DNA from: a virus
Virus record (IMG/VR): IMGVR_UViG_3300010391_000218
Coordinates: 1 to 40,742 of that record
Direction: 5' to 3' (one strand)
DNA length: 40,742 nucleotides
In this document: positions 1-40,742 of the stretch, in pieces
How positions within the stretch are numbered: the stretch's first letter is position 1
Layout: each line of letters opens with the position of its first letter
Notes under the pieces: model-generated
Seen by the model: the letters and a program-made list of their open reading frames with translations, nothing else
What the model was told of the DNA's origin: nothing
Database searches by the model: none
Position numbers and translations under genes: made by a program

Positions 1-1
1 A

Positions 2-127
2 GATACAGAAATAGGTTATGTTTGTGAAGCGGCGGAAACCGCAGAAGCAGCGGAAGCTAAATTAATTGAAACAATAAAGGCCAGAATGCAAACGCAACGG
101 GATATTATTAAGGAAATTGAAATTTAA
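2..127 (+). CDS. 3' end of a small unknown protein (start outside window)
   Basis: An open frame runs from the first bases to a TAA at 125-127 with no start in the window. The visible part is about 41 residues, Ala/Glu-rich and probably a charged helix. No family is recognised. The next gene begins 2 bases later, so it belongs to the same rightward run. The missing N-terminus may be the truncated ORF at 40692-40742. Those 17 codons and this fragment join in frame if window base 40742 and base 1 are the same A, giving a protein of about 58 residues. Confidence 0.6.
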   Translation, partial: DTEIGYVCEAAETAEAAEAKLIETIKARMQTQRDIIKEIEI

Positions 128-129
128 CC

Positions 130-387
130 ATGAACCAATTTATTAATCAACAGACTATGAGAAATTTAAAATGTATTGGATGCCAAGAATATTATAACTG
201 CGATTGCAGAGATTGTACTAAGGGTGGATTTATAGGACATATTGATATATGTGAAAAATGCGCTTCTGACGAAAATAGATGTTCTGTGTGCGCCGTTGAA
301 CTTACGGGCGATATGCTCTGGAATGAAGACAGTGAATGTTGCCGTGATTGCGCTCAAGATGCGGCTGAAATGCAGTATAATTTTTAA
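130..387 (+). CDS. Small cysteine-rich protein, probable zinc-binding
   Basis: An 85-residue protein with about a dozen cysteines, many in CxxC or CxC spacing (for example CIGC, CEKC, CSVC, CCRDC). This is typical of small zinc-ribbon or treble-clef proteins. No named family is recognised. Such phage proteins often bind nucleic acid or act as protein adaptors, but nothing here decides between these. The ATG lies 2 bases after the previous stop and there is no Shine-Dalgarno sequence. The gene is part of the tightly packed early-type run and 9 bases separate it from the next gene. Confidence 0.75.
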   Translation: MNQFINQQTMRNLKCIGCQEYYNCDCRDCTKGGFIGHIDICEKCASDENRCSVCAVELTGDMLWNEDSECCRDCAQDAAEMQYNF

Positions 388-396
388 ATCTCTTCT

Positions 397-969
397 ATGA
401 CTCATCTCAAAACAATTGATATTAAAGGCAAGCCTTATGTAACCGTCGCTGAAAGACTCAAGTATCTTGCAGAAAACAAACAATATTGTATTACTTCTGA
501 TTATCAGTATCTTGCTGAGCAAAAACTTTGGATAGTTAAAGCTACTCTCAAAATATTTAAAGATGCGGAAACTTATATTTATGAAGGCCTCGCTCAAGAA
601 GTTGAAAGCGATAATTATAAAGATGTTAATCACACTTCAGCATTAGAGAATTGTCAAACAAGCGCAGTTGGTAGAGCTTGCGCCTTGGCAGGCATCGGCG
701 TTCTAGAATCCATTGCTTCAGCTGATGAAGTGTTTAAAGCTCAAAATCGCGCGTTTAAGCAAGTTAATTCTTCAACTGGCGAAATAACCAATCCAAGACC
801 ACAAACTATTAAAACCGCAGATGGTGAGTTTAAAATGGGTATCAGTAAATCAACTGGCAAACCTTGGTATGCGAAAGTCGGCAAGGATAATAAGCTGGAA
901 TTTATGAAAAAAGAACAGTATGAGTCAATGATTGCGCCAAAACCTGAACTTGGTGAATTTGAATTTTAA
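397..969 (+). CDS. Putative single-strand annealing protein (ERF/Rad52-like family)
   Basis: A 190-residue protein. The central block around residues 79-112 contains NHTSALENCQTSAVGRA followed by AGIGVLESIAS and ADEV. This resembles a motif I know from phage proteins annotated as ERF- or Rad52-type single-strand annealing proteins. These coat single-stranded DNA and drive annealing during recombination-dependent replication. The N-terminal half is a predicted alpha/beta region with repeated Lys and Tyr. The C-terminus ends in an acidic stretch finishing in Phe (ELGEFEF), reminiscent of the protein-docking tip of SSB proteins. It shares the run with a NinG-like gene at 5310, consistent with a recombination function. 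Family assignment is from memory of motif similarity, not a search. Confidence 0.5.
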   Translation: MTHLKTIDIKGKPYVTVAERLKYLAENKQYCITSDYQYLAEQKLWIVKATLKIFKDAETYIYEGLAQEVESDNYKDVNHTSALENCQTSAVGRACALAGIGVLESIASADEVFKAQNRAFKQVNSSTGEITNPRPQTIKTADGEFKMGISKSTGKPWYAKVGKDNKLEFMKKEQYESMIAPKPELGEFEF

Positions 970-972
970 TCC

Positions 973-1083
973 ATGCAAGACCTTCAACAGATGTTTGAAA
1001 AAAGTAATTTTAATGATGGCAAAGTATATTTTGATGGCAGTGCAGTTGCAGAAGAAGATTTAAAAAAACTTTTATCCTTTTAA
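973..1083 (+). CDS. Small hypothetical protein (36 aa)
   Basis: An ATG at 973 opens 36 codons ending in TAA at 1081-1083. It fills the gap between two other genes with only 3 and 10 bases to spare. The product is acidic with an amphipathic C-terminal helix (AEEDLKKLL). Nothing further can be assigned. Support is the tight packing and the absence of any alternative use of this stretch. Confidence 0.45.
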   Translation: MQDLQQMFEKSNFNDGKVYFDGSAVAEEDLKKLLSF

Positions 1084-1093
1084 CTTATTTTTT

Positions 1094-1288
1094 ATGGAAT
1101 ATAAATTCATAACAAATGACTTGCTAATCAAGAATAACAAAGGTTTAAAGAACCGTGGGCAATTTGAAGTCAGCATGGAAGTCGAACGCGCACAGCTCTT
1201 TAAAGTCTTGCCACTCGAAGAATATCCAGAAGGTACACACTTTTCCGTAATTATAACACCAATCCAAAATGACGCAACTCAGCTATAA
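1094..1288 (+). CDS. Small hypothetical protein (64 aa)
   Basis: A 64-residue protein with mixed beta-type composition and no recognised family. Its last 20 bases overlap the start of the XRE-type regulator gene at 1269. This implies translational coupling and possibly a joint regulatory role. A TTTTAACTT stretch and a T-run, rather than an SD, precede the start. Confidence 0.6.
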   Translation: MEYKFITNDLLIKNNKGLKNRGQFEVSMEVERAQLFKVLPLEEYPEGTHFSVIITPIQNDATQL

Positions 1289-1472
1289 AAACCACGTCAA
1301 AAAGTTCAGGCTGAAGGCTAGCCTTTCACGCGCAGAACTCGCTCAAAAGCTCGGCATCAGCAAAGGTTCCATCGTCAACTGGGAGTGTGGTCGGAATAGT
1401 CTCAGCGAAGAGAATATTCAAAAACTTTTAAAGATCTTTGGAATAACAAAGCGGGAACTTATTGAACTTTAA
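1269..1472 (+). CDS. XRE/Cro-CI family helix-turn-helix regulator
   Basis: A 67-residue single-domain protein. Residues about 19-46 (LSRAELAQKLGISKGSIVNW and following) give a classic XRE helix-turn-helix. The first helix carries A-x-x-L-G-I-S and the recognition helix S-I-V-N-W. There is no dimerisation or ligand domain, so it is Cro-like in size. It probably binds DNA as a dimer and may control the phage's own early genes. The 20-base overlap with the upstream gene suggests coupled translation. No integrase or second repressor was recognised, so lysogeny cannot be inferred from it. Confidence 0.85.
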   Translation: MTQLSYKNHVKKFRLKASLSRAELAQKLGISKGSIVNWECGRNSLSEENIQKLLKIFGITKRELIEL

Positions 1473-1536
1473 CCAATCGAGTATGAATAAAAATAATTAG
1501 GCTTTTCTTGGGCGCTTAACCCATAATTTTAAGCAA

Positions 1537-2144
1537 ATGAAATCTTTATTTAAAATAACCAAAATCAAAATGACTACTAATAAAACAAAAACTATTATTG
1601 CACTCATCGGTCTGGGGATAATCGCTGCCATCTTCTTAATTGCAGGCATCGCAAGAGCTATAGACGCAATTGTACTCAATAACCTTGAAACTACCTTGGC
1701 CAATAACATCACCGCTAAAAAGGCCATTACAATCGCTTGTGATAGCTCTTATGAATCCTTAAAAAGCTATAAATTGGAATCTAAAATGCCTCTGATCGGA
1801 ACGGATAATCCTTGTGATGGTTTTTAAAGGGCAGCCGGAATAAGCCAGAAACCGGACTAGATATTGACAAATTAAGCTATGCTGTTGCAAAAGCAGAATC
1901 AGGACTATGTACGTCTAATGTCGCTAAACGACTTAACAATTGCCACGGTATCATGCAGTGGCATAACGGTAAGCGGAGCCTTAGACGATTTAAACGACAA
2001 GAAGATTCTTTTACAGCATTTAAGGAAATATGGAACAAATCATATAAAACATTTCCTACTCTCAAAATGGCGAGGAAATACTGCGGTTCAGACCATCCGG
2101 AACAGTGGTTGAAAATTGTTAAGAACTATTATTTTACACATTAA
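1537..2144 (+). CDS. Membrane-anchored lysozyme-like protein, split by a -1 frame change near 1821
   Basis: Two abutting frames read as one protein. Frame one (1537-1827) gives 96 residues with a membrane segment at about residues 20-45 and a short linker, ending at TAA 1825-1827. The -1 frame is open from 1818 to TAA 2142-2144. It encodes an AKAESG motif (candidate catalytic Glu codon at 1896), NNCHGIMQWHNGKRS and a KYCGSDHPEQWL block. This matches small transglycosylase/glucosaminidase-like lysozyme domains as I know them. The second frame has no ATG, GTG or TTG before this domain; its first ATG (1953) lies past the candidate catalytic Glu. A -1 slip on GGTTTTTAAAG (P-site TTT 1822-1824 to 1821-1823) would give about 202 residues. 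Programmed frameshifting, a decayed gene or an error in the T5 run are all possible. Its job would be peptidoglycan cleavage at entry or lysis. An ATG at 1570 is an alternative start. Confidence 0.55.
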
Positions 2145-2156
2145 AGAAATTGAAGC

Positions 2157-2459
2157 ATGAAAGAAACAACACAAGCTGAATTAAATGCTGTAAAATCTCT
2201 GCTCTCTCAACTTTTACCAGACCCATCGGCACCGCTTCGTAATACGTATCAGGAGGAGCGGGTTAGAAATGCTCTGGCCTTCCTGCCTTTAATTGAGGAA
2301 GCCCCCGAAGAGGAAATTCTTGCAACCTGTAAATATATAAGAGAAATAATCCAACCTTTTATCGAACAGCTTGGCGAAAGGCCGACTGACCCGCCGCCCG
2401 ATAGCGGAGCGAGAATTAAGGTTGCCGACTCATCTGGTGAAGTAATAATTAAGGAATGA
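2157..2459 (+). CDS. Small hypothetical protein, paralogue of the gene at 2873
   Basis: A 100-residue protein of no recognised family. It is clearly related to the gene at 2873-3154. Both share a DP(S/T)(A/S)PL(R/K) block, RNAL followed by an acidic helix, an (A/E)(T/V)CKYIRE/CKEIRA helix, and a C-terminal PPDSG(A/S)RIK...SGE motif. The conserved PPDSG segment may be a short interaction motif. TGA stop at 2457-2459; the next gene starts 30 bases downstream. Confidence 0.65.
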   Translation: MKETTQAELNAVKSLLSQLLPDPSAPLRNTYQEERVRNALAFLPLIEEAPEEEILATCKYIREIIQPFIEQLGERPTDPPPDSGARIKVADSSGEVIIKE

Positions 2460-2489
2460 AAAAGAAACCCCTTTATCAATGTAAAATTT

Positions 2490-2858
2490 ATGAATAAAAT
2501 ACTTGCAATTATTTTAGATGGCTTCCATAAAGGCCACGCCTTGAAAATGGAATATAGTCCTGTAATAAAATTAATAAAACCAAAAACTGTAATAGTTGAT
2601 TATTGTTGTGATAATGGAATGTCCCCAGACGATGACTTAAGAGTATTACAATACATAGAATGTTTTAGAGCGGTAGACAAAAATATTGTACTTTATTCTG
2701 AAAATGGTATGTCAATGGATTTCTTAAGATTATTTCCAAAGCAAGAATTTGAAAGTAAACCATGGACAGAAGATATAACTCTTTATTTTGGTTTCCACAA
2801 AGAGCCCGTTCTTAGAAGTGATAGAGACGCTATAAAAATTGAGGAAGCAGGCAAATAA
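2490..2858 (+). CDS. Hypothetical protein (122 aa)
   Basis: An alpha/beta protein starting with a hydrophobic strand (ILAIILDGF), then further strands (TVIVDYCCDN, NIVLYSENG), as in small Rossmann-like folds. A Cys-Cys pair and several acidic residues occur mid-protein. No family is recognised. It sits between two paralogous genes, so either it inserted between the copies or the pair flanked it from the start. Confidence 0.6.
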   Translation: MNKILAIILDGFHKGHALKMEYSPVIKLIKPKTVIVDYCCDNGMSPDDDLRVLQYIECFRAVDKNIVLYSENGMSMDFLRLFPKQEFESKPWTEDITLYFGFHKEPVLRSDRDAIKIEEAGK

Positions 2859-2872
2859 TAAAATATGGAAAC

Positions 2873-3154
2873 ATGTTACCTGACACCAGAGAACAATTAG
2901 ATCAAATAACAGATAGACTTATTCAAATAGTTGGCGACCCGACCAGTCCTTTAAAACATACGGAAATTGATGCTATGGCGCGTAATGCTTTGGGCGCATT
3001 GATTGAAATAGATCAGGAAGATGATGAATTTATCCTTGAGGTTTGCAAAGAAATACGTGCAAAACTTGATGAATTTGCCACAAGAGAAACTTGGCCGCCT
3101 GATAGTGGCTCACGGATTAAACAGTCGCTTGCGAGTGGAGAATATAAAAAATAA
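2873..3154 (+). CDS. Small hypothetical protein, paralogue of the gene at 2157
   Basis: A 93-residue acidic helical protein sharing the block order of the 2157 gene: DPTSPLKH, RNALGAL, EVCKEIRAK, then WPPDSGSRIK and SGEYKK at the C-terminus. The family is unknown. It is followed by a 20-base element (3151-3170) that recurs exactly upstream of the gene at 4912. Confidence 0.65.
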   Translation: MLPDTREQLDQITDRLIQIVGDPTSPLKHTEIDAMARNALGALIEIDQEDDEFILEVCKEIRAKLDEFATRETWPPDSGSRIKQSLASGEYKK

Positions 3155-3170
3155 AATCTATACATCTTAA
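3151..3170 (+). repeat. 20-bp direct repeat, copy 1 (gene leader)
   Basis: ATAAAATCTATACATCTTAA begins in the stop region of the gene at 2873 and ends 11 bases before the ATG at 3182. An identical copy lies at 4881-4900, also 11 bases before an ATG (4912). The fixed distance to a start codon suggests a shared translation or transcription signal rather than chance. Confidence 0.8.
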
Positions 3171-3181
3171 CCAAATTCACC

Positions 3182-3505
3182 ATGAAATTTTATCGACACG
3201 GAGATGTTAATTTACATCCTGCAAAAGAAATAAAAGGCAAAGCCATACCACATGATGGTAATTATATTCTAGCTCATGGCGAAGCAACGGGCAGCGTCCA
3301 TAATATTGCCGTTAAGGATGCGAAAGATATGGTTATTTACGAAACTGAAAACGGCGAAAGATACATAAAGCTTCTCAAGGAAGCTTTACTTACACATACA
3401 ACTGATCATTTGCCGCTCACAATTCAACCTGGAATTTACCATCAAGTACAGGAAAGAGAACTGGACTGGTTCAGCGAAGGAGTGGAGAGGAGCGTTATTG
3501 ATTAA
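3182..3505 (+). CDS. Conserved phage protein of the 'QGDV/GHxH/RQREY' type
   Basis: A 107-residue protein. The N-terminal RHGDVNLHP, central HGEATGSVHNI and C-terminal THTTDHLPLTIQPGIYHQVQ correspond to a small beta-barrel-like family I know from phage and bacterial genomes. There the equivalents read QGDV, GExTGHxH and HxxxxLPxGxYxVxxQRE. Function is unknown. I recall members lying next to genes of the DUF6745 type, as here, which suggests the two proteins work together. The start is preceded by CTTAACCAAATTCACC and no SD. Confidence 0.65.
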   Translation: MKFYRHGDVNLHPAKEIKGKAIPHDGNYILAHGEATGSVHNIAVKDAKDMVIYETENGERYIKLLKEALLTHTTDHLPLTIQPGIYHQVQERELDWFSEGVERSVID

Positions 3506-3513
3506 CTTTTTTT

Positions 3514-4866
3514 ATGTTAAAACAGATCACCAAATTAACGGAAGATCAAAAAGCCAGATTTCCCGAATGGATTGAAAAATGGGTTAAAATAGGCTTACAG
3601 ACTGGCGAAACCGATTGGGACACTTTTGACAAGTATATGCCTATTTGTTATAAAAAAGCCGGTTTAAAATATCCTAAAAATATTGTCCGCGTATCATCAC
3701 CGTTGGTTGGCGGGTTGTCGGCAGCGATAGCTAATAAAATATTACAGCAGAAGCGCGGTGGAGACGCGAAACGAATAAACGCTGTTAGTGTCGCTGTTCG
3801 TGACGCTGTTGATGACGCTATTGGTGTCGCTGTTAGTGTCGCTGTTCGTGACGCTGTTGATGACGCTATTGGTGACGCTGTTGATGGCGCTGTTAGTGTC
3901 GCTGTTCGTGACGCTATTGGTGACGCTGTTGATGACGCTGTTAGTGTCGCTGTTAGTGTCGCTGTTCGTGGCGCTGTTGATGACGCTGTTCGTGACGCTG
4001 TTGATGGCGCTGTTAGTGTCGCTGTTCGTGACGCTATTGGTGACGCTGTTGATGGCGCTGTTGATGGCGCTGTTCGTGTCGCTGTTGGTGACGCTGTTCG
4101 TGACGCTATTGGTGTCGCTGTTGGTATAGGAAAATTAAATTGGCATTACTGGCTGGGCGGCCAGTTTTGGGTAGGAGGCTGGTGGGGGTCTTCTTCTTAT
4201 GTTTCTTTCTTTACTGACATTTGCGGCCTGAAACTTGAAAAAGACATTATGGAAAGAGCAGAAGCATATAGAAAAGTTTGCGAATCAGTAAGTCATATCT
4301 GGCCAAACAGTCATTTCGTTATGGTTTGCGCACGGCCTACTGCGATTCACCGTAATTCAAGGGGAAGGCTGCATAATGAACACGGGAAAGCTATAATTTA
4401 TCTAGATGGCTGGGGCCTATACATGTTAAATGGTGTACGTTTTCCTGAAAAACTTTATAAACAGGTCATTTCACGAAATATGGAAATGAGCGACATTCTT
4501 AAGATTGCCGATATAGACCAAAGGGTACAGGCAATGAAATTCGCCAAATCGGGTTTGCGCGAGTTTTATAAATCTGAAGGCGGCAAACTGGCAGATCATT
4601 ATGTTAAACTTGATGCGAAAGGTCGCCCTGTAAATTATGAGCTTTGGGACATTCCAGCGGGCAAAACATTCAATAGGAATGTAAAATTTGCCATTTATGA
4701 CTGCCCTTCAGCTTTAGAACGGAAAGAAAAAAAGGAATACTCAAAAGGCGTACCCGTGGAATGTAAAACTGTGGCGGAAGCTATCGCGTGGGGCATGTCA
4801 AACGATCATTATCAGTTATCACTTGGGCAATGGAAAAAACTTGTGCCTCTCCATGATGAATCTTAA
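3514..4866 (+). CDS. DUF6745-like protein with a large internal tandem repeat
   Basis: A 450-residue protein. The N-terminus (LTEDQKARFPEWIEKWVKIG) and the middle and C-terminal parts (RPTAIHRNSRGRLHNEHGKA, YLDGWGLYMLNGVRFPE, and VAEAIAWGM near the end) match the DUF6745 architecture as I know it. Function is unknown. Residues 90-205 consist of tetrapeptide repeats of the type AVRD/AVDD/AIGD/AVSV, encoded by 29 tandem 12-bp units. Other family members have a similar position filled by repeats such as SVWD, so a repeat here seems to be a family trait. The repeats probably form an extended alpha-helical or solenoid-like rod. A Trp/Gly-rich segment follows (LGGQFWVGGWWG). It lies 8 bases after the QGDV-type gene. 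Confidence 0.65.
   Translation: MLKQITKLTEDQKARFPEWIEKWVKIGLQTGETDWDTFDKYMPICYKKAGLKYPKNIVRVSSPLVGGLSAAIANKILQQKRGGDAKRINAVSVAVRDAVDDAIGVAVSVAVRDAVDDAIGDAVDGAVSVAVRDAIGDAVDDAVSVAVSVAVRGAVDDAVRDAVDGAVSVAVRDAIGDAVDGAVDGAVRVAVGDAVRDAIGVAVGIGKLNWHYWLGGQFWVGGWWGSSSYVSFFTDICGLKLEKDIMERAEAYRKVCESVSHIWPNSHFVMVCARPTAIHRNSRGRLHNEHGKAIIYLDGWGLYMLNGVRFPEKLYKQVISRNMEMSDILKIADIDQRVQAMKFAKSGLREFYKSEGGKLADHYVKLDAKGRPVNYELWDIPAGKTFNRNVKFAIYDCPSALERKEKKEYSKGVPVECKTVAEAIAWGMSNDHYQLSLGQWKKLVPLHDES
3781..4128 (+). repeat. 12-bp minisatellite, 29 units, in frame inside the DUF6745-like gene
   Basis: The unit is GCT(G/A)TTNNTGNC: variants include GCTGTTAGTGTC, GCTGTTCGTGAC, GCTGTTGATGAC and GCTATTGGTGTC. The last unit (GCTGTTGGTATA) is degenerate. 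Because the unit is four codons, gains or losses keep the frame. Longer blocks of units recur in the same order, indicating unequal crossover or slippage of multi-unit blocks. Confidence 0.95.
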
Positions 4867-4880
4867 CCTATACATGAAAG

Positions 4881-4900
4881 ATAAAATCTATACATCTTAA
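4881..4900 (+). repeat. 20-bp direct repeat, copy 2 (gene leader)
   Basis: Exact copy of the element at 3151-3170, here in the 45-base gap before the gene at 4912 and again 11 bases before the ATG. A shorter related piece (CTATACAT) occurs just upstream at about 4868. Confidence 0.8.
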
Positions 4901-4911
4901 TCACTCAAAAC

Positions 4912-5112
4912 ATGAAAAAACATTATACTTTAATACCGATTGCCAAAGACGGCTTTCCCGTTGAGCAATTTGGCTTAAAACGCACTTTTACAAATTTTAT
5001 GCGCCGCTTATTACACACGCATCATTACGAATGTAGAGAGTGTTGGTATAACAAACAGAGTATAAAACAAGGTGTTGCAAAAAGTTCAGAAGTTCAGACA
5101 CCTAATCAATAA
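4912..5112 (+). CDS. Small hypothetical protein with CxxC motif
   Basis: A 66-residue basic protein. It has a CREC pair near residue 41-44, preceded by His residues (HTHHYE). This could bind a metal if paired with a partner or as a dimer, but there is no second CxxC. No family is recognised. The leader contains the exact 20-bp repeat shared with the gene at 3182, suggesting co-regulation. Confidence 0.55.
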   Translation: MKKHYTLIPIAKDGFPVEQFGLKRTFTNFMRRLLHTHHYECRECWYNKQSIKQGVAKSSEVQTPNQ

Positions 5113-5119
5113 AGTTTAG

Positions 5120-5320
5120 ATGAAAAATAACTCACAATCAGGCGACACTTCTTTGAAGGCCCATGCAGTCAAAAAGTCTTCAAAGGGGATTTCGAGGCCC
5201 TGTTGTCAATGTGGCAAAGAATTATGGTCGATACTTGCTATTTACAACTATTGTTTTTACGCCTGCCGGAATGAAAGTTGCCCCAACTATAGTTTACTTC
5301 AATTCCCCTATGAAAGTTAA
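5120..5320 (+). CDS. Small zinc-ribbon-like protein
   Basis: A 66-residue protein with two cysteine pairs (CCQCG around residue 28-32 and CRNESC around residue 49-54) spaced as in a zinc ribbon. The last 11 bases overlap the start of the NinG-like gene at 5310, consistent with coupling. A role as a cofactor of the nuclease is possible but not shown. Confidence 0.55.
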   Translation: MKNNSQSGDTSLKAHAVKKSSKGISRPCCQCGKELWSILAIYNYCFYACRNESCPNYSLLQFPYES

Positions 5321-5678
5321 AAAACCAACACTTAAACAATTGAGAGATAAACTCTGGAAACTTGTCAGTTTATATGTGCGGACAAAAGAGACGAACTGTT
5401 ATACCTGTTTAAAGTATCTTGAATTGAAGCAACGTTCTGCCGGACATTTCTGGACGAAAAAAGGACATCCGTATGTACGGTTTGACCTTATGAACGTTCA
5501 TACGCAATGTCTTACATGTAATTCATTCCAAAGCGGCAACCTTGCGAACTATGTCACACGTCTCATAAAAGATTATGGGCTTCCGGCATATAATGAATTA
5601 ACATTAAGAGCCAAGTCAGGCCAACGATTCAGACGTGATGAATTGGAGGCAAAAATCAACATATTTCAATTAAAATGA
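5310..5678 (+). CDS. NinG/Rap-like recombination nuclease
   Basis: A 122-residue protein from the ATG at 5310. A longer upstream reading from 5163 is in frame but overlaps the gene at 5120 and lacks similarity. The order CYTC (30-33), AGHF (44-47), VRFD (56-59), NVHTQC (62-67), CN and SGN is the lambda NinG/Rap signature. That is a zinc-bound HNH-like fold which, in lambda, promotes RecA-independent recombination and processes Holliday-type branched DNA. The length is shorter than lambda NinG (about 200 residues) and matches the compact phage form. It fits with the putative annealing protein at 397. Confidence 0.85.
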   Translation: MKVKKPTLKQLRDKLWKLVSLYVRTKETNCYTCLKYLELKQRSAGHFWTKKGHPYVRFDLMNVHTQCLTCNSFQSGNLANYVTRLIKDYGLPAYNELTLRAKSGQRFRRDELEAKINIFQLK

Positions 5679-5679
5679 A

Positions 5680-5961
5680 ATGAAATCTAAAAAAGAAACT
5701 CGCGAAAAGCCAAAATGTCCAACCTGCGGCAATGGTGGCGCAACAGAGCCTATCTCAGGTAAAAAAGAGGATGTAGGATATTGTTATGAACACTTCCCAT
5801 CTGAATGGAAACCTATAACGAGTCACGTTAAAATAGAAGTCGTAGGCAAAGGTTATTTTCTCACAATTAAAGATGCTTGCTTCCCAACTTTGAGCCATGA
5901 ATGGGCCGTAACAAAAGAAGAATTGCTAGAATTGCAAAGTTTACTTAACGATATGTTCTAG
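5680..5961 (+). CDS. Small hypothetical protein with N-terminal CxxC
   Basis: A 93-residue protein starting with a basic segment and a CPTCGNGG knuckle near residue 13-20. A CYEHFP segment near residue 35 could complete a zinc site. The C-terminal half looks alpha/beta with an acidic helix (EELLELQSLL). No named family. The start follows the NinG stop within 2 bases. Confidence 0.55.
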   Translation: MKSKKETREKPKCPTCGNGGATEPISGKKEDVGYCYEHFPSEWKPITSHVKIEVVGKGYFLTIKDACFPTLSHEWAVTKEELLELQSLLNDMF

Positions 5962-6020
5962 GCAGATTTATCATCATTTATTTTTAGCAACTCATCTATA
6001 ATCACTTTTCATGACTGTTT

Positions 6021-6248
6021 ATGAAATACTATGGTAGAAAAAACCCTTATACTGAAATCGGCATCAGGCGCATACCATGCCAACGCTGTAAAGCCCCATC
6101 TGTATTTCAATGGCAAGTATGTGCTAATGGGCGGTATTATCTAGGAGTGTGCAATAAATGTGACATAGAATTAAATATTGTAGTTTTAAAATTCTTTAAA
6201 TTACCTGTAAATAAGCTTATGAATTATTACTTAACCAATCAAATATGA
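6021..6248 (+). CDS. Small zinc-ribbon protein of a widespread phage/metagenomic type
   Basis: A 75-residue protein with PCQRCKAPSVFQWQVCANG, then YYLGVCNKCDIELN. This resembles a small family I know from many phages and soil or plant bacteria (C-x-R-C, HQW-x-ICA, C-x-x-CD-x-x-LN). Function is unknown. Four cysteines in two pairs indicate one zinc. The stop overlaps a possible 18-codon ORF at 6245 (ATGA). Confidence 0.6.
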   Translation: MKYYGRKNPYTEIGIRRIPCQRCKAPSVFQWQVCANGRYYLGVCNKCDIELNIVVLKFFKLPVNKLMNYYLTNQI

Positions 6249-6301
6249 TGGAAGAATTTTGGGATTATCTGGAAGAGCAGCTTAAATTTTATCAAAAATA
6301 A
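6245..6301 (+). CDS. Possible 18-residue ORF
   Basis: ATG at 6245 overlaps the preceding stop and the frame ends in TAA at 6299-6301, three bases before the next start. The product is acidic and aromatic (EEFWDYLEEQLKFYQK). It may be a real micropeptide or only a translational bridge between neighbours. Support is limited to packing. Confidence 0.3.
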   Translation: MMEEFWDYLEEQLKFYQK

Positions 6302-6304
6302 TCT

Positions 6305-6493
6305 ATGAAAAAACTATCTACAACCTATAACCTCTCTACTTATACTTTGTTAACTGTAAACGAAGAGGTAAAAGACCACATGTCGATTCATGATTACGGT
6401 GAACCGTGTTCGGGAATTTTAAAACACTGGGGCAGCAAGTCAGAACTCATTAAAGAGTTAAAAGAAATAATAATGCTTCTGGAAGAGTTTTAA
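6305..6493 (+). CDS. Small hypothetical protein, last gene of the rightward run
   Basis: A 62-residue protein with a charged C-terminal helix (SELIKELKEIIMLLEEF). No family is recognised. It ends at 6493 and overlaps by 4 bases the 3' end of the leftward gene at 6490, so the two transcription units converge here. I see no obvious intrinsic terminator between them. Confidence 0.55.
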   Translation: MKKLSTTYNLSTYTLLTVNEEVKDHMSIHDYGEPCSGILKHWGSKSELIKELKEIIMLLEEF

Positions 6494-6744
6494 GTAGGGT
6501 TCTTGTGCGCCTCAATAATCTCATCTACAATAGCATCCGCCTCTTTCTGGCCCGCAGTTTCAATAAACTCGGCGCGGGCGGCAATAAATTCTGGTGAGAA
6601 CACGACTTCCACAAGACTTTTATACTTCTGGATAAGGTGAGTAATTTTAATTCTGTAACGGAACTCTTGGAGATTTTTGCGCAAATCTCCTGTGTTGACA
6701 TGCTCTAAAGCTGGCGTTTCCTCAATTTTAGGACCTTTTTTCAT
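6490..6744 (-). CDS. Hypothetical protein, last gene of the leftward late block
   Basis: An 84-residue charged, mostly helical protein (LRKNLQEFRYRIKITHLIQKY, then AGQKEADAIVDEIIEAHKN). No family is recognised. It is the most distal gene of the late transcription unit and follows a 247-base stretch without a convincing gene. Convergent overlap with the rightward gene ending at 6493. Confidence 0.55.
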   Translation of the reverse strand: MKKGPKIEETPALEHVNTGDLRKNLQEFRYRIKITHLIQKYKSLVEVVFSPEFIAARAEFIETAGQKEADAIVDEIIEAHKNPT

Positions 6745-6991
6745 GATGTTTAAAAAAAATCTGCTTTCGGAACGCTTCTTGGTACTCCATCGGACTTCTT
6801 TTGAAGGAAATCTTACTTAGTAATGATAGCGGGACTTTAAGCAGATTGTATAGCCTGCTTGACCTAAGCTCCCCAAAATTAAGTTTGCCGAGAGAGGTAT
6901 TTATTGCAGGTATTTTGTGGATGGACTCAAGAATACTGTTCTCTCAGTCACTATCCATCTCAACTATGGTCTTTATTTTGTAGACTGGCAA
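6745..6991 (-). other. Intergenic stretch with a start-less open frame
   Basis: There is no convincing gene. On the minus strand an open frame with no usable start runs through most of this region. It is in frame with the gene at 6992 and broken from it by TAG and then TGA. It ends in TAA overlapping the start of the gene at 6744. Its last part contains one ATG giving a 20-codon ORF. It could be the remains of a longer gene. The plus-strand 60-codon ORF at 6801-6983 is the mirror image and not supported. Confidence 0.4.
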
Positions 6992-7177
6992 CTATTTTTT
7001 ACTTCCCTCGTTAAACCACTTGGAAGCGGCATTAGCGCCGAGATAGCCTAAAGTCAACCATTTGACCAAATCCAGCCATTGCTCCGCTGTAATCGCATGT
7101 AACACAACGAAGATGCTTAATGCGATCAAAAGTAGAACTGTAAGAATAAATTTACGCCCGCCAAGATTATTCAACAT
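6992..7177 (-). CDS. Small membrane protein, holin-like
   Basis: A 61-residue protein. After LGGRKF, residues about 9-27 form a strongly hydrophobic segment. A second, weaker one follows around residues 37-52 (VKWLTLGYLGANAASKW), and the tail is basic. The pattern (GGRKF, TM, E-x-W, second TM with Y-x-GAN) is common among phage small membrane proteins annotated as holins. The position downstream of a peptidase gene supports a lysis role. The leader contains CTTTAACTT and no SD. Confidence 0.6.
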   Translation of the reverse strand: MLNNLGGRKFILTVLLLIALSIFVVLHAITAEQWLDLVKWLTLGYLGANAASKWFNEGSKK

Positions 7178-7197
7178 ATATTTTAAGTTAAAGAATA

Positions 7198-7383
7198 TTA
7201 CTTCTTGCGTAATTTTGACAACGTGAGCGCTAAACGCGCGCGTTTGCCTGTGACTCCACCTTTAGCGGCGGCCTTCCTGATCTTGCCGACTGCTATTTTA
7301 CCGGTCTTTTTAGAAACTCCCAGAGTTTTACGGAGTGCGCCTTTTTTCTTTATTGCGCCGGCTATCCAATAGTTTTTTGCCAT
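7198..7383 (-). CDS. Small basic phage protein (61 aa)
   Basis: The start at 7383 gives MAKNYWIAGAIKKKGALRKT and then K/R/A-rich sequence (KIRKAAAKGG, GKRARLALTLSKLRKK). This matches a short, very basic protein type frequent in phage late regions (NWIAGAIKKPGALRKSLGV in others, as I recall). An upstream ATG at 7437 lies inside the next gene and adds 18 residues without similarity. It may be a DNA-binding virion or structural accessory protein; the role is unknown. Confidence 0.65.
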   Translation of the reverse strand: MAKNYWIAGAIKKKGALRKTLGVSKKTGKIAVGKIRKAAAKGGVTGKRARLALTLSKLRKK

Positions 7384-7561
7384 GTATAAATAGGTTATGA
7401 AATAATGACTTTCTTTTCTGCTTAACCTGCGTTGCAACTTCTTTCTCTTTTGGTTTGAAAATCACAAAACGTTTTAAATTATGGAATGCTGACAATCTCC
7501 GTAAAGTTTTAAGCTTTCTTTTACTGTGAGTCTTTTTTATCAACTTACGGTAAGGATTCAT
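7328..7561 (-). CDS. Very basic hypothetical protein (77 aa)
   Basis: Lys/Arg-rich throughout (KKTHSKRKLKTLRRL and similar), no cysteine pairs and no family recognised. Its ATG overlaps the TGA of the peptidase gene at 7558 (ATGA), which favours real, coupled translation. Its 3' end overlaps the gene at 7198-7383 by 56 bases in another frame. It may bind nucleic acid by charge. Confidence 0.5.
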   Translation of the reverse strand: MNPYRKLIKKTHSKRKLKTLRRLSAFHNLKRFVIFKPKEKEVATQVKQKRKSLFHNLFIHGKKLLDSRRNKEKRRTP

Positions 7562-8382
7562 TTATTTAAAACATTAAATAAAATTTGAGCCATTTCAGCT
7601 CTTGTTATAGCCTTATCAGGCTGGAATAATCTTTCTTTCGGATCATCTGATGTTCCATAGCCAATCATGTATTTTTTACTTAAACACCACTTTATGGCTT
7701 CTGCCATCGGTGAACTTTCTGAAACATCCTGATAAATCATAATAAGATCTTTTTTATCATATAAAATATACTTGGAAAACAATTTATCAAACTCATCATA
7801 CTTTACCTCAAATGTGCCGTCTTTTGCTTTGCCCCATTTCGGGCCATAACTGTTCTTGGCAATGAATGCCTGCAAACCATCGTGATAACCAACGAGAGCA
7901 AAACAATGCGTATTTGCGCCGGTGTAGATCGGGAAACCTTTTGCCAGCCACTTTTTACAATCCTCGATAGTGTTTTTAACCGTTGCATAGCCGTCTATTC
8001 TGAATTTGTCTACTTTTATATCCGGTGATTTATTGTTTAAGCCGTACTTCAAAAGCGTCTGAAGAGCATTTTGCAATGAGTCACCTTCATGCTCCATACG
8101 CTCAGGATTGCCGCGTTCGTATTTCTGGTTTATCCATTGCTCCTCTGGATCAGCGAGCGCCTGCATGTTGAATTCCAAAGCATTTAAAATCTCCTCGCAG
8201 TGCGTAATGGCATAAGATGTGCAGTGATATGTTTTGGCTTGATTATGGCTTGGCACAACATTGAGATTAACTGCATTCGGAAGTTCAACAATTGGCTCAC
8301 CAAATAGGTGCGAGGCCGCATAATCGCGCTCATCCGGCATATCTTGCGCTCCTTGGAACTTTTCTATCTCATTTAAGCTCAT
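7558..8382 (-). CDS. Papain-like (C1A) cysteine peptidase with C-terminal SLH domain
   Basis: A 274-residue protein. Residues about 30-215 are papain-like. Q48 is the oxyanion residue in HNQAKTYHCTSYA, C54 the nucleophile, H159 lies in ANTHCFALVGYHDG and N177 in AKNSYGPKWG. Residues about 221-274 form one SLH repeat (DVSESSPMAEAIKWC, then ITRAEMAQILFNVL), a domain that binds secondary cell-wall polysaccharide. There is no signal peptide or membrane segment. In this late block it is probably a virion-borne or lysis enzyme that cuts host envelope protein or peptide cross-links while SLH holds it to the wall. Start: ATG at 8382 preceded by CTTAACCTTTCCAAA. It is the longest, best-supported enzyme near the end of the block. 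Confidence 0.85.
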   Translation of the reverse strand: MSLNEIEKFQGAQDMPDERDYAASHLFGEPIVELPNAVNLNVVPSHNQAKTYHCTSYAITHCEEILNALEFNMQALADPEEQWINQKYERGNPERMEHEGDSLQNALQTLLKYGLNNKSPDIKVDKFRIDGYATVKNTIEDCKKWLAKGFPIYTGANTHCFALVGYHDGLQAFIAKNSYGPKWGKAKDGTFEVKYDEFDKLFSKYILYDKKDLIMIYQDVSESSPMAEAIKWCLSKKYMIGYGTSDDPKERLFQPDKAITRAEMAQILFNVLNK

Positions 8383-8416
8383 TTTGGAAAGGTTAAGAAT
8401 ACTACATTATTTGCCC

Positions 8417-8445
8417 TTTACATTTTTGTAGAAGTAGGTTATAAT
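8417..8445 (+). promoter_or_regulatory. Near-consensus sigma70 promoter, rightward, inside the leftward block
   Basis: The -35 TTTACA (8417-8422), a 17-base spacer and the -10 TATAAT (8440-8445) differ from consensus at one base. Transcription would start near 8452, about 20 bases before the ATG at 8473. It points against the late genes. Confidence 0.65.
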
Positions 8446-8472
8446 TACTGTGTATTGCTTAACCTTGTCTCT

Positions 8473-8601
8473 ATGATTGGTCTCATCCTTATATTTTTCC
8501 TGATTTATATCTTTATACCCAGTTTCTTCATGCCATTCCTGATTATAATGGTAGTGGCAACGGGAATAAATTGGATATTACAAGAAAATAGATATTTCTA
8601 A
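8473..8601 (+). CDS. 42-residue hydrophobic membrane protein, opposite strand to late genes
   Basis: ATG at 8473 to TAA at 8599-8601, abutting the stop of the leftward gene at 8602. The product is almost entirely hydrophobic (IGLILIFFLIYIFIP, then PFLIIMVVATGINW), enough for one or two membrane passes, with a short polar tail. A near-consensus promoter lies 28 bases upstream and the leader contains CTTAACC, the motif seen before other genes here. A small holin, superinfection-exclusion protein or toxin-like peptide would fit. The transcript would also run antisense into the gene at 8602-10371. Confidence 0.5.
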   Translation: MIGLILIFFLIYIFIPSFFMPFLIIMVVATGINWILQENRYF

Positions 8602-10371
8602 TTATCTTTCTTGCTGCTGACTAGCTATCGCCCCTCCCACTGCTGGCAATTTAGGCAGCCTTGCGCCAATCGCACGTTCTCTTAATCTTGCCGCTTCTCT
8701 GCCAAGCCGCGTGATCGCCCTTATTCTACCAGGCAAAAGTTTTTCGAGTGTTGCAGCACGAGGTATAAATTGAGTTATTCTACCGCTTAAAAGAGGTATT
8801 TTATTGGCAATCTTCTGGATAATACCAGGTGTAACAGCTTTTTTAAATTTAGCGGCTTGGTCTGCGAGCATTGGAATAGTTTCTGCAAGACCTCCATAAA
8901 CCTTATTTAGTTGGCCCACTTCTTTACCTCCTATCCTTTCAATCTCTTTTGCCAAACCATCTCTTATCAATTCCTTAGCCCTTACCGCGGCTTCTTCAAA
9001 AGCAGTTAAAGCTCCTTTAGATTCTCTTAAATATTCAGGGGCCAATTCTTCATGCAAAGCCATTTTATTCGCTTGTGCTTTATCCAAGTCATAACCTTTT
9101 GATTTATTCCAATCTTTCATTTCATTATCAAAAACTTTCTGCATAGCCTCTGCCTTAGGCGCTGTATGTGCCGACTTTTTCAGTTTAACAATTTCTGCCT
9201 TAAGATCGTCAAGATAACTTAATCTCAGCGGCTCTTTAGCTACTGGTTGCAATTTTTCGCTTAATGTATTCCAAGTATGTTGTCTAGATGTTTTAAAATT
9301 GTTCATAAATTCATCAAAGTTTTTTGCGCCTTTAATAGCCTTTAAGCCTTCTCTCACTGCTGGTAAGGTATATCCTTTTTCTATGGCAGTACTCAACTGC
9401 CTACTTGGCGGCTGTAATATTTCAGTCATAAATTTCTGCGCCTTTGTTTCAGCTTTAACAGCTTTGGTTATTAACCCACCCTTTTTTGGCCCTTTTAATG
9501 TGGCTAATGAAATACCTGCCATTGCAGGTTCAAGGACATTTCTTCTAAAATCCTCACTTTCAGTGTCAATCTTAGGATTTAAACCTTTTGCTATTTTTTT
9601 TGTTATCCATTCAATACCCTGTGCAGGTAATGCCGCTACCTGTTGTAATTCTTTTGGCCCAGCCTGGATAGCCCCTGTAACTGGAGCCATAGCTGTACTA
9701 AAACCTCCTAATACTGCCTTTGAGATACCTCTAGGAATTTGGCCTGATATTTCTTCAGCTTCAGCTTCATGAAATCCCTTTTCAGGACTCCAAATTGCAG
9801 CAGTTGGTTTTTGTCCTAAAAGTGCTTTTGCACCCATTTGGATTGGCGCTTGCACACCACTGATAAATTCTCCTACCCCACTGGCAGCCTGTTTCAATCC
9901 TTGTCCGGCAGCTTCTGCCGCAAGCCATGTAGGCCCTTTTACTTGATTTAAAAGTTGTTCTTTTTGTTCAACCGTAGCGCCGGAAGGTGGCGTTAAACCT
10001 CTTTTATTTAACTCTTGCGTAATTGCAGATTCTCTCTGAACGTCAGCTTGCCTTTGTGCCTCTCTTTGCGCAGACGCAGCTTTAGCCTGTGTAGCCTGTT
10101 CAGGTGTCATTTTAGGCAATCTTGTTAAGCCTTTTAAAAGCATTGGGGCAGCTTTCGTTGCAAGACCTGTTAAAGTTTGCGGTAGTTTAGAAGGCGTAAG
10201 TGCGCCTAATAATCCACTGGCAAGATTACCTACCATTTTAGCGCCTGCACCATTTGACGGTGCCTGTTCTGCCTTTGCCCGCTTTACAAATTCATTCATA
10301 TCTTCACTTGAAGCACCGGCAGCACCGAGCGCGAGACCTTTTTGCCTGATTTGTTGATCGGTATAAGCCAT
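8602..10371 (-). CDS. Putative internal virion / ejection protein (589 aa)
   Basis: A large protein with an N-terminal YTDQQIRQKG helix motif, an Ala/Gly/Lys-rich helical middle and stretches that look amphipathic or weakly membrane-seeking (GNLASGLLGALTPS, GGFSTAMAPVTGAIQAG). The C-terminus is basic and Arg-rich. No enzyme motif was seen. Position directly after the CHAP-domain protein, both late and at the end of the tail genes, resembles the internal or ejection protein block of podoviruses. Assignment is from context. Confidence 0.5.
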   Translation of the reverse strand: MAYTDQQIRQKGLALGAAGASSEDMNEFVKRAKAEQAPSNGAGAKMVGNLASGLLGALTPSKLPQTLTGLATKAAPMLLKGLTRLPKMTPEQATQAKAASAQREAQRQADVQRESAITQELNKRGLTPPSGATVEQKEQLLNQVKGPTWLAAEAAGQGLKQAASGVGEFISGVQAPIQMGAKALLGQKPTAAIWSPEKGFHEAEAEEISGQIPRGISKAVLGGFSTAMAPVTGAIQAGPKELQQVAALPAQGIEWITKKIAKGLNPKIDTESEDFRRNVLEPAMAGISLATLKGPKKGGLITKAVKAETKAQKFMTEILQPPSRQLSTAIEKGYTLPAVREGLKAIKGAKNFDEFMNNFKTSRQHTWNTLSEKLQPVAKEPLRLSYLDDLKAEIVKLKKSAHTAPKAEAMQKVFDNEMKDWNKSKGYDLDKAQANKMALHEELAPEYLRESKGALTAFEEAAVRAKELIRDGLAKEIERIGGKEVGQLNKVYGGLAETIPMLADQAAKFKKAVTPGIIQKIANKIPLLSGRITQFIPRAATLEKLLPGRIRAITRLGREAARLRERAIGARLPKLPAVGGAIASQQQER

Positions 10372-10373
10372 AA

Positions 10374-13157
10374 TTATAATCCATATTTAGCTAAAATATC
10401 ATTGGCAGCGCCTGTTGGTTGCACAGTGCTTGGCTGCGCGCCACCCCCTGTGAATGCTTGTAATAATGCTTGTAATCCTGTTGGCTCTCCCGCGGTGGCT
10501 TCTTCTGGAAATAAAGCTGGCCCAGCTGCTCTTTCAAGTCCCTTAATGGTGGTAAGTCTATTTTGTTTTTTCTGCCTTAATACTTCCTTACCGTCGCCTG
10601 GTTGTGGAAAATATTGTTTTGCCGCAGAATCAAATTCACTTGGAGCAATGGCTGCTCCAGATTCACGTCGAAGTATTGAATTAATAAAATTACGTTCAGC
10701 TTGTTCTTGTTGCTGCATTTCACTTGATTTTAAAACATTGGGAACACTTCTTTGGTATTGAAATGCTGTGAAGTCCTGCCCTTCAATCTTATCCGCCAAT
10801 TGATCGAAAATCTGGTTTGCTTCCTTAGTTCTTTGTGCAAAAATAGCTGTGGTTTTTTCTGCTTCAGTAGGAGGTTTCTGAGGTTTCTCAGGTTTAACTC
10901 CTTTAGTTACCTGTTTAGCTGCCTGTTCTTTTGTTATGGTTTGCTCAGGCTCAGGTGGCATTGAACCAGATGCTAAAACATTTTTAGCAAAAGTCTGAGC
11001 TTTGCTTGGATCATCCGGATAACGCTTTAGGCCTTCAGCATAAGCTTGGCTATAAGTTAAGCTTGGTCTTGTCGACTGTTGCGCTAAAATAGGATTGTTT
11101 TTTGATTTTAATTGATTTTGTATGCCTGGCTTAAATGAGCCAGAAGCAAAACCGCCTCCCTGTTTAACTACATCGCTCAACTTATAAGTTCCGGTTGTGA
11201 TTTTTCCTAAAGATTCGCAGTTTTTACCGCCTTGGCGTTGACATTTATTGATGGCTCCATCTTTATTTGACTCAACAACGGAAATAGTACCGCTAGCAGC
11301 ATCATAATCTGTAACCACTGCGACGTGGCCATAATCCCGATCAGTTTTAACGCCCAGCGGAATTAAAAGTTTATCACCAGGCTTAGGATTATCTCTTTTA
11401 TCTATGTGCGATCTTTTTTCACCCCACGTATTGCCTACCTGCGTAGCTGTTGAAAGACTGGAAGCGAAAATTCCACACCAACCGCCAACTCCGCCAACGT
11501 TAAAAATCTTTTTAAAATCATCATTGTTAAGCATGGAAGTACCTACTGACGTATTGCCAGCAGGTGTATTCTTAAAATAACTCTGCGCAACGCCGCTTGA
11601 GCCAGGACTTACCGCCTGACCTGTGCTTGGATCAAAGATCGTTGTCTCTCCTGTAATAGGATTGAAATTCAGCGTGAACTTTGTACTTGCACCCAAACCT
11701 TCCAGCGTCTCCTGATGTTTAATTTCACCGGTGGTTTTATCCATTGCGACAAAAGTCACGTTACCGGCGTTATCCGTGATCTGGCTGATCTGTAAATTCT
11801 CAGCTTTGGCCTGCTTCTTTAAGTTGTCAAGATTGACTAAAGAGAGTCCAACAGGATAACCAGAACGTTTCTCGAGCATTTGCAACTGTTTCTGCTGCGC
11901 AGGCGTCATCTCCTGCTCAGATAAAGCGAAGGTATTGATTATGTCCTTTATGGTATTCTTGGCGTCCTCTTTTTCCTGCGCACGAGCCTGATGTACCTGT
12001 GCTGCTGCCGTCTGTGAGATGTTGTAACGCGTCTCAAACGAGTCCTGATTGATCTTGGCCACATTGCGTTTGTAATTTCCTTGCGCATCCCTTATGGCAG
12101 ACTGCTTTTCGACCTCGCTCATTTCACGGTCATCCTGAATCTTTGTAACATACTCAAGATATTTATCGTAGTTATCCTGTATGGCATTCTGTTTATTGGT
12201 TTCAATTTTATTAAGGTCTTGCTTATAACCTCTTGTTAAATCATCTATCTTAATGGTTACTTCTCTATCACTTGCTTCTTTCTCAAAAACTACACTATTA
12301 AGCACGCGGTCATTCTGAAGCGTCAAAGACTGCATTTCCTTATTCTTGGCAAGACTTCCATAACCGCCCATGGCGGCTAAAGTAGACTCCATTTCAAGAG
12401 TCCTTTTTGTGTTGCTTAACTGCTGCTCAACGATCTGATCTTCGTAAGCTTTCTTGGTACGGTCACGCTGTAAATCGTATTCCTGTTTGGAGGTCTGCCA
12501 AGCATTCTCGGCATCTTTACGCTGCACATCCGCGCCAGCCTGAAGTGCTTTATTGCGTGCGTCAAGTGTTGTCGCCTGTAACGCCTCAAGTCTATCGAGA
12601 TTAGCCTGCTCCGCGCTATAACGTTCCTTGGAACTCTGAACCATCGCATCACGATAATCGGACTCGGCAGTTAAATTAGCTCCTTTTAAAGCGTTAAGTT
12701 CGTTTAAGTCGTCTTCTGATTGTTTTTTGATTTGGTCAGCTTCGGATGTTGCGTCTACTTCGGTAATGACAGGTGGAGCGGTCGCCGTAGGTTGTGCGGG
12801 TTGTACCGGTGGTTTTACTGCCGGCGGTGGTTTAGCCGGTGCCTGTGTTTCACCTGGTGGGGCCGCTATATTTATCCATGGTGCAGCAGCAGGATTTGGC
12901 TCCTGCTGCATCGGTGGTGGGGGCGGCTTCTGCCTTGCCAAATATTTCTGATAACCTTCTTCAGTAGCGAAAGCGCTGCGTGGACTCTTAACCTGCGGCT
13001 TAGGCAAAGCAGCCTTAACAGGTGCAATTGCAGGCTTAATGGCAGGCTTAACCAAACTAGGCATTGGCCGCACTTGCTGCAAGGCCGCGCGTGGCCTTTG
13101 TGGTGGCGCAACCCGTCTTGCAGGCATTGGTGTTCTTAATGGTCTTGTAATAGGCAT
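10374..13157 (-). CDS. Large internal virion protein with CHAP amidase/endopeptidase domain
   Basis: A 927-residue protein. Residues 1-130 are Pro/Ala/Lys-rich and disordered, and about 135-440 are a long coiled coil. Residues about 550-665 form a CHAP-like domain with C561 (GGWCGIFAS), H611 (DYGHVAVV) and polar VESN near 628-631. Residues 832-855 carry ESGAAIAPSEF and QYFPQPGD, a block I know from the C-termini of phage internal or tail-tip enzymes. The likely role is local peptidoglycan cutting during DNA ejection, with the coiled coil as a virion scaffold. The gene is 2 bases from its downstream neighbour at 8602-10371. Two further Cys near 639-647 in the CHAP region (NKCQRQGGKNC) may form a disulphide. 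Confidence 0.75.
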   Translation of the reverse strand: MPITRPLRTPMPARRVAPPQRPRAALQQVRPMPSLVKPAIKPAIAPVKAALPKPQVKSPRSAFATEEGYQKYLARQKPPPPPMQQEPNPAAAPWINIAAPPGETQAPAKPPPAVKPPVQPAQPTATAPPVITEVDATSEADQIKKQSEDDLNELNALKGANLTAESDYRDAMVQSSKERYSAEQANLDRLEALQATTLDARNKALQAGADVQRKDAENAWQTSKQEYDLQRDRTKKAYEDQIVEQQLSNTKRTLEMESTLAAMGGYGSLAKNKEMQSLTLQNDRVLNSVVFEKEASDREVTIKIDDLTRGYKQDLNKIETNKQNAIQDNYDKYLEYVTKIQDDREMSEVEKQSAIRDAQGNYKRNVAKINQDSFETRYNISQTAAAQVHQARAQEKEDAKNTIKDIINTFALSEQEMTPAQQKQLQMLEKRSGYPVGLSLVNLDNLKKQAKAENLQISQITDNAGNVTFVAMDKTTGEIKHQETLEGLGASTKFTLNFNPITGETTIFDPSTGQAVSPGSSGVAQSYFKNTPAGNTSVGTSMLNNDDFKKIFNVGGVGGWCGIFASSLSTATQVGNTWGEKRSHIDKRDNPKPGDKLLIPLGVKTDRDYGHVAVVTDYDAASGTISVVESNKDGAINKCQRQGGKNCESLGKITTGTYKLSDVVKQGGGFASGSFKPGIQNQLKSKNNPILAQQSTRPSLTYSQAYAEGLKRYPDDPSKAQTFAKNVLASGSMPPEPEQTITKEQAAKQVTKGVKPEKPQKPPTEAEKTTAIFAQRTKEANQIFDQLADKIEGQDFTAFQYQRSVPNVLKSSEMQQQEQAERNFINSILRRESGAAIAPSEFDSAAKQYFPQPGDGKEVLRQKKQNRLTTIKGLERAAGPALFPEEATAGEPTGLQALLQAFTGGGAQPSTVQPTGAANDILAKYGL

Positions 13158-13159
13158 AT

Positions 13160-15385
13160 TTAAACTTGAGATTTTACTTCATAATCAACGAACACTTCGA
13201 CAAATCCCGCATTACCCGTACTGATGAAATTAGCGCCTGTTGGATAACCATTAAATATATGATAACCATTTTCCAGACGCACCGCGTGAAGGAAATTTTG
13301 AGATGTTGCCTGTAAGGCTAGAGGAAAAGGCCCTGTCAGATTAGCAAAACGTCCAATTGGTTCAGCGCCGGCGCCAGTTACAAGTCCAAGATAATTAGAT
13401 GAATTGAATCCGCTGCCTTTTGATAAAGAACTCACTTGAAAAAATGACTGTCCAGCGGCTGGCGCGCCGGTATAATCTCCGCGAATAGAGCCGAAGTGCA
13501 AATATGAAATATCAGCAGTACCATCATTACTGCATGTAACATTTATATTTAATTCAGATGGACAGAAATTAGTCGTTAATGTTGCAATTCCGTTTGATGC
13601 AGTAGGATGCAAGCTATAAGCAGAATAATCAACTTTACTGCGCTTCCACTCAGGATCGAACATCATTTCTGTAGCTGAAAGTACGTGGCCAATGACACGA
13701 CTCCAAGGATTTGTCGGTGTTAAGCCATAAGTGCCGCTCACGCCAGTATATGCCTTTACGGCGTAACCAACTGGAGACGTTGACGTAACCGTTAATGTCG
13801 TGTTGCCAGCCGTATTGGAACCAGCCCACGTTTGAGTTCCTGAATCGAGTCTCTTCGGTGCCGTAGCGTCAGACTGTATTTCATAATAGTTTACACCATC
13901 AACGTTTGCAGAAGTATAACATACTAAATACACGCTAGCCCCAGCGGGGACTTTAACGTTACCACCAAAACTGAAAGCCAGAGCGGCGAACGTGCCACTG
14001 AATAATAATTCTGAAATTGTAGCGGTTGCAACAATCGCCCCGCGTGGAACATCATTTGTTTCATCCCAGTAAACAGCGGGGCTATTTATTTGATCACCAT
14101 TATCGGTTTGCTGCAAAACCAGAGCGATTTTAAAATCAGCCGTCGGCCCACCCTGCTCACGCGCTGAAATAGTGCCACCAGTAATAATTGCCTCGGCTCC
14201 AGAACTGTTATCAATTCTAATTGCCTGTATACGATTGCCCGCGGCATTACCGACGGCATAAGCCGTGCCAACCAAGGCGGATGAAAATGTCGGGTTAATA
14301 TTGCTAAATGTTAAACCTCCAACGCGGCCTTTTAGCAGAACACGTTTATTAGTATCTCCATTGATACCCGCGTCTACGGCAATGCCAAGCCGATGATACC
14401 AAGTCGAAGCTGTTGATGTAACGCGCTTCCATTTCATGTCGGCGGGATCTTGATAGAGTAAATCTTTTGCAGCGTTTGTGTCACCATAAGTAACACGATC
14501 ATAAAGGCCCGTACGAAGACCTCCGTCGACTTCAAAATCAGCGTTCGTTGCTACGAGCTGATTGGCGATACCGCTGTAAGCCTGTACTGCGTCAGTAGAT
14601 AGACTCATTTGTTCATTCGCTCCAGGATTAAGCGTTGCCTTGGCCAAATGCGTGCTGACGACTAGTTTATTATTTAAAACATCCGGTGTCGTATCGGCTC
14701 CTGTTACCTTAACCTTCGTGTCGACCGTTCCGGTAAAAGTGTCGTCAACATATTTCTTATTCGCTATACCGGCCGCTGCAACTGGAGCTGCGTTTGTCTT
14801 CATTTCCGCGGCATCTTCTACAATCACTTTACCGGCCCCCTTGGCCTGTAATTCAAGGTTAATGTCCGCGTCATCGCCTGCAGTTGTAACGATAACATTT
14901 GTGCCAGCGGCTGCATTTTGGACTTTTAGCTGATTTACAGCCGCGCCTGTGGCAGGTGTATCTATCGTCTCATTGCCGCTAACATCTTTTAGCCCTGGTA
15001 CCTTAGGGGCGTTAGTAAAACTGTTTCCGGCAGAAGTAAAAGAGATAATTCCGCTCACCGTATCATCCTCATCCTTGCGTAAAAGATTTGTATCGTAATT
15101 GTGATGAGTCGTCATTTCCAGACTCTCATTGGCGTTGTGAACCTTCTTATTGGCCAGAACCGTCGTTGGTGTTAAAGCTGTCTGTGATAGGCCGCGTAAT
15201 GAGATAGTTACGACATTACCGGCAACTCCGGTATAAAAAACATCTTCAGTATTCGACTGCTGACGTCCAATAGTGAGGATTCCCTGTGTCCGTGTTGGTG
15301 GCGTCGTTCCCGCCGTTAAACTGAGGGCCGAATCGCTTATACCTGTAGCTAAAGTGTCTGAATATCTTGTTTGAGGATATTGCAT
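13160..15385 (-). CDS. Tail fibre / receptor-binding structural protein (741 aa)
   Basis: Thr/Gly/Asn/Ala-rich, beta-structured protein. The N-terminal part (residues 1-110) resembles a virion attachment domain. Around residue 170-220 it has LELQAKGAGKVIVED and ANKKYVDDTFTG, typical of phage tail fibres. The C-terminal half resembles jelly-roll or carbohydrate-binding modules. There is no enzymatic motif. It sits between the nozzle candidate and the internal proteins, so it is part of the tail or fibre complex. The leader is ATTTAACTCT with no SD. Confidence 0.65.
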   Translation of the reverse strand: MQYPQTRYSDTLATGISDSALSLTAGTTPPTRTQGILTIGRQQSNTEDVFYTGVAGNVVTISLRGLSQTALTPTTVLANKKVHNANESLEMTTHHNYDTNLLRKDEDDTVSGIISFTSAGNSFTNAPKVPGLKDVSGNETIDTPATGAAVNQLKVQNAAAGTNVIVTTAGDDADINLELQAKGAGKVIVEDAAEMKTNAAPVAAAGIANKKYVDDTFTGTVDTKVKVTGADTTPDVLNNKLVVSTHLAKATLNPGANEQMSLSTDAVQAYSGIANQLVATNADFEVDGGLRTGLYDRVTYGDTNAAKDLLYQDPADMKWKRVTSTASTWYHRLGIAVDAGINGDTNKRVLLKGRVGGLTFSNINPTFSSALVGTAYAVGNAAGNRIQAIRIDNSSGAEAIITGGTISAREQGGPTADFKIALVLQQTDNGDQINSPAVYWDETNDVPRGAIVATATISELLFSGTFAALAFSFGGNVKVPAGASVYLVCYTSANVDGVNYYEIQSDATAPKRLDSGTQTWAGSNTAGNTTLTVTSTSPVGYAVKAYTGVSGTYGLTPTNPWSRVIGHVLSATEMMFDPEWKRSKVDYSAYSLHPTASNGIATLTTNFCPSELNINVTCSNDGTADISYLHFGSIRGDYTGAPAAGQSFFQVSSLSKGSGFNSSNYLGLVTGAGAEPIGRFANLTGPFPLALQATSQNFLHAVRLENGYHIFNGYPTGANFISTGNAGFVEVFVDYEVKSQV

Positions 15386-15394
15386 AGAGTTAAA

Positions 15395-16981
15395 TTATTG
15401 ATCAGAGCGTTTATAATTCTCGTTATCATCTATTATTTTAAGTTCCATCTGTTCAGCTATCACTTTACCTCCGTTAATCTCCGCTTTTAAGCCCAGTGCG
15501 TACATATTTGATCTTCTATCAACGGAAATAAGTCTTTCAGTTCTGTACATTCGAATATCGTCGGCACTATCAGTCGGCACGCCGCCCCACGGTGAGTCGC
15601 CAACTTTGCTTGAACCCCAGTTTCCATCGTCTACAAACGCCGCTATAGCAACGCCTCTGGCAAATGGTGATGGAATAGTATATGAAGAAAATGAATCATA
15701 ACTGCCTCGATAAAGTCTGACTGTTATAGGCTGGTAATAGCTTTGCTGACCCCTGAAATAGATATAACGCGCTCTTTTATTTGTGTCGGGCCTGCTATCG
15801 TCCATAAATGGCGTATCAGCTCCGAAAGGAAAGGCTGCGCTGTTCGCTGTGTAGCCGGTTTCATCCTGAAAAGATTGACCTGTTGAATCTTCACCGTAAA
15901 CAAGGTTTCCTTGCCAGATAGCGTTCACATTGACCGCCTGTCCGCGGTCTATCGAAAACCCGCCGGTATTGTAGTCAAAAATTATTGTTATGTTATTAGT
16001 AGGTGACATTTTGGATTTAAGATGAAGTTTAACCACACGCTTATTATAGCTCATTACCGGATTATCCTGCACTGGTTCGAGTAAGTTCATCGTTCTCTTG
16101 ATAATTTCAGTTAAATCTTTTGTGCGCGGGTCAGTTCCTAAATTTCTCTCCGTTCCAAGTGAGCGTATTTCAAGTTTGTTGTTCATAAACCAAACATCGT
16201 TTTCTACCACTATCGTTGACTTTTGATTTATCGCGCCGCCTGTTCTGGAAAGTTCACGAAACTGCGTATTGCCAGCGAGAAAACTTGATACGTCGTTGAA
16301 ATATATCGAGTCTTCTTTCCAAATAAAAAGCTCATTATTAAGCACCCTAATGGCAACACATTTGCCTCCTTTACCTACTAGTTCAATGATCGCTCCCATC
16401 GTTGTGTCCCAAATTTCAACATTTAAAGGAGCGGAAGCAAGAGCGGCCTTGGAGGCTATAACAGCATTAGGTGCCGTCGGGCTGCCTAAAACCCACAAGC
16501 GTTCAACCCACGATTCAATTGCTGAACCGCGCGGGCTAGCTGCGATAACCGAGAAAGTGTTATTGCTTATCTTGGCTACACCGTCGGCAACCGCCGTCAT
16601 CGGATTAACGACGTAAAGAATGTTGTTGTAAACAATTCCATCGGTGTAGGCATCAGCAACGCTTGGCCAAACCGTTGGAATGGTATCCCAGACTAACGTG
16701 CCTTCATTAAATCTGCGGAATATCTTGTTATAGAAACCGATAAGCCTTTTATCGGTCGTGGAACCGTCGAAGTAAGGATACTCGTAAATACCCTGAAATG
16801 CTGTGCCTCCGGCTAAAGTATCACCTAACTTCTGATAACCCTTTTTTGAACTTACAACTTTATTGGCAAAGCGTGCATTCTCTACTGAAAAGAATTTATC
16901 TTGTGGGACTGAATTATTTTCTTCATAATTTTCTAGCCCTGTATAAAATTTCAAATTGTGAAGCCTTAAATTTTTTTGCAT
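15395..16981 (-). CDS. Tail nozzle / stabilisation protein candidate (beta-propeller)
   Basis: A 528-residue protein with repeated short beta blades rich in W, Y, D and G (GIYEYPYFDGS, LIGFYNKIFRRFNEG, DGIVYNNILYVVNP, ESWVERLWVLGSP, IWQGNLVYGED). The N-terminal 'yxGxENYEENNSVPQDxFFxxENARF' pattern is common to the tail nozzle or stabilisation proteins of podovirus-like phages. These seal the portal-adaptor channel. The position next to the adaptor at 17510 supports it. The first 16 bases overlap the end of the homing endonuclease gene. Confidence 0.65.
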   Translation of the reverse strand: MQKNLRLHNLKFYTGLENYEENNSVPQDKFFSVENARFANKVVSSKKGYQKLGDTLAGGTAFQGIYEYPYFDGSTTDKRLIGFYNKIFRRFNEGTLVWDTIPTVWPSVADAYTDGIVYNNILYVVNPMTAVADGVAKISNNTFSVIAASPRGSAIESWVERLWVLGSPTAPNAVIASKAALASAPLNVEIWDTTMGAIIELVGKGGKCVAIRVLNNELFIWKEDSIYFNDVSSFLAGNTQFRELSRTGGAINQKSTIVVENDVWFMNNKLEIRSLGTERNLGTDPRTKDLTEIIKRTMNLLEPVQDNPVMSYNKRVVKLHLKSKMSPTNNITIIFDYNTGGFSIDRGQAVNVNAIWQGNLVYGEDSTGQSFQDETGYTANSAAFPFGADTPFMDDSRPDTNKRARYIYFRGQQSYYQPITVRLYRGSYDSFSSYTIPSPFARGVAIAAFVDDGNWGSSKVGDSPWGGVPTDSADDIRMYRTERLISVDRRSNMYALGLKAEINGGKVIAEQMELKIIDDNENYKRSDQ

Positions 16982-17508
16982 AATTGTTCAATAGGAGACT
17001 GTATATGTTGCCATGATTCGCCTCTGTCAATTTTATTTAAAATATTATAGCCTAAACCGAACGCTCTAGATAAAGTTATTTTCTTTATTCCCAGTGCTAG
17101 AAAATTTTTAAGACTTACTGCCAATGATTCTGTAATCTTAGCATTATTATTATTTTCTCCAATAGGTGGTCTACCATAAGAATAACAATCTCTAGCATTG
17201 TCTTTAGCTGTGCCCCATGCTAAATTATTCAAATTATTATTTTGCGGATTACCATCTAAATGTCTAACATGTAAATTACATATTACAGTAGGTTTAAATG
17301 TAATCATTAGCAATCTATGAGCAGATGTTGTTAACTGTTTTTTATTTTTATGTAAATTAAAAATTATATATCCCCCCTTACTAATACGTGATTTGAGCAA
17401 TCTCCCCTGCTTGCGCACATAATCCCCTGGGCCATATACAATATATGACCAAACATTGCCTTTTTCATCTATTTTATAACCAGGCAACCCTGGTATGATT
17501 TTTCTCAT
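16966..17508 (-). CDS. HNH homing endonuclease (NUMOD4 + HNH)
   Basis: A 180-residue protein. Residues 1-60 resemble NUMOD4 (IPGLPGYKIDEKGNVWSY, then GRLLKSRISKGGYIIFNLHK). Residues about 65-105 are HNH_3-like with H68 (SAHRLLMITFKP), VRHLDGNPQNNN and LAWGTAKDNARD. A C-terminal DNA-binding helix-turn-helix (GENNNNAKITESLAVSLKNF) follows. It is a free-standing selfish nuclease inserted between the adaptor and nozzle genes, AT-richer than its neighbours. Its last 16 bases overlap the nozzle gene start, so it entered without destroying neighbouring frames. Confidence 0.85.
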   Translation of the reverse strand: MRKIIPGLPGYKIDEKGNVWSYIVYGPGDYVRKQGRLLKSRISKGGYIIFNLHKNKKQLTTSAHRLLMITFKPTVICNLHVRHLDGNPQNNNLNNLAWGTAKDNARDCYSYGRPPIGENNNNAKITESLAVSLKNFLALGIKKITLSRAFGLGYNILNKIDRGESWQHIQSPIEQLCKKI

Positions 17509-17509
17509 A

Positions 17510-18397
17510 TTATCTATATAAAGTAAATGGACTCATAGCAACCGGTCTACGCTTGTTGTTTATGTCTTTGACTCTGTTATTCTTGAAAGCTATATATTGC
17601 GAAAGCGCTTTATTGTACTCTTTATCCCACCAATCCCAGCTCGTTCTGAAAGCATCACTAGCTGCTATTTTCATCGCGGCACCGTAAACGAGTATCGGAA
17701 TACGCCAACTGTTAGGAATTAAAGATGGCTTGTCGGTAGTCATCGAAAGCGGCGTTACTTTTTGCGTATAGATCATCAAAACCTTAGGCAGCACTGTTGT
17801 ACCGCCTGTCGTTGATTGTCGTGAAAAGATTATGTGTCCTTTATAAACAGCATAGGAATTAGGATAAAACCTTGTCGCCGTGATGAGATTTTCGTAACTT
17901 ATGTATTGCTGAGGTATACCATTTACGTCCAAATATTGAATCTGCTCGGCTTCAATGTCTGAAGCGATGGAACTGAGCGGATACATCTGCCTCACCACTT
18001 CACCGGAAAGATGATTGATGTCAATGTTCGTGACACCTGTTAATGTGTTCGTAATAATAGTATTGCCGGTATAATCGGCAATTTCGCTCTCCAATAAGAC
18101 CTTTCCTGCGGTGCGGAACGTAGTTGAATCGCTAAGAGGCAAAGTAACCGCCCCCGCCAGAACATCACTCACCAGCGTCGTATCATTGGCCAGATTAAAA
18201 GAAATGTCCTTTTCACGCGCAGACTGTTTCATCCGCTGATCGTTAAATGCTTCAGCGTATACGGTGTTAATCATATCTTTGACCAGTTCTACCGGCACGG
18301 CTTCACTGCCTGTCGCCTCTGGCTCTCTTAGTTCTCTAAGAGTGAGATTTTGCAGATTAACGAAGTCTATGTCTGAACTGTAATAGGCTGTTGCCAT
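17510..18397 (-). CDS. Head-tail adaptor candidate
   Basis: A 295-residue protein with an N-terminal helix-rich part (residues 30-65), a beta-rich middle and a C-terminal helical segment (WWDKEYNKALSQYIAFKNNR) with a basic tail. This layout, size and position between portal-side genes and the nozzle candidate resemble the adaptor or gatekeeper proteins of podovirus-like phages (T7 gp11-like). There is no direct motif proof. Followed 1 base later by the homing endonuclease. Confidence 0.55.
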   Translation of the reverse strand: MATAYYSSDIDFVNLQNLTLRELREPEATGSEAVPVELVKDMINTVYAEAFNDQRMKQSAREKDISFNLANDTTLVSDVLAGAVTLPLSDSTTFRTAGKVLLESEIADYTGNTIITNTLTGVTNIDINHLSGEVVRQMYPLSSIASDIEAEQIQYLDVNGIPQQYISYENLITATRFYPNSYAVYKGHIIFSRQSTTGGTTVLPKVLMIYTQKVTPLSMTTDKPSLIPNSWRIPILVYGAAMKIAASDAFRTSWDWWDKEYNKALSQYIAFKNNRVKDINNKRRPVAMSPFTLYR

Positions 18398-18399
18398 AT

Positions 18400-18636
18400 T
18401 TAATTTTTATGCTTAAGATGACTAGAAATGAGTGAAGTTGCCACTGTGTTTGCTTCAACGTTTTTGCATAACGCCTGCAAAGTGATAGTATTCTGATTAG
18501 TTGATTGAGTGTTTTCTGTTATGGCTTTACGCATTTCTTTAAGTAAATCCATTTGCTTGAAAATCACGACGATAAGAGCCACTAACGCGCCCGCGCCTAG
18601 ACTCAAGTTGCCAAATTCTTTAATAAGTTCCGTCAT
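18400..18636 (-). CDS. Small membrane protein with coiled coil, holin or spanin-like
   Basis: A 78-residue protein with a membrane segment at about residues 13-27 (GAGALVALIVVIF), followed by a coiled coil of K/E/N/T-rich heptads. One pass plus a coiled coil suits a pinholin, a T7-type holin or an i-spanin-like subunit. ATG overlaps the TGA of the upstream beta-helix gene (ATGA), implying coupling. It sits within structural genes, so a membrane role in assembly is also possible. Confidence 0.5.
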   Translation of the reverse strand: MTELIKEFGNLSLGAGALVALIVVIFKQMDLLKEMRKAITENTQSTNQNTITLQALCKNVEANTVATSLISSHLKHKN

Positions 18637-20120
18637 ATTTTCCTTATGGCTAATTGAGTATTTACATTCGCGCCAAGCGTTGCCGCATCGGTTGCTATTT
18701 TAATTCCCACTGTATCACCGGCCGCTAAAGTCACAGGGTTCACCAAGGTTGAACCTGTAGCGGCATTTGTGATGGCAAGTGTCATCGTTGTGTCTACTGC
18801 GTTTTTAACCACCGTGAAAGTATCGGTGTGCGCCGCTCCATTACCTGTACCCATGGAAACTTCAAGTTTATCGATCATCTCATCCTGCTGCGCTATATAA
18901 AGAGGATAATAAACTGACTGGCTTTGATCGTTGGTCATAAAAACCGTCACACCTAATGGCAAAACGCCGGTATGTGTACCTCGGACCGGATTGGTATATC
19001 TAAAGTCTGAACCATATTTATTGGCTGTGGCGAATTCAAAGCCACTTAATGTTGCTCCAGAAAAGGCGTTAATACCCTCGTCCATTGATCCTGGATCTAT
19101 CCTGTAATTTGGTGAATAACCTGCATGAACCCACGTAAAAGAATTTGCTTCAGTATAATATGAATTTTCAGCGATTGTTGCCGTATGAGAGGCATTGGTA
19201 ATATTAACCGTGCTTGTGCCACCGCCATTAAAGAATGCCTGACCATTATTTATGAGCCTTATTACATCGCTGTTCGCACTGCGTGTAATATCCATGATGT
19301 TAATTACTCCTGCGCCAGTTACAGCACATGATATTACGCTAAACTGCGAAGCCTGAAAACAAACAAAAGCTTTAGTGGCAGGATCAGCAGTAAATGTTGA
19401 TGTACTCCCAGCTGGAGGCAAATAATTAATAAGTGAATTGATACCGGCACTTAGACAAATACTGATAAAACCTGTAATTGTAAGATTTTTTCTAATGTTT
19501 ATTAATGAACATTCTAACGCAGTAAAGCCATTAGAAGTTACTGCATAGGTGCCACCTGTAGCGACATTTTCAACTTCTACATGCGCTGCATTTCGTGCAA
19601 AAACAGCAAAGCCAGCCGCTGAAACATTCAAGGCACGAATATAAAGAACAGAATGATCGACATGAATAGCTGCTGAAGAAGTTGCTGAATTAGACCTAAT
19701 ATCCAAGCCATCAAGAATATAAACAGTGCTAGTATTTATTTGTTTAAAAGTCCCTAAAGTCGTATTGTCACCAATAATTATTACATTTGAAGGTAAGGCT
19801 GTATTGCCAAGCAGGGTTACGACACTATTGCCACGCACAACATCACCCTTGCTGCCTATTAAATCTTTAGCAAGCAGATTCTCGTTGTAAGTTCCATCGG
19901 CGATGTTGATAATTACTTCACCGCCGTGGATCGTTGAACCTGCGACATTGATAGCCTTCTGGATCGTCAGGAATGGCGAGCCAACAGACTCACCGTTGTT
20001 AGCATCGCTGCCAGTGGTTGAAACGTAAAAGTTCTTAGTCACGCCAACGTCAATAACTCTCGAATACTTTTGAGACTTGAAGAACGGCGCGAATATGGGT
20101 GAATGGTCGATAACGGACAT
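18633..20120 (-). CDS. Beta-helix tail fibre/tailspike protein, copy A (495 aa)
   Basis: N-terminal capsid/tail-binding leader (MSVIDHSPIFAPFFKSQKY), then a right-handed parallel beta-helix beginning KNFYVSTTGSDANNGES with FLTIQKAINVAGSTIHGGEV, and a C-terminal jelly-roll-like domain (THTGVLPLG...MGTGNGAAHTDTFTVVKN). It is a paralogue of 23175-24662 with the same length, the same N- and C-terminal domains and a divergent middle. It probably recognises or cleaves host surface glycan; no catalytic acids can be named from sequence alone. Confidence 0.75.
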   Translation of the reverse strand: MSVIDHSPIFAPFFKSQKYSRVIDVGVTKNFYVSTTGSDANNGESVGSPFLTIQKAINVAGSTIHGGEVIINIADGTYNENLLAKDLIGSKGDVVRGNSVVTLLGNTALPSNVIIIGDNTTLGTFKQINTSTVYILDGLDIRSNSATSSAAIHVDHSVLYIRALNVSAAGFAVFARNAAHVEVENVATGGTYAVTSNGFTALECSLINIRKNLTITGFISICLSAGINSLINYLPPAGSTSTFTADPATKAFVCFQASQFSVISCAVTGAGVINIMDITRSANSDVIRLINNGQAFFNGGGTSTVNITNASHTATIAENSYYTEANSFTWVHAGYSPNYRIDPGSMDEGINAFSGATLSGFEFATANKYGSDFRYTNPVRGTHTGVLPLGVTVFMTNDQSQSVYYPLYIAQQDEMIDKLEVSMGTGNGAAHTDTFTVVKNAVDTTMTLAITNAATGSTLVNPVTLAAGDTVGIKIATDAATLGANVNTQLAIRKI

Positions 20121-20122
20121 AA

Positions 20123-22201
20123 TTAATAGTGTGAAATATTAGTCGCTGCGCCGCCTGCGCTTCTTGCTGGCCCGTGAAACTTCCAGCCTGTGTTGCCTCC
20201 GCCGTTTGTACTCTGTGCGCCTGCGTAAAAGACCGCACCGCCTGATGCCGTTGAGTTTGAGATTGAAAGGAAGTCACAAATAATAGGCCCCTTAGCGCAA
20301 GATAATGTCCATGTTCCCGCTCCACCTGTTCTTTGGAGAGTGACAAGGTTTCCTGAAGAGCCATAAACTCTGAATCTGGTAACGGTGGTGGTGACATTTG
20401 GAAATCGAATAGTATGTGCCGCCGTGCCATCATCACGAAATTCATTAAATGTATTTGTATCTTGTATAATATTTATTCCAGTACTTGCGCCCACATTGAA
20501 CCACAAAATATTATAAGTGAATGAACCTCCTATAAATGTCTTATTTGAAGCTGTGGCGTCAGTGAATTTAATCGTAGCTGTATTTGCCGTAAAGGTAAGA
20601 TTTGTGGCATTTAATTGCCAAACTTGAGTACCAGCACCTGTGCATGTCCATGTACCAGAACCCATCGTAAGCGTTCTCGTGTTGGTTGTTGTCGTTGAAT
20701 CAAAACCGAACCCTGTAAAATTCTTATTATTTGCATCAAAAGTACCTGCATTTAATATACTGAGACCAGAAGTCCCAGCATTGAGATCATCCTGCAAGGT
20801 CAGAGTTCCAGTTGGAGCGGTCAAACTTATTGCGGCCGAAAATGTTTTTCCGTTACTTGTTAGCGTATATGGTGCTCTTCCGATAAAAGTCGTTCTATTT
20901 GAGTGAGTGAATGTGCCAACTCCCGTGAGATTTAATGAACCATAAATTGAAGAGGTTATACTCATTGTCACGCCTGGAGTATTTGTGACATTGGTAAAAT
21001 CCATTGTTGTCGCACGTGGCATATCTTGTGTAACTACCCCTCCGCCTGGTGTGGAATTGGCATCGAAAGTAGCGGTATCTTGCATTAGCGGAACCGATGC
21101 GCCTGAGCCGCCTCCGCTTGTCGTTGACCATTTCGTTGTTGAAGACCAACTGCCACCATTGCCTACCCAAAAGCGTGTTACTGGCGTTGTAAATGTAATT
21201 CCACTGTTACCGCCACCGTCACCAAGTGAAGTGCCTGTAAAAGGTGAAGCTGCGCCTGCCCCAGTTATGTCCATGAAATCAACATTTGTAAGTGATACCG
21301 CGGCCGCTGTTAATGTTCTAGTTGTAGCAAGAACATCCGATTGTACAAGAAGGCGATTAATTGCTAAATTACCCGTTAAAGTTAAAGTACCGGTAATCGT
21401 ATTGTTACCGGAAAAGTTTATACCATCCGTTTTTACTGCCGTTCCTGTGCGTGTTAGATTAGCAAAAGTGCTTCCGGTTCCACCCATCACCGCTACTCCA
21501 CTGCCGCTTAACACGACATTATTATATGTTAGCCCGCCTGCTTGAAAAGTAGGGTTAGCTCCGCTGCAGGTTATTGTTGATGTATTGGCGTTAAAAGTTA
21601 AATTCGTTGTTGTGGTCGTATTCCATGACGTGCCGCCGCCACTTAAATTTACGGCAGAAGCGCCAAGTGTGAGAGTGCGAACATTTGAATTGCTGGACGA
21701 AAGCGTTGCTGCCGTCACCGTCTTTCCATTCGTATCTAAAGCTCCATTCGTAACAGTGATCGTTCCCGTGCCAATATTAAAAGCGTCCTGTAACGTCCAT
21801 CCACCACCCACACCATCAAAGGTAACATTGCTGGCCAATACCACTGCGTTCATCGTGATTGTTTTGCCTCCAGCCGTATCTTTAAAGGTTGTTACGCCGA
21901 TATAAGTTCTCGTCATTCCGGTAAGGCACGTTAAATTGCCTGAAATAGCCATCGAGGAACTACCAGCCCATGTAATCGTTCCTGAAACAGCTGGAGCAGC
22001 AGAAAAGTTTAAATCCAAACATACCGCCGCGACATTAATCGTCACCGTGTAAGCCGTTGTATTTGAAAGTGCATCAAAGATGGCATTATCGGCGGCGGTT
22101 GGTAAATTGCCGGCACCAGGAACGCCGCCACTGCTAGTCGCCCAGTGATTTGTGTCATCATTCCAGTTGCCGGTACCAGCTACCCAAAACCTATTTGCCA
22201 T
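20123..22201 (-). CDS. Repetitive beta-solenoid tail fibre protein (692 aa)
   Basis: Two copies of a W-rich unit start at residue 1 (NRFWVAGTGNWNDDTNHWAT) and near residue 340 (RFWVGNGGSWSSTTKWSTTS), each followed by a Thr/Asn-rich beta-solenoid. Fibres opening with NRYW(R/V)xG(S/T)GxWxxTxxW are common in phages and probably bind surface polymers. Base bias (T and A-rich, few stops) gives long shadow frames on the other strand. The leader has no SD. Adjacent to beta-helix copy A, 2 bases apart. Confidence 0.7.
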   Translation of the reverse strand: MANRFWVAGTGNWNDDTNHWATSSGGVPGAGNLPTAADNAIFDALSNTTAYTVTINVAAVCLDLNFSAAPAVSGTITWAGSSSMAISGNLTCLTGMTRTYIGVTTFKDTAGGKTITMNAVVLASNVTFDGVGGGWTLQDAFNIGTGTITVTNGALDTNGKTVTAATLSSSNSNVRTLTLGASAVNLSGGGTSWNTTTTTNLTFNANTSTITCSGANPTFQAGGLTYNNVVLSGSGVAVMGGTGSTFANLTRTGTAVKTDGINFSGNNTITGTLTLTGNLAINRLLVQSDVLATTRTLTAAAVSLTNVDFMDITGAGAASPFTGTSLGDGGGNSGITFTTPVTRFWVGNGGSWSSTTKWSTTSGGGSGASVPLMQDTATFDANSTPGGGVVTQDMPRATTMDFTNVTNTPGVTMSITSSIYGSLNLTGVGTFTHSNRTTFIGRAPYTLTSNGKTFSAAISLTAPTGTLTLQDDLNAGTSGLSILNAGTFDANNKNFTGFGFDSTTTTNTRTLTMGSGTWTCTGAGTQVWQLNATNLTFTANTATIKFTDATASNKTFIGGSFTYNILWFNVGASTGINIIQDTNTFNEFRDDGTAAHTIRFPNVTTTVTRFRVYGSSGNLVTLQRTGGAGTWTLSCAKGPIICDFLSISNSTASGGAVFYAGAQSTNGGGNTGWKFHGPARSAGGAATNISHY

Positions 22202-22229
22202 TGTGTCAAGTTTATATTATGATTTACTT

Positions 22230-22811
22230 CTACGCAGCGGTATACGTCACCTTAATTGCGACTAACAAAGCTGTGGCCGCTAAAGTGTCACTACCATTCG
22301 CTGAATCTCTGTATGCTCTAAATTGAACCATCTGGCCTGCTGCCGGCGCACCTGCGAGTGTAATTGCCGCACTAGCCGCAGAAATGTGGATCTGATTTGC
22401 CGTTGCGGTATTTGCATCGGTGACCTCTTGAGCTGTGCCCATAGCCTGATCGATCGTTATATCGTCACCGTAAGCTCTGCCTTGCAAGCCCCACACGACT
22501 GAATTGGTCGAAACTGAATTAGCAGTCCATAAGAAAATAGCTGTCACGGTTCCGCCGTTATAGTTACTTGGCATTACCACCGTCCACTCAGCGAATAGCT
22601 TCGATGCCGAGTCGGCAAAGTCTAACGTCTGAATATTCACCTTGTTCGTTGCAAGCTCTTGTTTATTTGGCCCTGTAGCACCTGAAGTAATCGAACTCCA
22701 GCCGCCTGCGCCTGAAAGTACAATTTCCGTACTCCCTGCGGCTCCCGCTTCAGTGCTTAATAATTTGCCTGTAGAGGCGTCTAAATGTGCGAAACCTTTT
22801 ATAGCAGTCAT
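22230..22811 (-). CDS. Virion structural protein (193 aa)
   Basis: An Ala/Thr/Gly-rich beta protein with a domain of the sort WSSITSGATGP...FADSASKLFAEWTVVMPSNYNGGTVT, followed by FLWTANS and VQFRAYRDSANGSD. I know this domain from phage fibre and decoration proteins. It starts by overlapping the stop of the gene at 22811 (the shared A), so translation is probably coupled. Likely part of the fibre assembly. Confidence 0.6.
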   Translation of the reverse strand: MTAIKGFAHLDASTGKLLSTEAGAAGSTEIVLSGAGGWSSITSGATGPNKQELATNKVNIQTLDFADSASKLFAEWTVVMPSNYNGGTVTAIFLWTANSVSTNSVVWGLQGRAYGDDITIDQAMGTAQEVTDANTATANQIHISAASAAITLAGAPAAGQMVQFRAYRDSANGSDTLAATALLVAIKVTYTAA

Positions 22812-23173
22812 TATGCAGTATAGTAAGGATGTAAAAGAAAGTTTGTACCATCGTAAAACAGTTCACATAAACTGCCAACTGATGGCGAATAATCAGTGGC
22901 CGCGCCGCCACTTTCAACGAGAATTGTCGCAAATCCGCCGCCTGCCAGTTGGTTATGTTTAACAGTAAGATTAACAGCAAAAGATAGCATTATATGGCTT
23001 CCCGCCGTCCAACCTGCCGAAGCAATACGATTGATTTGCACGCCACCCGTGATCTTGAAAAAGTTTCCGGTGGTTAAAGTCATATCGTTAGCGGATGCAA
23101 CATCTGTGCCTTTTGTTTCCAAGATGCGCCCCATGTCAGTCAGATCATTTTTGCCGAAGTATTTAAGTGGCAT
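22811..23173 (-). CDS. Virion structural protein (120 aa)
   Basis: A short beta-rich protein, containing MPLKYFGKNDLTDMG and ETKGTDVASANDMTL. These resemble small phage head- or fibre-associated domains with a binding face. Its stop overlaps the start of the next gene (22811). It lies 1 base after the beta-helix copy B gene. No enzyme motif. Confidence 0.55.
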   Translation of the reverse strand: MPLKYFGKNDLTDMGRILETKGTDVASANDMTLTTGNFFKITGGVQINRIASAGWTAGSHIMLSFAVNLTVKHNQLAGGGFATILVESGGAATDYSPSVGSLCELFYDGTNFLLHPYYTA

Positions 23174-23174
23174 A

Positions 23175-24662
23175 TTAAGTTTTCCTTATGGATAAAGTTG
23201 AAAGTACGTTTGCGCCAGCCGTCGCTGCGTCAGTTACCGCCTTAATGCCCACCGTGTCACCTGCTGCCAGAGTCACTGGATTGGTCGTTGTTGAACCTGT
23301 AGCAGCGTTGGTAATAGATAAAGTCATCGTCGTATCCACACCATTCTTTACCACCGTAAAGGTGTCGGTGTGGGCCGCCCCATTGCCAGTACCCATATCT
23401 ATTTGTAATTTATCTATCCTCTCATCCTGCAAAGCGGTATAAAGCAGCGAATAAACTGACTGTAATTGATCGTTTGTAAAATATGCCGTTGTGCCAAGCG
23501 GCAAAGAGCCGGTGTGCGTACCGCGGACAGGATCAAGATACCTAAAATCGCTGCCATATTTTTGATTTGTGGAAATTTCTTTTAACGCATACGTTGCACT
23601 GGAAAAATTATTGAGTCCTAGATCAGCCGATCCTGGCTCAATCTCGACTTCCTGTGTTACGCCGACGTAAACCCACGTGAAAGTAGCAATTTCAAAATAA
23701 AATGAGTTTTGAGAAATCAAAGCTATACGTGATGCGTTGGTAACATTGACAGTACTCGTCCCGCTGCCACTAAAAACCATGAACCCGCCATTGAGAACTT
23801 GTATAACATGAGTTAGGCCAGCGCGCGTGATATCAGTGATATTCATCGTTCCAGCACCTGTTAATACCAAAGCTATTGAACCGCCAAATGTAGCTAGAAA
23901 ACAAACAAATGCCTTTGTTGCAGGATCAGCAGTAAATGTTATTGTTGATCCTGCCGGAGGCTCATAATCAATGATTGAAGATTCTGAAGAAAAAAGACCA
24001 CGATTTGTAAAGCCGGTGATGGTTAAAGCCTTTAAAACACGAATGATACAACTATTAACTGCTTCAAGCCCTACGTTCGTTACTGCATATGTTCCGCCTG
24101 CCGCGCTGTCATCAATCTGGACGTAAGCATTATTGAGAGCAAAAATTCCAAATCCGGCATTGGCAATATCGAGATTACTGATACTTATTCTTGCCTGATC
24201 AACCTTTATTGCTGCCGACTGAAGACTTCCATCACTCTTGAGTGTCATTCCGTCAAGCCAATAAGTAGTACTGCAATTAACCAATAAAAAAGTGCCTCTG
24301 GAAACAGCGCTTCCTTGAACAATAACATTTCCAGGAACGGCGGTATTTCCTAACAATCTTACGAGGCTATTCCCACGGCTTTGATCGTTGGCACTTCCAA
24401 TTAAATCTCTACCTATCAGATTTTCGACATAAGTGCCGTCAGCAATATTGATGGTAACTTGCCCGCCCCAGATTGAAGAACCAGCAACATTTAAAGCTTT
24501 CTGGATGGTCAGGAATGGCGTGCCAATAGCTTCACCATTATTTGCATCACTTCCAGTCGTTGCTACATAAAAGTTTTTGGTTACTGCGCTGTCTTTAACG
24601 TGAACATACTTTTGTGAATTAAAGAATGGCGCAAAAACCGGTGAATGATCTATTACTGACAT
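23175..24662 (-). CDS. Beta-helix tail fibre/tailspike protein, copy B (495 aa)
   Basis: Same architecture as 18633-20120: MSVIDHSPVFAPFFNSQKYV leader, then beta-helix from KNFYVATTGSDANNGEA with TIQKALNVAGSS. The C-terminal domain MGTGNGAAHTDTFTVVKNGV is nearly identical to copy A. The middle (residues about 90-340) is divergent. Its ATG overlaps the stop of the gene at 24662. Two such twins suggest alternate or heteromeric receptor binding. Confidence 0.75.
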   Translation of the reverse strand: MSVIDHSPVFAPFFNSQKYVHVKDSAVTKNFYVATTGSDANNGEAIGTPFLTIQKALNVAGSSIWGGQVTINIADGTYVENLIGRDLIGSANDQSRGNSLVRLLGNTAVPGNVIVQGSAVSRGTFLLVNCSTTYWLDGMTLKSDGSLQSAAIKVDQARISISNLDIANAGFGIFALNNAYVQIDDSAAGGTYAVTNVGLEAVNSCIIRVLKALTITGFTNRGLFSSESSIIDYEPPAGSTITFTADPATKAFVCFLATFGGSIALVLTGAGTMNITDITRAGLTHVIQVLNGGFMVFSGSGTSTVNVTNASRIALISQNSFYFEIATFTWVYVGVTQEVEIEPGSADLGLNNFSSATYALKEISTNQKYGSDFRYLDPVRGTHTGSLPLGTTAYFTNDQLQSVYSLLYTALQDERIDKLQIDMGTGNGAAHTDTFTVVKNGVDTTMTLSITNAATGSTTTNPVTLAAGDTVGIKAVTDAATAGANVLSTLSIRKT

Positions 24663-25405
24663 TAAGTTAATGTAAAGAATGACACGCCGTCAGCAGCCGT
24701 GCCGTTAATAAAGATCGTTGATGGGTCAGCATTCTCAAGCGCCACACCCCGCCCCTGCTCAAGTACTAACCCCGTCGCTGAAGTTACCGTTGATTTGCCT
24801 AAATAAATATCAGCGGCATTTCCTATATTAGCTTTAATGATAAGTATATCCTGCTGAGACGCTACTGCTGATAACGCAACCGCTGTCCCTGTTACTGCAA
24901 TTAATTTCTGTCCTGAATCTGGCGCTAAGGCTGGCCCTGAACCGCCGGTTGAGACCGTTCCTGTAACCTGACTTCGCTTGGCCCAGTAAAAATAAGCGGT
25001 AGTGCCAGTCACGTCAGCGCTTGCTCGCTTGCCATAAATAGTGGCCGTTTCGTAATCAACCATAAACTGGCCATTGCTGAGGCCGGTAACATCACCGCCC
25101 TTACCATCACTATCCGCTACAAAAGAGACCTGCGTCGTTAATGCTACCGCTAAAAGGCCACCAAGAACTAAAGTAGAATTACCGAAGTATCCAGTTCGAC
25201 CGTTATTGCCTAAAATTGGCGCAACAGATAATTGTATCGTCACCGATGCACCGATCGCTCCGGCTGGTACGGTAAAATCTGTTCCTGCATTAAAAGTTTC
25301 AGTTACGTATCTGCTGCCTACCTGTTCGAGCATAGGCAAAGAGAATTGCGGTTTAGCTGTACTTGTCGCTCCACGCTGAGGAAATACATCACGTTGTATA
25401 TTCAT
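24662..25405 (-). CDS. Virion structural / tail protein (247 aa)
   Basis: A beta-rich, Ala/Thr/Gly-rich protein. Residues 35-75 (ETFNAGTDFTVPAGAIGASV) look like a fibre-type beta-sandwich. The C-terminal half (DSGQKLIAVTGTAVALS, IFINGTAADGVSFFTLT) resembles small trimeric phage decoration or fibre modules. No function can be named. It is followed directly by beta-helix copy B with start-stop overlap. The leader carries CTTAACTTAAATTCT before ATG. Confidence 0.6.
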   Translation of the reverse strand: MNIQRDVFPQRGATSTAKPQFSLPMLEQVGSRYVTETFNAGTDFTVPAGAIGASVTIQLSVAPILGNNGRTGYFGNSTLVLGGLLAVALTTQVSFVADSDGKGGDVTGLSNGQFMVDYETATIYGKRASADVTGTTAYFYWAKRSQVTGTVSTGGSGPALAPDSGQKLIAVTGTAVALSAVASQQDILIIKANIGNAADIYLGKSTVTSATGLVLEQGRGVALENADPSTIFINGTAADGVSFFTLT

Positions 25406-25410
25406 AGAAT

Positions 25411-25950
25411 TTAAGTTAAGTTTTTAATTTTATGTGCGACAAGCGGGCCGAGAAGTTTCCTGCGTTCATCCTGTGGAAGTTTACGGAGTTCATCCACTGT
25501 AAAGATATTGGCCACGTTTAATTTCTTGATTGAATTAGGCCCGAGTCCTTTTACTTCGCTAAGATTATTTGAAAGAGTGATAGAATTATCCTTACTCCCA
25601 TCCACTGTTTCCATCTCAGCCTGAACGATGCCACTGCCTGATAAGGCTGCCAGCTTAGCTTGTTTTTCAGCCTGTATTTTGGCCTCCCATTCTGCTGCTT
25701 TTTCCGGCGTCATCTCATTGTAATTTTGTGACATCCAAATATCAGCTTCCTGCTGCGCTTCACTTTGGAATGTAAACTCACGAGGACGCAATTGTTTTTG
25801 GATTCTCTCGATTTCAGCTGCTTTTTCCGGCGTGACTTCATAAAGTATCGCTGCCAGATGTTCGACGTGGCCATTGTCGATAGCCTCTTCGATCAGTTGG
25901 CGCTCTGTTGGTACGAATAAGTCCCAGTTGACAGTGACGGCTGTTTGCAT
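25411..25950 (-). CDS. Structural-region protein with C-terminal helix-hairpin-helix domain
   Basis: A 179-residue protein. Residues 1-110 are charged and helical with a repeated (V/M)TPEKAAE motif (residues about 39-45 and 80-86). Residues about 129-179 form a helix-hairpin-helix: SEVKGLGPNSIKKLNVANIF, then TVDELRKLP. That pattern is seen in DNA-binding HhH and RNA polymerase alpha-CTD-like domains. It may contact DNA in the head or neck, or be a protein adaptor. The leader has ACTTTAATTCT before ATG. Confidence 0.55.
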   Translation of the reverse strand: MQTAVTVNWDLFVPTERQLIEEAIDNGHVEHLAAILYEVTPEKAAEIERIQKQLRPREFTFQSEAQQEADIWMSQNYNEMTPEKAAEWEAKIQAEKQAKLAALSGSGIVQAEMETVDGSKDNSITLSNNLSEVKGLGPNSIKKLNVANIFTVDELRKLPQDERRKLLGPLVAHKIKNLT

Positions 25951-25977
25951 AGAATTAAAGTTATTGATCTAAAACCT

Positions 25978-26009
25978 TCTGCCTTGCCCTCTGAAAGGGC
26001 AAGAGCAGA
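25978..26009 (-). terminator. Strong hairpin downstream of the 26057 gene
   Basis: TCTGC + CTTGCCCT, loop CTGAA, AGGGCAAG, a bulged A and GCAGA make a 13-bp stem. On the leftward transcript it is followed by AGGTTTTAG, a weak U-tract. It could be a leaky terminator, an RNA-processing site or a 3'-end protector between 26057-26899 and 25411-25950. Confidence 0.5.
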
Positions 26010-26056
26010 CTTTTCTAGAGACCCAAAGAGTGATAACAGTATCTCACTACAAAATT

Positions 26057-26899
26057 TTAGATTATATACGTGATTTGTACTCTTAGAACAGCCGTAGAAA
26101 GATTAGTTGGCCCAGCGCCACCATCATCTTTAATACTTGTCCTTAGAACTAACCGTTGACCTGATGTCACGGCTAAATTCTGATCGGTTATGAGAGCATT
26201 TAAAGAAAGCTCCGCGGCTAATTCGCCGCCAAAAGTATTAAGCACCGTACTGCCAAGATTCACTGCAGCGTCAGTATTTCTAAGGACAAATTCATAATGA
26301 TTTGTCACGTCTGAACCTACTGTCACGACATCAGTGACAAGTTGCGCCGAAACTACCGTTATAGCCTGAGGGGCATTCATCAAGAGCCTATCAATATTAA
26401 GTTGATCTGCTCCTGTAGGTGCTGGCAGTGGCGATATCTCAATCATTGCCGTACACGTTCGTGCGGCAGTAGATTGTTTAAGTGGAGTAACGGCACTATT
26501 GGCGATCGTAAGAGCGCCGGTATCCGCCATCGTTGCATCACCACTCATAGCAACATCGGCAGCTTTACCTAAAGCATTACCGACAAGAATATGTGTATCA
26601 GCAAGCGAGATTTCACCTGCGCTGATCGCACCTATAAGGTTGAAGTTACTTGATGCCGTAGTGCCAATATTTTCATAGAGGCCCTGCGTACCATCAGCAG
26701 CATCTGTCTTTCTGAAGAGTGCGCTTTTAGCATAACCCGCCGTGCCGTTCGTCGGTACTACCGTGCCATGAGATTCGGTAATGTTATTACTCGAATCTAC
26801 GGAGTCAACGATTGGCGTTTCTGCACCGACCGTTTTAGTAGCTCCTTTTTTGCGTATAATCGTGACCTCAGAAATGTCTGTTTGATCTGTTAAGGCCAT
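26057..26899 (-). CDS. Phage structural protein next to the capsid gene (280 aa)
   Basis: A Thr/Ala/Ser-rich beta protein with an N-terminal SEVTIIRKKGATKTV and a central HILVGNALGKAADVAMSGDA segment. The latter is frequent in phage tail or head fibre proteins as I know them. The C-terminal part (TAMIEISPLPAPTG...LVLRTSIKDDGGAGPTN) looks like a jelly-roll. A head-fibre or tail-fibre protein is likely. It lies after the capsid gene's terminator-like hairpin, so it may be expressed at a lower level. Confidence 0.55.
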   Translation of the reverse strand: MALTDQTDISEVTIIRKKGATKTVGAETPIVDSVDSSNNITESHGTVVPTNGTAGYAKSALFRKTDAADGTQGLYENIGTTASSNFNLIGAISAGEISLADTHILVGNALGKAADVAMSGDATMADTGALTIANSAVTPLKQSTAARTCTAMIEISPLPAPTGADQLNIDRLLMNAPQAITVVSAQLVTDVVTVGSDVTNHYEFVLRNTDAAVNLGSTVLNTFGGELAAELSLNALITDQNLAVTSGQRLVLRTSIKDDGGAGPTNLSTAVLRVQITYII

Positions 26900-26922
26900 A
26901 TTTAATTTAGTTTAAAGAATAA

Positions 26923-26943
26923 GAGGGGGCTTTAGACCCCCTC
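26923..26943 (-). terminator. Hairpin terminator candidate after the major capsid gene
   Basis: GAGGGGG and CCCCCTC form a 7-bp GC stem around loop CTTTAGA (plus strand), 7 bases after the capsid stop. The leftward RNA continues with a U-rich stretch (TTATTCTTT). This is a usual place for a partial terminator that raises the relative yield of capsid protein. Confidence 0.6.
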
Positions 26944-26950
26944 AATTAAC

Positions 26951-27946
26951 TTATGGTAGTGGATTTGCTCCTGTTGAACCGACAATCCATCTCCAGTCGA
27001 TAGGATTTGGCCCAAACAGCGTTGAAGCAAGAATATTCTCGACTCCATCAATATCCTTCATTCTCTCGTGAATGCGAGGCTCCCATGCTTTAGCCATTAC
27101 GACCATTTCTTTCATCTTATCAAGATCTACTACGAACCAGTAGTTTGCAAAAGCATCGGTCATGTGATGCAGTGGCATAACTTTGAACGATTTGCCAACG
27201 GCGGCCAAGATGGTTGGTGATACCTGACCATAGCCAAGGTTAGCGGTGTCTGGCCCGTATTCAGAGTTTTTGAGTCTGAAAGCGGTTTCCAAAAGTTGAC
27301 GTGAGGCGATTAATGCCACATTGGTTGTTGGTGACACCAAAACACCGGCATTATCCTTAAAACGATCAAGTTGTATAAACGCCCCTTTAAGAGACTCAGC
27401 GTTTAATACGGGATTGGTTACAGCCCCGACTGTTACGATGTTTGACTGCACGGCGAGTCCTGGCTTTTGTGACGTATGTGAAGCGTTGATCAAAGACAAT
27501 CCATCACCACCAGTGATGAAAGTTGTCGTCTGACCAAGACTGAATACTTTTGCAAAATCCTGTTCCCAGTTAAGCAGCAAACCTTGCGCAAGTCCACGTA
27601 TCATTGAATCTACCTGATACACACCCATCGAAGAACGCTTTTTCAGGAAGTAGTCAAGTTCCTCTGTGTAAGGAACACGTTTTGAATATTTACGGACAAT
27701 TAAAGTCTTGGCAAAGCCGTTATACTTATTGTCTACGGCATAGCTTTGGCCTTCAATTGTTAGACTGCCTGATCCATAACCAGACAGTGATGACATTTTG
27801 TCAGTGGTTGTTTCGATCTCATATTCCGTGAATGGAAACATTTTATACTGCGACTTTTCGGTAATTTGATATTTCACTTCATCAAAGGCCCGAACCAGCG
27901 CAGGATCCACCACTTGTGGGATCGTTAGCGTTGAATTATTAGCCAT
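26951..27946 (-). CDS. Major capsid protein candidate (HK97 fold)
   Basis: A 331-residue protein of usual capsid size. The N-terminal helix is followed by an E-loop-like segment (YEIETTTDKMSSLSGYGSGS), then KRVPYTEELDYFLKK. The C-terminal P/A-domain-like part reads NVALIASRQLLETAFRLKNSEY and FKVMPLHHMTDAFANYWFVV. This matches short HK97-type or Mu gpT-like capsid proteins. Order supports it: portal, scaffold, decoration protein, then this. A TATAAT hexamer sits at 27973-27978 about 26 bases upstream, and CTTAAC in the leader, so it may have its own promoter (no clear -35). Confidence 0.75.
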   Translation of the reverse strand: MANNSTLTIPQVVDPALVRAFDEVKYQITEKSQYKMFPFTEYEIETTTDKMSSLSGYGSGSLTIEGQSYAVDNKYNGFAKTLIVRKYSKRVPYTEELDYFLKKRSSMGVYQVDSMIRGLAQGLLLNWEQDFAKVFSLGQTTTFITGGDGLSLINASHTSQKPGLAVQSNIVTVGAVTNPVLNAESLKGAFIQLDRFKDNAGVLVSPTTNVALIASRQLLETAFRLKNSEYGPDTANLGYGQVSPTILAAVGKSFKVMPLHHMTDAFANYWFVVDLDKMKEMVVMAKAWEPRIHERMKDIDGVENILASTLFGPNPIDWRWIVGSTGANPLP

Positions 27947-27973
27947 ATTTTATTAATTATATGTTAAGAAATA

Positions 27974-28432
27974 TTATACCTGTGCAAATGCCAATTTCTC
28001 TGGTTCAGCTACCGTAGCACGCACTAAAGTCGTTGTGCCGTCACGATTTGGATCGAAGTCAATTATTTCAAGTTGACCGGATGCGCCGGCCGCTAAATTG
28101 GCTAAGATAGTCGTGCCGCTTAAAACAATGTCAGCATAAGCTCCAACATCGGTTTGCGTCGCTGCCTGATCGGCAGTGAGTTCAAACACCACTTGGTCAA
28201 TGTTTGGCTCCCAGCGACCTTTTACCTGCGCTACCGTTTGGTTATCAGCAGTGACAGTTTTTCGCTGTTCTACGTAATAACCTTGAATTTTTTCCCCTGC
28301 TGCCGCGCGGTTAAGAAAACCGCTAGCATCAATAACGACAAAATCTCCATAGTCTAACGAGGCCGAATTGGCCAAGATTAGCTCTTGAGTATTTGACGTA
28401 TCAGGGCCTTGTACTATTCGTACTCCTGCCAT
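27974..28432 (-). CDS. Head decoration / structural protein (152 aa)
   Basis: The ATG at 28432 gives MAGVRIVQGPDTSN. Longer frames start inside the scaffold gene and add a hydrophobic leader that other members would lack. It is a beta-rich protein with blocks SLDYGDFVVIDASGFLNRAA, GYYVEQRKTVTADN and LVRATVAEPEKLAFAQV. It resembles small capsid-decoration or stabilisation proteins located between scaffold and capsid genes in many phages. The leader contains CTTAACATAACTATT. Confidence 0.65.
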   Translation of the reverse strand: MAGVRIVQGPDTSNTQELILANSASLDYGDFVVIDASGFLNRAAAGEKIQGYYVEQRKTVTADNQTVAQVKGRWEPNIDQVVFELTADQAATQTDVGAYADIVLSGTTILANLAAGASGQLEIIDFDPNRDGTTTLVRATVAEPEKLAFAQV

Positions 28433-28442
28433 AATAGTTATG

Positions 28443-29252
28443 TTAAGTATTAAGAGATATTTTATACCCACGCATTTTATTTAAACTTTCAGCTAACCAA
28501 GCTGACTGATCTGAGATTGGCGGTCTTTCAGCTGGTAACGGCGCGGGTGGCGTGCCACCACCAACAGAAACTGTTGGCGGAGCTGCTTTGTGCGGTACCA
28601 TCTTCGATTCAGCAAATGCAATTGCGTACTGTGACGCCAATGCTTTTTTATAATCTTCTTCGAGAAGTTTAGGATTAACTGCCTCAGCAGCCTCTTGAAA
28701 CTTGATAAAGTTCGGATCGTATTCATTTTCGATAATCCCTTTAGAAGCGAGAAATTCAGCACGCATTGTTTTCTGTTCCCGCTCGTCGCGGTCTTTAAGA
28801 CGTGCCTTAACTTCTGCCATCTCTTTACGTGTTTCATAAAGGTCAGGATCAGTTTCCTTAATTTCTTCAAGTTTAGCCTGTTCCATCAACTGCTTGTATG
28901 ATCTTATTCCTTGCAGGCCCCAGACCTTCTCAATAACCTTGTTGGCCATCACCGGATCAGTAGCGGCAATTTTATGGATAATATCAGGCGTTGAGCTAAC
29001 TAGCTCAGCTTGTAAATCGACGGCTCGGCGCACTTCATCGTTTTTCTTTTCCACTTCCGATATTGCGCCAGTCAATCGCTTTTTTAATGTGGCATTGTCA
29101 TCAACTGTCTCTTCGACCTTGGTGACAGGGGCCGTGGCTTCCTCAGCTGCTTTTTCCTTTGCAGGTTCAGCAAACTGAGGTACTTCTAGGGCGTTTTCTT
29201 CCGTGCTTACAACTGGAGTTACCTCCGTTGCAGGGGCTATTGCTTCTGCCAT
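28443..29252 (-). CDS. Capsid scaffolding protein candidate
   Basis: A 269-residue highly charged, helical protein. It has an Ala/Glu/Thr/Val-rich N-terminus, a coiled-coil centre (KKRLTGAISEVEKKNDEVRR, then EVKARLKDRDEREQK) and a Pro-rich low-complexity tail (PPTVSVGGGTPPAPLPAERP). This is the typical make-up of phage scaffold proteins, which guide capsid assembly and leave or are cleaved. Its location immediately before the decoration and capsid genes fits. No protease motif was seen, so cleavage is not predicted. Confidence 0.75.
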   Translation of the reverse strand: MAEAIAPATEVTPVVSTEENALEVPQFAEPAKEKAAEEATAPVTKVEETVDDNATLKKRLTGAISEVEKKNDEVRRAVDLQAELVSSTPDIIHKIAATDPVMANKVIEKVWGLQGIRSYKQLMEQAKLEEIKETDPDLYETRKEMAEVKARLKDRDEREQKTMRAEFLASKGIIENEYDPNFIKFQEAAEAVNPKLLEEDYKKALASQYAIAFAESKMVPHKAAPPTVSVGGGTPPAPLPAERPPISDQSAWLAESLNKMRGYKISLNT

Positions 29253-29271
29253 TTAAAGAAGATTATATAAT

Positions 29272-29301
29272 AAAAAAGAGATACTTTGATGTATCCCTTT
29301 T
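29272..29301 (-). terminator. Intrinsic terminator before the scaffold gene
   Basis: On the leftward RNA: AAAAGGGATAC, loop ATCAAA, GTATCTC, then TTTTTT. This gives a stem of about 10 bp with one mismatch and a U6 tail. It would separate the portal operon segment from the scaffold/capsid segment. A TATAAT hexamer at 29262-29267 lies just 9 bases before the scaffold ATG, with no clear -35. Confidence 0.65.
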
Positions 29302-29347
29302 GGGCGTTAACGAATCTATGGATTGCGGCATAAACTTGATAACGCCC
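29302..29347. repeat. Inverted repeat (GGGCGTTA / TAACGCCC)
   Basis: GGGCGTTA at 29302-29309 is complementary to TAACGCCC at 29340-29347, an 8-bp stem with a 30-base loop. A smaller hairpin (GCGTA/TACGC, 29353-29368) follows. These fill the 136-base gap between the genes ending at 29389 and starting at 29252. Confidence 0.6.
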
Positions 29348-29388
29348 ATAAGGCGTACATCGTTACGCAATCACTATTTGTTAACGAG

Positions 29389-29574
29389 CTAGATTGATTT
29401 CTTATCCATCTCCCATTTCATATTACTAAGTCCGTCGTTAAAGTTTGGAGCTTTTGGTGGCGTCATCTTATGTGTCATCTGGCTTTGCTGAATAGAACCT
29501 TGCGGTTTTGCAGGTTCAGCAGATTTTAAAAGTTCGACAACGGCTGGTATTTTTGGATTCTTACCTGTTGGCAT
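29389..29574 (-). CDS. Small hypothetical protein (61 aa)
   Basis: The start at 29574 gives MPTGKNPKIPAVVELLKSAE, preceded by CTTAACGTTTAATTCT, the leader pattern used by neighbouring genes. A longer frame from 29616 overlaps the upstream gene. It is Lys/Pro-rich, polar and probably partly disordered. No family is recognised. It sits between the portal-associated genes and the scaffold, so a small head-assembly accessory is plausible. Confidence 0.6.
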   Translation of the reverse strand: MPTGKNPKIPAVVELLKSAEPAKPQGSIQQSQMTHKMTPPKAPNFNDGLSNMKWEMDKKSI

Positions 29575-29578
29575 AGAA

Positions 29579-29941
29579 TTAAACGTTAAGTGGTACACCG
29601 TCTGGATAATTTTCAAGTGCCTCGTTAGGCACGTTTTGTGTAAACTTTTTTGGCTTTGTTACGTAGTTATACTGTTCTTCTACTTTACCCTTGAGTAAAA
29701 ACAATGCTGCGCGTGTCCACTTAATTGCTAAAAACTCTTCTTCTTTCTGCGCATCTTTGAACATGCGATTTTCTAGATCCATTATGATATTATCTATTAA
29801 TTTAGCAAGTGATTTATATTTAGAATCAACAAATAATGCAGATAAATTATTGACATCTTCTGTAGATAATTTCTGCTTTACAATATTATCCAGCTTGCGG
29901 TAGAGGCGGTAAAGCCTCAGCAGGTTGCGCAGTTTGTTCAC
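29579..29941 (-). CDS. Hypothetical protein downstream of the portal (120 aa)
   Basis: A mostly helical charged protein (LRLYRLYRKLDNIV, then SLAKLIDNIIMDLENRM). No family is recognised. Its start overlaps the end of the portal gene by 56 bases in a different frame. A start inside is possible but the next ATG lies deep in the protein. Probably a small head/neck accessory. Confidence 0.55.
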   Translation of the reverse strand: MNKLRNLLRLYRLYRKLDNIVKQKLSTEDVNNLSALFVDSKYKSLAKLIDNIIMDLENRMFKDAQKEEEFLAIKWTRAALFLLKGKVEEQYNYVTKPKKFTQNVPNEALENYPDGVPLNV

Positions 29942-31775
29942 CTTCAGGAGTTAAGGATTGTTCTTCTTGTTGTGCTTGTTGTAATTTTTGCTGTTCAGGT
30001 AGAAATTCAGGCGGTAAATCTTTATTTGCCAACTCTTTCGGATCCATCTGGCTGACATTGTTAGCCTTATTGGCCAAAACATCTTCTGGCATGTTGTAAG
30101 TTTCCTGAATCCACTTGGCAAGTCCATCAGGACTGAACCCTTGCGGAATCTTTGCAGAAGCATCAATACCTTCATTAGCAAGAGCCTTATCAAGTTCACG
30201 TGACGAGGCAATATTGCCAAGTTCAAGGTCAAGTTCCATGTCAAAGTCTATATCTTCAGACTTGAGATCAAAATATCTAAAACCTTTAACCTTTTCCTCT
30301 TCAAAGCCGCCGTTTTCACGTCTTAATTGTGCACCTTTTGTCATAATCTTGATTTCTTCACCAGCTTTAAGAGCCGCGCTGTAATGGAGACGCACATCGT
30401 CCTTTAAAAGCGTGTAAAGACGCTTAAAAAATGAATTTGACATATAATTCATCGTAAGTTCAATCAAAGCGTTCTGCGATTCACGACGAATAACCGTCTT
30501 TCGCGCTGTTTCACCGACATCCGCAGAGGTTGTATCGCTGATATTTATGCCTGTTATACGCATAATGTCCTGATCAGTCAAACTATCGAGATCATAGAGA
30601 GCTTTCAAGTCAGGATTAGTCTTTATCTCACGAAGTTCATTAGGTGCGACACGGATAAAGTCCATGCCCCACTCAAAAGATTCCTCATTAAAGCTCGAAA
30701 GCGGATCAACGGCCATCAATGGCTTGGCAGATTTTTGCGTGATCTCCAAAATCATTAACCGCATTAGGTTTTTGATGTAGTTAAATGTCGTTGTGATGTG
30801 TGAATCGCCGTAACCGTATGGCGCGCCTGGAATCTTGTACTGCACTGTTAAAGCAAGAGGAATTTCTTTACCTCTCCGGCCCGCTATTCTAGGAATTGGT
30901 GTGCCAATATCATTGAGCAGTAAGCCATTAACAAGGATATGGTAGCGGTCATTCAGCTTATCAAAACTGTGTGTCACCCGCATAAAAGTCGCATCCTTGG
31001 TGTCGTAGAGATTTGAGTAAATCTGGCTCTCTTCTTTTTGCATCGGTGTCGCTATCATCCGTTCAAGAAGCTGCTGATCGTAATCAGCGAAGCGTATTTT
31101 AAAATCCTCTTTAGAAAAATACTCATCCACCTGTGCGTAGTTGCAGTCAGTTAAATTAGTCTTTATAGAATGTTCATCAAAATAAACGTGGCGCAAATCA
31201 AGCTTCTTGTAGAGACATTGACGAATCTTTTTAGTCTTTTTAGTGTAAGTGTACTTTTCCTGTTCATAGTTATACTCTGGATCGTTGACCGTTAAATCAT
31301 AATTCTCAGTTAAGACAAGCGCCACCGACGAGCCAAAGATTCTTTTATCAAGAAAAATCTCAAAGTCTTCTGCCGCCGCGTCCATCTCATAAAGTACCTG
31401 TGCAAAAAGATGGCTGAAAGCTCGTGGCTTCGTCTGATCGTTGGAATTTAACGCGATGAAATTAACCTTAGGTTTGTTCGGTATCTCAGTAGCCAGCGCA
31501 CGCATTGTTACCGCGTGAATTAAAGGATAACGAATGTTGCTGAATCTCAGGCCATCTCTTGAGAATAAAGTAAAATCATATTGCTCATAAAGAGTGTTAT
31601 AAAGAGGCTTAACGTTGTTTACGTTCTTGCTCAAAATACCCTCAAAGAACTGGTTAATGCCGTTGCGCCATAAAGGCTCAAAGTACTGACGCCTCTGGGC
31701 CATGCGGGAACGCCGCGCTGACCAGCACTGTTGTACTTCCTCTACGGAAATATCTTTACGGTTTAAATCTTCCAT
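29886..31775 (-). CDS. Portal protein candidate (P22/podovirus-like)
   Basis: A 629-residue protein, right size for portals. N-terminal helical segment with RRQYFEPLWRNGINQFFEG and then RYPLIHAVTMRALATEIPNK. The centre has KVNFIAL and FEWGMDFIRVAPNELREI, and the C-terminal Gln/Pro-rich tail is low complexity. It follows the terminase genes with a TAATG overlap to the small gene at 31775 and leads to the scaffold. The portal would form a dodecamer at the head vertex through which terminase drives DNA. Confidence 0.7.
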   Translation of the reverse strand: MEDLNRKDISVEEVQQCWSARRSRMAQRRQYFEPLWRNGINQFFEGILSKNVNNVKPLYNTLYEQYDFTLFSRDGLRFSNIRYPLIHAVTMRALATEIPNKPKVNFIALNSNDQTKPRAFSHLFAQVLYEMDAAAEDFEIFLDKRIFGSSVALVLTENYDLTVNDPEYNYEQEKYTYTKKTKKIRQCLYKKLDLRHVYFDEHSIKTNLTDCNYAQVDEYFSKEDFKIRFADYDQQLLERMIATPMQKEESQIYSNLYDTKDATFMRVTHSFDKLNDRYHILVNGLLLNDIGTPIPRIAGRRGKEIPLALTVQYKIPGAPYGYGDSHITTTFNYIKNLMRLMILEITQKSAKPLMAVDPLSSFNEESFEWGMDFIRVAPNELREIKTNPDLKALYDLDSLTDQDIMRITGINISDTTSADVGETARKTVIRRESQNALIELTMNYMSNSFFKRLYTLLKDDVRLHYSAALKAGEEIKIMTKGAQLRRENGGFEEEKVKGFRYFDLKSEDIDFDMELDLELGNIASSRELDKALANEGIDASAKIPQGFSPDGLAKWIQETYNMPEDVLANKANNVSQMDPKELANKDLPPEFLPEQQKLQQAQQEEQSLTPEGEQTAQPAEALPPLPQAG

Positions 31776-32065
31776 TAACTAAATTCTAAAACACCAACGA
31801 TAGATTCTGTTGGTAATTCTTTATAATTTTTGCACTCTAAAATTATTTCCTTTCCACCGGTCACAGGATCAAACTTACCAAAAGAAACAAGCGGATTTTT
31901 CTTCGTGTTCTTGCAGCGTTTACAGTCACCGTCAACGTGGCCTTCGTGGCTTAGAATTAACATTTTAACGTAATCTGCTAAAGTTTCATATCCTAGAGCC
32001 TTCCATTCGCCTTCTTTTAATGGATGATTAGGTGTTGCGAATATTTCTATCTGGTAGTCTGCCAT
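31775..32065 (-). CDS. Small protein with CxxC knuckle (96 aa)
   Basis: The ATG at 32065 (MADYQIEIFATPNHPLKEG) is preferred. An upstream in-frame start overlaps its neighbour far more and adds a basic unrelated segment. The protein has one CKRCKN pair and a C-terminal beta segment (GGKEIILECKNYKELPTES). It overlaps the portal start by one base (TAATG). Possibly a zinc-bound head accessory; function unknown. Confidence 0.55.
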   Translation of the reverse strand: MADYQIEIFATPNHPLKEGEWKALGYETLADYVKMLILSHEGHVDGDCKRCKNTKKNPLVSFGKFDPVTGGKEIILECKNYKELPTESIVGVLEFS

Positions 32066-32270
32066 TTTGAGATGGATTAACAAATTTTGTAGGAAATTGC
32101 ATGTTCGGTAAAGAGCCGATTTGCGGTGTGATCGGCGTGCGGATAGACTCAAGTTGCGTCACTGGATTAGAATAAATGCTTTGGTCGGGCGGATTGACCA
32201 TCGAAACATTAACGCGCGTCGTGTCGATCGGTGCTGTAAAATCTAACTTTGGTAATTTTTGTTTTGCCAT
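32028..32270 (-). CDS. Small Pro/Thr-rich protein (80 aa)
   Basis: The start at 32270 (MAKQKLPKLDFTAP). The earlier ATG at 32309 overlaps the TerL stop. It is Pro, Asn and Gln-rich with little predicted structure. Position between large terminase and portal suggests a small head protein; no family. Overlaps the next gene by 38 bases. Confidence 0.5.
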   Translation of the reverse strand: MAKQKLPKLDFTAPIDTTRVNVSMVNPPDQSIYSNPVTQLESIRTPITPQIGSLPNMQFPTKFVNPSQNGRLPDRNIRNT

Positions 32271-32295
32271 AGTTAATGAAATTATGGAACTTATT

Positions 32296-33723
32296 TTAAA
32301 TTTTAGCAAACATATTTTCTTCTTTGATTAATTGACGCAAAGTTTTACCATCTCTTTTCTGGACATATTTGGTAAATGTTGGAGCGTTCCAAAGCTCCTG
32401 CTGCATCGCCAAGGTGTCGCATAAATCGTCCTTTCGTCCTTTAGGAAACATTAATAATTGTTCTTCTAATTCGGTACAGTGGCCACTGCGATGATAGATG
32501 TTACCGTTCTCATAATAAGGAATAAGACCGCGGATTTTCGTCTGCTTATCCTGACGCGTGTGGATTTCATGGATACGCATAAACTGGTTGCGCTCTCGCA
32601 TCTTGATCTTCAAGAAGTGCGCCAGAGCTTCCTGATAAGCTACCGTCTCGATTCCTACTATCAGAGGCTTATAGATTTCATTTTGTCTAAAGATTTCCTC
32701 GATAACCTGCGACGGATTTAGTTTTCCATAAACATATTCAAGGACATATTTTGAATTATCAGGGGCCACACCGACGCTCATTATGCAGGAATCATCAGCG
32801 CTATTTTTCATCGAAATAGCTAGATCAACGGTAGTGAAAACATTTAAACTTGTCGGGCAATCATCATCTCGGAAAGACTTGAACCACGCCCGTTTAAACT
32901 CCTGCGATTCTACGTTAAACGGATTTTGCTGATAAAGACAGTTGAATTCATCCGTGCCGATAACGCGCTTTATGTCAAGTAGTTTATCTAGAGAATATCT
33001 CTCGGGCCAGATAGCTTCACCGGCTTTACGATTCTCTTCATCCTGCTCTGCTATGGCTGGAAGGTTAATGATTTTCCAGTCTTTATCTTCTTGTGCCAAT
33101 AATCGTCCGGCCAAATCATCTTCATGCCAGCGTGTAAGTATCACAATTATAGCCCCGTTAGGGTGTAGACGCGTGTAAGCTGTTGACGTGAACCATTCCC
33201 AAACTTTTTGCCGGTAGACTAGACTATTAGCTTCTTCACGGCTCTTTATCGGATCATCTATTAGGAGAACATCTGCGCCGTGGCCGGTTATCGAGCCACC
33301 AACACCTGCGGCGATGTAACTTCCGCCTTCCGTTGTGTGCCACCTGTTACGTGCAGAAGAATCAGGTGAGAGTGTGGTGTTAAATAAAGGACGATAGTAA
33401 GGATCAGCTAGGAGATTCCGCACCTTGCGGCCAAAGTCTTCAGCGAGTTCCGCGGTGTAACTCGCAGCAATGATTTCTTTTTTAGGATTACGGCCAAGAT
33501 ACCATGCAGGAAATTTGATTGAGGCGAGTTCTGACTTACCATGTCGCGGCGGCACGAAGATCATCAGCTTTTTCAATTCACCCCGTTCAACCTGCTCAAG
33601 AGCATTAGCGATTTGATGGTGGTGCCAACTTGGCAGGTAATCTCTCTGCATCGCCATGCAGAACCCTAACAGTCGCTCCCGTGCCGTGTACCTGATCGCT
33701 GCTTGCAGTTCCTTCATTCCCAT
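32296..33723 (-). CDS. terL: Large terminase subunit (TerL)
   Basis: A 475-residue ATPase-nuclease packaging motor. Walker A PPRHGKSE at 58-65, Walker B VLLIDDP at 152-158 (D156/D157), ATPase coupling motif around ILTRWH (195-200). The RNase-H-fold nuclease has acidic positions D300 (TTVDLAIS), E359 (VGIETVAY) and D432/D433 (GRKDDLCD). Length and motif order match phage terminases of the podovirus-like group. The 5' end overlaps the small terminase gene by 119 bases; internal ATGs at 33657 or 33651 would shorten the overlap. Confidence 0.93.
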   Translation of the reverse strand: MGMKELQAAIRYTARERLLGFCMAMQRDYLPSWHHHQIANALEQVERGELKKLMIFVPPRHGKSELASIKFPAWYLGRNPKKEIIAASYTAELAEDFGRKVRNLLADPYYRPLFNTTLSPDSSARNRWHTTEGGSYIAAGVGGSITGHGADVLLIDDPIKSREEANSLVYRQKVWEWFTSTAYTRLHPNGAIIVILTRWHEDDLAGRLLAQEDKDWKIINLPAIAEQDEENRKAGEAIWPERYSLDKLLDIKRVIGTDEFNCLYQQNPFNVESQEFKRAWFKSFRDDDCPTSLNVFTTVDLAISMKNSADDSCIMSVGVAPDNSKYVLEYVYGKLNPSQVIEEIFRQNEIYKPLIVGIETVAYQEALAHFLKIKMRERNQFMRIHEIHTRQDKQTKIRGLIPYYENGNIYHRSGHCTELEEQLLMFPKGRKDDLCDTLAMQQELWNAPTFTKYVQKRDGKTLRQLIKEENMFAKI

Positions 33724-34012
33724 AAGACTTTAATATTTGCTGAATTTGCGGTGCCGTGATCTGGTACTCGATGGCCTTACCATCCTGACCGACGTGCTCA
33801 ATTCTAGCAAGTTTAGGCAAAAAGTACTCAGCCAAATTCAAAATAAGATCAATAGCTTTCGCAGGATCTTTTTCATTTACGCGCTCCCAACTATCTTGAA
33901 GTTTACTTAAATTCGCTTCAACAAGCATCTTAAAAAAAGCACGTGTTTCCATAGTGACAAGGCTTTTGGCATTAGGCCGCCTTCCTGTTCTGTTTGGGTT
34001 CACTAAATGCAT
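33605..34012 (-). CDS. Small terminase subunit candidate
   Basis: A 135-residue protein. NPNRTGRRPNAKSLV, then a helical region (FFKMLVEANLSKLQDSWERV, DPAKAIDLILNLAEYFLPKLARIE) match the small terminase-like proteins found just upstream of TerL genes in many phages. It would bind packaging-start DNA and regulate TerL. The C-terminal part overlaps TerL by 119 bases. The start is preceded by GTTAAGTTAAA. Confidence 0.65.
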   Translation of the reverse strand: MHLVNPNRTGRRPNAKSLVTMETRAFFKMLVEANLSKLQDSWERVNEKDPAKAIDLILNLAEYFLPKLARIEHVGQDGKAIEYQITAPQIQQILKSYGNEGTASSDQVHGTGATVRVLHGDAERLPAKLAPPSNR

Positions 34013-34054
34013 TTTAACTTAACACTTTACAAGATAGCAAACTTATATTCTAAT

Positions 34055-34231
34055 TTAAGCAATTTTACGTAACTTACCTGACATCATTTCAACGATTGTT
34101 TTACCATGCTTGCCCTGCGGTAACATCATCGTACCGCCCTTCATTTTGTATTCATCCATGTCAGCTTTGTACTTTGTTTCATTGGAATAGTTGGTAGCCT
34201 TAGGCATACCTTTCGGATAGATTTTAGCCAT
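34055..34231 (-). CDS. Small conserved phage protein (58 aa)
   Basis: ATG at 34231 to TAA at 34055-34057. The N-terminus (AKIYPKGMPKATNYSNETKY) and KGGTMMLPQGKHGKTI recall a small conserved protein seen beside terminase genes in metagenomic phages. Basic and Met-rich; function unknown. Located between the small terminase and the 47-residue gene at 34243. Confidence 0.6.
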   Translation of the reverse strand: MAKIYPKGMPKATNYSNETKYKADMDEYKMKGGTMMLPQGKHGKTIVEMMSGKLRKIA

Positions 34232-34242
34232 AAAATAATTAG

Positions 34243-34386
34243 TTAGCGTTTACGTTTTTTCTTTGAAAGGCCGGCTTGCCTGAGCGCTATTGCTACACTT
34301 TGCTTCTGCGGCCTGCCAGACTTCATTAATTCCTTAATGTTTGCGCTGACGACCTTCTTTGATCTGCCTTTTTGCAATGGTGCCAT
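34243..34386 (-). CDS. Small basic protein, DUF6496-like (47 aa)
   Basis: ATG at 34386 to TAA at 34243-34245. The sequence MAPLQKGRSKKVVSANIKEL followed by MKSGRPQKQSVAIALRQAG and a KKKRKR tail closely follows the known small phage domain KKGKSKKVIxxNIxELxxSGRPxKQAVAIAL. I know this as DUF6496. Probably helical DNA- or protein-binding. Ten bases from the previous gene's start. Confidence 0.7.
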   Translation of the reverse strand: MAPLQKGRSKKVVSANIKELMKSGRPQKQSVAIALRQAGLSKKKRKR

Positions 34387-34420
34387 AAAGTGTTTATTTG
34401 CGTTTAAAACGGTTTTTCTT

Positions 34421-34480
34421 TCAGAACGTAGATTTTCTCGTTTCTTGCAATATCTCTTCCAAAACAGGCCTTAGAATCAT
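34421..34480 (-). CDS. Possible 19-residue ORF
   Basis: ATG at 34480 starts one base after the stop of the gene at 34482-34619 and ends in TGA at 34421-34423 (MILRPVLEEILQETRKSTF). In the same frame beyond the TGA lie nine more basic codons ending at TAA. It may be a micropeptide or the start of a decayed gene. Weak support. Confidence 0.25.
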   Translation of the reverse strand: MILRPVLEEILQETRKSTF

Positions 34481-34481
34481 T

Positions 34482-34619
34482 TTAAAAGGCTCCCACGCCT
34501 TTAGATGCTTCATACTTTTTCACTGCTTCCATGTAATCCTGCTCATTACGGTAATCTTGAGGACGTGGGCGGGTGGTTAAACGGCCGGAAGGTGTGACTA
34601 TCGGTTCTTTAAGCTCCAT
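34482..34619 (-). CDS. Small hypothetical protein (45 aa)
   Basis: The start at 34619 gives MELKEPIVTPSGRLTTRPRP, then a charged helix (NEQDYMEAVKKYEASKG). A longer frame from 34682 overlaps the zinc-ribbon gene much more. It overlaps that gene by 11 bases as chosen. Function unknown. Confidence 0.5.
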   Translation of the reverse strand: MELKEPIVTPSGRLTTRPRPQDYRNEQDYMEAVKKYEASKGVGAF

Positions 34620-34827
34620 AAACGAGTTCGTTAAAAGCTTTATCCAGTTTTTTATCGGTGTTGATGTTATCAAGAAAATCATTGACCATATCGCTGTTTT
34701 CTTCTACTGAAAGTCTAATGTGACAATTTACGCAAAGAGTGTGATAAAGAAACTCCTGCAACGGAAAGATATGCGCCTCTGCCAGCGGCCGCTTACATTC
34801 CTCGCAAATGAAGAGATTTTTTAACAT
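34609..34827 (-). CDS. Small zinc-ribbon protein (72 aa)
   Basis: Two cysteine pairs, CEECKRP (residues about 8-11) and CVNCH (residues about 32-35), with a Lys/Asp-rich C-terminal tail. This is a simple zinc ribbon of the type found near phage packaging and replication genes. Function unknown. Confidence 0.6.
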   Translation of the reverse strand: MLKNLFICEECKRPLAEAHIFPLQEFLYHTLCVNCHIRLSVEENSDMVNDFLDNINTDKKLDKAFNELVYGA

Positions 34828-34836
34828 TTGAGACGA

Positions 34837-35040
34837 TTATGTTTTAATTATGCTCTCATTGGAATAATAAAGCAACATTTTTTTGAAATATTCTCTGTCT
34901 CCTTTGTGGAAAATCCTTGTGATGTCCAACGCTCGTTTAATGACTTCCGGATCGAATTTCAACACCGCTGCAACCTGCTCATCGGTGAGCTGAAACTCGG
35001 TAAAGAGTCTTAATTTTATTTCTGCTTCATCTTGAGTCAT
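34837..35040 (-). CDS. Small hypothetical protein (67 aa)
   Basis: A helical protein with an acidic N-terminus (TQDEAEIKLRLFTEFQLTDE), possibly an HTH-like arrangement (QVAAVLKFDPEVIKRALDIT). No confident family. It overlaps the previous gene's stop by 4 bases (ATGA), so it is translated in the same chain. Confidence 0.5.
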   Translation of the reverse strand: MTQDEAEIKLRLFTEFQLTDEQVAAVLKFDPEVIKRALDITRIFHKGDREYFKKMLLYYSNESIIKT

Positions 35041-35375
35041 TGTAAAAACTTTTTAGTGCTTTTCAGTGCAGTTTCTATGCTATATAGATTTAAAAGTTCA
35101 TTTTTTTTATCGTCATATTTTTGTTTAAATTTTACTTCCATAAGCTGTTCAAATCGCGGCTTTTCTAAAAGCTCTAATTTGTAATATAGATTTTCTTCAT
35201 CTTGACGAGATAATCGGCGAATCGACTTTATTTGGTGTGTAGCATAAATATTTCCATTCACAATGATGAATTTAGCACCATCCGCCCAGCTTTTCGTTAT
35301 AATCGCCGTTTCATCAGAAGTTAAATATTCATGATCACCGTTTATAGATTCCAATCTATAATTTTTTACTTTCAT
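35037..35375 (-). CDS. Hypothetical protein (112 aa)
   Basis: The N-terminal half looks beta-rich (DHEYLTSDETAIITKSWADG, FIIVNGNIYATHQIKSI). The C-terminal half is a charged helix (YDDKKNELLNLYSIETALK). No family is recognised. The start follows CTTAATTTATTTTTT. It lies between the replication-type gene and small genes before terminase. Confidence 0.55.
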   Translation of the reverse strand: MKVKNYRLESINGDHEYLTSDETAIITKSWADGAKFIIVNGNIYATHQIKSIRRLSRQDEENLYYKLELLEKPRFEQLMEVKFKQKYDDKKNELLNLYSIETALKSTKKFLQ

Positions 35376-35385
35376 AAAAAATAAA

Positions 35386-36144
35386 TTAAGAAATAAATAT
35401 GCCGCTACTCTGTTTAGTTTTTGGCTCTATAAAGCTCTTAATCTCATTGTAAACATATTTAATGCGATTGCAATTTTTATGTTTAAATGAGTCTTGTAGG
35501 ATTATGTCAAGTCGCCGCCGGAACTCTATGGCCCCGATTTTACCTATAAGATTGACACAATGCCGAGCTATATTCCTTTCGATCGCGGAGTCGGCGAACG
35601 CTGAAATACCAATATGGCCCTTAAGACCTATTAGCATCTCATTAATTCCTTTATTGCCATATTTAGATTTTTTTTCAGGCGAAGCCTGTAATTCTACGTT
35701 AGTAGAATTAATAGAAGATGAAGATGAAGATGAAGATGAAGAGTTATCGTCCGGTAATAGCTGTGTTATAACCGATTTATAACCGCGGTTATGCTCCTGT
35801 TTTCCTCTATTCCAACGGCTTTTCATTCCCTTCTTGCCTTTCCTACTTTGCCCTTTACTATAATTCTCTTGCTTAATTCTCTCTTTTTCAAGTCTATCAT
35901 GTATTAATTTTGTAGTATCGTTTCCGTCTACTAAAAACATGTTAATAATAACTGTGGCTATTTCTTCCGTACACCCCTTTCCGATTATAAACGCAAGCTT
36001 TTTTGGGTCATTTGGTAAATAACCATTGTTCCAGCAAAAAGAAAGTGCTCGCAGATAGGCTCCCTCCTCGGCCAAAGTCATTTGGGCCGTCCTTAAAGAT
36101 TTAAGCCAATCACCTGGATAAAACTGAAACGCTGGATTAGCCAT
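35386..36144 (-). CDS. DUF1376-type replication protein
   Basis: A 252-residue protein. Residues about 5-80 carry the DUF1376 signature (PAFQFYPGDWLKSLRTAQMT, LAEEGAYLRALSFCW, NDPKKLAFIIG). This is often found at the N-terminus of phage replication initiators or helicase-loader-like proteins. A basic linker and a run of ten Ser (encoded by hexamer repeats) lead to a C-terminal helical domain (IEFRRRLDIILQDSFKH, RIKYVYNEIKSFIE). It probably starts phage replication with the host replisome, since no polymerase gene is seen here. It is the second gene of the leftward block. Confidence 0.7.
   Translation of the reverse strand: MANPAFQFYPGDWLKSLRTAQMTLAEEGAYLRALSFCWNNGYLPNDPKKLAFIIGKGCTEEIATVIINMFLVDGNDTTKLIHDRLEKERIKQENYSKGQSRKGKKGMKSRWNRGKQEHNRGYKSVITQLLPDDNSSSSSSSSSSINSTNVELQASPEKKSKYGNKGINEMLIGLKGHIGISAFADSAIERNIARHCVNLIGKIGAIEFRRRLDIILQDSFKHKNCNRIKYVYNEIKSFIEPKTKQSSGIFIS
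35714..35743. repeat. Hexanucleotide microsatellite (GAAGAT)4-GAAGAG
   Basis: Five six-base units encode the poly-Ser linker on the minus strand (TCA/TCT codons). The linker length could vary by slippage without changing the frame. Confidence 0.9.
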
Positions 36145-36147
36145 AAA

Positions 36148-36375
36148 TTATTTAACTTTAAAAAGCTTGATAAAACTAGCTATGGCCTTCACATTTTTAA
36201 TTCCAAGAGTTTTAAATGCTAGTTCTACTTTATTCAAAATAACCTGAACTTCTTCAGGTGTTTTCTTTCCACTTATTGAAACCGATATTATATATGTGCC
36301 GTCTTTATCAAGTTCTTGTACTTGTTTACCTGACACAATGGCCTCTGGATGAGTTATGATAAGTTTTTTATTCAT
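36148..36375 (-). CDS. Small hypothetical protein, first gene of the leftward block
   Basis: A 75-residue protein with a beta-rich N-terminal half (KLIITHPEAIVSGKQVQELD, GTYIISVSIS) and a helical C-terminal half (KVELAFKTLGIKNVKAI). No family. It is the first gene after the divergent control region, with a terminator-like hairpin (36383-36418) just 7 bases before its ATG. Its expression therefore probably depends on antitermination or read-through. Confidence 0.6.
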   Translation of the reverse strand: MNKKLIITHPEAIVSGKQVQELDKDGTYIISVSISGKKTPEEVQVILNKVELAFKTLGIKNVKAIASFIKLFKVK

Positions 36376-36382
36376 AAAACTG

Positions 36383-36418
36383 AAAAACCGGAGCGCTGCT
36401 TAAGGCGTACTCCGGTTT
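36383..36418 (-). terminator. Leftward terminator/attenuator hairpin 1
   Basis: AAACCGGAG (36385-36393) pairs with CTCCGGTTT (36410-36418), 9 bp. The leftward RNA continues with U5 before CAG. It stands between promoter 36466-36494 and the first late ATG at 36375. Confidence 0.7.
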
Positions 36419-36465
36419 AAGTTAAGCAGCTTTGCAACGCAAGTTGAGTGGATTTGAGTAACTTA

Positions 36466-36494
36466 CTTATACTCTCATTCAAATTAAAAAGCAA
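36466..36494 (-). promoter_or_regulatory. Leftward sigma70-like promoter
   Basis: The -35 TTGCTT (36494-36489), 17-base spacer and -10 TATAAG (36471-36466) read on the minus strand. Start would be near 36459. It is the closest good match before the late operon. It uses the same TTGCTT -35 as the rightward promoter at 36763. Confidence 0.55.
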
Positions 36495-36564
36495 GCAAAT
36501 AAAAAACTCCAGCTCGCTTGCTTTCTACAACATTTCTGCTGTGATTTTGGCAAAACTGGAGTTT
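36488..36564. ncRNA. Potential pseudoknot: two interleaved perfect 9-bp stems
   Basis: AAAGCAAGC (36488-36496) pairs with GCTTGCTTT (36516-36524), and AAACTCCAG (36504-36512) pairs with CTGGAGTTT (36556-36564). The arms interleave (A-B-A'-B'), so both can form at once as an H-type pseudoknot. The complement strand forms the same shape. On the leftward strand the second stem is followed by U6. No family match is known to me. Confidence 0.5.
36498..36564 (-). terminator. Leftward terminator hairpin 2
   Basis: Stem AAACTCCAG/CTGGAGTTT (36564-36556 with 36512-36504 read on the minus strand, 9 bp, 43-base loop), followed by TTTTTTATTTG in the leftward RNA. The loop arm AAAGCAAGC can pair with downstream GCTTGCTTT, so the terminator and pseudoknot share bases. 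Confidence 0.5.
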
Positions 36565-36594
36565 CCGTAGATACCTATACACTACAATACTTAT

Positions 36595-36617
36595 AACGAT
36601 TAAGTCAAGTAATCGTT
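36595..36617. repeat. Perfect 8-bp hairpin (AACGATTA / TAATCGTT)
   Basis: Stem 36595-36602 with 36610-36617 around a 7-base loop AGTCAAG. Could be an operator or structural element; on the minus strand the loop contains the TTGACT resembling a -35 box. Confidence 0.65.
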
Positions 36618-36626
36618 TCAATTAAC

Positions 36627-36653
36627 AAAAACTCCGCTATTGCTAAACGGAGT
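36627..36653 (-). terminator. Leftward terminator hairpin 3
   Basis: ACTCCG (36631-36636) pairs with CGGAGT (36648-36653), 11-base loop. The leftward RNA then has U5 (GGAGTTTTTG). It shares the ACTCC(G/A) arm with hairpins 1 and 2. Confidence 0.55.
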
Positions 36654-36688
36654 CTCTATTGTGCAGTCAATGCACTGGCCGCCGAAAT

Positions 36689-36709
36689 CCTAGTTTAACC
36701 CTAACTAGG
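36689..36709. repeat. Palindromic hairpin CCTAGTT/AACTAGG
   Basis: Seven-base arms around TAACCCT. It lies just past the -10 of the leftward promoter at 36717-36746, so it may be an operator for a repressor or a hairpin at the transcript's start. Confidence 0.55.
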
Positions 36710-36716
36710 TACTTAT

Positions 36717-36746
36717 ATTATGCCATTTGTTCTCTTAAAAACACAA
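36717..36746 (-). promoter_or_regulatory. Second leftward promoter candidate
   Basis: -35 TTGTGT (36746-36741), 18-base spacer, -10 CATAAT (36722-36717) on the minus strand. The transcript would begin near 36709 and run through hairpins 3, 2 and 1 in order. Confidence 0.4.
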
Positions 36747-36762
36747 GTAAGAAAATTATCAC

Positions 36763-36790
36763 TTGCTTTTTAAAATGCTTCGGGCATAAT
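36763..36790 (+). promoter_or_regulatory. Rightward promoter for the modification module
   Basis: -35 TTGCTT (36763-36768), 16-base spacer, -10 CATAAT (36785-36790). The start codon at 36828 is about 37 bases downstream. Between them lies GCTGAAAGGC, repeated before the gene at 40396. Confidence 0.6.
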
Positions 36791-36827
36791 ACATTTTGCA
36801 ACTCTCTAAAGCTGAAAGGCTAAATAT

Positions 36828-37133
36828 ATGACTCTTAAATCTGAAGTAAGGCATATCCTGTTAAATTACCCCGCCACACGAAATAGTGACATTCTTTTAA
36901 CGATCCAACTTTGGAAAACTTTTCATGATGGGCAACTTATTACCGGTAAAGACGGCACTAGCAAATATATCAACATTGAAACATTATTTGATTTGCCTAG
37001 AGAAGATCACATAAAACGGTATCGGGCGTTTATCCAGAATAAAGAAGGCTGTTATCTACCTACGGATCCAAAGATTTTAAAGGAAAGGAAAATTAATCTC
37101 AATGCTGAATGGTCACACGAAATGTCAGCTTAA
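36828..37133 (+). CDS. Conserved small phage protein (101 aa)
   Basis: The N-terminal KSEVRHILLNYPATRNSDILL, then (Q)LWKTFHDGQL and GCYLPTDPKILKERK make it resemble a small conserved protein seen at the start of early operons in metagenomic phages. There the pattern is P-x-x-R-x-S-D and YLP with an intervening RR/R-x-QN. Probably a helical regulator; function unknown. SD-like GAAAGG lies 11 bases before the start, one of the few here. It heads the right-hand module. Confidence 0.5.
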   Translation: MTLKSEVRHILLNYPATRNSDILLTIQLWKTFHDGQLITGKDGTSKYINIETLFDLPREDHIKRYRAFIQNKEGCYLPTDPKILKERKINLNAEWSHEMSA

Positions 37134-37142
37134 TATTTTAAC

Positions 37143-37967
37143 ATGCAATATACAATCCAAGGCTACTTTGACTACATTAAAGAACGCCAAAAAATCTACA
37201 AATTAAAATCTTCTGGCGCAAAGTCGCCATGGACTGATGATCTTATTCTGCAAAAATATAAATTCTGCAATGTTTATCGTCATCTTGACGCGGGCACGCA
37301 GTGGTACATGCAAAATATTGGCCGGTTTCAAAAAGCAGAAAGCCCAGCGATAGCTTTATGGAAAACAATTCTTTATAGAACCATCAATAATCCTAAATTC
37401 TTTGAATTTGCAGGATTTCCTCAACCTAATGAGCCAAGTGAAATTCAAGAACATATCCAAAAAGCAAGAGAATGGATCATTAAAGGCAACCACTTCCGGT
37501 CAGATGCCTATTTAATTCTTTATCCTCCAAAATATGGACATTCTAAAGTAGAACAGTATGGTAAGGCTATTATGAAATTATCAAATGAATTAACTCATAT
37601 AACGGAAAGTGTTTTAGATAGCAAAACAGCAAAAGAAGCTTGGCAAGAATTACAGGCAGCAGATGGTGTTGGCCCTTTCATAGCTTATGAAATATGGTGT
37701 GATCTTGTTTTGTGTGGCTATTTGAAATGGACAGAAGATGATTTTGTAAATGTGGGCCCAGGTGCAAAAGCGCCTCTTACTGCATTATATCCTGGAATAA
37801 ATGAACAGTTGGCCATGAAAGCGTTACAAGCTAAACAGAACCAATATTTATCAGGAATGAAATATTTAACTTTGCGAAGCATAGAGCACAATTTATGTGA
37901 ATATCGTAAATATGTAAATCTTTCAAATGGAAAAGGTAAAAAACGTCACTTTAATCCTAATTTATGA
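37143..37967 (+). CDS. HMUDK helical-domain / thymine pyrophosphorylase-like DNA hypermodification enzyme
   Basis: A 274-residue protein. PWTDDLILQKYKFCNVYRHLD around residues 29-49, a helix-hairpin-helix near 170-186 (LQAADGVGPFIAYEIWCDL), the DDFVNVGPGAKAPL motif at 199-212 and a C-terminal EHNLCEYRKY with a basic tail. These are hallmarks of the alpha-glutamyl/putrescinyl thymine pyrophosphorylase and 5-hmdU DNA kinase helical-domain family. It is a DNA-glycosylase-like fold used by hypermodifying phages. Known members act on modified pyrimidines in DNA by attaching or transferring amino-acid groups. Which activity this has cannot be read from sequence. The gene's stop overlaps the methyltransferase start by 4 bases (ATGA). 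Confidence 0.75.
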   Translation: MQYTIQGYFDYIKERQKIYKLKSSGAKSPWTDDLILQKYKFCNVYRHLDAGTQWYMQNIGRFQKAESPAIALWKTILYRTINNPKFFEFAGFPQPNEPSEIQEHIQKAREWIIKGNHFRSDAYLILYPPKYGHSKVEQYGKAIMKLSNELTHITESVLDSKTAKEAWQELQAADGVGPFIAYEIWCDLVLCGYLKWTEDDFVNVGPGAKAPLTALYPGINEQLAMKALQAKQNQYLSGMKYLTLRSIEHNLCEYRKYVNLSNGKGKKRHFNPNL

Positions 37968-38671
37968 AAATAATCTCACCAGCTTTAATTGAAATAAATG
38001 GCTTACAATTTTATGTTCGTCCTGAAACATCAGACTTTAAAGCCATTAAGGAAGTGATTATAAAAAATAGTTATGAAACAAGAGATTTTAAAATTCTTCC
38101 AAATGAAAAATGGCTGGATTTTGGCGCTCACATTGGCGCATTTACTATTCTTGCTCTTTCCAAAGGGGCAAAAGTAATTGCTTTTGAGCCTAGCCCTGAT
38201 GCTGTTGCTATATTAAAGGATAATCTTGCGCTAAATAATCTTACTTGTAACATTTTTGAAGTTGCAGTTATCGCTGGCACCGCATGCCAAATGCCATTTT
38301 ACATAAATTCTGTTTATGGCAATACTTGGCGCAATTCTGTTGTAAAGAAATATACTAGAGGCCAAGAAACGATAGTGCAAGCTATTAATTACCGTGATTG
38401 GCTAGAAGATAATATTTGTATAAAAATGGATATTGAAGGTAGTGAATTTTCTATTCTTGAAGATTTTCCTGAAGATATCAAAATCAAGAAATTAGTATTT
38501 GAGGCTTCATTTGACATTGAGCCAGATCTGAAAAGATTTTGGGCTATCATTGAAAAATTAAAGAGAATCTTTAGTCACGTAAAAGTAGCTAGTCGTGTAC
38601 CAAAAGATAAAGATATTTGGCTGCAAAATTGGTTGCCAGCTTGCCAATTAATTTATTGTTGGAATGAATAA
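37964..38671 (+). CDS. FkbM-family SAM-dependent methyltransferase
   Basis: A 235-residue protein with a Rossmann SAM-binding site: motif I WLDFGAHIGAFTI (50-62), motif II VIAFEPSP (71-78) and the FkbM hallmark IKMDIEGSEFSIL (153-165). FkbM enzymes methylate O atoms of small molecules, sugars or other substrates, and phages use them rarely. Coupled by ATGA overlap to the preceding hypermodification gene. A tailoring role on the modified base is inferred; methylation of a sugar or metabolite is an alternative. Confidence 0.85.
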   Translation: MKIISPALIEINGLQFYVRPETSDFKAIKEVIIKNSYETRDFKILPNEKWLDFGAHIGAFTILALSKGAKVIAFEPSPDAVAILKDNLALNNLTCNIFEVAVIAGTACQMPFYINSVYGNTWRNSVVKKYTRGQETIVQAINYRDWLEDNICIKMDIEGSEFSILEDFPEDIKIKKLVFEASFDIEPDLKRFWAIIEKLKRIFSHVKVASRVPKDKDIWLQNWLPACQLIYCWNE

Positions 38672-38692
38672 TATTTCTTAACCAATCATATT

Positions 38693-39217
38693 ATGCGTTT
38701 ATGCATATTGGAAGGTGTAGATGGAGTTGGCAAAACAACACTTGCGAAACTTCTAAACGATAAAAACGCTGAATCAATGGTTGCCCATTGGTCTGCGCCG
38801 CCTTCGGATGTTAACGCATTTGATTATTGGAAAGATTTATTGAGATCAAATTTTGATCAATGCGCTAAAGCAGGTGCTGAATTAGTTATTTGGGATCGTT
38901 CATTTCTGGGCAATTATATTTATGGCAATTTTAAAAAGGATCAACCAACATTATCATTTGACCAGATAATTGAATTATGGCGCTTTATAAGTAATATTTA
39001 TAGCCAAGTTGATGTTTATTTATTGCGTTGCACTTGGAAAGAATTACAAAATCGCTTTAGGCAAAAAGAGGAAACTTATGTTACTTTTGATGACGCCTAT
39101 GAATTGCAGCAAAATTATGTAACATTATTGTCTGATTTATTTCAATTAAATAATGTGAATCTCTATATTATGCCTAAAGATTTATCATCTAAAAATTTAT
39201 TAAAAGTAATCAAATAA
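38693..39217 (+). CDS. dTMP-kinase-like P-loop kinase
   Basis: A 174-residue protein. P-loop EGVDGVGKTT at 7-16, catalytic WDRSFLG at 67-73, and RFRQKEETY lid-type segment at about 122-130. These match thymidylate kinases and phage P-loop kinases. It is shorter than E. coli Tmk (about 210). It may phosphorylate a modified dNMP or, as in hypermodifying phages, the hydroxyl of a 5-hydroxymethyl base in DNA. Leader CTTAACCAATCATATT with no SD. Confidence 0.8.
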   Translation: MRLCILEGVDGVGKTTLAKLLNDKNAESMVAHWSAPPSDVNAFDYWKDLLRSNFDQCAKAGAELVIWDRSFLGNYIYGNFKKDQPTLSFDQIIELWRFISNIYSQVDVYLLRCTWKELQNRFRQKEETYVTFDDAYELQQNYVTLLSDLFQLNNVNLYIMPKDLSSKNLLKVIK

Positions 39218-39223
39218 TATACT

Positions 39224-39388
39224 ATGTTTATCAAGGGCCATAAAATTTGGCTAGGGCGTAAGCATTCAAAAATAACGCGCCTTAAAATGAGCCTTGCTGC
39301 GCAGGGCCAATTAAAATTAATATGTGTTAAAATTGCGCGGGAATATTTATCGCGCAATACGCCGCTGCCTTTTATTTTATTCTTCTAA
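39224..39388 (+). CDS. Possible small basic protein (54 aa)
   Basis: ATG at 39224 to TAA 39386-39388. Basic, with hydrophobic tail (FIKGHKIWLGRKHSKITRLK, and LPFILFF). It fills the 182-base gap between kinase and synthase genes, and no family is known. An 8-bp hairpin (ATTGCGCG/CGCGCAAT, about 39332-39358) lies inside and may be regulatory instead. Confidence 0.3.
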   Translation: MFIKGHKIWLGRKHSKITRLKMSLAAQGQLKLICVKIAREYLSRNTPLPFILFF

Positions 39389-39399
39389 CAAGCATAACT

Positions 39400-40320
39400 T
39401 TGCACGCAGATAATGTAGATACAATTTATCCTAAACTTATTAGAAGTATTATCGAAAATGGCAAGCCTGCAGGCCCGCGCGGTATGCCCGTAAGGGAAAT
39501 CTATGATGTTGGATTTAAAATTAATGATGGTTGTGCGACAATCATCACAAGTCCGCATCGGAAAGTTAATATGGCGTATATGGCTATAGAAATGCTGGGC
39601 CTGTTACGCCACGGCAAGAAAAATGTTGAGCCATATCTTTGGTATAATTCGCAGATGGCAAAATATTTGAATCCTAAAACCGGTGAGTGGGATGGCAGTT
39701 ATGCTACACGTCTCACAACCTATGATCAAATGCGTAAAGTATATAAAATCCTGAAAGCCGATCCTCATAGCCGAAGAGCCATCCTCAGCTTCTATAATCC
39801 CGCCCACGACAAAGAGCTTGCTTCATTAGATCATAGCTGTACGTTGAATCTCATATTTAGGTTAAGAGATGGGAAATTACACCTGACTTCAACAATGAGA
39901 TCGAATGATGTAATGCTTGGTGTGCCATATGATTTTTCGCAATTCTCTTTTCTTTTATCAGTACTTGCTTGTTGGCTGGAAGTTGGAGTAGGTACTTTTT
40001 ATTATTTTGTAGCAAACCTGCATGCTTATGAAAAAGATATTGCCAAACTCAAAATCATAGCTGACGCTCCTTGGCCAAAAGCATTTGAGGTGTCAAAATG
40101 GACTCACATGCGCTTATGGGATATTCCTGATGTAGAAGAGACGTTTGCACAAGTGGAACGCTTCTTTTGTCTCGAATATGCTATGAGGCAATTAAAGAAA
40201 ATAGGGCCACCACAGATCGAAACTTTAATCCACGATTACAAAATCACTTCTGAAGTGCTAAAAAGTCTTTTGCGAGATGTTTTATGGCCATATGTAACGC
40301 GTAAATTAAAGATAAGCTGA
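39400..40320 (+). CDS. Thymidylate synthase / pyrimidine hydroxymethylase homologue
   Basis: A 306-residue protein. The nucleophile C147 is in LDHSCT, R125/R126 in HSRRAILSFYNP, the RSND box is 167-170 and LHAY is 207-210 (H208, Y210). The E. coli equivalents are C146, R126/R127, R166-D169, H207 and Y209. At 178 the GVPYDF motif has Asp where E. coli TS has dUMP-reading Asn177, as in T4 dCMP hydroxymethylase (Asp179). It likely makes 5-hydroxymethyl-dCMP (or an altered dUMP product) from methylene-tetrahydrofolate for DNA base modification. The N-terminus is not fixed: no ATG is available near it, and TTG at 39400 is the best start. Confidence 0.85.
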   Translation: MHADNVDTIYPKLIRSIIENGKPAGPRGMPVREIYDVGFKINDGCATIITSPHRKVNMAYMAIEMLGLLRHGKKNVEPYLWYNSQMAKYLNPKTGEWDGSYATRLTTYDQMRKVYKILKADPHSRRAILSFYNPAHDKELASLDHSCTLNLIFRLRDGKLHLTSTMRSNDVMLGVPYDFSQFSFLLSVLACWLEVGVGTFYYFVANLHAYEKDIAKLKIIADAPWPKAFEVSKWTHMRLWDIPDVEETFAQVERFFCLEYAMRQLKKIGPPQIETLIHDYKITSEVLKSLLRDVLWPYVTRKLKIS

Positions 40321-40329
40321 GAAATTCCC

Positions 40330-40358
40330 TTGACTTTTCAAGAAATGTGCGTAATAAT
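40330..40358 (+). promoter_or_regulatory. Rightward promoter before the 40396 gene
   Basis: -35 TTGACT (40330-40335), 16-17-base spacer, -10 TAATAAT (40352-40358). The gene start is 38 bases downstream and GCTGAAAGGC lies 6 bases before it, like the leader at 36828. Confidence 0.6.
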
Positions 40359-40395
40359 GAAACTACCATATTCTTTAATGCTGAAAGGCAAATTT

Positions 40396-40638
40396 ATGTC
40401 AGAATACACAGAAATCGCCGAGCTACTAAAAAAGCTCAATGAAGTTAAGAGACGGTCTGTTGAAAGTTATAAAGCCTACATCGAAAAACTGCAGGCTATT
40501 TTAGCGATGATGCCAGAAGGCACTAAAATTTGTGAAACCTGTGGTGACATTACAGATGGCCAAAGGTGGTGCGATAGTGCCTGTGCTTATGAGCACGAGC
40601 TAAACATGCAAGAGAATGTAATCGCTAAGGGAAAATGA
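40396..40638 (+). CDS. Small zinc-knuckle protein (80 aa)
   Basis: The ATG at 40396 follows GCTGAAAGGC and AAATTT. Earlier in-frame codons back to 40330 lie across the promoter and are rejected. MSEYTEIAELLKKLNEVKRR coiled coil, then CETCGD and CDSACAYEH near residues 48-66, a small zinc-binding cluster. Probable regulator or protein-interaction module; unknown family. Confidence 0.6.
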   Translation: MSEYTEIAELLKKLNEVKRRSVESYKAYIEKLQAILAMMPEGTKICETCGDITDGQRWCDSACAYEHELNMQENVIAKGK

Positions 40639-40691
40639 TGCCAAAAGGAATTTATAAAAAGACTGCATTATAAACTTAACTTTATAACATT

Positions 40692-40742
40692 ATGAAATAC
40701 ACTATTACAATTAAACATCAACCAGAATATTCATTCGCAAAA
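40692..40742 (+). CDS. 5' end of a small unknown protein (runs off window)
   Basis: ATG at 40692 after CTTAACTTTATAACATT, 17 codons (KYTITIKHQPEYSFAK). The frame is open at the window's end. With a one-base overlap it continues in frame into the fragment at 2-127, giving a coherent protein of about 58 residues. Family unknown. Confidence 0.55.
   Translation, partial: MKYTITIKHQPEYSFAK

What the first reader, a model, noticed from the sequence alone, without database searches (positions are those of the whole stretch)
37143..40320. Compact DNA-base hypermodification cassette
Four clues cluster in about 3 kb: a TS/hydroxymethylase homologue, a dTMP-kinase-like P-loop kinase, an HMUDK-helical/thymine pyrophosphorylase-like protein and an FkbM methyltransferase. 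Known thymine-hypermodifying phages use a hydroxymethylase, a 5-hmdU DNA kinase and an amino acid:DNA transferase of this fold. The combination with FkbM and a separate kinase is, to my knowledge, not a described pathway. It predicts a new modified base in the virion DNA.
Basis: partly seen in the sequence, partly recalled or inferred. Interest (0 to 1): 0.82.

Follow-up and report, generated by a model that had tools for sequence, protein, structure and literature searches.

The report
Cytosine-type DNA hypermodification gene cassette
A phage fragment carries four adjacent genes that most likely build a modified cytosine (not thymine) in its DNA, including a methyltransferase whose relatives in other phages sit almost always beside a different enzyme that also makes hydroxymethyl bases, which points to an untested, probably methylated, DNA base.

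Summary
The four genes are real and adjacent (37143-40320, +): HMUDK_hel (PF18723, E 2e-45), FkbM methyltransferase, thymidylate-kinase-like kinase, thymidylate-synthase-like hydroxymethylase. 'DNA-base hypermodification cassette' holds; 'thymine' probably does not. The hydroxymethylase has the T4 dCMP-hydroxymethylase residues (Asp178 = T4 Asp179; Asp144 = T4 Asp145); 74 of 75 TS homologues beside other HMUDK_hel genes have Asn at the deciding position. The kinase's relatives sit beside Asp-type enzymes in 57 of 57 cases, so it is best read as a hydroxymethyl-dCMP kinase. The FkbM protein's closest relatives adjoin TET/JBP dioxygenases in 79 of 80 viral contigs; the exception, L091, repeats the FkbM-kinase-hydroxymethylase trio without HMUDK_hel. 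Best model: dCMP to 5hm-dCMP to 5hm-dCTP to DNA, with FkbM methylating the 5-hydroxymethyl group or its derivative (simplest product 5-methoxymethylcytosine) and HMUDK_hel adding a further step. Three other contigs combine thymine-hypermodification proteins with Asp-type hydroxymethylases, so cytosine versions recur. Shown: homology, residues, gene order. Inferred: all chemistry. No published description was found, but key source papers were not readable here. The cassette lies about 420 bases from a contig end and may be truncated.

The parts
37143..37967 (+). HMUDK_hel (PF18723, also called aGPT-Pplase1) protein, 274 aa: probable base-acting or transferase component with a DNA-glycosylase-like fold
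   Evidence: Pfam E 1.9e-45; AlphaFold pLDDT 89.9; Foldseek best PDB matches 8z2m 5-PmdU glycinyltransferase and MjOgg; core residues kept, but 7 positions invariant in 45 relatives are changed (W201F, A202V, R210A, G211P, R214A, D255R, R259N)
37964..38671 (+). FkbM-family SAM methyltransferase, 235 aa, of the TET/JBP-associated phage subfamily
   Evidence: PF05050 E 5.4e-13; AlphaFold pLDDT 94.2, class I methyltransferase fold; relatives adjoin TET/JBP in 79 of 80 contigs; tree places it with L091 inside the TET-linked set
38693..39217 (+). Thymidylate-kinase-like P-loop kinase, 174 aa, predicted 5-hydroxymethyl-dCMP kinase
   Evidence: Walker A EGVDGVGKTT and DR motif; PF02223 E 6.9e-6, just below cut-off; relatives sit beside Asp-type hydroxymethylases, 57 of 57 TS-like proteins found; best PDB profile match YorR 2axp, E 4e-14
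39400..40320 (+). TS-family pyrimidine hydroxymethylase, 306 aa, predicted dCMP 5-hydroxymethylase; TTG start uncertain (frame open 23 codons further upstream)
   Evidence: PF00303 E 6.6e-25; best PDB match MilA CMP 5-hydroxymethylase, E 1e-21; D144, C147, T148, D178, Y101 as in T4 gp42; 52% identical to L091

Best explanation
A cytosine hypermodification cassette. (1) The TS-like protein converts dCMP to 5-hydroxymethyl-dCMP. (2) The TMK-like kinase converts it to the diphosphate and a host kinase to 5hm-dCTP, which is incorporated into phage DNA. (3) The FkbM protein uses SAM to methylate the 5-hydroxymethyl group or a group derived from it, in DNA or on the nucleotide; the simplest product is 5-methoxymethylcytosine. 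(4) HMUDK_hel, an accessory absent from the otherwise matching trio in L091, engages the modified base and adds or licenses a further substitution at the same exocyclic carbon. The likely benefit is protection from host nucleases. Shown: homology, diagnostic residues, gene order and recurrence. Inferred: substrates, order of steps, product and purpose. Step 1 (cytosine) is the firmest, step 3 moderate, step 4 weak.
For: Asp at the T4 Asp179 position, plus Cys-Thr, in window and L091 as in T4 gp42; Asn and Cys-Asn in SPO1 gp29, M6 and 74 of 75 TS proteins of other HMUDK_hel loci. PMC6400193: Asp179 decides dCMP over dUMP, and an Asp three residues before the Cys marks hydroxymethylases against methylating TS (window D144). 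PMC8670742: E. coli TS positions 177 and 147, the same two sites, best separate cytosine-modified from unmodified phage contigs. Kinase relatives sit with Asp-type enzymes 57 of 57. FkbM adjoins TET/JBP in 79 of 80 contigs, as ParB-FkbM-TET just upstream of terminase, with no other conserved tailoring gene; L091 has only FkbM, kinase and hydroxymethylase, with no HMUDK_hel, HMUDK, ADDT or TET match. L242 (ADDT-phosphatase-HMUDK-kinase-Asp-type TS), L193 (HMUDK-methyltransferase-kinase-Asp-type TS) and L179 (HMUDK_hel and Asp-type TS) show hypermodification proteins in cytosine-type settings.
Against: No biochemistry; the product is a guess from gene content. HMUDK_hel otherwise goes with Asn-type (hmU) enzymes. 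T4 Ser94 is Gly in the window, though also Gly in 32 of 61 Asp-type proteins. No C5-methyltransferase (PF00145) was found in 11 of 13 TET-FkbM contigs or in the two cultured phages tested, so their TET may act on thymine; FkbM may not be tied to cytosine. No polymerase was recognised in the window and no dCTPase was specifically sought. The contig is linear and may lack further cassette genes. Locus counts are not phylogenetically independent.
Confidence: 0.55

Rival explanations
1. Thymine hypermodification: the TS homologue makes 5-hm-dUMP, and HMUDK_hel and FkbM elaborate 5-hmdU in DNA.
For: HMUDK_hel is normally found with dUMP-type hydroxymethylases (74 of 75), and a different FkbM subfamily occurs in such loci (L015, L039, L051, L065).
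Against: The only TS homologue in the record has Asp178 and Thr148; the kinase partner class is exclusively Asp-type in this sample; no HMUDK or ADDT match in the record (the ADDT model rang in none of the records or controls of that search).
Confidence: 0.12
2. Cytosine base, but FkbM acts late: HMUDK_hel first installs an amino acid or another group on 5hmC, and FkbM methylates that adduct (amine, hydroxyl or carboxyl).
For: HMUDK_hel and FkbM genes overlap by 4 bases; HMUDK_hel resembles a glycinyltransferase in fold; known pathways add amino acids and then sculpt them (Lee et al. 2022, from memory).
Against: FkbM occurs without HMUDK_hel in L091 and in the TET modules, so it has substrates without that step.
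Confidence: 0.2
3. The TS homologue is a dCMP methylase (making 5mC, as in phage Xp12) rather than a hydroxymethylase, and FkbM and HMUDK_hel act elsewhere.
For: Asp at this position also converts a true TS into a dCMP methylase (work cited in PMC8670742).
Against: The hydroxymethylase signature Asp three residues before the Cys is present; TS proper has Leu there (PMC6400193).
Confidence: 0.07
4. FkbM and HMUDK_hel are cargo not linked to base modification; FkbM methylates a glycan or another metabolite.
For: Most characterised FkbM enzymes are O-methyltransferases of natural products or sugars (general knowledge; no tool result).
Against: 79 of 80 closest viral relatives adjoin TET/JBP and the other adjoins the hydroxymethylase; gene overlap and conserved order.
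Confidence: 0.06

Closest known systems
Thymidine hypermodification cassettes of phages M6, ViI, phiW-14, SP10
   Same: HMUDK_hel (M6 gp55), a TS-family hydroxymethylase and a separate kinase in one cluster
   Different: dCMP-type instead of dUMP-type hydroxymethylase; no HMUDK (PF18748) and no ADDT (PF18724) match; nucleotide-type kinase; FkbM instead of PLP, radical SAM, FAD or acetyltransferase sculptors
T4-type 5-hydroxymethylcytosine pathway (gp42 dCMP hydroxymethylase, dNMP kinase, glucosyltransferases)
   Same: Asp179-type hydroxymethylase and a nucleotide kinase
   Different: TMK/YorR-like kinase, tailoring by FkbM and HMUDK_hel instead of glucosyltransferases, and no polymerase recognised in the record
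5-carbamoyloxymethylcytosine system found by MetaGPA (PMC8670742)
   Same: Asp177-type TS homologue plus one tailoring enzyme acting on 5hmC; there the enzyme also used 5hm-dCTP
   Different: The tailoring enzyme is a carbamoyltransferase, not a SAM methyltransferase; no HMUDK_hel is described
ParB-FkbM-TET/JBP module upstream of terminase in cyanophages (MED4-117, P-HS2), pelagiphage HTVC112P and many uncultivated phages
   Same: Same FkbM subfamily, beside an enzyme expected to make a 5-hydroxymethylpyrimidine
   Different: Hydroxymethyl group made on DNA by a dioxygenase instead of on the nucleotide; no kinase or HMUDK_hel
Marine HMUDK_hel-TAGT-TS loci, including pelagiphages (PMC9599517)
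   Same: HMUDK_hel with a hydroxymethylase, mostly without a recognised DNA kinase
   Different: Tailoring by a TET-associated glycosyltransferase (PF20691); the hydroxymethylase is Asn-type (hmU)

Membership tests
T4-type dCMP hydroxymethylase | Catalytic Cys (T4 Cys148) | tested here: met
   Window C147
T4-type dCMP hydroxymethylase | Asp at T4 179 (E. coli TS 177), cytosine specificity | tested here: met
   Window D178; Asn in SPO1 gp29 and in 74 of 75 TS proteins of other HMUDK_hel loci
T4-type dCMP hydroxymethylase | Asp three residues before the Cys (T4 Asp145), hydroxymethylation signature | tested here: met
   Window D144
T4-type dCMP hydroxymethylase | Ser94 and Tyr96 water network | tested here: inconclusive
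   Tyr met (Y101); Ser94 is Gly, as in 32 of 61 Asp-type proteins
T4-type dCMP hydroxymethylase | Produces 5-hydroxymethyl-dCMP | not testable with these tools
   Needs an enzyme assay
Thymidine hypermodification cassette (M6/ViI type) | dUMP-type hydroxymethylase (Asn) | tested here: not met
   D178, and only one TS homologue in the record
Thymidine hypermodification cassette (M6/ViI type) | 5-hmdU DNA kinase PF18748 | tested here: not met
   No match in the record; the model does match M6 gp54. The contig may be incomplete
Thymidine hypermodification cassette (M6/ViI type) | Amino acid:DNA transferase PF18724 | tested here: inconclusive
   No match in the record (where the model also missed the weak copy in L242 seen by direct scan), nor by the local profile
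HMUDK_hel (PF18723) | Profile match over nearly the full length | tested here: met
   E 1.9e-45, profile positions 4-275 of 281
HMUDK_hel (PF18723) | Invariant core residues | tested here: inconclusive
   Most kept, but 7 positions invariant in 45 relatives are changed
FkbM methyltransferase (PF05050) | Profile match, SAM-binding motifs, class I fold | tested here: met
Thymidylate kinase / dNMP kinase | Walker A EGxDGxGKT and DR motif; family score | tested here: inconclusive
   Motifs present; PF02223 26.3 bits against a cut-off of 27; profile matches YorR and TMK in PDB
MetaGPA 5cmC system | Carbamoyltransferase next to the Asp-type TS homologue | tested here: not met
   None of the cassette genes or immediate neighbours matches one

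The most novel reading that the evidence does not exclude
The phage-type FkbM subfamily is a general methyltransferase of 5-hydroxymethylpyrimidines in viral DNA, used after two unrelated ways of making the hydroxymethyl group (TET/JBP on DNA, dCMP hydroxymethylase on nucleotides), and the window belongs to an undescribed class of cytosine hypermodification systems that reuse proteins of the thymine hypermodification machinery; its product would be a DNA base not yet reported, such as 5-methoxymethylcytosine or a further derivative.
Probability: 0.4. Interest if true: 0.85.

Novelty: new variant of a known kind. Interest (0 to 1): 0.66.

Why it matters
Known amino-acid-type hypermodifications are on thymine, and known elaborations of 5-hydroxymethylcytosine are mainly sugars and carbamoyl. 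A cassette that joins a dCMP-type hydroxymethylase to a hypermodification protein and a SAM methyltransferase would extend the chemistry of viral DNA. It names a candidate enzyme family (phage FkbM) that can be tested directly, because cultured cyanophages and a pelagiphage carry relatives. A methyltransferase that caps 5hmC could also be a useful reagent for epigenome sequencing. The residue check is a simple correction for automated annotation: HMUDK_hel presence alone does not prove thymine modification.

Tried and rejected
Thymine reading: rejected as first choice on the TS residues. Kinase as 5-hmdU DNA kinase: rejected; it does not match PF18748, aligns poorly with HMUDKs, and L193 and L242 hold both kinds. 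TET loci as a source of 5mC-derived 5hmC only: not supported, PF00145 absent from most. Claim that HMUDK_hel needs a DNA kinase: rejected, only about 15 of 80 HMUDK_hel contigs show one nearby. A single-sequence scan of viral contigs with HMUDK_hel found nothing; alignments were needed. A scan of prokaryote genomes with FkbM found nothing. PDB sequence search with HMUDK_hel found nothing. Papers by Iyer 2013, Lee 2018, Lee 2022 and Wen 2024 were not held. Literature searches for FkbM in base modification and for 5-methoxymethyl bases gave nothing relevant; this is weak evidence of absence. Whether the seven HMUDK_hel substitutions reflect cytosine specificity could not be decided, since Spounavirinae members with Asn-type TS also depart at some of those sites.
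Full report
What is there. The window is a 40,742-base linear IMG/VR virus record without terminal repeats. Four + strand genes lie at 37143-40320. Pfam assigns HMUDK_hel (PF18723, E 1.9e-45), FkbM methyltransferase (PF05050, 5.4e-13), a thymidylate-kinase-like P-loop protein (PF02223, 6.9e-6, just below cut-off) and a thymidylate-synthase homologue (PF00303, 6.6e-25). The record is a tailed phage (terminase, portal) whose terminase is closest to Pseudanabaena phage Pam1 at 44%. No family A polymerase was found by the local profile.

Known reference cassettes. Scanning M6 and Rhizobium phage TM26 shows the standard thymine set: ADDT (PF18724), HMUDK kinase (PF18748), HMUDK_hel and TS homologue, plus sculpting enzymes (gene names for the M6-like phage SN1 in PMC9476957). 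PMC6449724 states the route: 5hmdU in DNA is phosphorylated by a 5hmdU DNA kinase and then substituted. The window has HMUDK_hel and a TS homologue, but no match to HMUDK or ADDT. The ADDT search rang nowhere, not even at the weak L242 copy later seen by direct scan, so ADDT absence is less certain. HMUDK_hel without a nearby HMUDK is common: about 15 of 80 HMUDK_hel contigs show one. In the marine loci a TET-associated glycosyltransferase (PF20691, confirmed for two members of a 44-member cluster) lies between HMUDK_hel and TS.

Which base. The TS homologue was aligned with T4 gp42, SPO1 gp29, M6, LysYB1 and others. At T4 Asp179 the window and L091 have Asp; SPO1, M6 and the HMUDK_hel-linked enzymes have Asn. 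Over 136 proteins the pattern is clear: 74 of 75 TS homologues in other HMUDK_hel loci are Cys-Asn with Asn (one has a gap at the site), while all 57 TS homologues found in loci of kinase relatives have Asp, 52 of them with Cys-Thr. TS state played no part in choosing either set. PMC6400193 gives Asp179 as the dCMP determinant and an Asp three residues before the catalytic Cys as the mark of hydroxymethylation; the window has both (D178, D144). PMC8670742 found E. coli positions 177 and 147, the same two sites, to be the top separators of cytosine-modified from unmodified phage contigs, with Asp at 177 in the modified ones. The best PDB match is the CMP hydroxymethylase MilA. The record has a single TS homologue. 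I conclude that the enzyme most likely makes 5-hydroxymethyl-dCMP.

The kinase. Profile comparison places it with YorR and thymidylate kinases. Relatives sit next to TS homologues, dCMP deaminases and polymerases in most of 80 contigs. L193 and L242 hold both this kinase and an HMUDK, so the roles differ. It is best read as the kinase for 5hm-dCMP.

FkbM. In 79 of the 80 closest viral contigs the FkbM gene adjoins a TET/JBP dioxygenase, usually as ParB-FkbM-TET followed by the terminase. The TET label comes from a local profile; Pfam matched four of five members checked, two of them above its cut-off. No other tailoring gene is conserved there. The 80th contig, L091, has FkbM, kinase and TS homologue in the window's order, again Asp-type, and lacks HMUDK_hel, HMUDK and TET matches. 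In a tree the window and L091 form one branch inside the TET-linked set; FkbM proteins of four Asn-type HMUDK_hel loci form another. The shared feature of the two settings is a 5-hydroxymethylpyrimidine, so that group or its derivative is the most economical substrate. The model is confident (pLDDT 94) and has the class I methyltransferase fold, with nucleic-acid methyltransferases among the best matches, which fits but does not prove the role.

HMUDK_hel. The predicted structure (pLDDT 90) has as best PDB match the phage 5-PmdU glycinyltransferase gp46 (8z2m, probability 0.98, E 0.14, TM 0.43), then 8-oxoguanine and 3-methyladenine DNA glycosylases. Seven positions invariant in 45 relatives are changed. 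Its exact reaction is unknown; in this cassette it is probably an extra step.

Recurrence. L242 has ADDT (E 1.1e-6), a phosphatase, HMUDK, the kinase and an Asp-type TS; L193 has HMUDK, a different methyltransferase, the kinase and an Asp-type TS; L179 has HMUDK_hel, a radical SAM protein, the kinase and an Asp-type TS. The L242 TS is nearest to the window and L091 in the tree (support 80). Cytosine-type hypermodification cassettes therefore seem to recur.

Limits. All chemistry is inferred. The cassette ends about 420 bases from the contig end. Locus counts include near relatives and come from the best 80 hits per search. The main source papers on hypermodification pathways could not be read, so novelty rests on searches of an open-access library and on memory.

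Noticed in passing
L242:3988-7843, L193:2-2566, L179:852-9419: Other viral contigs combine thymine-hypermodification proteins (ADDT, HMUDK, HMUDK_hel) with Asp-type, presumably dCMP, hydroxymethylases and the same kinase family.
   Followed up: partly
L092-L170, L002, L003: A compact ParB-FkbM-TET/JBP module sits just upstream of the terminase large subunit in about 73-81 of 81 loci, mostly without a C5-methyltransferase in the records tested; an uncharacterised base-modification module in its own right.
   Followed up: partly
L039:7977-14752: A large HMUDK_hel locus with FkbM, an acyl-carrier-like protein, a radical SAM protein, a GT61 glycosyltransferase, a TAGT-like glycosyltransferase, TS homologue and HD protein.
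   Followed up: no
L015:8791-9120: A cupin-like small protein lies between HMUDK_hel and FkbM in L015 (relative in L020).
   Followed up: no
39218-39399: 182-base gap before the hydroxymethylase with a GCGCG/CGCGC inverted repeat; the reading frame is open 23 codons upstream of the TTG start, so the true start is uncertain.
   Followed up: no
10946-11034: ARAGORN calls a tRNA-Leu (CAG) on the - strand inside a 927-aa open frame on the same strand; probably spurious.
   Followed up: no
3514-4866 and 5163-5678: DUF6745 protein and NinG recombination nuclease on the + strand at the left end, possibly the same early region if the genome is circularly permuted.
   Followed up: no
L198:3569-4891: One TS homologue has Asp at the deciding position while keeping Cys-Asn and grouping with Asn-type enzymes, a possible separate switch of base specificity.
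   Followed up: no
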